Assembly: GCA_007118565.1 (NCBI GenBank) | Contig: SKRI01000005.1 | Coordinates: 1-41,445 of the forward strand | Direction of reading: 5' to 3' | DNA from: Gemmatimonadota bacterium | GTDB lineage: Bacteria > Gemmatimonadota > Gemmatimonadetes > Longimicrobiales > Longimicrobiaceae | DNA length: 41,445 nt | Shown: positions 1-41,445 of the stretch, piece by piece | How positions within the stretch are numbered: the stretch's first letter is position 1 | Layout: each line of letters starts with the position of its first letter | Notes under the pieces: generated by a model | Seen by the model: the letters and a program-made list of their open reading frames with translations, nothing else | Told to the model about the DNA's origin: nothing | The model's database searches: none | Made by a program: the position numbers and the translations under genes

Positions 1-216
1 CGCCTGACCCCACGGAGTGGTCTCGGCCACCGGCGCCTCCCGCCACCAGTCGAAGTGCTGCGGAGCGGCGGGGCCACCGCCGGTGACGTCGACCGACTCC
101 TGCGGCGGCGGGCCGCCCGGAACGCGCAGAGCGCCGAGCGTGTCCACCTGCTGTGCGGCGGCCGGGTGGGCCAGCCAGAGAAGCGCGACGATGATGAGTC
201 CGATCGGGATGTGCAT
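1..216 (-). CDS. Secreted protein, N-terminal fragment (runs off window)
   Basis: The 72 codons from the ATG at 216 to base 1 are open, with no stop, so the C-terminus lies outside the window. The product begins MHIPIGLIIVALLWLAHPAAAQQ, a short positively charged start, a hydrophobic core and an AAAQ cleavage site typical of a Sec signal peptide, so it is probably exported. The mature start is rich in Pro and Gly (PGGPPPQE, TGGGPAAPQ) and then reads HFDWWREAP. I do not recognise the family from this fragment. The Shine-Dalgarno is weak (GAAGAA). The gene is separated from the DUF4236 operon by about 190 bp, which hold that operon's terminator. Confidence 0.6.
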   Translation of the reverse strand, partial: MHIPIGLIIVALLWLAHPAAAQQVDTLGALRVPGGPPPQESVDVTGGGPAAPQHFDWWREAPVAETTPWGQA

Positions 217-359
217 GCTGATGGCGTTCTTCGGGTGAGTCGGGGATCCGGTGCCGGACAAGCCCCTGCCGCCAGGCGGATCGCGGAGGGGCGGCAGCGG
301 ACGGCGAAGCGGGAGGGGACCAAGATCCGGCCGTACAGAGAAGATACCGCGGGGGAAAG

Positions 360-402
360 GGGGGCGCCAACCGGACGGAAGGGCCACGGCTCCGGCGCCC
401 CC
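360..402 (-). terminator. Terminator after the DUF4236 operon
   Basis: A perfect 9-bp inverted repeat GGGGGCGCC/GGCGCCCCC (360-368 and 394-402) starts 5 bases past the DUF4236 stop codon. Read on the minus strand it is followed by CCTTTCCCC. The 25-nt loop is long but can fold further. It fits an intrinsic terminator with a poor U tract. The rest of 217-407 shows no gene. Confidence 0.5.
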
Positions 403-407
403 TTCAG

Positions 408-1604
408 TCAGCCTCCCGCCTCCGCCCAGGGCTCCACCCGCCGGAAAATTCCGGTGGCCGTCATGTCGCGGCGCAGGTCGAAGCGGTCGAAGGCCGCGAC
501 CGGATCGACCGCGTCCAGCCGCGCGAAGTCGATCTTTCCCCAGGCATCGCGGGAGATGCGGGCGCTGTATAGATAGTCGTCCACCTCCTGTCCGGTGGCG
601 TCGTCGATCCGCTGGGTGAAGCCGGAGACCACCACCTCCTGCACGGTCGGCAGGTGCCGGAACACCTCCCCGGCCAGGCGGAACCCCACCCCGTGGACGT
701 GGCGCGCGTATACCTCGCGAAGCCGCCGGTCGGAGCGCTCGGCCACGTTGAGCTTGAAGGGCCGCTTGGAGAGCTCGGCACGCTCGGACGGCATCTCCAC
801 CGGCGCAGGGAGGTCGACATCCAGGAGGAAGCGGCGGCCGTCGTCGGTCACCTCGTACGCCACCTCCGTCTCCCGTGGCCAGTCGATGGCGGCCAGGATC
901 TCGGCGATCCAGCCGCGCATGGCGGCCGGCTCCCCCTCCCGGGCGCCGCGCGACCGCTCCACGCGCTCCGCCTCCCGGGTCTGGTGCGCCTCCCGACGCT
1001 CCTCCCAGGCGGCGTGCTGCGCGGAGAAGGCGCGGCGTTGCGCGGAGTTCCTCTCCTCGACGGCGCGGCGCCACGGCTTTACGAGCCGGACGATCCCGCC
1101 GGGATTCCGCAGCGACGGACGCTCCGGACGCCGCTCGGCGAAGGGGACGGGGAGATAGGGGCCGGGCGTCTCCGGCGGCGGCGTCTCGAGATGGATGTCG
1201 AGGATGCGGTCGATGCCGGCGTTGATCCGCTCGACCTCGTCTCCGAGCCAGGCCTGGATCGGGCCGCGGAAGGCCTCCCGGACGCGGCGGGCGTCGGCCT
1301 CGGGCAGCGGCCCGCCTGTCACATCGAGGAGCTGCACCCATCCCTGGTCGGAGAGCGCGATCCCGATGTCCGCAACGCCGCCCGAAGCTATGCTTCCGGC
1401 CGCCCGACCGCCCGCCGGAAGCCCGCCGATCCGGGTGCGGTGGGAGAGGCCGGTCCCGGGGAGTCCCAGGTTACGATAGATGCCCTGCTTGCCGGCGGTG
1501 ACGCTGGCGCCGCGCGGACCTGCGGTGAGGCTCACGCCCCCCTTGCTGATGTTGAGGCGCAGACCGGGGGCCAGGGTCACGCGGCGACGGAACCGGAAAG
1601 ACAT
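408..1604 (-). CDS. DUF4236 domain protein
   Basis: A 398-aa protein. Residues 1-60 (SFRFRRRVTLAPGLRLNISKGG, then a Gly-rich SLTAGPRGASVTAGKQGIYRN stretch) match the DUF4236 signature of short glycine-rich beta strands. A charged middle region (about 185-235) is rich in Arg and Glu and may form a helix. The C-terminal half (about 240-395) is a separate conserved-looking domain with LLDVDLPAP, KLNVAERSDRR, YARHVHGVGFRLAGEVF and VVSGFTQR, ending in TGIFRRVEPW; I recall similar tails on other DUF4236 proteins. No catalytic motif is evident and no function is known to me. It is the last gene of an operon with two WYL regulators, 9 nt after the second one. That context suggests a cytoplasmic protein under WYL control, but this is inference. 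Confidence 0.85.
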   Translation of the reverse strand: MSFRFRRRVTLAPGLRLNISKGGVSLTAGPRGASVTAGKQGIYRNLGLPGTGLSHRTRIGGLPAGGRAAGSIASGGVADIGIALSDQGWVQLLDVTGGPLPEADARRVREAFRGPIQAWLGDEVERINAGIDRILDIHLETPPPETPGPYLPVPFAERRPERPSLRNPGGIVRLVKPWRRAVEERNSAQRRAFSAQHAAWEERREAHQTREAERVERSRGAREGEPAAMRGWIAEILAAIDWPRETEVAYEVTDDGRRFLLDVDLPAPVEMPSERAELSKRPFKLNVAERSDRRLREVYARHVHGVGFRLAGEVFRHLPTVQEVVVSGFTQRIDDATGQEVDDYLYSARISRDAWGKIDFARLDAVDPVAAFDRFDLRRDMTATGIFRRVEPWAEAGG

Positions 1605-1613
1605 ACGTTCAGC

Positions 1614-2591
1614 TCAAGAAATGGCGATTCGGACGGCCGCCTCGCCCACCCGGCGGCGAACTTCCTCCGGCTCCAGCACCTCGGCCGCGGGCGCGAAGGA
1701 GAGCACGCGGCGGACGATCCACTCCGGATCCGAGACGCGGTGGCGAACGACGATGTCACCTCCGCCGTCCTCTTCCACCTCTCCCGGCGGCGCCTCCTCG
1801 CGCACCCAGCGAGCGGCCGATCCGGAGTAGCGGACGGTGACGATCTCGTCCTCCTCGCTGCGGTAGAGGCGACCGTCCGTGAGGTGCTCGTCCGCATCGA
1901 AATCGACCGGGAGGTCGAAATTCGCTTCGGTCATGGCGGCGGAGATGACCCGGTCCAGCCGGAAGGCTCGGATCCCCTCGCTACGCCGGCAGTGCCCGAG
2001 GAGGTACCATCCCTCAGGACTCCGCATTACCTCGTACGGCTCGACCGCGCGGCGCTCCGGCGCGGAGGCAGCCGGCTTGAGATACTCCATCTCCACCAAC
2101 CGACGCGCCTCGATCGCCTCCATGAGCAACCGCCGCAGCCGATCCGATCCGGGAATGGAGTCGGCGTCCAGGGCGAAGCGGGGGAGGAGCTCGTCGGGTG
2201 ACGCCGCACCGAGCGCCTCCTCGAGCCGGAGAGCCAGGGCACGGAGATCCCTCCGCTCCCCGTCGTCGGCCGTGGCGGCCGCCCGCGCGCGGAGCGCCAG
2301 CCCCAGCGGGAGCAGCTCGCGGGCGGTGAGCCGGGTCGGTCGGCTGAAGACGCCCGCGCTCCAGACGTGCAGCCGGTCCCCCTCCAGCGAGATCTGCAGC
2401 CGCGCACCCGCGTCGCTGGGTAGATAGTACTCGCGGGCGGTGACCTCCTCCACATCCTTCAGCACCCGCGCCCGCGTGACGTCAAGAGTAAGAGCCGCCT
2501 CCTCGAGATCGATCCCGCCCTGCCGGCTCGCGGCAGGAAGGAGCCAGAGGATGCGCCGGAGTGCCGCTGCCGCGGGCGGCAGCTCAGCCAC
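1614..2591 (-). CDS. WYL-domain transcriptional regulator (PafC-like)
   Basis: A 325-aa regulator with a GTG start. The N-terminal ~70 residues form a winged-helix-like segment (LRRILWLLPAASRQGGIDLEEAALTL...VLKDVEEVTAREYYLP). The WYL domain lies at about 165-240 and carries the signature EGWYLLGHCRRSEGIRAFRLDRV. A WCX-like C-terminal extension follows. WYL domains are proposed ligand sensors, and PafB/PafC pairs control the mycobacterial DNA-damage response. Its start overlaps the end of the upstream WYL gene by 8 nt (GTGGCTGA), so the two are very probably translated in a coupled way and act together. No proteasome or pup genes are nearby, so calling the pair PafBC-like refers to architecture only. 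An alternative is an unrelated WYL repressor of the DUF4236 gene. Confidence 0.88.
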   Translation of the reverse strand: MAELPPAAAALRRILWLLPAASRQGGIDLEEAALTLDVTRARVLKDVEEVTAREYYLPSDAGARLQISLEGDRLHVWSAGVFSRPTRLTARELLPLGLALRARAAATADDGERRDLRALALRLEEALGAASPDELLPRFALDADSIPGSDRLRRLLMEAIEARRLVEMEYLKPAASAPERRAVEPYEVMRSPEGWYLLGHCRRSEGIRAFRLDRVISAAMTEANFDLPVDFDADEHLTDGRLYRSEEDEIVTVRYSGSAARWVREEAPPGEVEEDGGGDIVVRHRVSDPEWIVRRVLSFAPAAEVLEPEEVRRRVGEAAVRIAIS

Positions 2592-3678
2592 CCGTCACCC
2601 CGTGCAGCGCGGCGACGCGGCCGGCGAGGGCGGAGAGCTGGTCCCGCAGCTCGTCCGGGCTCTCGATCCGCGCCTCATCTTCCAGCGGGAGGAGCCAGCG
2701 GAGGAACGGCTCCACCTGGGAGACCTCGAAACGACGCACCACGGCACCGCCCGGTAAACGCTCGACCTCGGTGCCGAAGCCGTTCCGCTCGACCCAGAGG
2801 GAGCGGGGGAATTCGAAGCGCACGTCCACCGGAAGTGGCGCGGCCTCCTCCCCCATCTCCCAGGGGCTCCCCCGGAGGTAGCCCGAGGAGTCGAAGTCCG
2901 CGGGGATCCGGTAGTCGTCCTCGCTCCCCTCCTCCAGCGCCTCCATGCGGGAGATACGGAAGACCCGGATGTCATCGCGCAGCGTGTCATGGCCGACCAG
3001 GTACCAGTCGCTGCGGAAGAGGAGAGCGTAGGGTGCCACGTCGCGCTCGGTGGCCTCCCCGCGGTAGAGACCGTGGTAGCGAAAGCGGACGCGGCGGCGC
3101 GCCAGGAGGGCCGCATTCAGGCGGCGGACACGCTCGCCCAGCGCCACCCCTTCTGGCGCGCTGGCGTAGCGAACCGCCGGCTCACCGACGCCGGGCAGGT
3201 CGAGAGAAAGCTTCCGGAGAGCGCTCCGCGCCTCGTCTGCCAGCGGAAAGTGCGGCAGCCCGGCGCTGTGGAGGAGCGCGTCGCGCGCCAGGTCCGCCTC
3301 CTCGGGGTCCAGCTCGATGCTACCGGCGTCCGGACGCCTCGCACCGTGCGATCCTCCGTCTCCCCCCTCCCCCAGCACGCGCAGGTAGGGGAGATAGAAG
3401 TCGCGGTCGCGGATTCGGTACCCCTCCAGCTGCTCGGTTCCATGGTGGATCGTGTAGGGAACCGTCTCGATGGGGACGCCCATCTCCTTGAGCTCCGCCT
3501 TGTCCCGCTCGAACATCCGGCGGACGCTCTCTCGGTCGGTAGCGGAGCCGTCCCGGTACCGGGCGGCGTAGGAGGGGACCCCTTCCATGACTTGGTTCAC
3601 GCCGACCGGCACGTGTCGGCCCACGAGGAAGGAGATCAGATCCAGCCAGCGCTGGGTCTTGGAGATGCGAGCGGGCAT
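2584..3678 (-). CDS. WYL-domain transcriptional regulator (PafB-like)
   Basis: A 364-aa regulator, first gene of the WYL-WYL-DUF4236 operon. I place the start at the ATG at 3678 (MPARISKTQRWLDLISFLVGR), because this matches the usual N-terminal helix-turn-helix of PafB-type proteins. The frame stays open to 3912, but that extension is Cys/Pro-rich and unlike the family. The HTH segment covers about 1-80 (TDRESVRRMFERDKAELKEMGVPIE). The WYL domain, with DWYLVGHDTLRDDIRVFRISRM, is at about 215-275, followed by a WCX-like tail to the end. Paired WYL regulators usually act as heterodimer-like partners. A 20-bp imperfect inverted repeat 25-45 nt upstream of the start could be its operator. Confidence 0.88.
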   Translation of the reverse strand: MPARISKTQRWLDLISFLVGRHVPVGVNQVMEGVPSYAARYRDGSATDRESVRRMFERDKAELKEMGVPIETVPYTIHHGTEQLEGYRIRDRDFYLPYLRVLGEGGDGGSHGARRPDAGSIELDPEEADLARDALLHSAGLPHFPLADEARSALRKLSLDLPGVGEPAVRYASAPEGVALGERVRRLNAALLARRRVRFRYHGLYRGEATERDVAPYALLFRSDWYLVGHDTLRDDIRVFRISRMEALEEGSEDDYRIPADFDSSGYLRGSPWEMGEEAAPLPVDVRFEFPRSLWVERNGFGTEVERLPGGAVVRRFEVSQVEPFLRWLLPLEDEARIESPDELRDQLSALAGRVAALHGVTGG

Positions 3679-3701
3679 GGCGGTCGATTTCGAGAAGGTT
3701 T

Positions 3702-3724
3702 CGGTTTCCTTTCGGGAAACTACC
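3702..3724. promoter_or_regulatory. Inverted repeat upstream of the WYL operon
   Basis: CGGTTTCC-TTTCG-GGAAAC-T-ACCG is an imperfect palindrome just upstream of the WYL operon start (ATG at 3678), in the divergent region shared with the transglycosylase gene. Its position suits an autoregulatory operator, but no WYL consensus was compared, so the role is inferred. Confidence 0.3.
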
Positions 3725-3874
3725 GCCCCGGTCCGACAGAGGGCCGGAAGGCAACATATGGACGATCGGAGAATGGCGCCAACGGGCGGGAACCGTTCTG
3801 CGGAGCCGCATCCCTCGAATCCGGCGCAAGCCCAAAGATCCCAGGGAGATAGGGATTGGAACCCCGGGTGGATC

Positions 3875-3891
3875 GGGCGTGTAGCACGCCC
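3875..3891. promoter_or_regulatory. Perfect 7-bp inverted repeat (GGGCGTG-TAG-CACGCCC)
   Basis: A perfect 7+3+7 palindrome in the intergenic region between the divergent WYL operon and the transglycosylase gene. It could be an operator or a leader hairpin. It has no U tract and is not at a gene end, so a terminator is unlikely. The rest of 3679-3969 shows no gene. Confidence 0.3.
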
Positions 3892-3969
3892 ATTCGTTTC
3901 TCGACACCTCACGGGTTGCCGTGAATGGATTCGGCGACCACGCCTGGCGTGGCCGCGGGAGGAAGTCTA

Positions 3970-4728
3970 TTGGGGTACGATACCGGATATCGCGAGGCAG
4001 TGCTGGACGCGGAGGACGGCAAGCCTCGGCGCAATCACCGCCGAGCCGGCGGGAGAGCCCGGAGCTCGAGGACCGCCGGCCGGATCGGCGGATCGCCGGT
4101 CCGAAACGGAGCTCTCGCCCTGATCCTGGCCACCACGGCCACCGCGGTGGTGGCGGAGCGGGTGGCCTCACCCGGGCAGATCGACTCCGAGCTCACAAGG
4201 ACGATCCTCTACTCGCCGGGCATGACGGTGGACGGGGAGTCGCTCTCCTCCGCCTGGTGGCGGGCGGGGCGCGATGCGGTGATCGAGGAGAATGTGCGGC
4301 GCTTTCGCGCATACCGCCTCACGCCGGAGATGGCCGGAGCCATCTATGACATGGCTGTCCAGAACGACATCGATCCCGAGATCGCCTTCGGGCTGGTCCG
4401 GGCGGAGAGCAGCTTCCGTAACACCGCGACCAGTCCGGTGGGCGCGGTCGGCCTGGCCCAGCTGATGCCCAGGACGGCTGCCTGGATGGTGCCGGGGACC
4501 ACGCGCCGGGACCTCCGCAATCCGGAGACGAACTTGGACATCGGGTTCCAGTACCTGCGCTACCTTCTCGACAAGTACGACGGGAACGAGGACCTGGCGC
4601 TGCTCGCCTACAATCGCGGCCCGGGGACGGTCGACCGGATCCTGCGGAGGGGCGGAAACCCGGACAACGGCTATGCCGCCTTCGTCAGGGGCGAGGCGAA
4701 CCACGGCCACCGGCTCTTCAGCCGGTAG
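3970..4728 (+). CDS. Lytic transglycosylase (SLT domain)
   Basis: About 252 aa. An Arg/Gly-rich cytoplasmic N-terminus is followed by one hydrophobic segment (NGALALILATTATAVVA) that should act as a signal anchor or signal peptide. The Slt70-type goose-lysozyme fold occupies the C-terminal ~150 residues. Its catalytic Glu is in RAESSFRNTA (E146 in this numbering), followed by SPVGAVGLAQLMPRTA and the AYNRGPGTVDR motif. Such enzymes cleave the MurNAc-GlcNAc bond of peptidoglycan with 1,6-anhydro ring formation, in the periplasm. I chose the TTG at 3970 because GGAGGA sits 6 nt before it; an in-frame ATG at 3925 has no Shine-Dalgarno. A strong hairpin terminator follows 24 nt after the stop, so the gene is probably monocistronic. 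Confidence 0.88.
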   Translation: MGYDTGYREAVLDAEDGKPRRNHRRAGGRARSSRTAGRIGGSPVRNGALALILATTATAVVAERVASPGQIDSELTRTILYSPGMTVDGESLSSAWWRAGRDAVIEENVRRFRAYRLTPEMAGAIYDMAVQNDIDPEIAFGLVRAESSFRNTATSPVGAVGLAQLMPRTAAWMVPGTTRRDLRNPETNLDIGFQYLRYLLDKYDGNEDLALLAYNRGPGTVDRILRRGGNPDNGYAAFVRGEANHGHRLFSR

Positions 4729-4752
4729 CCTTCCGGTAGGACCGGCAACTGA

Positions 4753-4786
4753 GGGGGTGGAGCGGGCATGGGCCCGCTCCACCCCC
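4753..4786 (+). terminator. Terminator after the transglycosylase gene
   Basis: A perfect 15-bp stem (GGGGGTGGAGCGGGC with its complement), loop ATGG, then only TT. It is a very stable hairpin 24 nt after the stop codon, a rho-independent terminator with a weak U tract. Confidence 0.7.
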
Positions 4787-5049
4787 TTCGCATTCCCGCG
4801 CGTTCCCTCCGATCTGGCCGGCTCCCAAACAACACTACCAGTCTTTCCGACCCCCCTGAGTCGGAATCCTTCTCCTCGCATTTGTGGGAATCCTCCCTAC
4901 GTAGGGGAAAAATCCCGACATCAGGAAGCGCCAAATCCCCGATATTGCTGCTGCGGTCGGAACCCTATCGTTGGAGCCAATCGGACCGGCGGGGCTGCCC
5001 CCGGGCGATTTTCGCCGATCTCGTTTCACGAATCACCGATCACTCAACG
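4787..5049 (+). promoter_or_regulatory. Leader/promoter region of the multicopper oxidase gene
   Basis: No gene is visible in this stretch. It contains the perfect 12-bp palindrome CCCTACGTAGGG at 4895-4906, about 150 nt upstream of the oxidase start. It is flanked by TGTGGGAAT and ATCCCGACA, which are themselves imperfectly complementary. This nested dyad looks like a regulator binding site, possibly of the response-regulator or CRP/FNR type. I could not assign convincing -35/-10 boxes. Confidence 0.35.
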
Positions 5050-6378
5050 ATGAGAACGTTCACGAAGCGCTGGGGAAGTCTGTTCGTTGGCATGGCCTTT
5101 CTGGGAATCTCCGCGGCTGCCTGCAATGTGGCGGAGTCGGCGCCGGCCGAGGGACGGACCATTGTCGTCAAGATGATCGACGATGGGGCCGAGACCCGCT
5201 TCGAGCCGGCGCATATCGATGTGCGCAAGGGCGACATCGTGCGCTTCGAGCAGCACGGTGTCATGCCCCACAACGTCCAGTTCGTGGCCAACGAGGCGCC
5301 GCGTGGCGCCGAGCTTGGCGATGCCTGGAACGGTCCCTACCTCAGCTCGAAGGGTGAGAGCTACGAGGTGGTGATCGACGACCGCTTCGCCGACGGCGAC
5401 TACACCTACGTCTGCACGCCACACATCGCGACGGGCATGGTGGCGACGATGACGGTGGCCGGCGCCGGCGAGGGTCCCGGACGCGCCGCCTCGGACAAGC
5501 CGGAGGTGCGGGACGTCCAGGGGCTCCAGGAGCTGGCCTACACCATGGACGGCAACGTGAAGGTCTTCGAGCTCACGGCGGAGAAGATCCGCTGGGAAAC
5601 GAAGGAGGGCCACCTGGTCGACGCCATGGCCTACAACCGGATGATCCCCGGGCCGGTCATCCGCGCCCAGGAAGGCGAGCGGGTGCGCATCGTGGTGAAC
5701 AACGAGATGGACGAGCCGCACACCACCCACTGGCATGGCCTCTTCGTGCCGAACAACATGGACGGCGTCCCCGGCATCTCTCAGGACCCGATCATGCCGG
5801 GTGAGAGCTTCGTCTATGAGTTCGACGCCAACCCGGCGGGGACCCGGCTCTACCACTCGCACTTCAACGCGATGACGCAGGAGGGCTCCGGCCTCTACGG
5901 AATGTTCATCATCGAGGAGCGGAACCCGTCCCGGCAGATGCGGGCCGACCGCGAGGAGCTGATGATCCTGGGTGATGGGCCGCTCGGCTTCATCATCAAC
6001 GGCAAGGAGTTCCCGCTGATCGAGCCCATCCAGATGAAGATGGGCGAGCGGGTCCGGGTGCGGATCGCCAACCTGGGCGCCATGTACCACCCCATGCATC
6101 TGCACGGTGGCTTCTTCGACGTGGTCGCGAAGGACGGCTTCGAGCTGGCCGCGCCGCGCCGGGAGAATACTCTCTCGGTGGCGCCGGGCGAGACGTACGA
6201 CATCATCCTGCACCCGCAGTTCGCCGGCACCTGGATCTGGCACTGCCACGTGCTCTCCCACGCCACTGGTCCGCGCGACGCGGACGGCAACGAGACGGCG
6301 GCGGGAATGATCGGGGTGGTCGTGGTGGACGATGGTGAAACGCCGCTCGCCGACATGAGCAACCACACGCACCACTGA
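5050..6378 (+). CDS. Lipoprotein cupredoxin-multicopper oxidase fusion
   Basis: A 442-aa protein. It starts with a lipoprotein signal peptide with lipobox SAAAC (C25). Three cupredoxin folds follow. The first (about 35-140) has a complete plastocyanin/pseudoazurin-like type-1 site: H74, C122, H125, M130. The other two form a two-domain multicopper oxidase. H227-W-H229 and H269-S-H271 lie in its first domain. H347-P-M-H350-L-H352 and H398-C399-H400-VLS-H404 lie in its second, supplying type-1, type-2 and type-3 ligands. Copper oxidases of this kind use O2 to oxidise Cu(I), phenols or metals. The extra type-1 domain could pass electrons to the trinuclear centre. The axial Met usually 5 residues after the last His is displaced by an insertion (M420). 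NirK is excluded because the oxidase domain with HWHG has no Cys ligand. Located outside the cytoplasm, on its own transcript. Confidence 0.88.
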   Translation: MRTFTKRWGSLFVGMAFLGISAAACNVAESAPAEGRTIVVKMIDDGAETRFEPAHIDVRKGDIVRFEQHGVMPHNVQFVANEAPRGAELGDAWNGPYLSSKGESYEVVIDDRFADGDYTYVCTPHIATGMVATMTVAGAGEGPGRAASDKPEVRDVQGLQELAYTMDGNVKVFELTAEKIRWETKEGHLVDAMAYNRMIPGPVIRAQEGERVRIVVNNEMDEPHTTHWHGLFVPNNMDGVPGISQDPIMPGESFVYEFDANPAGTRLYHSHFNAMTQEGSGLYGMFIIEERNPSRQMRADREELMILGDGPLGFIINGKEFPLIEPIQMKMGERVRVRIANLGAMYHPMHLHGGFFDVVAKDGFELAAPRRENTLSVAPGETYDIILHPQFAGTWIWHCHVLSHATGPRDADGNETAAGMIGVVVVDDGETPLADMSNHTHH

Positions 6379-6396
6379 GCGGTCAGGCAGGCGCAT

Positions 6397-6434
6397 GAGA
6401 AAGGGGCGGTCCCGCGAGGGGCCGCCCCTTTCTC
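6397..6434 (+). terminator. Terminator after the multicopper oxidase gene
   Basis: A 13-bp perfect stem (GAGAAAGGGGCGG and complement) is extended inside by further pairs closing a GCGA tetraloop. It begins 18 nt after the oxidase stop. The descending arm ends in CCCCTTTCTC, so it resembles an intrinsic terminator. The remaining bases to 6579 show no gene. Confidence 0.7.
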
Positions 6435-6579
6435 GTTGGCGGTGCCGATCGGTGGCCGTCACCTCGCGATGCGGGTCCGGTCGCCCTAGCTTGCCATTAG
6501 GCGGGCGGGCTCGGAACGGTGCTCCACCTGCGGATTGCTTCCGAAATGTCCTTGGCTTCATTGAATCTCTCTAAAGGAT

Positions 6580-7182
6580 ATGATCCGGCTCACAGCATCA
6601 GTGGTTTTGTGCGTCGCAATCGCATGCACCGAAGCAGGTCCGCTGACCGCGCAACAACCCACGGTGCCTACACTGGGTTCGGAGGTGTCGCTCACCACGC
6701 CATCGAATTCCGCCACGTTGCTTTCTATCGCGCTCGAAACCAGCACTGACCCGCCACCACTGGTTCAGCCGATTGCGACTGGAGTGTTCATCGGCGCTCT
6801 CAGCTATCTGGGAGCGCGGCTCCTAACTGACGCGGTGACATCGGATTACGACGTCGCGTACTGGGCGGGCATGGTGGGGTGGTCTGTAGGACTGCCCATG
6901 GGCGTCCACTTTGGAAACGACCGCCGCGGCAGGTTGATTTTGGGAGCAGGCACCAGTACCGCGATCGGCATCGGTGGAGTAGTTCTCGCAAGAGGATTGC
7001 GAGAGGTGAATACACCGGATTTTCCAATTCACTGGGCAGTGCCTGTCGTTCAGATCGGCGTCTCCGTAGCTATCGAGCGAGGTACGGGCCCCAGGCAACC
7101 ACCTTCCCGAAGTCGGGAAGCGCGGCTTCATCACAACCATGGAGGACCCGGGAGATGGCACCAGCAGAGCGACATCAGATGA
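6580..7182 (+). CDS. Hypothetical secreted or membrane protein
   Basis: A 200-aa product I do not recognise. It starts with a signal peptide (RLTASVVLCVAIACTEAGPLTAQQ). The Cys in IAC could instead be a poor lipobox. Two or three hydrophobic, glycine-rich stretches follow (TGVFIGALSYLGARLL, YWAGMVGWSVGLPMGVHFG, GAGTSTAIGIGGVVLARGL), which may be membrane helices or short beta-barrel strands. The last ~35 residues are abruptly basic and His/Pro-rich, unlike the rest, which may mean a damaged or shifted C-terminus. The coding region is visibly less GC-rich and less biased at third positions than its neighbours, suggesting recent acquisition or weak selection. AAAGGA just before the ATG supports the start. 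Confidence 0.6.
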   Translation: MIRLTASVVLCVAIACTEAGPLTAQQPTVPTLGSEVSLTTPSNSATLLSIALETSTDPPPLVQPIATGVFIGALSYLGARLLTDAVTSDYDVAYWAGMVGWSVGLPMGVHFGNDRRGRLILGAGTSTAIGIGGVVLARGLREVNTPDFPIHWAVPVVQIGVSVAIERGTGPRQPPSRSREARLHHNHGGPGRWHQQSDIR

Positions 7183-7216
7183 GCATCGGCCCTGCGGAGA
7201 TCGCGGGAGGAGTTGA

Positions 7217-8860
7217 ATGACCGGCTCCGGCACCCCCCTCACCGCGCGACCGGCCTGGAAGGAACTCGAGAGTCACCGCGACCGCATCCGCGACGTCCAC
7301 CTGCGGCAGCTCTTCGCCGACGATCCGCGCCGGGGCGAGCGGCTGACCGCCGAGGCGGCCGGCCTCTACCTGGATTACTCCAAGCACAGGATCACCGACG
7401 AGACGCTGCAGCTTCTGGTCGCGCTCGCCGAGGAGGTGGAGCTCCCGCGGCGGATCGAGGCGATGTTCGCCGGCGAAGCGATCAACACCACCGAGGGCCG
7501 TGCCGCCCTGCACGTGGCGCTTCGTGCACCGGAGGATCGGGTCATTACGGTCGACGGCCAAAACGTGGTTCCGGAGGTCCATGCCGTCCTCGACCGAATG
7601 GCGCGGTTTGCCGGTCAGGTTCGCTCCGGCGAATGGACCGGTTACACGGGGAAGCGCATTCGGAACATCGTCAACATCGGGATCGGCGGATCCGACCTCG
7701 GTCCGGTGATGGCGTACGAGGCGCTCCGCCACTACAGCGACCGGGAGCTCGAGGTGCGGTTCGTGTCGAACGTCGACGGCACCGACTTCGCCGAGGCGAC
7801 GCGCGACCTCGATCCGGCCGAGACGCTCTTCATCGTGGCGTCGAAAACCTTTACGACGCTCGAGACGATGACGAACGCGCGGACGGCGCGGGAGTGGAGC
7901 CTCGGCGCGCTGCGGGACGAGGCGGCCGTGGCCCGGCACTTCGTCGCGTTGTCCACCAACGCCGAGGAAGTGGAGGCTTTCGGCATCGACACCGAGAACA
8001 TGTTCGAGTTCTGGGACTGGGTCGGCGGCCGGTACTCGATGACCTCGGCAATCGGCCTCTCGACCATGCTCGCCATCGGTTCCGAGCGCTTCCGCGGCAT
8101 GCTGGCTGGCTTCCACGCCATGGACGAGCATTTCCGGACGGCACCCCTCGAGCGCAACCTCCCCGTGCTCATGGGGCTCCTCTCCATCTGGTACAACAAC
8201 TTCTTCGGCGCGCAGACAATCGCCGTTCTTCCCTACGACCAGTACCTGAAGCGCTTCCCCGCCTACCTGCAGCAGCTCGCGATGGAATCGAACGGGAAGC
8301 GCGTCACCCTGGAGGGGTCAGCGGTGGACTACGAGACCGGACCGGTCTTCTGGGGAGCGCCGGGGACCAACGGCCAGCACTCCTTCTACCAGCTCATCCA
8401 CCAGGGGACGAAGCTCATCCCCTGCGACTTCATCGCCTTCTCCCGCTCGCTGAACCCGCTGGGCCGACACCACGACCTACTCATGGCGAACGTCTTCGCG
8501 CAGACCGAGGCGCTGGCGTTCGGGAAGACTGAGGAGGAGGTGAGGGCGGAGGGGACGCCCGAGCGGCTCGTGCCGCACCGGGTCTTCGAGGGCAATCGCC
8601 CCACGACCACGATCCTCGTGGAGCGGCTGACGCCGGAAACGCTCGGCGCCCTGGTCGCGCTCTACGAGCACAGCGTATTCACCCAAGGAGCCGTCTGGAA
8701 CATCAACCGCTTCGATCAGTGGGGGGTGGAGCTGGGGAAAGTGCTCGCCCAGCGGATCGTGCCGGAGGTGGAGAACGCGGAGGAGCCGGAGCTCACGCAC
8801 GACAGCTCGACGAACGCACTGATCCGGCACTATCGGGAGCAGCGGGCCGGGGGCGGGTGA
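7217..8860 (+). CDS. pgi: Glucose-6-phosphate isomerase
   Basis: A 547-aa enzyme of the usual bacterial/eukaryotic length. It interconverts glucose-6-phosphate and fructose-6-phosphate in glycolysis and gluconeogenesis in the cytoplasm. Diagnostic stretches are present: [18 protein letters not shown] (phosphate-binding SIS domain), [15 protein letters not shown], the [19 protein letters not shown] block containing the catalytic Glu/His region, and [13 protein letters not shown] near the C-terminus with its conserved Gln and Lys. The start is firm: GGGAGGAG precedes the ATG by 5 nt. It follows the hypothetical secreted protein by 34 nt but is probably an independent gene, and it ends at a bidirectional hairpin shared with the converging dioxygenase gene. 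Confidence 0.97.
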
Positions 8861-8922
8861 CGCCACCTCCCGAAGTGGGTGGCGCGGGTACCCTGTTTGA
8901 GATCGTTTCGGAGAACGGCAAT

Positions 8923-8960
8923 GGGGAGATGGAGCGACCATCGCGCAGCTCCATCTCCTC
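8923..8960. terminator. Bidirectional terminator between pgi and the VOC gene
   Basis: A 13-bp stem with one G-T pair (GGGGAGATGGAGC, 8923-8935, against GCTCCATCTCCTC, 8948-8960) and a 12-nt loop, lying between the two convergent genes. There is no clear U run on either side. Confidence 0.55.
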
Positions 8961-9023
8961 ATGTATACAGTATTCAAGAGGCCGGAGCACTGTTGCCGCG
9001 ACCATCGGGCGCGAGGAGCGAGT

Positions 9024-9925
9024 TCAGCAGGCGTCAGCGCCCGCCAGCTCCTGCGCGAAGGTCAGCCGCAGCGTCGTGCCCCACGGATCCCACGCGATGA
9101 CCTGACCATTCTCATCGTGCTCCACAACATTCCCCGCCCCCTCCAGGCTGCGCGCCGCCTCGGCCACATCGCTCGCCTCCGGCAGCACGATTTCCCACTC
9201 CACCAGCCGCGCGTCGTCCGGGCCCGCGGGCTCGGATCGAGCGGCCCACGTGTTTACCCCCAGGTGGTGGTGATACCCTCCGGCCGATAGGAAGAGGGGG
9301 CCGGGATAGCTCCAGACGATCCGGTCGAAGCCGAGGCCTTCATGGTAGAACTCTGCCGCGCGCTCGATCTCTCCCACATGCAGGTGGATATGCCCGATCC
9401 GGGTGCCGGCGGGCATGCCGGTCCACGGCTCGCTCCCCCCTGCCCGGGCCACGTCCGACAGGTCGAGCGGCTCCGTGGCCATGACGATCTGCCGGTGCCT
9501 GTGCCGCCACTCCGCCCGTGGCCGGTCGGCGTACACCTCGATCCCGAGCCCGTCCGGATCCTGGAGGTAGAGCGCCTCGCTCACCAGGTGGTCGGAAGCA
9601 CCAGCCCGAATCCCCAACCCGACAGGTGCGTGACGAATCTTCCCAGCGCCGGCCGGTCCGGGAGCAGGATGGCAAAGTGGTAGAGCCCGATCCGCCCGCC
9701 GCGGGGGACGGGAGAGGCACCCGCTCTCTCCCGCAGCTCGACCAGGGGAAGATTGCCGCCGTGCGCCCCGAGCGTGCTCCGCCCTTCGGAGTGCTCCAGC
9801 GGCCGCAACCCCAGCACTGACTGGTAGAAATCGAGCGACCGCTTCAGGTCCGCCACCTGGAGGACCACCCGGCCGAGCGAAAGCCCGTCCGGCAGCCGAT
9901 AAGCCGAGGGAGGGATTCCGTCCAT
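9024..9925 (-). pseudogene. CatE-like extradiol dioxygenase (VOC), broken by a frameshift
   Basis: Two reading frames together make one full-length vicinal-oxygen-chelate protein of about 300 aa like Bacillus CatE. The N-terminal part (ATG at 9925) gives LGRVVLQVADLKRSLDFYQ and IGLYHFAILLPDRPALGRF. The C-terminal part, in the -1 frame, continues with GASDHLVSEALYLQDPDG and GIEVYADRPRAEW. Its second module holds the expected metal ligands: His in RIGHIHLHV, His in GYHHHLGVNTW and Glu in LVEWEIVLP. Adding one G to the GGGG run (CCCC at 9612-9615 on the plus strand) restores an uninterrupted LSGWGIRAGASDH junction. It is therefore either a one-base deletion in a homopolymer, i.e. a young pseudogene, or an assembly error. 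The intact enzyme would cleave catechol-like rings using Fe(II) or Mn(II). Confidence 0.82.
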
Positions 9926-10074
9926 CGGAGCGAAGGGCGCCCGCGCCAAGGCAAACGGCGCCAGGACGAGACACGCCTTCGGAGGCAAGGAATCCGCCGG
10001 CGAGGTCCACGAAGAAGATGGCGCCCAACATCACGGCGGCCCGTGATCGAAGGTCAAGACCGGCACCCGCAGCC

Positions 10075-10737
10075 TCATCGCCCCGGCCGGTCACCCCCCG
10101 CCCCCCCGCCTCCCCGCCGCCGGATCAGCCGACGTGCCCAGAGATGCACCGCAGCCACGATGACGACGCCTACCAGGATCATGATCACCGCGCCTTCGAT
10201 CTCACCGAAGCGCTCCGCCACCGCGTCCCACCCGTACCCGGCCACGAAGCCACCTCCGACGTAAATCGTGGCCCAGGCTAGGACGCCGATCAGATCGAAT
10301 ACGAGGAATCGTCCCCACCGCATTCCCGCCCGTCCGGCGAACCAGGGCATGATCGTCCGGACGAAGGGGATGGCGCGGGCGGCGCTCACTCCGATCAGCC
10401 CCTGGCGCCGGATGAGCGACTCGGTCCGCTGGACGGCTCCCTGCCAGAGCCGCACGATGACGCCACCCGGCGGGCGGCGGACGGGAACGAACCATCTCCC
10501 GATCGCGAAGCCGATCTGATCCCCAATGAGCGCTCCCGCCATCGCAGCGAATGCGACCTCGGCAGGATCCATGACCCCGCGTGCGGCCAGCAGCGCGCCG
10601 AACCCGATCAGCGCCCCCACCGGAAGGACCAGGCCGGCAAAGACCGCCGTCTCGAGGAGGCAGATCACGAAGAGGAGCACGGGTCCGATCCGGACGAGCT
10701 GATCGGAGAGCCATGGCAGGAGAAGGTCCGGTCCCAT
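10075..10737 (-). CDS. DedA family membrane protein
   Basis: A 220-aa polytopic protein with the DedA/SNARE-associated fold. It has hydrophobic segments at about 14-50 and 55-80, with the re-entrant AVFAGLVLPVGALIGFGALLAARG, then GDQIGFAIGRWF, the conserved RAIPFVRTIMPWFAGRAGM block with its essential-type Arg residues, GVLAWATIYVGGGFVAG, and a last helix at about 185-205. The C-terminus is Arg/Gly-rich. Some DedA proteins act as undecaprenyl-phosphate flippases or affect membrane potential and drug resistance. It starts at the ATG at 10737, divergent from the GbsR operon. The operator at 10769-10792 lies 30 nt upstream of this start, so both directions could be regulated together. Confidence 0.9.
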   Translation of the reverse strand: MGPDLLLPWLSDQLVRIGPVLLFVICLLETAVFAGLVLPVGALIGFGALLAARGVMDPAEVAFAAMAGALIGDQIGFAIGRWFVPVRRPPGGVIVRLWQGAVQRTESLIRRQGLIGVSAARAIPFVRTIMPWFAGRAGMRWGRFLVFDLIGVLAWATIYVGGGFVAGYGWDAVAERFGEIEGAVIMILVGVVIVAAVHLWARRLIRRRGGGGAGGDRPGR

Positions 10738-10768
10738 TGGCTAGGTGGGTGCGGGAACCGCGAACCGC

Positions 10769-10808
10769 TTCGTTCAGTATTGACTAAACGAAATGAACAC
10801 GTTAGGCT
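10769..10808 (+). promoter_or_regulatory. GbsR-operon promoter with palindromic operator over the -35
   Basis: TTCGTTCAGT-ATTG-ACTAAACGAA (10769-10792) is a palindrome with 10-bp arms matching at 9 of 10 positions. It contains the -35 box TTGACT (10780-10785). After a 17-bp spacer comes TAGGCT (10803-10808), which keeps the three most conserved -10 bases. The arrangement implies repression of the operon by its own first gene product, with transcription starting near 10815. Confidence 0.65.
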
Positions 10809-10851
10809 TGGGCGAGTCCAAAGATTGTACGAACTTTATACACCGAAAGCG

Positions 10852-11331
10852 ATGCGCGGAGCGGAGCAGGAATTCATCGAGAAGATGGGCATGGCAAGCG
10901 AAGAAGACGGCTTCCCGCGAATCGCCGGGCGTCTCTTCGGCCTCCTGATCCTCCACGAAGGACCCTTCTCCCTTGATGAGCTAGCCGAGACGCTGCAGGT
11001 GAGCAAGGCCTCGGTCAGCACCAATGCCCGATTGCTGGAACAGGCGGGTATCGCGGAGCGAACCGGCCAGCCCGGCGATCGCCGCGACTATTACCGGATG
11101 AGCCCGGATGCGCCCGAACGGATCTTCGCGAATGTACGCAATCGGATGGAGCAGATGCGCGAGCTGATGGAGGATACCGCCGAACAACTCCCGGAAGACC
11201 AGACGGTGGGGCGCGAGCGGGTGGAACGCATGGGTCACTTCTACGCCTTCATGCTGAGTGAGATCGAGCACACGATCGAGCGGTGGAAAATGCAAGCTAG
11301 CGACGTCGATAACGCGGAGAGAACGGCGTGA
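10852..11331 (+). CDS. GbsR/MarR-family transcriptional regulator
   Basis: A 159-aa regulator starting at the ATG at 10852 (MRGAEQEFIEKMGMASEEDG), as usual for the GbsR group. A TTG at 10780 in the same frame is rejected because it lies inside the predicted -35 box. The winged helix is clear: PRIAGRLFGLLILHEGPFSLDELAETL, recognition helix SKASVSTNARLLEQAGIAE, and wing RTGQPGDRRDYYRM. The C-terminal ~70 residues are a helical dimerisation segment. Members of this family repress neighbouring transport genes and are released by small ligands. The stop overlaps the ATG of the tolC-like gene (TGATG), so regulator and pump are translated together, and the promoter palindrome is the likely binding site. 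Confidence 0.9.
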   Translation: MRGAEQEFIEKMGMASEEDGFPRIAGRLFGLLILHEGPFSLDELAETLQVSKASVSTNARLLEQAGIAERTGQPGDRRDYYRMSPDAPERIFANVRNRMEQMRELMEDTAEQLPEDQTVGRERVERMGHFYAFMLSEIEHTIERWKMQASDVDNAERTA

Positions 11332-12743
11332 TGCGTTACTTATCGAGCCTAATCGTGTCCGCAACCCTACTTGCGGCTGCGGCACCGGCGAGCGCACAGC
11401 TGCCGGCGGATACGCTCCCCCTCACGGTCGGCCAGGCGGTCGTGCGCGCCCTCGAAGTGGGCGAGGAGGCGGCACTGGCACGTGAGCAGATGGAGCTGGC
11501 GGAGACCCAGATCACACAGGCGCGGTCGGGGGCCTTTCCGCAGCTGAATGCCAGTGTGAGGTACGACAGGGCGCTTCGATCCGTTTTCGACATCGGCGCT
11601 CCAGCTCCGCAGGACCCGCCTCCGGACGGTCCGCCGCCGATCGACATCGGGGAGCTCTTCGGGGACCTCCCGTTCGGCCAGCCCAATACCTGGATCGCCT
11701 CGCTCTCCATCGGGCAGGCCGTCTACACCGGCGGACGGATCCAGACCGCGCTCGAGATCGCCCGGCTGGCGAGGAGCGCGACGCTCCTCAATCTGGGTGA
11801 GGTCGAGGCGGAGGTCGCCCGAGATGTCCGAGAGGCCTATTTCCAGGCGGTGTTCGCGGAATCGCTGGTTGCGATCGCCGAGGAGGCATACGCGCTCGCG
11901 GACCAGCAGCTTCGCCAGGTCGAATCCCTGTATCGGCAGGGAGTCGCGCCCGAGTTCGAAGTCCTGCAGGCCCGCGTGGAGCGGGACAACCAGGAGCCGC
12001 AGGTCATCGAGGCGCGCAATGCCCGCGAGCTGGCGGCGGTCAATCTGAAGCGGCTCGTCAACATCCCGCAGGAGCAGGAGGTCGAGCTCATCACCCCGCT
12101 CGCCGTCCGGGTGACCGAGGTAGACCGTGCCGCGGTCATGGAGGCGGCGCTGGCCAGGCCGGCACTCCGGGCCGCGGAGGAGCAGGTGCGGATCCAAGAG
12201 GGAACCGTCCGACTCGCCCAGGCGGAGCGTATGCCCACCGTCTCCGCCTTCGGGAACTTCTCCTTCCAGGCGTTTCCCGAGGGGCTGGTTCCCACAGGGC
12301 TGCCCGGGGGAAGCCAGTGGCGGGAGGATTGGGGGATCGGATTCCAGGTATCGATCCCTGTGTTCGAGGGCTTCCGGACCCGCGGCGCCATCCAGGAGTC
12401 GCAATCCAACGTGCGCCAGGCCGAGCTCCAGCAGGCACAGCTCCGTGAAGGCGTGGAGATGCAAGTGGCCGCGGCGTTCGCCGAGCACGAATCCTCCCGC
12501 GCGCAGATCGAGGCCCGGCGGGCCACGGTCGAACAGGCGCAGCGAGGCCTTTCCCTGGCGGAGCTCCGGTATGAGAACGGCCTGTCCACACTCATCGAGG
12601 TCTCGAATGCGCGGCTCCTCCTGCAGCAGGCGCGGCTGAACGAGGCCGACGCTCTGTTTTCGTATCTGTCGGCGCTCGCAGCACTGGAGTATGCAACGGG
12701 AGGACAGCTCCAGCTCGTCGATCCCCTGCTAACGCCACAGTGA
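11331..12743 (+). CDS. TolC-family outer-membrane efflux protein
   Basis: A 470-aa protein with a signal peptide (SSLIVSATLLAAAAPASAQ) and two OEP repeats rich in long amphipathic helices (for example ALEVGEEAALAREQMELAETQITQARSGAFPQLN and the similar AEERMPTVSAFGNFS-type second repeat around 290-310). The helices form the periplasmic tunnel and the strands a trimeric outer-membrane barrel. A Pro-rich insert (PAPQDPPPDGPPPIDIGEL, about 85-105) lies in the first strand loop. TGLPGGSQWREDWGIGFQVSIPVFEGFRTRGAI matches the conserved strand region. It couples to the adaptor and RND pump encoded next. The ATG at 11331 overlaps the regulator's stop; a GTG one codon earlier is also possible. Confidence 0.93.
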   Translation: MRYLSSLIVSATLLAAAAPASAQLPADTLPLTVGQAVVRALEVGEEAALAREQMELAETQITQARSGAFPQLNASVRYDRALRSVFDIGAPAPQDPPPDGPPPIDIGELFGDLPFGQPNTWIASLSIGQAVYTGGRIQTALEIARLARSATLLNLGEVEAEVARDVREAYFQAVFAESLVAIAEEAYALADQQLRQVESLYRQGVAPEFEVLQARVERDNQEPQVIEARNARELAAVNLKRLVNIPQEQEVELITPLAVRVTEVDRAAVMEAALARPALRAAEEQVRIQEGTVRLAQAERMPTVSAFGNFSFQAFPEGLVPTGLPGGSQWREDWGIGFQVSIPVFEGFRTRGAIQESQSNVRQAELQQAQLREGVEMQVAAAFAEHESSRAQIEARRATVEQAQRGLSLAELRYENGLSTLIEVSNARLLLQQARLNEADALFSYLSALAALEYATGGQLQLVDPLLTPQ

Positions 12744-12801
12744 TGCACCGCGGCCGTAGAGACTGGCGCGACGCTCCATACACCAGAACGGAAGATATAC
12801 A

Positions 12802-13854
12802 GTGACGTTCCCCAAGAGCCGAGGCGCATGGATCGGGATCGGCATCGCCGGTCTCCTCCTCCTCGTCATCGTCGTGAGGGTCATCCAGGCCGGAACGACG
12901 GAGGAGGCGGCCCCGACCGTCGAGGAAATTCGTGATGCCGAAGGCATCCCGGTGGCCGTAGCCACTGCCGTGGAGGGGCCGATGGAGGTCTGGCAGGCCT
13001 TCAACGGAACCGTCTCCGGAGCAACGGACGCGGTCGTTCGCGCCCGGTCCGACGACCAGGTGGCGAGCGTACCGGTGAGCGAGGGGCAGCGCGTCTCCCG
13101 CGGCCAGGCACTGGTCCGTGTGGCGGGCGAGGCGACGCAGGCGCGGGTTCGGCAGGCTGAGGCCGCATTCCGGCAGGCCGAGCGGACCGTGGAGCGGCTC
13201 AGGCCGCTGCACGAAGCCGGCGCCATCAGCGACCAGGAGTGGGAGAACGCCGTCACGCAGTACCAGATGGCGCGCGACGACCTCGCCGCCGCACGCGAGG
13301 GTCTCACGCTCACCAGCCCGCTGGCCGGTACGGTGACCGAGGTGATCGCGCGGCCCGGAATGATCCCGAGCCCTGGAGATCCGCTCGTCCGCGTGGCCGA
13401 TCTTTCCCAGCTCGTGGTGCGGATCCAGGTGAGCGCGACCGACGCACGGAGCATCCGACAGGGGCTTCCCGCCCGGGTCGCGGGAGGCGGTCCGCGGGGG
13501 GAGGTCCGGCGGGTCGCCCTGCAGGCGGACCCCGTGACGCGCCTCGTGGAGATCGAGGTGGCCTTCCCTCCGGATGCCGGGCTGATTCCCGGAACGCTGG
13601 AGCGGGTGGAGGTGCAGACGGGATCCCGGGCGGAGGCGGTGCAGGTGCCCCGTGCCGCGTTGCGGGACGACGCGGTGTGGGTCGTGGACGAGGAGGAGCG
13701 CGCCACCCGCCGCCAGGTGAGCGTCGGTGCGCAGACGTCGGAGGCGGTGGAGATCACCTCGGGTATCGAGGCTGGAGAACGTGTCGTGGTGCAGGGCGCT
13801 TCCCTGCTCGGCGAAGGCGCCCAGGTGCGGATCGTCAGCGGCGAGGGAGGCTGA
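12802..13854 (+). CDS. RND efflux periplasmic adaptor (MFP)
   Basis: A 350-aa membrane-fusion protein with a GTG start. Residues 11-27 (GIGIAGLLLLVIVVRVI) are an uncleaved N-terminal anchor; there is no lipobox. The biotinyl-lipoyl-like halves are at about 72-110 (VRARSDDQVASVPVSEGQRVSRGQALVRV) and 165-200 (LTSPLAGTVTEVIARPGMIPSPGDPLVRV). Between them is an unusually short alpha-hairpin (ARVRQAEAAFRQAERTVERLRPLHEAGAISDQEWENA). Beta-barrel and membrane-proximal domains complete the C-terminus. It bridges the TolC-like channel and the pump. Its stop is separated from the RND start by a single base, implying translational coupling. Confidence 0.93.
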   Translation: MTFPKSRGAWIGIGIAGLLLLVIVVRVIQAGTTEEAAPTVEEIRDAEGIPVAVATAVEGPMEVWQAFNGTVSGATDAVVRARSDDQVASVPVSEGQRVSRGQALVRVAGEATQARVRQAEAAFRQAERTVERLRPLHEAGAISDQEWENAVTQYQMARDDLAAAREGLTLTSPLAGTVTEVIARPGMIPSPGDPLVRVADLSQLVVRIQVSATDARSIRQGLPARVAGGGPRGEVRRVALQADPVTRLVEIEVAFPPDAGLIPGTLERVEVQTGSRAEAVQVPRAALRDDAVWVVDEEERATRRQVSVGAQTSEAVEITSGIEAGERVVVQGASLLGEGAQVRIVSGEGG

Positions 13855-13855
13855 G

Positions 13856-16800
13856 GTGTTCGGATTCCTTCCACGCCTAGCGGTCGAACGGCCGGTCCTC
13901 ACGACCATGTTGGTCGTGGTCTTCGTGGTCCTGGGCATCTTCAGCTTCACCTCGCTCAGAACTGAGCTCTTCCCCGAGGTCGACTTTCCGGTGGTGACGA
14001 TCGTCACCGCCTATCCGGGCGCCGGGCCGGCCGAGGTCGAGGCGCAGGTGACCGAGCCGATCGAGGAAGTGATTGCGAGCCTCGCGGGGGTCGACGAGAT
14101 CCGCTCTTTCTCGCAGGACAACATGTCGATGGTCATCGTCGTCTTCGACCTGGAGATGGACTCCGACCAGGCGGCGGTCGATGTGCGGGACCAGATCGAG
14201 GGGGTGCGGGGCGTCCTGCCGACGGGCGTGGAGCCTCCGGTGGTGCAGCGATTCGACTTCACGGCGATGCCGATCATGTCGTTGGCGCTCGCCGGGCCGC
14301 AGGGAGTGGACGCGCTCTACCAGCTGGCGGACGAGGTGCTCCGCGATCGGCTCTCGCGGGTGGACGGGGTGGCGCAGGTGAACATCGTGGGCGGCCGGGA
14401 GCGCGAGGTCGAGGTACTCGTCCATCCCGACCTGCTCACGGCGTACGGAGTGACGCTCAGCGAGATCGTCGACCTCATCCAGGCCGAGAACGTCCGCGTC
14501 CCGGGGGGGCGGCTCCGCTCGCAGGACGCAGCCGTGCCGGTGCGGGTGCTCGGTGAGTTCGAGACGCTGGCGGAGGTGGAGCAGCTGCAGCTCTTCCTTC
14601 CCGGCGGCCAGACGATTCGCCTGTCCGACGTGGCCACGGTGCGCGATGGCTTCGAGCAGCTCGACCAGGTGGCGCGGCTCGACGGTGAGCCCGCCGTCAG
14701 CATCAGCATCCAGCAGACGAGCGGAGCCAACACGATTGAGACGGCGGCCGGCGTGCGCGCGGAGATGGAACGTCTGCGCCGCGAGGTCCTTCCGCAGGGG
14801 ACCGTGCTCGAGATGGTCCGCGACGAGAGCGAGTTCATCCAATCGTCGGTCAACGACGTCCTGGTGAACATGCTCGTCGGCATCCTGCTCACCGCGGTCG
14901 TCCTCTTCTTTTTCCTCCACTCGTGGAGGAGCACGATCATCGCGGCGCTCGCCATGCCGGCGACGGTCATCGCCACCTTCCTCCTGATGGATCTCTTCGG
15001 ATTCAGCCTGAATGTCATGACGCTGATGGCGCTCGGGATTACCGTCGGGATCCTGGTGACCAACACGATCGTGGTGCTGGAGAACATCTACCGGCACCTG
15101 GACCGTGGCGCCGATCCGCGCGAGGCCGCAGAGGTCGGGACACGGGAGATCGGCGTCGCGGTGGCGGCCTCGACCCTGACCAACATCGTCGTGTTCACCC
15201 CGATCGCCTTCATGGAAGGGATCATGGGGCAGTTCTTCTACGCCTTCGGGCTGACGGTCGTCTTCGCCACAGTCTTCTCGATCTTCATCTCCTTCACCCT
15301 GGCCCCACTCCTCGCCGCTCGGCTCCTCCACGCCAACGAAACGGAGCACGAGCGAGAGCACAGCTGGTTCGCGCCTCTCTGGAAGCGCTGGGATCGCGGC
15401 TATGCGGCGCTGGAGGAGCGTTACCGGAGCGGGCTCTCCTGGGCGGTCGGCAGGAAGCGCAACGGGTGGATGGTCATCGGAGGTGTCGTGATCTCGTCGG
15501 TCCTCATCCTCGGAGTCTCGGCCGCCTTCGTCGGCGCCGACTTCATTCCGAGCGGAGAGGAGGGTGCCGCGCAGGTCACGATCGAGCTGCCCCCCGGCAC
15601 CGCGATCGAGCGGACCTCGGAGATGGCCGCCGAGGCGGAGCGGCGCATCCTCGGGGTGAGCGGCGTGCAGTCGACGCTGACCACCATCGCCGGTGGCGGT
15701 GATGGAATGATGGGAGGCGGGGGGGGAGGCGCGACCGAGGCCGAGATCCTGGTGACCTTCGAAGAGGGAACGAATCTCGGACCCGGATTGCGGGAGATCC
15801 GTCAGCGGCTCGCCGGGCTACCGGACACGCAGATCACGGTGATCGCGACCGATCCGGCGGCGGCCGGCCCCGGGGGCGCGCCGATCCAGATCGACGTAGC
15901 CGGACCCGACTACGCGGTCCTCGAGCGGGTTGCCCTCGAGATGGAGAGGACGCTCGCCCGGCTTCCCGAGCTGTCGGACGTGGTGAACACGATGGATCAG
16001 CCGCGCACGGAGCTGGTCTTCCGTCCGGATCGCGGCGCGCTCGCCGATTACGGTCTCACCGTCGCCCAGCTGGGGAGCGTGGTCCGCGCGTCCATCGACG
16101 GCGCGCTCGCCGGGGTCTACCGAGGCGAGATCGGTCGCGAGCTCGAGATCCGAGTGATGCTGATCCAGGAGGCGCGTGAGCGGCCCGAGCAGCTCGGACA
16201 GATCGAGGTGCGGACCCCCACCGGGACCGTGCCGCTCTCCGCGCTCGGCAGCTGGCGCGAGGAGGCCGCACCCGGCTCCATCCAGCGGACCGACCGCCAG
16301 CGCTCGATCCGGATCGAGACGCAGCTCGGCGCAGCGGATCTGGGAGGTGCCGTGGGCGCGATCGAGCGTGCCATGGGTGATGTCTCCATGCCTCCGGGAT
16401 ACGATTGGTCGATCGGCGGTGACTTCGAGCTGTTCTCCGACGCGCTCGGCGGGATGCTGATGGCGCTCCTCCTCGCCGTCCTTCTCACGTACATCGTGCT
16501 GGCGATGATCCTGGAGTCGTTCATCCATCCCTTCACGATCATGCTGACGCTTCCGCTCGGGGCGGTCGGGGCCTTCCTGGGGCTCTTCCTGGCCGGGCAG
16601 TCGATGAACCTCTTCAGCATGATGGCAATCGTGATGCTGGTCGGAATCGTCGTGAACAACGCGATCCTGATCCTGGACTATACCGCCCAGCTCAGGCGGG
16701 AGGGGAAGTCCATCGGAGATGCACTTCTCGAGGCCGCGCCGGCGCGTCTCCGGCCCATCATCATGAGCAACGTGGCGATCGCGGTCGCCCTGCTGCCGCA

Positions 16801-17020
16801 AGCCCTCGCCCCTGGAGATGGGGCCGCCATTCGCGCTCCCATGGCGGTGGTGACGATCGGGGGCGTGCTGGTGGCCGCCGTTTTCACCCTCTTCCTTATC
16901 CCGGTGATCTACACCAAGCTCGACCGGTTCGCCTTCGCTGCACGCGTGCACGAGCGTGAGGAGCGGGAGCGACTCTCCGCCGGGCCCGACCACGACCTGC
17001 TTCCCGCGGGAGGTGACTGA
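13856..17020 (+). CDS. RND efflux transporter permease lacking the usual proton-relay residues
   Basis: A 1054-aa transporter with a GTG start preceded by GGGAGG. It has the full RND layout: 12 membrane segments, with two large periplasmic porter loops after TM1 (about 35-335) and TM7 (about 560-865). A Gly/Met-rich insert (GGGDGMMGGGGGG) lies in the second loop. At the TM4 position of AcrB D407-D408 it reads LVTNTIVVLEN (T402, N403), and at AcrB K940 in TM10 it reads VVNNAILILDY (N934). The three residues known to carry protons in AcrB are therefore absent, while the flanking LEN motif is kept. It may use another ion or different acidic residues. Substrates are unknown. Its stop overlaps the start of a small ORF. 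Confidence 0.93.
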   Translation: MFGFLPRLAVERPVLTTMLVVVFVVLGIFSFTSLRTELFPEVDFPVVTIVTAYPGAGPAEVEAQVTEPIEEVIASLAGVDEIRSFSQDNMSMVIVVFDLEMDSDQAAVDVRDQIEGVRGVLPTGVEPPVVQRFDFTAMPIMSLALAGPQGVDALYQLADEVLRDRLSRVDGVAQVNIVGGREREVEVLVHPDLLTAYGVTLSEIVDLIQAENVRVPGGRLRSQDAAVPVRVLGEFETLAEVEQLQLFLPGGQTIRLSDVATVRDGFEQLDQVARLDGEPAVSISIQQTSGANTIETAAGVRAEMERLRREVLPQGTVLEMVRDESEFIQSSVNDVLVNMLVGILLTAVVLFFFLHSWRSTIIAALAMPATVIATFLLMDLFGFSLNVMTLMALGITVGILVTNTIVVLENIYRHLDRGADPREAAEVGTREIGVAVAASTLTNIVVFTPIAFMEGIMGQFFYAFGLTVVFATVFSIFISFTLAPLLAARLLHANETEHEREHSWFAPLWKRWDRGYAALEERYRSGLSWAVGRKRNGWMVIGGVVISSVLILGVSAAFVGADFIPSGEEGAAQVTIELPPGTAIERTSEMAAEAERRILGVSGVQSTLTTIAGGGDGMMGGGGGGATEAEILVTFEEGTNLGPGLREIRQRLAGLPDTQITVIATDPAAAGPGGAPIQIDVAGPDYAVLERVALEMERTLARLPELSDVVNTMDQPRTELVFRPDRGALADYGLTVAQLGSVVRASIDGALAGVYRGEIGRELEIRVMLIQEARERPEQLGQIEVRTPTGTVPLSALGSWREEAAPGSIQRTDRQRSIRIETQLGAADLGGAVGAIERAMGDVSMPPGYDWSIGGDFELFSDALGGMLMALLLAVLLTYIVLAMILESFIHPFTIMLTLPLGAVGAFLGLFLAGQSMNLFSMMAIVMLVGIVVNNAILILDYTAQLRREGKSIGDALLEAAPARLRPIIMSNVAIAVALLPQALAPGDGAAIRAPMAVVTIGGVLVAAVFTLFLIPVIYTKLDRFAFAARVHEREERERLSAGPDHDLLPAGGD

Positions 17021-17190
17021 TGCACATGAGTGAGAAGTACCGAGAGGTGGCGTTGACGCGACGCGATGAGAGTCGCCGGCAGGTGGAGGACCGGAGGCTC
17101 CTCTTCTACGGCTTCGGCGCACCCCAGCCGGTGAGCTCTTCCCTGCCCCGTCCGGAGCGAAAAGCGGGTCGCCTGGCGAAGGAAGATTGA
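17020..17190 (+). CDS. Small coupled ORF at the end of the efflux operon
   Basis: A 56-aa basic, soluble-looking product (MHMSEKYREVALTRRDESRR... ending GRLAKED). Its ATG overlaps the RND stop (TGATG), and GGGAGGTGA lies just upstream, one of the best Shine-Dalgarno sequences in the window, so it is very likely translated. It has no membrane segment and no recognised motif. The central LLFYGFGAPQPVSS is flanked by charged, possibly helical ends. By position it may modulate the pump or be a by-product of operon readthrough; there is no sequence evidence to choose. Confidence 0.65.
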   Translation: MHMSEKYREVALTRRDESRRQVEDRRLLFYGFGAPQPVSSSLPRPERKAGRLAKED

Positions 17191-17329
17191 GCGGATGTCC
17201 GCCGCCCTTCTCCGGGAGTCGTGCCACCTCACAGTCCACCAGCCGGGACCCTCCGAACCGATCGGGGTACATCATTTGCGAGATCGCCCGCGAAATCGCG
17301 GTCCGGAACTCCAATGCCCACGGTAATTT

Positions 17330-18517
17330 ATGCGCAAGATCGCCTTCTGGTCGGCCGTCGTCGGCACCCTCGTCCTTCCGGGGTGTGACGCCGGCAATTC
17401 CGCGGAGCCCGCGGAGGAGCATACCGTCCCGGCATCCGCCGACGCCACCATCTACTGGGAGGCCGAGCATCTCACCGGTGAGGACCTGGATCGCGCCCGC
17501 ATGGACATGGGGTGGCGGAACGTGGTGGAGGTCGACGCCGCGGACTGGGAAGGGGACGGGGACAATCCCGAGTCGTGGGAGGACATCACGGCGGAGGCGG
17601 TGAATCGGGGGGACATCCATCTCCCGCTCCTCTCCGGAGCCTCCGGCCCGTCGGTGCTCCGGGTCCAGATCCTCCTCGACCGGGCCCTCTTCTCCCCCGG
17701 CGTCATGGACGGTCGCTGGGGTGCCAACACCGAGAAGGCGGTTTACTGGTTTCAGAGCCGCGAGGGGCTGAGCCGCACCGGCCAGGTGGACAGGGAGACG
17801 TTCGAGCGGCTGGTCGAGGCAGCCGGCGAGCCGCGGGTCCTGGCGCGCGAGCACCGGCTCAGCGAGGACGACGTCGCAGGCCCCTTCGTAGAAATTCCGG
17901 ACTCCATCTACGATAAGGCCGAGCTCGACTGCCTGTGCTACGAGTCCCTCTCGGAGAAGCTGGGGGAGATGTTTCACTCTACCCCCGAGCTGCTCGAGAA
18001 GCTCAACCCGGAGAAGGATCTGGACGCGCTCGAGGCGGGACAGATCATCCAGGTGCCAAACATCCGCGAGTCCGACGCCGGCCAGGGAGCCCGCATCGCC
18101 CGGCTCGTGGTTTCGGACGCCGGACGATACCTCCATGCCGTCGACAGCGACGACCGTATCGTCTTCCATTTCCCCTCGACGCTCGGCGCCCGATACGATC
18201 CCTCTCCGCAGGGCGACTTCCGCGTCGTCTCCATCACCGAGAACCCGTGGTGGCACTACCAACCGGGCATCCTGGAGCACGTCGACGACGATGACGAGGA
18301 GGCGATGATCCCCCCCGGCCCCAACAACGCCGTGGGCGTGGTATGGATGGCCCTCTCGAAGGAGCACTATGGAATCCACGGAACCAGCGCGCCGGAGACG
18401 ATCGGCTACGCCTCTTCCGCCGGTTGCGTGCGACTCACCAACTGGGACGCGCTCTTCCTCAGCCAGAGGATCGATGAAGGGGTCGATGTGAGCTTCCGGG
18501 ATACGGACGGCAGGTAA
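17330..18517 (+). CDS. L,D-transpeptidase lipoprotein with PG-binding and LysM-like domains
   Basis: A 395-aa envelope enzyme that would form 3-3 peptide cross-links or attach proteins to peptidoglycan. It has a lipobox LPGC (C19) followed by Asp, the residue that in enteric bacteria keeps lipoproteins in the inner membrane. A PG_binding_1 domain lies at about 100-165 (GVMDGRWGANTEKAVYWFQSREGL). A LysM-like region is at about 195-245 (LSEKLGEMFHSTPELLEKLNPEKDL). The YkuD catalytic domain is C-terminal, with H350 in YGIHGTSAPETIG and the nucleophile C366 in SSAGCVRLTNWDA. The usual SHGC motif is SAGC here, a variant seen in some active family members. A hairpin terminator follows closely. Confidence 0.92.
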   Translation: MRKIAFWSAVVGTLVLPGCDAGNSAEPAEEHTVPASADATIYWEAEHLTGEDLDRARMDMGWRNVVEVDAADWEGDGDNPESWEDITAEAVNRGDIHLPLLSGASGPSVLRVQILLDRALFSPGVMDGRWGANTEKAVYWFQSREGLSRTGQVDRETFERLVEAAGEPRVLAREHRLSEDDVAGPFVEIPDSIYDKAELDCLCYESLSEKLGEMFHSTPELLEKLNPEKDLDALEAGQIIQVPNIRESDAGQGARIARLVVSDAGRYLHAVDSDDRIVFHFPSTLGARYDPSPQGDFRVVSITENPWWHYQPGILEHVDDDDEEAMIPPGPNNAVGVVWMALSKEHYGIHGTSAPETIGYASSAGCVRLTNWDALFLSQRIDEGVDVSFRDTDGR

Positions 18518-18523
18518 CCGAAC

Positions 18524-18550
18524 GGCCCGGACCGCTTTCGCGGCCGGGCC
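18524..18550 (+). terminator. Terminator after the L,D-transpeptidase gene
   Basis: GGCCCGG-A-CCGC-TTTC-GCGG-CCGGGCC forms an 11-bp stem with one bulged A and a 4-nt loop, 6 nt after the stop codon. It is followed by TCCCTTT. Confidence 0.65.
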
Positions 18551-18587
18551 TCCCTTTCCCGCGGCGCCCTTCTCTCCACCCCTCCCC

Positions 18588-20186
18588 ATGACCCACCCGC
18601 TCGAGCGACTCTTGGCCGGCCGAACCATGGCCACGCGGTACCGGATCATCGAGCCGCTCGGCCATGGGGGGATGAGCGTCGTCTTCCGTGCCGAGGACAC
18701 GCGGCTGGAGCGGGAGGTGGCCGTCAAGGTCCTCTTCCTTCCCGGGGAGCGGGACGACGGCACCGCTCGCGAGCGCTTCCGCCGGGAGGCCGGCGCCGCC
18801 GCCCGCATTCCCCCGCACCCGAACGTGGTGCAGGTCTACGATTTCGGCCGGGACGAGGAGACGGCGCTCGACTTCATCGTCATGGAGCTGCTCCGGGGGC
18901 GGGATCTGGGCGCCGTTCTCCGCTCCGGTCGCGTTCCGGCCCCGCGGGCGCTGCGCGTCCTGCGCGAGGCGGCGCGGGGGGTGGCTGCCGGGCACCGCGT
19001 CGGCATCGTGCACCGGGACGTGAAGCCGGGCAACATCTTCCTGATGGGCCGAAGCGACGGCGAGGACGTGAAAATCCTCGACTTCGGCATCGCCAAGGTC
19101 TTCGACGCCGTCGGGAGCGGGGATCTCACCGTCGCCGAGATCGGTCCGCACTCCCCGGCCTTCGCCTCCCCGGAGCAGCTGCGCGGCAGCGAATCCATCA
19201 CCCCCGCCTCCGACGTCTATCAGCTCGGGCTCGTCGGATACGAGCTCCTGACCGGCGAGCGGCCGTTCTCCGGGAAGGCGGCGGAGCGACTCGGGGAGAT
19301 GGAGTCCGGCGGCCTTCCCCACCGCGGTGACTGGAACCACCTCGATCCCGAGCTGCGGGAAGTCCTTACCCGCGCGCTCCATCCGGATCCAGCCCGACGC
19401 CACCGAAACGCCGAGGAGCTCGCTACCGCCCTCTCTCGCCTCAATGTCCCGGCGGAGGGAGACCACCCGGACGTGACCGAGGACGAGCTCGACCGCACCG
19501 CGCCGGCGCCTTCCACCGGCGCCGACGAGACCGCCCTCGCCCGGCCCCCGGCGTCGTCCCCCGCACCCGCACCCTCAGCACTGCCGGACCACCGACGGCG
19601 CAACATTCTGCGCGGCGCCGCAACTCTGGTCGGACTCCTCGTCATCGGCCTGATCGTCTGGTCCGCCGGGACCGGCGACCCCGGCGAGCCGCCCGAGCCC
19701 GGCTCCACCCTTCCCGAGGAGGAGCGGACCGTCTTCCAGGTGCTGGCCGTGGATGCGGCCGCGCGCTGGGCGGATCGGGGCGAGGCGGTGGACGAGTCCA
19801 CCGAGCGGCTGGCGGTCATCCGCACCATCGAGGACGTGCACGAGGCGTGGATGCTGGGGGAGATGGGGCGCTTCGCCGCCCACTACGCGGAGACCGTGGA
19901 CTCCTACGGCGAGTCCGGGCTCATGCGCTGGGCGCTGCGGGAAAGGGAGGAGGCGCGCCGGGAGGAGTTTCCCGAGGCCTCGGTGCGCCTCTCCGCGATC
20001 GAGGTATCCTTTCCGGAGGAGGATGTGGCCGAGGTGGAGCTGATCCGCGACTGGAGGAATCCGGATCCGGACGATCCGCGGGAGGTCCGCGCGCGGCAGG
20101 AGTACCGGCTCGAGCGCCACCAGGGGCGGTGGCTGATCACCCTCGAGCGGGACGCGGAGATTCTGCGGGAAGAAGGGGTGGAGTAG
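18588..20186 (+). CDS. Membrane Ser/Thr protein kinase with extracytoplasmic NTF2-like domain
   Basis: A 532-aa Hanks-type kinase. Catalytic features are complete: glycine loop LGHGGMSVVF, K47 in VAVKV, D144 in HRDVKPGN, D165 in DFGIAK, and SPEQL. A Pro/Ala-rich linker (about 295-335) leads to one transmembrane helix (LRGAATLVGLLVIGLIVWSAG, about 341-361). The outer ~150 residues contain WMLGEMGRFAAHYAETVDSYG and a final YRLERHQGRWLITLERDAEIL. This resembles the SnoaL/NTF2-like domain found as a sensor on some bacterial kinases, though I assign it only by pattern. There is no PASTA repeat. It would phosphorylate cytoplasmic targets in response to an envelope cue. The neighbouring L,D-transpeptidase is a plausible functional associate but not a demonstrated one. 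Confidence 0.92.
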   Translation: MTHPLERLLAGRTMATRYRIIEPLGHGGMSVVFRAEDTRLEREVAVKVLFLPGERDDGTARERFRREAGAAARIPPHPNVVQVYDFGRDEETALDFIVMELLRGRDLGAVLRSGRVPAPRALRVLREAARGVAAGHRVGIVHRDVKPGNIFLMGRSDGEDVKILDFGIAKVFDAVGSGDLTVAEIGPHSPAFASPEQLRGSESITPASDVYQLGLVGYELLTGERPFSGKAAERLGEMESGGLPHRGDWNHLDPELREVLTRALHPDPARRHRNAEELATALSRLNVPAEGDHPDVTEDELDRTAPAPSTGADETALARPPASSPAPAPSALPDHRRRNILRGAATLVGLLVIGLIVWSAGTGDPGEPPEPGSTLPEEERTVFQVLAVDAAARWADRGEAVDESTERLAVIRTIEDVHEAWMLGEMGRFAAHYAETVDSYGESGLMRWALREREEARREEFPEASVRLSAIEVSFPEEDVAEVELIRDWRNPDPDDPREVRARQEYRLERHQGRWLITLERDAEILREEGVE

Positions 20187-20228
20187 CCGGGGCGCGAGGC
20201 GCTGCCGGCTTAACGCAGCTTCCTCCGC

Positions 20229-21068
20229 TCAGGGCGGTCCCCGCCCCCTTCCCCTCCCGGGCGGCTCCCGCTGTGGCGGTGGCGGCTCCCCCCAGATGAT
20301 CCCGGGCCAGCGGCGTCGCTCCGCTTCACGCGCCTCTCGTGCCTCCCGCTCACGCTGCTGCTGCAGGCGAAGTTGCTCGCGCGCTCGCCTCTCCTCTTCC
20401 GCGCGGTCGGCGGCCGCCTGCGGCATGACGAGGCGCGTCGCGGTGACGACCCCCTCCCAGTCGAGCGCTCCCCTGATCCATACTGTATCCTCCGGAGCCA
20501 GGTGCCGCAGCGCCACCCCTTCCCCAGCCTCGCTCTCAACCTCGGCATCCTCGGGTATGGCGACGCGGAGATCGATCATCATCTCCCCATTGCGGGGGCG
20601 GAAGAGGATCCGTCGCGCGGCCGGATCCGTGGCCAGCACGGTGCCCCGGGCCTCGAAATCGGGGTCGCTTTGCGGCGGAGCTCCGAAGCGGAGCCCGTTC
20701 ACCACCGCGAGGGAGCCGCGACGGAGGTGGACCGCCTCGGGAACCGCGAGCCCGGTCTCACCGTCGAGGTGGATGCCCACCAGATCCACCGTCTCCCGCG
20801 CCGACACCTCGTGCAATCGCATACCCGCCACCTCCTCCCCGCCATTTCCGAAACGGAGGTCGACCGGGCCCGCGGGAACCCCCTCCAGGAGGAAGCGTCC
20901 ATCGCGCACCGCCCGGCGCTGCGGCACGCCGACCGCCCAGACGAAGAGGGTGTCCTCCGGGCCCTCGTCAAGGGCGAACGAGCCGCGCACGGTGACGGAA
21001 TCGTCGCACCCGACGAGCAGGGCGCCGACGAGCAGCACCACCGCCACGGCAGAAGTTCTCGCGGTCAT
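20229..21068 (-). CDS. Lipoprotein with DUF5666-like beta domains and charged C-terminal helix
   Basis: A 279-aa protein with lipobox LVGC (C21) and Asp at the next position. Beta-rich segments follow: a carboxypeptidase-regulatory-like stretch (about 25-90, RRAVRDGRFLLEGVPAGPVDLRF) and a DUF5666/OB-like stretch (about 140-215, FEARGTVLATDPAARRILFRP, VWIRGALDWEGVVTATRLVMP). The last ~60 residues are a highly charged Arg/Glu helix (ADRAEEERRAREQLRLQQQ) ending in a Pro/Gly/Arg tail, possibly contacting peptidoglycan or nucleic acid. The function is unknown. Its ATG overlaps the plsC stop by 4 nt (ATGA), making it the last gene of thiL-plsC-lipoprotein. Confidence 0.8.
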   Translation of the reverse strand: MTARTSAVAVVLLVGALLVGCDDSVTVRGSFALDEGPEDTLFVWAVGVPQRRAVRDGRFLLEGVPAGPVDLRFGNGGEEVAGMRLHEVSARETVDLVGIHLDGETGLAVPEAVHLRRGSLAVVNGLRFGAPPQSDPDFEARGTVLATDPAARRILFRPRNGEMMIDLRVAIPEDAEVESEAGEGVALRHLAPEDTVWIRGALDWEGVVTATRLVMPQAAADRAEEERRAREQLRLQQQREREAREAREAERRRWPGIIWGEPPPPQREPPGRGRGRGPP

Positions 21069-21793
21069 CCGCTCCTCGCCTCCTCCATCGGCAGCATCAG
21101 CCGATCACGAATCCGGTCGTGAACCTCCTCCGACAGCGCCTCCGGCTGGGCATCTCCCCACTCGCCGGGGGGAAACGGCGGGAGGACGCGAACATGGATA
21201 TCGGACGGCCGGATGGCCCACCGATCGGGCTGCATGATCTCGAAGCTCCCCTCGATGGCCACCGGCACGATCGGAACGCCCGCCTCCCGCGCCAGAATAA
21301 AAGCACCCCGCTTGAACGGTTGGACCTGACCGTTCCGGGACCGCGTCCCCTCCGGAAAGATGATCACTGCGCTGCGCTCGGCGCTGATCCTGCGCCCCGC
21401 CTCCCGCAGGCTCTCCATGGCGCGCCGTCGGTTGGAGCGGTCGAGAGAGATGTGGCCGGCCGCCCGCCAAGCCAATCCGAAGAAGGGGATCTTCTCCAGG
21501 TCCTTCTTCCCCACGAAGTGGAATGGCAGGGGGAGGACTGCCGCCAAGGCGAAGATGTCGTAGAAGGAGAGGTGGTTCGAGACCACGATCTGCGGCTCGT
21601 CGCTCGAGAAGCGCTCGGGGTGATGGACGTGGACCCGCACCCCGCTAACCCGGAGGGCGGTCCGCGCCCAGTTCCGCGTGCACCAGTAGTAGATCCTGCC
21701 ACGGACGCGGAAGAGCGACGCCATCATGGCGATCGACCCGAAGAAGAGCGTCGCCAGGGTGAGGGTAAGCGTCACCCAGACGGCACGGATCAC
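21065..21793 (-). CDS. plsC: 1-acyl-sn-glycerol-3-phosphate acyltransferase
   Basis: A 242-aa membrane enzyme that adds the second acyl chain to lysophosphatidate, giving phosphatidate, the precursor of phospholipids. Motifs: NHLSFYD (NHX4D acceptor site, motif I), GHISLDRSNRR (motif II region), FPEGTRSRNG (motif III) and VPIVPVAIEGS (motif IV). An N-terminal hydrophobic helix (WVTLTLTLATLFFGSIAMMASLF) anchors it. I chose the GTG at 21793, which overlaps the thiL stop by 4 nt (GTGA). The open frame continues further upstream inside thiL but is Arg/Gly-rich and not family-like. It works in the same pathway as plsY and gpsA, encoded elsewhere in the window. Confidence 0.93.
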   Translation of the reverse strand: MIRAVWVTLTLTLATLFFGSIAMMASLFRVRGRIYYWCTRNWARTALRVSGVRVHVHHPERFSSDEPQIVVSNHLSFYDIFALAAVLPLPFHFVGKKDLEKIPFFGLAWRAAGHISLDRSNRRRAMESLREAGRRISAERSAVIIFPEGTRSRNGQVQPFKRGAFILAREAGVPIVPVAIEGSFEIMQPDRWAIRPSDIHVRVLPPFPPGEWGDAQPEALSEEVHDRIRDRLMLPMEEARSG

Positions 21794-22788
21794 GGCGCGG
21801 AGAAGTGCTGGAAGCCATGCAGGTCGAGCGGCTCGACACCCCCGTCGGATCGCCTCCACGAGACACCCGCCCCCTCCTCCACCACGCCTACCCGCGTGAG
21901 GGGCAGATCGAACTCCGCTGCGAAGGCGGCGGCGTGCGCCTCCAAGGCACCGGGTGCGGCGGTGAAGCACAGTTCGTAATCCTCCCCGCCGGCCACCGCG
22001 TAGCGCAGGGCGTCGCCGTCATCCGCCGTCTCGGTGCGGACCGCAGGATGAACGGGAATGGCGTCCCGCTCCAGAACGAGGGACACGCCGCTCGCCGAGG
22101 AGATGTGCGCGGCATCGCCGGCAAGCCCGTCGGAGAGATCGATCATGGCGGAGGGGAGCTTCCGCTCGGCGAGCCAGCGCGCCTCCCGGATCCGCGGGAT
22201 GGGGCAGGCAAAGGCCTCCTCTGCCTCGCGGTGCGGGATCTCCCCGCGGAGGAGCCGGGCCACCGTGACCGAGGCGGCGCCCAGCCGGCCCGTGACCCAG
22301 ATCTCGTCGCCGGGAGTGGCGCCGGAGCGGAGCACCGGCGCCGGACATTCGCCGAGCACGGTGACGTCGATGATGATCGGCCCCGGCGAGCGTGTCAGAT
22401 CGCCCCCCAGGACCACGCACCCCGATCGGTCGGCCGCCTCCCGGACGCCGTCCATCACGTCCATCGCCAGATCGTCCGTCTCCTCCTCGGCCACGGCGAG
22501 GGCGCAGAGCAGCCCGATCGGACGGGCCGCTACGGCGGCCAGGTCGCTGAGCGCCGCCGACGCCGCACGACACCCGACTTCCCGCGGCGTCAGCCACTCG
22601 CGCCGGAAGTGCACGTCCTCGACGCTGAGGTCGACGGAGACGGCGATCCCGTCTCCCGTCACCACCGCACAGTCGTCGCCGGGCCCCACCCGCACGTCCT
22701 CCCGCCCCAGGCGGGGCGCATGGGGAAGGAAGCGGCGGATCAGATCGAACTCCGCGCCGGGGGCGAGGTTCAGGTGGTTGTCGGTCAT
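21790..22788 (-). CDS. thiL: Thiamine-monophosphate kinase
   Basis: A 332-aa enzyme that phosphorylates thiamine monophosphate to thiamine diphosphate with ATP. It shows the AIR-synthase/ThiL fold: EFDLIRRF near the N-terminus, VGPGDDCAVV (Mg/ATP-binding Asp pair), SVDLSVEDVHFRREWLTPREVGCRAASAALSDLAAVAARP, VLGGDLTRSPG, and IDLSDGLAGDAAHI, ending in the AVAGGEDYELCFTA block. The start is the ATG at 22788 (MTDNHLNLAPGAEFDLI); an upstream extension of the frame has no family similarity. It heads a three-gene operon with plsC and a lipoprotein, about 150 bp after acnA. Confidence 0.95.
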   Translation of the reverse strand: MTDNHLNLAPGAEFDLIRRFLPHAPRLGREDVRVGPGDDCAVVTGDGIAVSVDLSVEDVHFRREWLTPREVGCRAASAALSDLAAVAARPIGLLCALAVAEEETDDLAMDVMDGVREAADRSGCVVLGGDLTRSPGPIIIDVTVLGECPAPVLRSGATPGDEIWVTGRLGAASVTVARLLRGEIPHREAEEAFACPIPRIREARWLAERKLPSAMIDLSDGLAGDAAHISSASGVSLVLERDAIPVHPAVRTETADDGDALRYAVAGGEDYELCFTAAPGALEAHAAAFAAEFDLPLTRVGVVEEGAGVSWRRSDGGVEPLDLHGFQHFSAP

Positions 22789-22797
22789 GGTGCTCTC

Positions 22798-22932
22798 GCG
22801 GTTCGCTGCTGGCGGCTCCCTGCTCGCACGCCGTTGGTCGGGCAACCGGGCACGGGGAGATCGGGTCCCGCCACTCCGGCGGGCGTCACTCGCACTTATT
22901 GCCAGCTGCAAGCCACGAGCAGCGAGCCGCCG
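22798..22932. repeat. 30-bp imperfect inverted repeat in the acnA-thiL gap
   Basis: The arm at 22798-22827 (beginning GCGGTTCGCTGCTGGCGGCT) and the complement of about 22902-22931 (GCGGCTCGCTGCTCGTGGCT...) agree at 23 of 30 positions and enclose about 75 bp. GCTGCT/GGCTTGCAGCT wording of this sort is typical of dispersed intergenic repeats. I see only this pair in the window. It may also act as a structured leader or terminator downstream of acnA. Confidence 0.4.
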
Positions 22933-22934
22933 CC

Positions 22935-25814
<2,880 letters not shown>

Positions 25815-25926
25815 GCCAGATCTCCAGTTGTACGTTCGTCAGGCCTCGTCTCCTTGCCGCCGCAAGCCCTGATCCGGGCTCACTCTATGCTTCCAATCTA
25901 GCGATTTCTCCACGGTTTCGCTCGGG

Positions 25927-25953
25927 GAAGAGGATGCCGTCCACGTCCTCTTC
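25927..25953 (-). terminator. Possible terminator after the aldehyde dehydrogenase gene
   Basis: A perfect 8-bp stem GAAGAGGA/TCCTCTTC with an 11-nt loop; its 5' arm on the minus strand overlaps the dehydrogenase stop codon. There is no U tract, so it is a weak call. The rest of the gap to acnA (25954 side excluded) shows no gene. Confidence 0.3.
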
Positions 25954-27373
25954 AGCCGTCACGCAGGACCAGCGTCCGGATCTCGGTCATCTCCTCGATG
26001 GAGAAGCGGACCCCTTCCCGCCCCATCCCCGAATCGCGCACCCCGCCGTACGGGAAGTTGTCCACGCGGAAGGTCGGATAGTCGTTGACGATGACCCCGC
26101 CGACCCGCAGCTCCCGGTAGGCCTGCCGGATGCGGTCCACATCCCGGGTGAAGACGCCCGCCTGCAGGCCGAAGCGGGTGTCGTTGGCCAGGGCGATCGC
26201 CTCGTCGAAGTCATCGTACGGAGTCAGCGTCGCCACGGGCCCGAAGACCTCCTCGGCCTGTACCTTCATCTCCCGCGTCACCTCCTCCAGGACGGTCGGG
26301 GGAATCCAGACGCCGTCGCGCTCCGGGCGGAGCGGCGCGCTTGCGCCGGCATTCACCGCCTCCTGGATCCACCCATCGACCCGCTCGGCCGCCTCTCTGT
26401 CGATCATCGGCCCGACGACGGTATCCGGGTCCATCGGATCACCCATGGGGAGACCCTCCGCCGCCGTCAGGAATGCATCACGGAAAGCATCGTAGACCGG
26501 GCGGTGCACGAGGAGCCGCTGGACCTTGATGCACACCTGGCCCGCGGAGGCGAAGGCACCGACCGCACACCGCTCGGCCACCGAGTCGAGATCCACGTCC
26601 TCGTGAACGATGCAGGCGGCGTTGCCGCCCAGCTCGAGCGCCACACGCTTCTTTCCGGCGATGGACTTGAGGTGCCACCCCACACGGTCTGAGCCGGTGA
26701 AGCTAAGAAGGCGCACCCGCTCGTCCCTCACCATGCGCTCGGCCACCTCCGGCTGGCAGTGGAAGGCCGAGAGCGCCGTCTCCGGGACGCCGGCGGCGAG
26801 GCAGATCTCCACCAGCCGAAGCGCGGAGACGGGCGCCTGCATCGGCACCTTGAGGATGATCGGGTTTCCGGCGGCGATGGCCGGCCCCAGCTTGTGCGCG
26901 GTCAGGTTGACCGGGAAGTTGAACGGAGTGATGGCGGCCACGAGGCCCACCGGGACCCGCCCCCAGAAGCCGGAGTAGCCCTCGCTCGCACGGGTAATAT
27001 CGAGCGGCAGGACCTCTCCTCCCAGCCGCCGCGCCTCCTCGGCAGACAGGGTGAAGGTGCTCACGGCCCGGTCGAGCTCGGAAAGGGAGAAGCGGATCGG
27101 CTTCCCCGTCTCCCGGGTGATGGTCTCCGCCAGCTCCTCACGACGGCGCCCGAGCTCGTCGGCGACGCCCCGCAGGATCTCGGCGCGCTCTCGCCGGGTG
27201 AGCTCCGCCATCTCACGCTCTGCCTCGACCCCCGCGGAGATGGCGTCGTTCACATCCCCCTTGGTGGCGAGCGGTACGCGGGCGAAGAGCTCGCCGCTCT
27301 GCGGGGACCGGATCTCGTCCGTCTCTTCGGAAGAGACCCCGTCTCCCGAGATCCGGTTCAGTACGGGGTGCAC
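25952..27373 (-). CDS. NAD(P)-dependent aldehyde dehydrogenase
   Basis: A 473-aa member of the ALDH superfamily, oxidising an aldehyde to the acid. Features: VAAITPFNFPVNLTAHKLGPA (substrate/cofactor channel with Asn), LLSFTGSDRVG (Rossmann turn), the general-base Glu in VALELGGNAACIV, the nucleophile Cys in ASAGQVCIKVQR, and the EEVFGPVATLTPYD and NDYPTFRVDNFPYGG ends. The overall wording resembles the lactaldehyde/glycolaldehyde or non-phosphorylating glyceraldehyde-3-phosphate group. The exact substrate cannot be read from the sequence. I use the GTG at 27373, 4 nt after the glucose dehydrogenase stop, so the two form an operon, which hints at sugar-acid or glyceraldehyde metabolism. An alternative start inside the upstream gene (27409) is less likely. 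Confidence 0.92.
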   Translation of the reverse strand: MHPVLNRISGDGVSSEETDEIRSPQSGELFARVPLATKGDVNDAISAGVEAEREMAELTRRERAEILRGVADELGRRREELAETITRETGKPIRFSLSELDRAVSTFTLSAEEARRLGGEVLPLDITRASEGYSGFWGRVPVGLVAAITPFNFPVNLTAHKLGPAIAAGNPIILKVPMQAPVSALRLVEICLAAGVPETALSAFHCQPEVAERMVRDERVRLLSFTGSDRVGWHLKSIAGKKRVALELGGNAACIVHEDVDLDSVAERCAVGAFASAGQVCIKVQRLLVHRPVYDAFRDAFLTAAEGLPMGDPMDPDTVVGPMIDREAAERVDGWIQEAVNAGASAPLRPERDGVWIPPTVLEEVTREMKVQAEEVFGPVATLTPYDDFDEAIALANDTRFGLQAGVFTRDVDRIRQAYRELRVGGVIVNDYPTFRVDNFPYGGVRDSGMGREGVRFSIEEMTEIRTLVLRDG

Positions 27374-27377
27374 CGGA

Positions 27378-28469
27378 CTATCCGACCTCGACCACCGTCT
27401 TGAGGTCATCGTGCCCCTTCTCCTTCAGCGCCTCAGCGGCGTCGTCCAGTGAGACGCGGGAGGTGATGAAGCGCTCGAGCGTCCCCGGCCACCGCTCGCG
27501 GATCTCCAGGAGGGATTCGATGCCGTTCTCGAAGTCGCGCCGGCTCGCATTCACCACCCCGACGGCCACCCGGTTCCCCATGACCATGTGATTGTTGAGG
27601 TCGTCGGACGGGAGCTCGACGGTCTCGTTTCCATTGGTGACGCTAAGCAGACAGCCGATGCCATTCACCTCGAGGTGCGACAGCCCTTCCCAGACTAGCG
27701 GACTGAAGCCGGTTCCCTCCACGAAGATGTCCGCCGGGCCGAAATCCTCCATGATCTCGTCCATCTCCTTCTCCTCCGAATCCTGATACCGGATGCAGGC
27801 ATCGTCGAAGATCTTCTTGCGAACCCCCTCGTTGGGGCCCCGGGAGTATACCAGGACGTCCAAGCCGCGGAGACGGCCTTCGAGAGCCGAGAGTATTCCC
27901 ATGTTTCCCGCCCCGGTCACGAGCATCCGCTCCGGCTCCCAGTAGACTCGGCTCTGGATCGAGTCGATCTGCCGGAAGGTCTTCTCTATGATGGAGATGG
28001 GCTCGAGCCAGACGGCCACGTCCTCCAGATCGCCCGGGACCTTGACCAAGAACTCCGGGTGCTCCACATACGCCTCCCGCATGAAGCCATGCCGTCCCTT
28101 GATCCCCCGTTCGGTGAAGTTGCCGGTAAGGCAGAAATCGATCTCCCCATTCCGGCAGTTGACGCACCCTTCTGGACAGGGGCGGCGAACGGTCGGCACG
28201 ACGATGTCTCCCTCCCGGATGCCCCGGCCGTCGTCCGGAGCGCGCTCCACCCGACCCACGCACTCGTGTCCGACGACGAGGAAGTCGTCCCCCCTGGGAG
28301 CTTCGCCGTACTCTCCGGCGTTTATCTCACGGTCGGTCCCGTCGATGCCGACCTCGAGCACCTTCATGAGGCACTGGTCGTATTCGGGCTCGGGGACCTC
28401 AATCTCCTCGATTCGGGCGGATTCCTCCTCCTCGGGGGTGATCACCACGGCGCGGATCTTTTCGCTCAT
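27378..28469 (-). CDS. Glucose 1-dehydrogenase, zinc MDR type (archaeal/halophile-like)
   Basis: A 363-aa medium-chain dehydrogenase. Its N-terminal GroES-like domain has the catalytic-zinc environment (GIDGTDREINAGEYGE, VVGHECVGRV) and a structural-zinc cluster CPEGCVNCRNGEIDFC. Then TERGIKGRHGFMREAYVEHPEFLVKVP and VAVWLEPISIIEKT match the glucose dehydrogenases of Haloferax and Sulfolobus. The Rossmann motif is GAGNMG. It would oxidise D-glucose (or a similar aldose) to the lactone with NAD(P)+, the first step of a non-phosphorylative or semi-phosphorylative Entner-Doudoroff route. Two starts are possible: ATG 28469 (MSEKIRAVV, chosen for family fit) or ATG 28493. It is co-transcribed with the aldehyde dehydrogenase and divergent from the GroES gene. 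Confidence 0.9.
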   Translation of the reverse strand: MSEKIRAVVITPEEEESARIEEIEVPEPEYDQCLMKVLEVGIDGTDREINAGEYGEAPRGDDFLVVGHECVGRVERAPDDGRGIREGDIVVPTVRRPCPEGCVNCRNGEIDFCLTGNFTERGIKGRHGFMREAYVEHPEFLVKVPGDLEDVAVWLEPISIIEKTFRQIDSIQSRVYWEPERMLVTGAGNMGILSALEGRLRGLDVLVYSRGPNEGVRKKIFDDACIRYQDSEEKEMDEIMEDFGPADIFVEGTGFSPLVWEGLSHLEVNGIGCLLSVTNGNETVELPSDDLNNHMVMGNRVAVGVVNASRRDFENGIESLLEIRERWPGTLERFITSRVSLDDAAEALKEKGHDDLKTVVEVG

Positions 28470-28623
28470 CTCGGTATGCTGGGCAAGGGTCATCGAAGAC
28501 CGCCGAGCCAAGCAAGATCGGCACCGGGAGACGACGAAGCCGAGCGGTATCGGCAGCCTGCTCCGAGCGTTATCATCTTTCACGGATCGATTCCCCAGCC
28601 TTTCCCAGCCACCTCGAGAAAGC

Positions 28624-28995
28624 ATGACCCGGGAAGTCATCGTCGTCGGAGACAAGGTCCTCATCAAGCCGGACGAGGAGAGCACCAAGACCCCCTCCGG
28701 CCTCTATCTTCCGCAGGGAGTTGCGGAGAAGGAGAAGGTCTTCGGGGGTTACATCGTGAACGTCGGTCCGGGGTACCCCACCGTGCAGACCGGCGTCGAG
28801 GGGGAGGCGTGGAGCCGGGGAGATGAAAGAGAGATGCGCTACGTGCCGCTCCAGGCGCGCAAGGGCGATTACGCCATCTTCCTGAAGAAGGAGGCCATCG
28901 AGGTGGAGATCGACGAGGCCAAGTACCTCATCGTGGGCCACAACACCATTCTGCTGTTGATCCGGGATCCCGGATTCCTGCGGGGCGGCTCGTGA
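28624..28995 (+). CDS. GroES-like co-chaperonin, orphan and extended
   Basis: A 123-aa Cpn10-fold protein, about 28 residues longer than typical GroES (~95). REVIVVGDKVLIKPDEE matches the first strands, and TKTPSGLYLPQG occupies the GroEL-binding mobile loop with its hydrophobic tripeptide (LYL). VFGGYIVNVGPG follows. The roof region is replaced by a longer insert (VQTGVEGEAWSRGDEREMRYVPL), and the C-terminus is KYLIVGHNTILLLI. No groEL is adjacent, so it is a paralogue of the main GroES or has another role. It may still cap a GroEL ring. It overlaps the next small gene by 4 nt (GTGA). Confidence 0.88.
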   Translation: MTREVIVVGDKVLIKPDEESTKTPSGLYLPQGVAEKEKVFGGYIVNVGPGYPTVQTGVEGEAWSRGDEREMRYVPLQARKGDYAIFLKKEAIEVEIDEAKYLIVGHNTILLLIRDPGFLRGGS

Positions 28996-29255
28996 GCGAG
29001 GACGGGCAGATGGACGATGCCGACTATCCTGTCTTCACCAAGGCCGGCGATGCCCGGAAGGAGGTGGACGAGATTCTCCAGAGCCTGAAGGAGGCGTCGA
29101 GTGCGGACCAGCACGCCCTCGGATTCCACAAGCACCTCTACGTGGCCCGCGCCGGGATGACCGTCGTCTTCGTCACAGGTCGAACCACCCCGCTCGCCGA
29201 GGCCCTCCGGGAGCGGAAGGGATGGACGGAGCCCCGGGAGAAGCCCCAGGCCTGA
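28992..29255 (+). CDS. Small protein coupled to the orphan GroES
   Basis: An 87-aa product with a GTG start that overlaps the GroES-like stop (GTGA), so it is translationally coupled. It is acidic at the start (MSEDGQMDDADYPVF), with a probable helix (GDARKEVDEILQSLKEAS) and a beta-like VARAGMTVVFVTG, ending in a charged tail. No family is recognised, and no signal peptide or membrane helix is present. The coupling suggests a partner or client of the co-chaperonin-like protein, but that is inference. It converges on lgt with only 16 bp between them. Confidence 0.7.
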   Translation: MSEDGQMDDADYPVFTKAGDARKEVDEILQSLKEASSADQHALGFHKHLYVARAGMTVVFVTGRTTPLAEALRERKGWTEPREKPQA

Positions 29256-29271
29256 CCGACCGTCTCCGCTC

Positions 29272-30282
29272 CTACCGCGCTCGCCTGCGTTTCCGCTCCG
29301 GCGGTCGCGGGCGTGTCATCAGCCAGACGAGGACCCCGATTCCGCCGAGCACCATGAGCAGGCTCAGCGTCTGCCCCATGGTGAGCGGCCCGAGAACCGT
29401 CCCGACCGGATCGTCCGGCCCCCGGAACTGGGCGTCCGGCTGCCGGAAGATCTCCACGAAGGAGCGGAAGGTGCCGTAACCGATCAGGAAGATCCCACCG
29501 AAGACCCCGTCGGGGAATCGCCGGCTGCTCCGCCGCATCCACCAGAGGATTCCCCAGAGGATGGCGGCCAGCACGAGGCCTTCCAGGAAGGCCTCATAGA
29601 GCTGCGACGGGTGCCGCAGCGGAACCTGATCGCGGACCGCCTCCCAGGCGCTCGTCTCGTACGCCTGGTTGATGATCTGCTCCCGCTCGCGGAGAGAGCG
29701 AGCCTGATCCGCCCCGAGCGCGCGGATCGCCACCGGGTCGGTGGGAAAGCGCATGGCCCAGGGCACCGCTTCCGTGGTGACCCGCCCGAATAGCTCCCCG
29801 TTGATGAAGTTCGCCACACGAACCGCACCGATCCCGAACGGGGCCGCGAGAACGATCCCGTCGGCGAGGTTGAGGAAGGGGATCCCATGCTTCCTCCCGA
29901 ACATGTAGCCGGCGATGATGATGCCGGCCAGTCCTCCATGGAAGGAGAGCCCGCCCTCCCAGATGCGGATGATCCGGGCCGGGTCCTCGGCGAGCCTCCC
30001 CGCGTCGTAGAAGACGATATAGCCGAGGCGAGCGCCGATGATGAGGCCGAGGACAAGCCAGACCAGGAGGTCACCGATAGCGTCCGGGTCGATGCGCAGG
30101 AAATCCTGGCGCGCCATCCAGCGGAGGAGGAAGTACGAGATCGTGAACCCGACCACGTACATGAGCCCGTACCAGCGGAGATCGAACGGTCCGGGGAGCT
30201 CCAGCAGGACAGGATCGATCCGCGGGTAGCGGATCTCGAGGAGAATCGCGCCCAACATGATGAGAGCGGGGGGGAGTGTCAT
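29272..30282 (-). CDS. lgt: Prolipoprotein diacylglyceryl transferase
   Basis: A 336-aa inner-membrane enzyme that transfers diacylglycerol from phosphatidylglycerol to the lipobox Cys of prelipoproteins. Seven hydrophobic helices can be counted. Key motifs: LRWYGLMYVVGF, GARLGYIVFYD, GLSFHGGLAG (conserved His/Gly), VRVANFINGELFGR (Lgt signature Asn-Gly-Glu), and HPSQLYEAFLEG. It carries an insert of about 45 residues (about 180-225) between NGELFGR and the HPSQ motif, longer than E. coli Lgt. It is needed for the lipobox proteins found across this window. It is 57 nt downstream of the TPR gene and probably shares its transcript. Confidence 0.95.
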   Translation of the reverse strand: MTLPPALIMLGAILLEIRYPRIDPVLLELPGPFDLRWYGLMYVVGFTISYFLLRWMARQDFLRIDPDAIGDLLVWLVLGLIIGARLGYIVFYDAGRLAEDPARIIRIWEGGLSFHGGLAGIIIAGYMFGRKHGIPFLNLADGIVLAAPFGIGAVRVANFINGELFGRVTTEAVPWAMRFPTDPVAIRALGADQARSLREREQIINQAYETSAWEAVRDQVPLRHPSQLYEAFLEGLVLAAILWGILWWMRRSSRRFPDGVFGGIFLIGYGTFRSFVEIFRQPDAQFRGPDDPVGTVLGPLTMGQTLSLLMVLGGIGVLVWLMTRPRPPERKRRRAR

Positions 30283-30339
30283 CTCAACGCCACCCCGATC
30301 CGCGATGCGCCCACGATGGCGAGATCGGCGTCGAGCTCG

Positions 30340-31035
30340 TCAGGAACGGCCCCGCGCCTCGGCCTCGGCACGACGCATTTCCCACAGCGCGCGCTCCGAG
30401 CTTCCCTCGGGATGCATCTCCGCGAGCTCGGCATAGAGGTCGGCGGCCGCTCCGAAGTCGCCCGTCTCCTCCCGGAGCAGCGCCGCCGAGGCGAGGCCCT
30501 CCTCCCGCTGGTACTCGTAGCGGGCGTCGCGGCCGACATTCAGGTAGCTGTCGATGGCCGAGTCCACCTCCCCCTCCGCGGCGTACGCCCCACCCAGGAG
30601 GAGCTCCGCCTGCGCGTCGAGCGCCGATCTTCCCACGCGGCGGCGCGTGCCTTCCAGAACGTCGATCGCGGCCTGCGTGTTCCCCTCCTCCAGGTGGAGG
30701 CGTGCGAGCGTCACCCGCCCCTCCCTCGCGTACGGCGTGCCGTCGAAGCGGTCGATGTAGTCCTCGAGCTCCCGGATGGCGACCGGGGGATTAGCCGCAG
30801 CGATCGTCTGCTCCATCTGCATGTACTCGATGGCAGCACGCTCGTGGAGGTCGGCGCGGTAGGAGCGGTAGTAGAGGAACGCACCCAGCCCCACGACCAC
30901 CAGAACCGCGACGGTAATGAGGATCCGTGCGTTCTTCTGCGCCCACACCGAGAGCGCGAGTGCCCGCTCCGAGAAATCGTCGTCCGCGGGTGCCTGCTGC
31001 GTCGGACCGGGCCGACGGGGGGGTGGCTTGGCCAT
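30340..31035 (-). CDS. Membrane-anchored TPR protein
   Basis: A 231-aa protein with a short charged N-terminus, one transmembrane helix (ARILITVAVLVVVGLGAFLYY, about 36-56) and about four helical TPR-like repeats (VAIRELEDYIDRFDGTPYAREG, ARLHLEEGNTQAAIDVLEG, AELLLGGAYAAEGEVDSAIDSYL, LREETGDFGAAADLYAELAEMHP). The layout resembles YfgM or BamD-associated tetratricopeptide proteins that work in envelope biogenesis. The topology would place the repeats in the periplasm. Its partner is unknown. The start is the ATG at 31035 with no obvious Shine-Dalgarno. Confidence 0.85.
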   Translation of the reverse strand: MAKPPPRRPGPTQQAPADDDFSERALALSVWAQKNARILITVAVLVVVGLGAFLYYRSYRADLHERAAIEYMQMEQTIAAANPPVAIRELEDYIDRFDGTPYAREGRVTLARLHLEEGNTQAAIDVLEGTRRRVGRSALDAQAELLLGGAYAAEGEVDSAIDSYLNVGRDARYEYQREEGLASAALLREETGDFGAAADLYAELAEMHPEGSSERALWEMRRAEAEARGRS

Positions 31036-31193
31036 GTATTGTCTGAAATCGAGGCGCGAACCGTCGCGACGACGGGTACGGAGGGTAGCATGACGGCCGC
31101 ATCGGCCCGCACATCCGTGATAAACCCGGAAAGTTACGCACCCCGGGCGGGATGGTCAACCAAGGCGAAAGATTCCACGGGAGGGAGGGAGAG

Positions 31194-31267
31194 TGCCCCC
31201 GGCAGGACTCGAACCTGCTACCTCGGGATTAGGAATCCCGCGCTCTATCCTGATGAGCTACGAGGGC
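31194..31267 (-). tRNA. tRNA-Arg (anticodon CCU)
   Basis: A complete 74-nt cloverleaf. The acceptor GCCCTCG pairs with CGGGGGC (one G-U) and is followed by discriminator A. The D arm is GCTC/GAGC. The anticodon stem CGGGA/TCCCG holds the loop TTCCTAA, anticodon CCT. The variable loop is AGGTA and the T arm GCAGG-TTCGAGT-CCTGC. CCA is not encoded. It reads the AGG codon, rare in GC-rich genomes. It sits alone between the M23 and TPR genes. Confidence 0.97.
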
Positions 31268-31335
31268 GGCGCCGCATTCGTCCGAAAGCGCGCAGCCGTA
31301 TAACTTAACCGCGCCGCGCAGGCACGGTCAACCGA

Positions 31336-31836
31336 TCAGCGCGACGCCAGGCGGGGCAGGAGAAGGACCGGATCGATCGGAAAGCCGTCCCAGCGGATCT
31401 CGAAGTGCAGATGATCTCCGGTAGCGTTCCCCGTGCGGCCGATTGCCGCCACCGGCTGCCCGCGGCGTACCGTCTGGCCGGTGCGGACGTAGATGGTGGA
31501 GGCGTGGGCGTAGAGGGTCACCACATCACCCCCGTGGTCGATGATCACCGTCTGCCCGTACCCTCCCCGCCACCCCGCGAAGGCCACGCGGCCGTCTCCT
31601 GCCGCATGGATCGGGTCACCTCCGCGGCCCGGGAGGTCGATGCCGTCGTGGTGACGCTGCCCCCTGGGCCCGTAAGGGGAGGTCACCGAAGCATCCGCGG
31701 GCAGCGGGAGGGGCCAGACGAAGCCGCTCAGCCGATCGGCGAGAGCACCCGTCGTAATCACGCCTCCCCGCGTGGTCATGCAGCCACTCAGCAGGACCAC
31801 GGCGAGGAGCCCGAGCAGGGGGAGACGCGAGCGCAT
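31336..31836 (-). CDS. M23 (LytM) metallopeptidase lipoprotein
   Basis: A 166-aa protein with a lipobox LSGC (C19), then a compact LytM domain. The zinc ligands are present: H63 and D67 (HHDGID) and H144 in GDHLHFEIRW, with H111 in LYAHASTIYV as the usual catalytic His. It is therefore probably an active peptidoglycan endopeptidase rather than an EnvC/NlpD-type activator. It has no LysM or coiled coil. It lies 8 nt downstream of the acidic repeat protein gene and is probably on the same mRNA. Confidence 0.92.
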   Translation of the reverse strand: MRSRLPLLGLLAVVLLSGCMTTRGGVITTGALADRLSGFVWPLPLPADASVTSPYGPRGQRHHDGIDLPGRGGDPIHAAGDGRVAFAGWRGGYGQTVIIDHGGDVVTLYAHASTIYVRTGQTVRRGQPVAAIGRTGNATGDHLHFEIRWDGFPIDPVLLLPRLASR

Positions 31837-31844
31837 GACCGGGA

Positions 31845-32573
31845 TCAGTCCTCGGAACGCCGCTGTGAGGCTCCGAGCACGAAGCCGGTGAGGAGGAGGG
31901 CGAGCGGGTCGTTTTCGCTGGAGCGGAGAAGCTCGTCGAGAGACGAGGACCTTAGCCGGTCCGCGACTCCCTCGAGTCGGTCCGCGATCCCCTCGAGAAC
32001 CTCCCTGGTGCCCGCCTCTGCCAGCGCCTCCAACGCGTCACCGGTAGAGACCTCCTCCACCGCTTCGTGATCTTCCTCCACGAAGGAGAAGACCTCCTTC
32101 CGACGCTCCCCGTCCGGTTCACCCTCGAGGTCTTCGGCTTGGAAAGGCGCAGGCTCGCCGGTCGGCAGGGCGGCGATCTCCGCCCGATCCTGGTCGGTCT
32201 CGAGGGCCTCGAAACCCGTGCCGTCGCTGCCAAGCGAGGAATCCTCGCCTGCCTCGGTGGTCTCGAAACCCGCGCTGTCGCTGCCCGCCCAGGGATCCTC
32301 GTCCACGGTGTGGTCGTCCGGCACCACGCTCTCGTCGTTCACCTCCCCGCCGCTCACCTCGTCCGTGACCCGAGCCTCCTCGAGGGCCAGGACAGGGCGC
32401 CTGCTCTCCTCTTCATCGGAGGGCTCCGACGCGAACGCGAAGCGCCGGCAGGCGGGACCGGCGATGGGGGGAAGAGCCGATTCCCCCAGCCATTCGTCAC
32501 GCTCTGTCGTCGAGGTGCGACGCGGGGACACCGCCGGTCCGGCGAGCTCGTGCTCGAAAGAATGGCGTTCCAT
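31845..32573 (-). CDS. Acidic low-complexity protein with tandem repeat
   Basis: A 242-aa product, strongly acidic (Asp/Glu-rich) through most of its length, with no signal peptide. The middle (about 80-130) is low complexity and contains an 18-residue duplication (GSDSAGFETTEAGED / GSDGTGFEALETDQD). The C-terminal ~80 residues look folded: an amphipathic helix ALEALAEAGTREVLEGIADRLEGVADRLRSSSLDELL and a hydrophobic LALLLTGFVLGASQ. The family is unknown. It lies between DUF368 and the M23 gene. It may be a membrane-associated or scaffolding protein, which is speculation from composition. Confidence 0.6.
   Translation of the reverse strand: MERHSFEHELAGPAVSPRRTSTTERDEWLGESALPPIAGPACRRFAFASEPSDEEESRRPVLALEEARVTDEVSGGEVNDESVVPDDHTVDEDPWAGSDSAGFETTEAGEDSSLGSDGTGFEALETDQDRAEIAALPTGEPAPFQAEDLEGEPDGERRKEVFSFVEEDHEAVEEVSTGDALEALAEAGTREVLEGIADRLEGVADRLRSSSLDELLRSSENDPLALLLTGFVLGASQRRSED
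32205..32301 (-). repeat. 54-bp tandem repeat inside the acidic protein gene
   Basis: Two 43-bp blocks (32205-32247 and 32259-32301) are similar at the DNA level and spaced by one 54-bp unit, keeping the frame. They encode the two GSDxxGFE copies. This is a recent in-frame duplication and a likely site of length variation. Confidence 0.7.
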
Positions 32574-32639
32574 GGGGCAGGAAGGGTGGAGGGAGATGGG
32601 TTGATGAAAGCTATTGTGCCGGCCCCCGGTGTCAAATCG

Positions 32640-33560
32640 TCAAGGCGTCCGCTCCACCTCGACCTCCTCCGTGGTTCGGCGGCCCATGCGGGTCACGCCG
32701 AAGACGAAGAGAAAGCCGGCCATCGCGAGCGCGAGCGGGATCATCACCATGTCCAAACCCGGCGGTAGCTGGAGGGCGCGATCCTCGGCCACCCACGGCC
32801 AGAGGGCGCGGAGCGCCCCGAGCATCAACCCCACGAGTGCCGCCATCGTCAGGTCGTGGTGGCGATCGAGGAGGTATCCGAGGAGCTTGGAGAAGACCCC
32901 CAGCCCGACCACCGCGCCAAGGATGAAGACCGCCACGTAGGGAATGTCGCGCGCGTTCAGCGCGTTGAGGGTCACCTCGTACATCCCCATCACCAGAAGG
33001 AGGAACGAGCCACTCACCCCCGGGAGGATCATAGCGCAGATGGCGATCGAGGCGGCCAAGAAGACGATCGGCAGCGCGGGGGCCATCACCTCTCGCGGCG
33101 GAAACCCGACGATCAGGAAGGCCACGACGGCCGCCACCAGGGCGGCGAGGTAGTGAATGTTGCGGACGCGGTCAATCCGGGCCCAGGGAATGATGAGCGA
33201 CCCAGCGATCAGGCCGAAGAAGAGCGCGCGAGACTCGACCGGAAAGCGCTCGAGGATCTCCGGGATGAAACGCGCTCCCACCAGCAGGGCCGTGACGATG
33301 CCGAGGCCGAGCGGGATCACGAGCCACCAGTATACCTCGCCGATCCTGCCCCGGGCCGAGCGCACCGAGCCGCGGACGACGTCGACCGGGACCGAGGCGA
33401 GCGCCCGGATGGAGAGGATCAACCGCTCGTAGATTCCGACGATGAGCGCGACGGTTCCCCCGCTGATTCCGGGGACGATATCCGCGGCCCCCATCATCAG
33501 GCCCTGACCGTAGTGAAGAAGCGACTGTACGACGGGGGACCGCTTCGGGTGCTCAGCCAT
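32640..33560 (-). CDS. DUF368 membrane protein (polyprenyl-phosphate transporter family)
   Basis: A 306-aa protein with about eight to ten membrane segments. The two diagnostic, inversely repeated signatures are GAADIVPGISGGTVALIVGIYERL (about 20-45) and ICAMILPGVSGSFLLLVMGMYEV (about 175-200). Members of DUF368 (PopT) have been linked to recycling of undecaprenyl phosphate across the inner membrane. DedA proteins, one of which is encoded at 10075-10737, have the same proposed role. The ATG at 33560 overlaps the pcm stop by 8 nt (ATGGCTGA). A longer open frame upstream is out of family and rejected. Confidence 0.92.
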   Translation of the reverse strand: MAEHPKRSPVVQSLLHYGQGLMMGAADIVPGISGGTVALIVGIYERLILSIRALASVPVDVVRGSVRSARGRIGEVYWWLVIPLGLGIVTALLVGARFIPEILERFPVESRALFFGLIAGSLIIPWARIDRVRNIHYLAALVAAVVAFLIVGFPPREVMAPALPIVFLAASIAICAMILPGVSGSFLLLVMGMYEVTLNALNARDIPYVAVFILGAVVGLGVFSKLLGYLLDRHHDLTMAALVGLMLGALRALWPWVAEDRALQLPPGLDMVMIPLALAMAGFLFVFGVTRMGRRTTEEVEVERTP

Positions 33561-34218
33561 CCGGCCGTTCCGGATCGGGCCACGCCTGCCGGCCGAGGAG
33601 CGGAACGAAGGTACACTCCACGGTTCGCACCGTCTCGATCTCCTCGCCGCGGCGCCGGTAGAGGACGAGCTGCTGCATCTCCCGGGAGCCCACGGGGATG
33701 AGGAGGCGGCCGCCCTCGGCGAGCTGATCCAGGAGCGCCTTCGGGGGCTCGGGGGCGGCCGCCGCCACGAGAATGGCATCGTACGGGGCGTAGCGCTGCC
33801 ACCCGATGGTGCCATCTCCCACGAGGAGGGCCACATTCGTGATCCGCCACCGGTCGAGCGCTTCGCGGGCACGGATGGAAAGCTCCCGGACCCGCTCGAT
33901 CGAGTAGACCCGATCCGCGAGTCGGGAGAGCACCGCAGTCTGATGCCCGCTCCCGGTTCCCACCTCGAGCACCTTGTCGTCCGGCGTAAGCTCTAGCAGC
34001 TGCATCGAGTACGCCTGGAGCGAGGGCTGGGAGGCGGTCTGACCGAACCCGATGGGGACCGCCGCATCCTCGTACGCCCGGTGACGCACGGCCTCCGGGA
34101 GGAAGTCGTGCCGTGGAATGGCGTCGAAGGCGGCCAGGATGTCCAGATCATCGACTCCGCGGTCGCGGAGCTGATCGATCAGCGCCCGGCGCTGCGCCTC
34201 GTATCGGTCCGGCGTCAT
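33553..34218 (-). CDS. pcm: Protein-L-isoaspartate O-methyltransferase
   Basis: A 221-aa repair enzyme that methylates L-isoaspartyl residues of damaged proteins using S-adenosylmethionine. Family stretches: HDFLPEAVRHRAYEDAAVPIGFGQTASQP, the SAM-binding VLEVGTGSGHQTAVLSRL, YSIERVRELSIRA, GDGTIGWQRYAPYDAILVAAAAPEPP, and LLIPVGS. The start at ATG 34218 overlaps the surE stop by 4 nt. The surE-pcm pairing is conserved in many bacteria and is associated with stationary-phase and stress survival. Confidence 0.96.
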   Translation of the reverse strand: MTPDRYEAQRRALIDQLRDRGVDDLDILAAFDAIPRHDFLPEAVRHRAYEDAAVPIGFGQTASQPSLQAYSMQLLELTPDDKVLEVGTGSGHQTAVLSRLADRVYSIERVRELSIRAREALDRWRITNVALLVGDGTIGWQRYAPYDAILVAAAAPEPPKALLDQLAEGGRLLIPVGSREMQQLVLYRRRGEEIETVRTVECTFVPLLGRQAWPDPERPDG

Positions 34219-34964
34219 CCGTCGAGTCCCCACTCTTCGACGTCGCTCAGCAGCGCGTGGTTGGTGAGGTCGAGATGCAACGGAGTGACCGAGACGTACC
34301 CGTTGTCCACGGCGTGAAAGTCCGTCCCCTCGGCACCCGACCACTCCACGCCCCCGCCCCCGATCCAGTAGTACGGCCGCCCCCGCGGATCGGTGGCCCG
34401 GGTGATGGAGTCCGTGTAGACGCGCCGGGCGAGCGCGGTGACCCGTACCCCACGGACCTCCTCCGGGGGAATGTCCGGCAGGTTGACGTTGAGCAGCGTC
34501 TCTGCCGGAAAATCATCGCGGGAAACGATGCGGGAGATGAGCCGGGTGAGCACCGGCAGGAAGCCGGCGATCCTGTCGGACTCCGATCCGATGTACGAGA
34601 TCGCCACGGCCGGGATGCCGAGGATTGTCGCCTCCATGGCGCCTGCCACCGTCCCCGAGTAGAGGACGTCCTCTCCCATGTTGGCGCCGTGGTTCACTCC
34701 CGAAAGAACGAAGTCGGGGCGCCAGTCGAGCAGCTCACCCACGGCCAGCGCCACGCAGTCGGTGGGCGTGCCGTCCACCCGGTAGACCCCGTCGTCCACG
34801 CGCTGGGCGCGAAGCGGGAGGCGCATGGTGAGGGAGTGGCTGCTCGCGCTCTGCTCCCGGTCGGGGGCCACGACCCGCACGTCGCCGAGCTCGCGAGCCG
34901 CCCTGGCCAGCACCGAGAGGCCGGTGGCCAGGTATCCGTCGTCGTTTGTGCAGAGAATGCGCAT
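34215..34964 (-). CDS. surE: 5'/3'-nucleotidase SurE
   Basis: A 249-aa metal-dependent phosphatase of nucleoside monophosphates (and some exopolyphosphate). The metal site is D8-D9 in CTNDDG, followed by VVAPDREQSASSHSLTM with the metal-binding Ser, FVLSGVNHGANMGEDVLYSGTVAGAMEA and IPAVAISY. All family landmarks are intact and the length is normal. It is coupled to pcm (4-nt overlap) and lies 65 nt after the MerR regulator gene. Confidence 0.97.
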   Translation of the reverse strand: MRILCTNDDGYLATGLSVLARAARELGDVRVVAPDREQSASSHSLTMRLPLRAQRVDDGVYRVDGTPTDCVALAVGELLDWRPDFVLSGVNHGANMGEDVLYSGTVAGAMEATILGIPAVAISYIGSESDRIAGFLPVLTRLISRIVSRDDFPAETLLNVNLPDIPPEEVRGVRVTALARRVYTDSITRATDPRGRPYYWIGGGGVEWSGAEGTDFHAVDNGYVSVTPLHLDLTNHALLSDVEEWGLDG

Positions 34965-35029
34965 TCCGTTCGCTACGAGGGTCGCGGCTGCGTGGGCGGC
35001 GGCAACCTACCGGTGCAGGGGGCGGCGGG

Positions 35030-35392
35030 TCAACCGGGCGGCTCGAGCAGCTCGGCGACCTCGCGAAGCTCGCTGACGACGGCCCCGATCTGAACGCGTT
35101 TGAGGGCCTCCCGGGCACGCTCCGCTCCTTCCGCGGATCCGGCTGCACGGTCGAGCTGCTGCTGCGCCCCCTCCACGGTGTAGCGCTCCTCGTGAACGAG
35201 CTCGCGAATCCGGGCGATGAGCTCGATGTCTGCCGCCCGGTACACACGGTTCCCCGCGCGGTTCTTGGTCGGCTCGAGCGCCGGAAACTGCGTTTCCCAG
35301 TAGCGGACCACGTGCGGCTTGAGGTCGAGAAGGTCGCAAACCTCCCCGATCGAGTAGAACTCCCGGCGGACCTCTCGCCCGATCACGCCCAT
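35030..35392 (-). CDS. MerR-family transcriptional regulator
   Basis: A 120-aa regulator. The N-terminal winged helix reads FYSIGEVCDLLDLKPHVVRYWETQFPALEPTKNRAGNRVYRAADIELI, the MerR HTH with the RYWE motif. A coiled coil follows (LVHEERYTVEGAQQQLDRAAG) and a short C-terminal segment with no Cys cluster, so a metal sensor is unlikely. Similar short MerR proteins (HspR/MlrA-like) respond to other cues or act constitutively. It starts at ATG 35392, inside the end of gpsA (10-nt overlap), and so is co-translated with lipid-synthesis genes. Confidence 0.92.
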   Translation of the reverse strand: MGVIGREVRREFYSIGEVCDLLDLKPHVVRYWETQFPALEPTKNRAGNRVYRAADIELIARIRELVHEERYTVEGAQQQLDRAAGSAEGAERAREALKRVQIGAVVSELREVAELLEPPG

Positions 35393-36396
35393 TCCTCTGC
35401 CTTCGGCTCCCTGGTCATCAGGTTGACGACAGCCTCCGCCGCGCGCCTTCCCTCGAAGAGAACTGCATGGACCTCCTCCACGATGGGCATCTCCACCCCG
35501 GTCTTGCCTGCCAGAGCATACGCCGATTTCGTGGTGCGCACGCCTTCGGCGACCATGGTCATCTGCGCCAGGATGTCCTCGAGCGAACGGCCGCGCCCCA
35601 GCTCCACTCCCACCGACCGGTTGCGGCTGAGCCCCCCCGTGCAGGTCAGGATCAGATCGCCGACGCCGGCGAGCCCGGCGAAGGTCTCGGGAGCGGCGCC
35701 GAGCGCAACGCCGAGCCGCGTCATCTCCGCCAGCCCGCGGGTGATGAGCGCGGCCCGCGTGTTGTGTCCCAGCTCGAGACCGTCCACGACCCCGCACGCG
35801 ATGGCCATCACGTTTTTGAGGGCACCTCCCAACTCCACGCCATGGACGTCCGTGTTCGTGTAGACACGGAAGTAGTCGGTCTGAAAGACGTCCTGGACGC
35901 GCCGGGCCACGGTTTCGGAGCGGGAGGCGACGGCCACCGCCGTCGGCCGCTCGCGCCCGACCTCGAGCGCGAAGCTCGGGCCGGAGAGAAAAGCAGCCTT
36001 CTCGGCGATGTGCTCCGGCAGAACCTCCTCGAACACCTCCGCCATGGTCATGAGCGAGTCGACCTCGATCCCCTTGGAGGCGCTCACCAGGACCGCCTCG
36101 TCGGAGACGTGCGGCGCGGCCTCGGTCATGACATGCCGCGTGACGTGGGAGGGGCTCACCGAGAGGATCACGCCGGCGCCGCTCACCGCCTCACCCAGAT
36201 CGGAGGTGGCTTCGAGACGACGGTCGAGATCGACCTCCGTGAGGTACCGGGTGTTCCGATGCTCCCGGTTGATGGCGTCGGCGACCTCACTCTCGTACGA
36301 CCAGACCGTAGTCTGGTGACCCTTCTTCGCGAGAAGGTTCGCGAGCGCGGTCCCCCAGCTGCCCGCCCCGACGACTGCTATGCGTTCACCCGTCAT
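35383..36396 (-). CDS. gpsA: Glycerol-3-phosphate dehydrogenase [NAD(P)+]
   Basis: A 337-aa cytoplasmic enzyme making sn-glycerol-3-phosphate from dihydroxyacetone phosphate, the backbone used by PlsY. The Rossmann motif is VVGAGSWGTALANLLAKKG. The catalytic Lys lies in VELGGALKNVMAIACG. Other matches are SASKGIE, FLSGPSFALEVG and FAGLAGVGDLILTCTGGLSRNRSVG. The start is the ATG at 36396, or a GTG two codons earlier (36402); both overlap the end of plsY by 11-17 nt. CAGGGA serves as the Shine-Dalgarno. Confidence 0.97.
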   Translation of the reverse strand: MTGERIAVVGAGSWGTALANLLAKKGHQTTVWSYESEVADAINREHRNTRYLTEVDLDRRLEATSDLGEAVSGAGVILSVSPSHVTRHVMTEAAPHVSDEAVLVSASKGIEVDSLMTMAEVFEEVLPEHIAEKAAFLSGPSFALEVGRERPTAVAVASRSETVARRVQDVFQTDYFRVYTNTDVHGVELGGALKNVMAIACGVVDGLELGHNTRAALITRGLAEMTRLGVALGAAPETFAGLAGVGDLILTCTGGLSRNRSVGVELGRGRSLEDILAQMTMVAEGVRTTKSAYALAGKTGVEMPIVEEVHAVLFEGRRAAEAVVNLMTREPKAEEWA

Positions 36397-37033
36397 CGTC
36401 ACCCATTCCCTGCTTCACGTTCTCGACTTTAGGCCCGTCCGGCGATCTGCGGCGTCCGATCCTCGGCTCCACTCCCCGAAGGATTCGGCCGATGTTCGCC
36501 CGGTGCGCCACGACCACGAAGAGGGAGACGGCGCAGCCCAGCACCACGACCGGCACGCGGGTCTCCGTGGTGAGGAGCGCCGCGGCCAGTGTCAGCGCGG
36601 CGGTAATCGAGGCCAGCGACACGGTCCGCCACACCGCAAGCGCCCCGAGCCAAGCCAGGAGCGCCACCCCCACCGCCGTGGGGGAAAGGGCAAGGAATAC
36701 GCCGGCCGCCGTGGCAACCCCCTTGCCACCGCGAAAGCCGAGATACACCGGGAAGATGTGGCCCACGATCGCAGCGGCGCCGTAGGCGAGCGTCCACCCC
36801 CAAGGCGCTCCGTCCCACAGTCCGAAGAGGAAGACCGGGATGAACCCCTTGACCAGGTCGAACAGGAGGACCGGAACCGCGATCCCCGCTCCGAGGACGC
36901 GGAAGGTGTTGGTGGCGCCGAGATTTCCACTCCCGTGCTCGCGAAGGTCGATGCCCCGCGCCCGTCCCGCCAGGTACGCGCTCGGTAGCGCCCCGATCAG
37001 ATAGCTCGCCACCAGGAAGAGCGCGGGGCTCAT
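36386..37033 (-). CDS. plsY: Acyl-phosphate:glycerol-3-phosphate acyltransferase
   Basis: A 215-aa membrane protein carrying out the first acylation of phospholipid synthesis with acyl-phosphate as donor. The three conserved loops are visible: LREHGSGNLGATNTFRVLG, FPVYLGFRGGKGVATAAGV, and VVAHRANIGRILRG, with DLVKGFIPV between. The C-terminal ~20 residues are a polar tail. It starts with a 4-nt overlap (ATGA) on der and ends inside the start of gpsA, so substrate supply and use are encoded side by side. Confidence 0.96.
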   Translation of the reverse strand: MSPALFLVASYLIGALPSAYLAGRARGIDLREHGSGNLGATNTFRVLGAGIAVPVLLFDLVKGFIPVFLFGLWDGAPWGWTLAYGAAAIVGHIFPVYLGFRGGKGVATAAGVFLALSPTAVGVALLAWLGALAVWRTVSLASITAALTLAAALLTTETRVPVVVLGCAVSLFVVVAHRANIGRILRGVEPRIGRRRSPDGPKVENVKQGMGDDDG

Positions 37034-38358
37034 TCCTCGCCGCGGCGGTGCCGAAGGCGGATCCGAAGGGGAACGCCGCGGAACGTCCAGGCGCGACGGA
37101 AGCCGTTGTGGAGGTAGCGCTGGTAGGCATCCGTCACCGCCTCCGGGAGATTCGACCAGAGGACGAACTCAGGCGGGCTATTCGCCACCTGCGTCCCGTA
37201 GTAGAAGCGGACCTCGCGTCCTCCGGAGTGGGGAGGCCGCACCCGCCTCACCAGGTCACCCAGCACCTCGTTCACCTCGTGCGTGGGAATGCGGCGCGCC
37301 CGCTCCTCCGCGACCTCGAGGATCAGGGGAAGCACGTTCCGCACGCGCTGGCCCGAGAGCGCGCTGGTGAAGAGCACCGGCACCCACTGGAAGAAGGGGA
37401 CGCGGTCGCTCAGCGACTTCTCGAAGCGGGGGGCGGTCATCGTCTCCTTCTCCACCAGGTCCCACTTGTTCGCCACCACGATGAGGCCACACCCCGCCTT
37501 CCACGCCCGCTCCGCGATCCGGATGTCCTGGTGGTGCATCGGCTCGGTCGCGTCCATGAGGAGGACGCAGACGTCGGCGCGCTCGATGGCGTCCTCCGTT
37601 CGGAGGGCGCTGTAATACTCGACCCGCTCGTCGATGCGGGCCTGCCGCCGCAGACCGGCGGTGTCCACGAAGACCATCTCCCGGCCGTGGTATCGGAACG
37701 GGGTGTCGATCGAATCCCGGGTGGTACCGGCGGTCTCGGAGACGACCAGTCGGTCCTCTCCCAGAAGGCGGTTCACGAAGCTCGACTTCCCCACATTGGG
37801 CTTGCCGATCACGGCCACGCGAAGGGTATCGTCACCCTCCTCGTCGGGAGGCGATTCAGGGAGATGGTCCACGATGGCGTCGAGCACGTCTCCGCTTCCC
37901 TTCCCGCTCGCGCTGCTAACTGGAAAGGGCTCGCCGAGACCCATCTCCCAGAACTCGTGATGCCCGGTCGCAGCGTCGCTCCCCAGGTTGTCGATCTTGT
38001 TGACCAATAGGACCGTCGGCCGCCCGGAGCGGCGTAGCCGCTGGGCGATGCGGTAGTCGAGCGGGTGCGGCCCCGCCTTGCCGTCCACCATCTGGACGAC
38101 GACGTCGGCCTCCTCGATGGCGGTCTCCACCTGCGTGCGGATGAGCCGGTCCATCGGCTCGTCCGACCCCTCCACCATTCCGCCGGTGTCGACCACGTAG
38201 AAGGCGCGCCCCTGCCACTCCGCGCGGGAGAAGTTCCGGTCGCGCGTAACGCCGGGGCGGTCCTCCACGATCGCGATCCGTTTTCCGAGGACGCGATTGA
38301 AGAACGTCGATTTGCCGACATTGGGACGCCCCACCACTGCGACGACGGGTAGCTTCAC
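37030..38358 (-). CDS. der: Ribosome biogenesis GTPase Der (EngA)
   Basis: A 442-aa double GTPase required for 50S subunit assembly. G domain 1: [17 protein letters not shown] and NKID. G domain 2: [21 protein letters not shown] and NKWD. A KH-like domain (about 355-440, ending [14 protein letters not shown]) binds rRNA. The linker between the domains is acidic ([11 protein letters not shown]). It heads the der-plsY-gpsA-merR run. A hairpin-prone stretch (38383-38411, GTCGGGC...GCCCGAC) lies just upstream, between it and the zinc-finger gene, and may attenuate readthrough. Confidence 0.97.
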
Positions 38359-38436
38359 GATCTGGGAATGACTGGAGATGAGGTCGGGCGGAGCCGCCCG
38401 GGCAGCCCGACAATATCCCGCTTCAGCAGCCGGACG

Positions 38437-38970
38437 TCAAACCGGGGAACCTGGCTCCGGCAGCTCTCCGCACCACTCGCACTCCCGCGATCCCGGCGGC
38501 AGGAGCTCATCGCAGAGGGGACACCGGGCGGTTCCCGAGCTTCCCGGATCGACGTGGCCCAGCACCTCCCGCGCCCGCAGGAAGTGGGACGCCGGAACCA
38601 GGACGCGAATCACCGCGAGCTCGCCGTGCGTGACGACGTACAGGTGGTCCTTCTGGGAGAAGACGTGCGCGGGTATTCCCTCGGCGGACAGCCTGGTTTG
38701 GACGACGCCGGCATCGAACTCGTCTCCCGCGCCGTGAACCTGGGTCCACCCCTCGATCATCGGAATCTCGCTGTGCTCGCGACACCGGCTATATCCGCGG
38801 CTCGCCCGGTCACACGCAGCGCAAAGGGGGATCCGGCAGACAACGCACCGCGCCCGCGCGGTCCGCTCCGGGTGCCTGTTACAGGCCCGCGTCTCCGTGA
38901 GCAGACCGCATACGGAGCATGCGTCGGCTTCGTTGAGGCGGGAGCCGCACCGACTGCAACGGTTCGGAAT
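38437..38970 (-). CDS. Zinc-ribbon/B-box/DUF2007 protein, apparent AUU start
   Basis: About 177 aa when read from the ATT at 38970. The first conventional start in this frame is the ATG at 38760 (107-aa product). The 70 codons before that ATG are open and encode clear zinc modules: CSRC...CSVC (residues 5-21), then a B-box-like array C-x2-H...CVVC...CAAC...CREH (about 30-66). An in-frame TGA lies only one codon upstream of the ATT, and GAGG with 6-nt spacing precedes it. No ATG, GTG or TTG occurs between, so AUU initiation, as known for infC, is the best explanation. After residue 71 comes a DUF2007-like domain (DAGVVQTRLSAEGIPAHVF, VLVPASHFLRAREVL), then a last CPLC...CEWC ribbon. Probably a protein-interaction or regulatory factor; the function is unknown. 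Confidence 0.72.
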   Translation of the reverse strand: MPNRCSRCGSRLNEADACSVCGLLTETRACNRHPERTARARCVVCRIPLCAACDRASRGYSRCREHSEIPMIEGWTQVHGAGDEFDAGVVQTRLSAEGIPAHVFSQKDHLYVVTHGELAVIRVLVPASHFLRAREVLGHVDPGSSGTARCPLCDELLPPGSRECEWCGELPEPGSPV

Positions 38971-39008
38971 ACGTCACCTCGTCTGATTTATGGATCTGGC
39001 AGAGACGA

Positions 39009-39042
39009 AACGGGGGGCGGCCCGCTCGGACCGCCCCCCGTT
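39009..39042 (-). terminator. Terminator after the TPR lipoprotein gene
   Basis: A perfect 12-bp stem (AACGGGGGGCGG with its complement) and a 10-nt loop, 24 nt after the stop on the minus strand, followed by TCGTCTC. It separates the TPR gene from the zinc-finger gene. Confidence 0.7.
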
Positions 39043-39065
39043 GCTAGTGCACGACTGCGGGAGGG

Positions 39066-40475
39066 CTACAGGACCTCGTAGCGATACCCGGTGGCCCGCT
39101 CCGTGGTGGGCATGCTCACCTGCAGGTTTGTGGTCTCACCCTCGGCCGGGGCGTTCACCGTAACGGTCTCCGTGCCGAGCTGGCCGGACTCGCCGTAGAA
39201 GGTGAAGCGCAGCTGGATGGGCGTCCCCGCCGAGGCCGCGTTCCCCTCGACGATGCCCTGTACCTGGGCGATGTCCTGCGTGGCGTCGAGCTGTATGTTG
39301 TCCACCGCGACGGGCAGCTCCTCAGCCCGTTCCGCCCACACCAGCGCGCGATCGGTCTGTCCGAGATCACGGTACGATCCAACGATCAGCAGGTGGACGT
39401 GGCGGTTGAGCGGATCCAGCTCGAGCGTCTGCTCTCCGACCGGAATCAGCTCCTCCCACGCTTCCTCGGCGAATAGCGCATTGGTCCGGAAGTACCAGGC
39501 GTCCCGGTTGTTCGGGGCCATCTCAGTGACGCGCTCGAAGGCGCGGGCGGCCCGCGCGAACTGATCCGACTGGTACAGCCCCACACCTGCCTCGAAGAGC
39601 GCATGCGGCTCCACGCCCGGCGCCTCGAGAAGCTCCTCGTAGATCTCGAGCGCCTCGGCGTCACGACCCATCTGGCCGAGAATCAGAGCGAGCGTGGTCC
39701 GCGCCTGGACGTCGTCCGGGTCGCGCTCCACATGCTCCCGGTAGATCTGCTCCGCCTCCTCGTACTGGCCGGTCCGGGCCAGCAGCTGACCGAGCGTCTG
39801 GAGGGCCTGGTCACGGGATGCCTGCCGCTCCTCGATCTCCTCCTCTTCGAGATCCCGGATCATCGGGCGCTCGACGGACGCGACGGCCTCGCGGAACATC
39901 TCGATGGCCCGCTCGTCCTGACCATCCTGGGCGTAGATGAACCCGAGGTTGGCGAATGCCTGCGGGTGCCTGTCGAAGATTGTGGCCGCCCCTTCCCAGA
40001 GCTCACGCGCCCGCTCGATGTCACCGGCGTTGTATGCCTCGATACCCTGGTTCAGCGCCTGCACCCAGGCCATCTCCCGGGCCGGCTCGATCTCGAGCTC
40101 GTAGGCCGGGTAAAGCTCCTGGGCGCGATCCCACACCCGGTCCGCCTCCTCGTACTCGTCGACCCCGACGTGGCCGATGCCGGCGAGCCAGTAGCCCTGC
40201 GGGTTCTCCGGATCATCCTCCACCGCCTCCAGGGCGGCGTTGAGACCCCGACGGTAGAGGTCGCGAGCCTCCTGGCCCTCGGCCGCCTCGGCCTGGGCAA
40301 GGAAGAGGGTGGCCGTCGTCGTCTCCGCGGTCTCGCGCGGAGTCACGCCTTCGGGGTACGGCTCACCGGTGATCGGCGAGACATCCGGGACCCGCTCCAT
40401 GGCAGGTCCGCAGGCCGCCACGAGCACGGCGAGAACCGCGAGAGAGGCCATCTGAGAACGAACGTTCATTGTCAT
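39066..40475 (-). CDS. TPR-repeat lipoprotein
   Basis: A 469-aa protein with a lipobox VAAC (C22) and then about ten tetratricopeptide-like units from residue 70 to 400, for example NPQGYWLAGIGHVGVDEYEEADRVWDRA, HPQAFANLGFIYAQDGQDERAIEMFREA, TLGQLLARTGQYEEAEQIYREHVERDPDD and DAWYFRTNALFAEEAWEELIPVGEQTLELDP. The last ~65 residues are a beta-rich module (IQLRFTFYGESGQLGTETVTVNAP). It is probably a periplasmic scaffold in envelope assembly. AGGAAAG supports the ATG at 40475. A hairpin separates it from larC, and a strong terminator ends it. Confidence 0.88.
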   Translation of the reverse strand: MTMNVRSQMASLAVLAVLVAACGPAMERVPDVSPITGEPYPEGVTPRETAETTTATLFLAQAEAAEGQEARDLYRRGLNAALEAVEDDPENPQGYWLAGIGHVGVDEYEEADRVWDRAQELYPAYELEIEPAREMAWVQALNQGIEAYNAGDIERARELWEGAATIFDRHPQAFANLGFIYAQDGQDERAIEMFREAVASVERPMIRDLEEEEIEERQASRDQALQTLGQLLARTGQYEEAEQIYREHVERDPDDVQARTTLALILGQMGRDAEALEIYEELLEAPGVEPHALFEAGVGLYQSDQFARAARAFERVTEMAPNNRDAWYFRTNALFAEEAWEELIPVGEQTLELDPLNRHVHLLIVGSYRDLGQTDRALVWAERAEELPVAVDNIQLDATQDIAQVQGIVEGNAASAGTPIQLRFTFYGESGQLGTETVTVNAPAEGETTNLQVSMPTTERATGYRYEVL

Positions 40476-40496
40476 CGTCTTTCCTGTGAAAAGGAC

Positions 40497-40522
40497 CGCT
40501 GCCCCCTACCCTGGCGGCAGCG
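40497..40522 (-). terminator. Possible terminator or leader hairpin between larC and the TPR gene
   Basis: A 7-bp stem CGCTGCC/GGCAGCG with a 12-nt loop, followed on the minus strand by GTCCTTTT, 24 nt after the larC stop. It lies directly before the TPR ribosome-binding site, so it could also be a leader structure. Confidence 0.4.
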
Positions 40523-40545
40523 CCGAAAATCTATGCCGAAAGCGA

Positions 40546-41445
40546 TCAACGATCGCGAAGTTCGGCCAGGACCGCCGCGTGCACCTGTAGCGGCGGCAGG
40601 TCGAGCGCGCGTGCAGCACGCAGCACATCGTCGAACTCCGGCTTGGCGCGCTCTCCTCCGTCCGGAAGCGCGGACCGCTTGACGCGGATACGCTGCCCCC
40701 GCCACTCCACCGTGTCGATGCGCCGGTCGAGCACCTCCCGTCCGGCAGTCCAACTGCGCAGGCCGATGGTGGTGCTCGAGGCGAGGAGGCACCCTGAGAC
40801 CGCTGCCTCGTTTCCGGGCGCGGTCAGCGCCTCGATGCGGATCCCGGGGCGTCCCTTCTTCATGACGATCGGAACCGCCACCGCATCCAGCGCACCCGCC
40901 TTTCGCAGATCCTCCAGCAGCGGAGGCACGTACTCCGGCGACATATCGTCGAGATCGGCCTGCACGATCCGCACCTCTTCCACCTGGCCACCATCCTCGC
41001 GAATGGCGATCAGGCGGAGGCAGTTGGGACGATCCTCGTGCTCCCGCGTTCCCGCCCCGAAGCCGGTGGCCTCCGGGACGAACCGCTCGGGCGGAGCCGC
41101 TCCTCCCGTCAGCGACGCGATCAATGATGCGCCGGTGGGGGTCGTACACTCCTTGTCGAACGGAGGATCCGTGACCGGTACCCCCTCGAGGATCTTGAGG
41201 ACCGCGGGTGGGGGGATGGGGAAGTTGCCGTGCGCCATCCGGCCCCACCCCCGGCCGAGCGCCACCGGTCGGGTATAGAATCGCTCGAAGCCCATCTCCC
41301 GGCATCCGGCGACGGCACCGAGCACGTCCACGATGGCGTCGAGCGCCCCCACCTCGTGGAAGTGCACCGCCTCCACCGAGGTGCCGTGGACCTCGGCCTC
41401 CGCCTCGGCCAGGAGCGTGAAGGCCGCGACCGCGGACTCCCGAAC
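40546..41445 (-). CDS. larC: Nickel-pincer cofactor biosynthesis protein LarC, 5' end missing
   Basis: 300 codons of the C-terminal part; the N-terminus lies beyond base 41445. LarC (formerly DUF111) inserts nickel into the pyridinium dithiocarboxylate pincer cofactor using CTP. The fragment begins in the conserved FTLLAEAEAEVHGTSVEAVHFHEVGALDAIVDVLG block with its His-rich motif. It continues with TTPTGASLIASL, VQADLDDMSPEYVPPLLEDL and MKKGRPG, and ends in a typical C-terminal domain. A GTG at 41376 would give a shorter product, but family residues continue upstream of it, so the real start is outside. No larA, larB or larE is in view. Confidence 0.93.
   Translation of the reverse strand, partial: VRESAVAAFTLLAEAEAEVHGTSVEAVHFHEVGALDAIVDVLGAVAGCREMGFERFYTRPVALGRGWGRMAHGNFPIPPPAVLKILEGVPVTDPPFDKECTTPTGASLIASLTGGAAPPERFVPEATGFGAGTREHEDRPNCLRLIAIREDGGQVEEVRIVQADLDDMSPEYVPPLLEDLRKAGALDAVAVPIVMKKGRPGIRIEALTAPGNEAAVSGCLLASSTTIGLRSWTAGREVLDRRIDTVEWRGQRIRVKRSALPDGGERAKPEFDDVLRAARALDLPPLQVHAAVLAELRDR

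Follow-up and report, generated by a model that had tools for sequence, protein, structure and literature searches.

A gene for a 177-residue zinc-binding DUF2007 protein lies on the minus strand of the analysed stretch of Gemmatimonadota DNA (the window, 41,445 nucleotides in its full length), at positions 38437–38970, and its translation probably starts at an AUU codon; we put the probability of this reading at about 0.8. Initiation of the full-length protein at AUU, as a sequence-only reading of the same DNA had proposed, is well supported by the position of the ATT, the Shine–Dalgarno (SD) sequence in front of it, the conserved zinc ligands of the N-terminal region and the AUC starts found elsewhere in the genome. 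The gene itself is defined by its open frame, 31 aligned orthologues, Pfam matches and an AlphaFold2 model, and encodes a zinc ribbon, a B-box-like module, a DUF2007 domain and a second zinc ribbon, in that order.

The frame is open throughout, comprising 178 codons including the TGA stop (38437–38439). An in-frame TGA at 38974–38976, which overlaps the SD, bars any start farther upstream, and the codons that follow it are CGT ATT CCG AAC CGT TGC. Because just CGT-ATT-CCG-AAC-CGT separate this TGA from the first cysteine, the ATT (38968–38970) is the sole near-cognate start; no other codon of the set lies within a single mismatch of what the initiator tRNA reads. The ATT sits four codons before the first conserved Cys, so that the I-P-N-R-C terminus would be read as M-P-N-R-C. 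No ATG, GTG or TTG occurs in frame between the upstream TGA and an internal ATG at 38758–38760, which is the first ATG and the sole canonical start before the DUF2007 domain. The conserved protein thus has no canonical codon from which it could start, leaving a non-canonical one of the AUU/AUC/AUA type. Coordinates, frame, architecture and the status of the internal ATG as the only normal start had all been read correctly from the sequence, as rechecking of the open frame and the domains confirmed.

The ATT is preceded, in the arrangement GAGGTGA-CGT-ATT, by an extended SD (GAGGTGA, 38974–38980, minus strand) that ends 3 nt upstream (6 nt counted from GAGG), matches seven contiguous bases of AAGGAGGTGA, the anti-SD complement, and forms a predicted duplex of about −10.2 kcal/mol. 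The element is stronger than the GAGG at 6 nt first noticed there. Across about 0.83 Mb of the source genome, a seven-base match at a spacing of 4–8 precedes 13 of 4705 ATT triplets (0.28%), and an SD at least as stable as −10 kcal/mol stands before about 14% of the predicted canonical starts. The near-cognate codon is properly spaced behind a strong, extended SD.

The 70 codons between the ATT and the internal ATG (38761–38970, minus strand) encode a zinc ribbon (C5, C8, C18 and C21) and the B-box-like module (C30, C42, C45, C50, C63 and H66). In an alignment of 32 rows (the window protein and 31 orthologues, to which it is 33–46% identical) each of these ten Cys and His ligands is conserved in 90% or more of the rows, and the N-terminal part is modelled by AlphaFold2 with a pLDDT of about 89–98, the mean for the whole model being 86.5. 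The codon-usage score over the segment is −4.1, owing to its richness in Cys and Arg, and is by itself no proof of coding. Orthology nevertheless shows that the first 70 codons are coding, and the claim that they specify two zinc-binding modules holds through ligand conservation, codon statistics aside.

Of the domains named in the sequence-only reading, DUF2007 is above its Pfam cutoff (PF09413, residues 77–137; E = 6.6e-6, 26.6 bits against 25.7) and matches 32 of 32 rows at E ≤ 0.01. The B-box falls just below (PF00643, zf-B_box; E = 9.1e-5, 23.0 bits against 24.1, with 17 of 32 rows matched at E ≤ 0.01), and because this cutoff is missed the second module is called B-box-like only. The C-terminal ribbon gives a weak Pfam match in the window protein, but zinc-ribbon models match 24–26 of the 32 family members. 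NCBIfam gave no match for the window protein, and Foldseek matched the AlphaFold2 model to no PDB entry at E ≤ 1e-3; the model weakly resembles the solved 2hfv fold. The protein thus shares residues 77–137 with the DUF2007 proteins of PF09413 but differs in that this domain is flanked by a zinc ribbon, a B-box-like module and a C-terminal ribbon. The combination of zinc modules and DUF2007 suggests a putative nucleic-acid- or protein-binding adaptor.

Of 21 Longimicrobiaceae genomes, 19 have a relative (counting the source genome, and one genome, G003, that has a short form only); outside this family, relatives occur in another family of the order and in a third one of the class. A search of contigs with the window protein as query returned no relative, and one with a Longimicrobium orthologue returned three. 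Orthologues with simple N-termini (such as MPVC, MPRC, MTEC or MNC) start shortly before the first Cys of the first zinc module, like the ATT here. The starts chosen in 33 orthologues are ATG in 21, TTG in 9 (all in one genus, placed with Longimicrobium) and GTG in 3, and AUU in none. Comparison of the upstream regions, which had been proposed as a check, thus places normal starts near the same position. This is not the pattern of a conserved, regulatory non-AUG start such as those of infC or ccpN, and the suggestion that this gene is under initiation-level control of its own is not borne out by the orthologues.

Since the AUU is not conserved, either it arose as a change in this lineage or it is an error. 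Were the true codon ATG, with the T arising from a sequencing or assembly error or from a minority strain variant, the gene would be an ordinary one beginning MPNRCSRCG: one substitution gives a standard start codon with an optimal SD in front of it, the orthologues all lack AUU, and the assembly is a draft of 306 contigs. A consensus error at any one given base is rare, however, and because three other genes of the source genome also start at ATC, one of these starts being found in a second genus too and that of infC being shared by every relative examined, we regard such an error as unlikely. The AUU of this Longimicrobiaceae assembly seems to have arisen within its own lineage. The doubt that remains about it comes from the lack of an orthologue with AUU, the reliance on a single draft assembly and the rarity of the switch elsewhere, an AUG-to-AUU change having been recorded for 1 of 61,358 ancestral AUG starts in other bacteria (PMC5622118).

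In at least three further genes of the source bacterium the normal start codon seems to be missing, with ATC in its place: infC, an SSS-type transporter and an NhaC-like antiporter. The infC gene (L046 and L139, contig C182) starts at ATC, a canonical start codon being absent, and in the 30 loci examined infC has ATC or ATA at the start position. The other two turned up when 30% of the source genome was sampled and are intact genes with no canonical start where homology begins. The SSS-type transporter gene (L093, contig C297, 2499–4355, minus strand) lacks ATG, GTG and TTG at its conserved N-terminus, where GGAGGTCCTG is followed by ATC and most orthologues have ATG. The NhaC-like gene (L131, contig C114, 9441–10853, minus strand) has an apparent ATC start, as does its orthologue in a different genus (genome G002, genus g3; L178, contig C96), where the ATC is preceded by GGAGGCCGGT, including GGAGG, and the 169 open upstream codons contain no canonical codon.

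The scan for start-less genes covered 0.88 Mb of the source genome, set against 0.4 Mb from a relative with a complete genome (G022). It recovered prfB, with its programmed frameshift site CTTTGAC (L094, about 1530–1540, contig C298), as a positive control, and therefore detects real exceptions; because antisense false positives dominate it, no rate of non-canonical starts is claimed. Any enrichment of ATT or ATC after an SD across all start-less open stretches was swamped by noise. A CoA-transferase gene (L080) has an ATC without an SD. A P-type ATPase fragment (L119) shows an ATC after an SD of the AAGGAG type, but this gene is broken and was set aside.

The internal ATG could in principle give a second product, a 107-residue protein, as the sequence-only reading had allowed. 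Its SD is weak (−3.6 kcal/mol), and relatives mostly have V, I or M at this position inside the chain, where it is not a conserved start; conservation lends no support to a second product, nor to gene-specific regulation. A natural short orthologue that lacks both N-terminal zinc modules does exist in G003 (L045, 2504–2815), with its start ATG aligned to the internal ATG of the window and a better SD (−7.4 against −3.6). The short form can thus exist, and to that extent the suggestion stands; the long frame of the window is nevertheless intact. That only the 107-residue form is made, the zinc modules being a relic, would account for the internal ATG being the sole canonical start and for the G003 gene, but ten zinc ligands persist without a stop or frameshift at an orthologue identity of merely 33–46%, which, together with the weak SD and the unconserved position of that ATG, makes it very improbable. 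Also very improbable is initiation at a GTG that lies in a different frame and overlaps the SD (GAG-GTG-ACG), with either a subsequent shift to reach the zinc frame or read-through of the TGA, since no SD is properly spaced for that GTG and the shift would have to fall within about six codons, no slippery motif being seen. The known shift motif CTTTGAC did turn up at prfB once the scan for start-less genes had flagged that gene.

The gene lies between two conserved neighbours on the same strand, a TPR-repeat gene upstream (39066–40475) and der, encoding the EngA GTPase, downstream (37030–38358). Among loci of sufficient length, most have the TPR gene upstream; der follows directly in Longimicrobiaceae, and in the other two families most members have it about 1.3 kb farther on. 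A strong GC-rich hairpin with a long stem (39003–39040, minus strand; z = −3.1 for the fold of 38930–39050) lies after the TPR gene and just upstream of the AUU leader. It is probably the terminator of the TPR gene, although a strict terminator scan did not call it. In one orthologous locus (L039, 1180–1230; G167) about 7 nt separate the end of a terminator-like hairpin with a T-run from the GTG start, so expression of that orthologue has to pass through the hairpin region or arise inside it. Two orthologues of family f4 (L035 in G184 and L037 in G163) lack any canonical start ahead of the zinc ribbon; these two and L041 share an in-frame CTG, part of a CTGA that overlaps the stop of the TPR gene, and CUG or coupled initiation is possibly used in L035 and L037. 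At the end of the zinc gene, a promoter-like TTGACG-17-GATATT occurs at 38412–38440 on the minus strand, and it is possible that a separate promoter serves der, plsY and gpsA.

An AUU start is a known, uncommon means of keeping a protein scarce. We infer that in the cell the AUU would be read by the initiator fMet-tRNA, aided by the seven-base SD; the mismatch at the third codon position would make initiation inefficient and probably sensitive to IF3, and the full-length protein would be made in small amounts. Non-AUG starts are familiar from infC, which has AUU in Escherichia coli, AUC in Streptomyces and AUA in Staphylococcus aureus, and which is autoregulated by its product, IF3. The window gene resembles it in an AUU-type start read by the initiator tRNA, and the infC of the source genome itself has ATC; it differs in that nothing suggests that the window protein acts on its own initiation.

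A closer parallel in form is S. aureus cvfC1, which has an AUU start, an extended SD and a 61-residue putative zinc-finger protein, and yields about 10% of the AUG reporter (PMC13009471). The two share the AUU, an extended SD close by and a small protein with a putative zinc finger, but the proteins are different, and the AUU of cvfC1 is conserved and was tested in vivo, whereas that of the window is not conserved and is predicted from sequence. Streptomyces sigR, with a GTC start, is repressed by IF3 (PMC5472188). The parallel lies in a non-canonical start codon that keeps expression low, but the codon is GTC rather than AUU, the product is a sigma factor, and the IF3 effect was established by experiment there and is predicted here.

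AUU starts outside infC are rarely documented in nature, and gene callers limited to ATG, GTG and TTG would truncate the protein described here, dropping two of its zinc modules. A wider pattern, in which AUU and AUC starts are recurrent in Longimicrobiaceae and the infC, SSS-type, NhaC-like and zinc/DUF2007 genes form a translational regulon jointly tuned by the level of IF3, we consider improbable. If such starts do prove recurrent in the family, genuine N-termini would be escaping the start-codon rules by which Gemmatimonadota are annotated, and a link between IF3 and the control of several genes could be tested directly.
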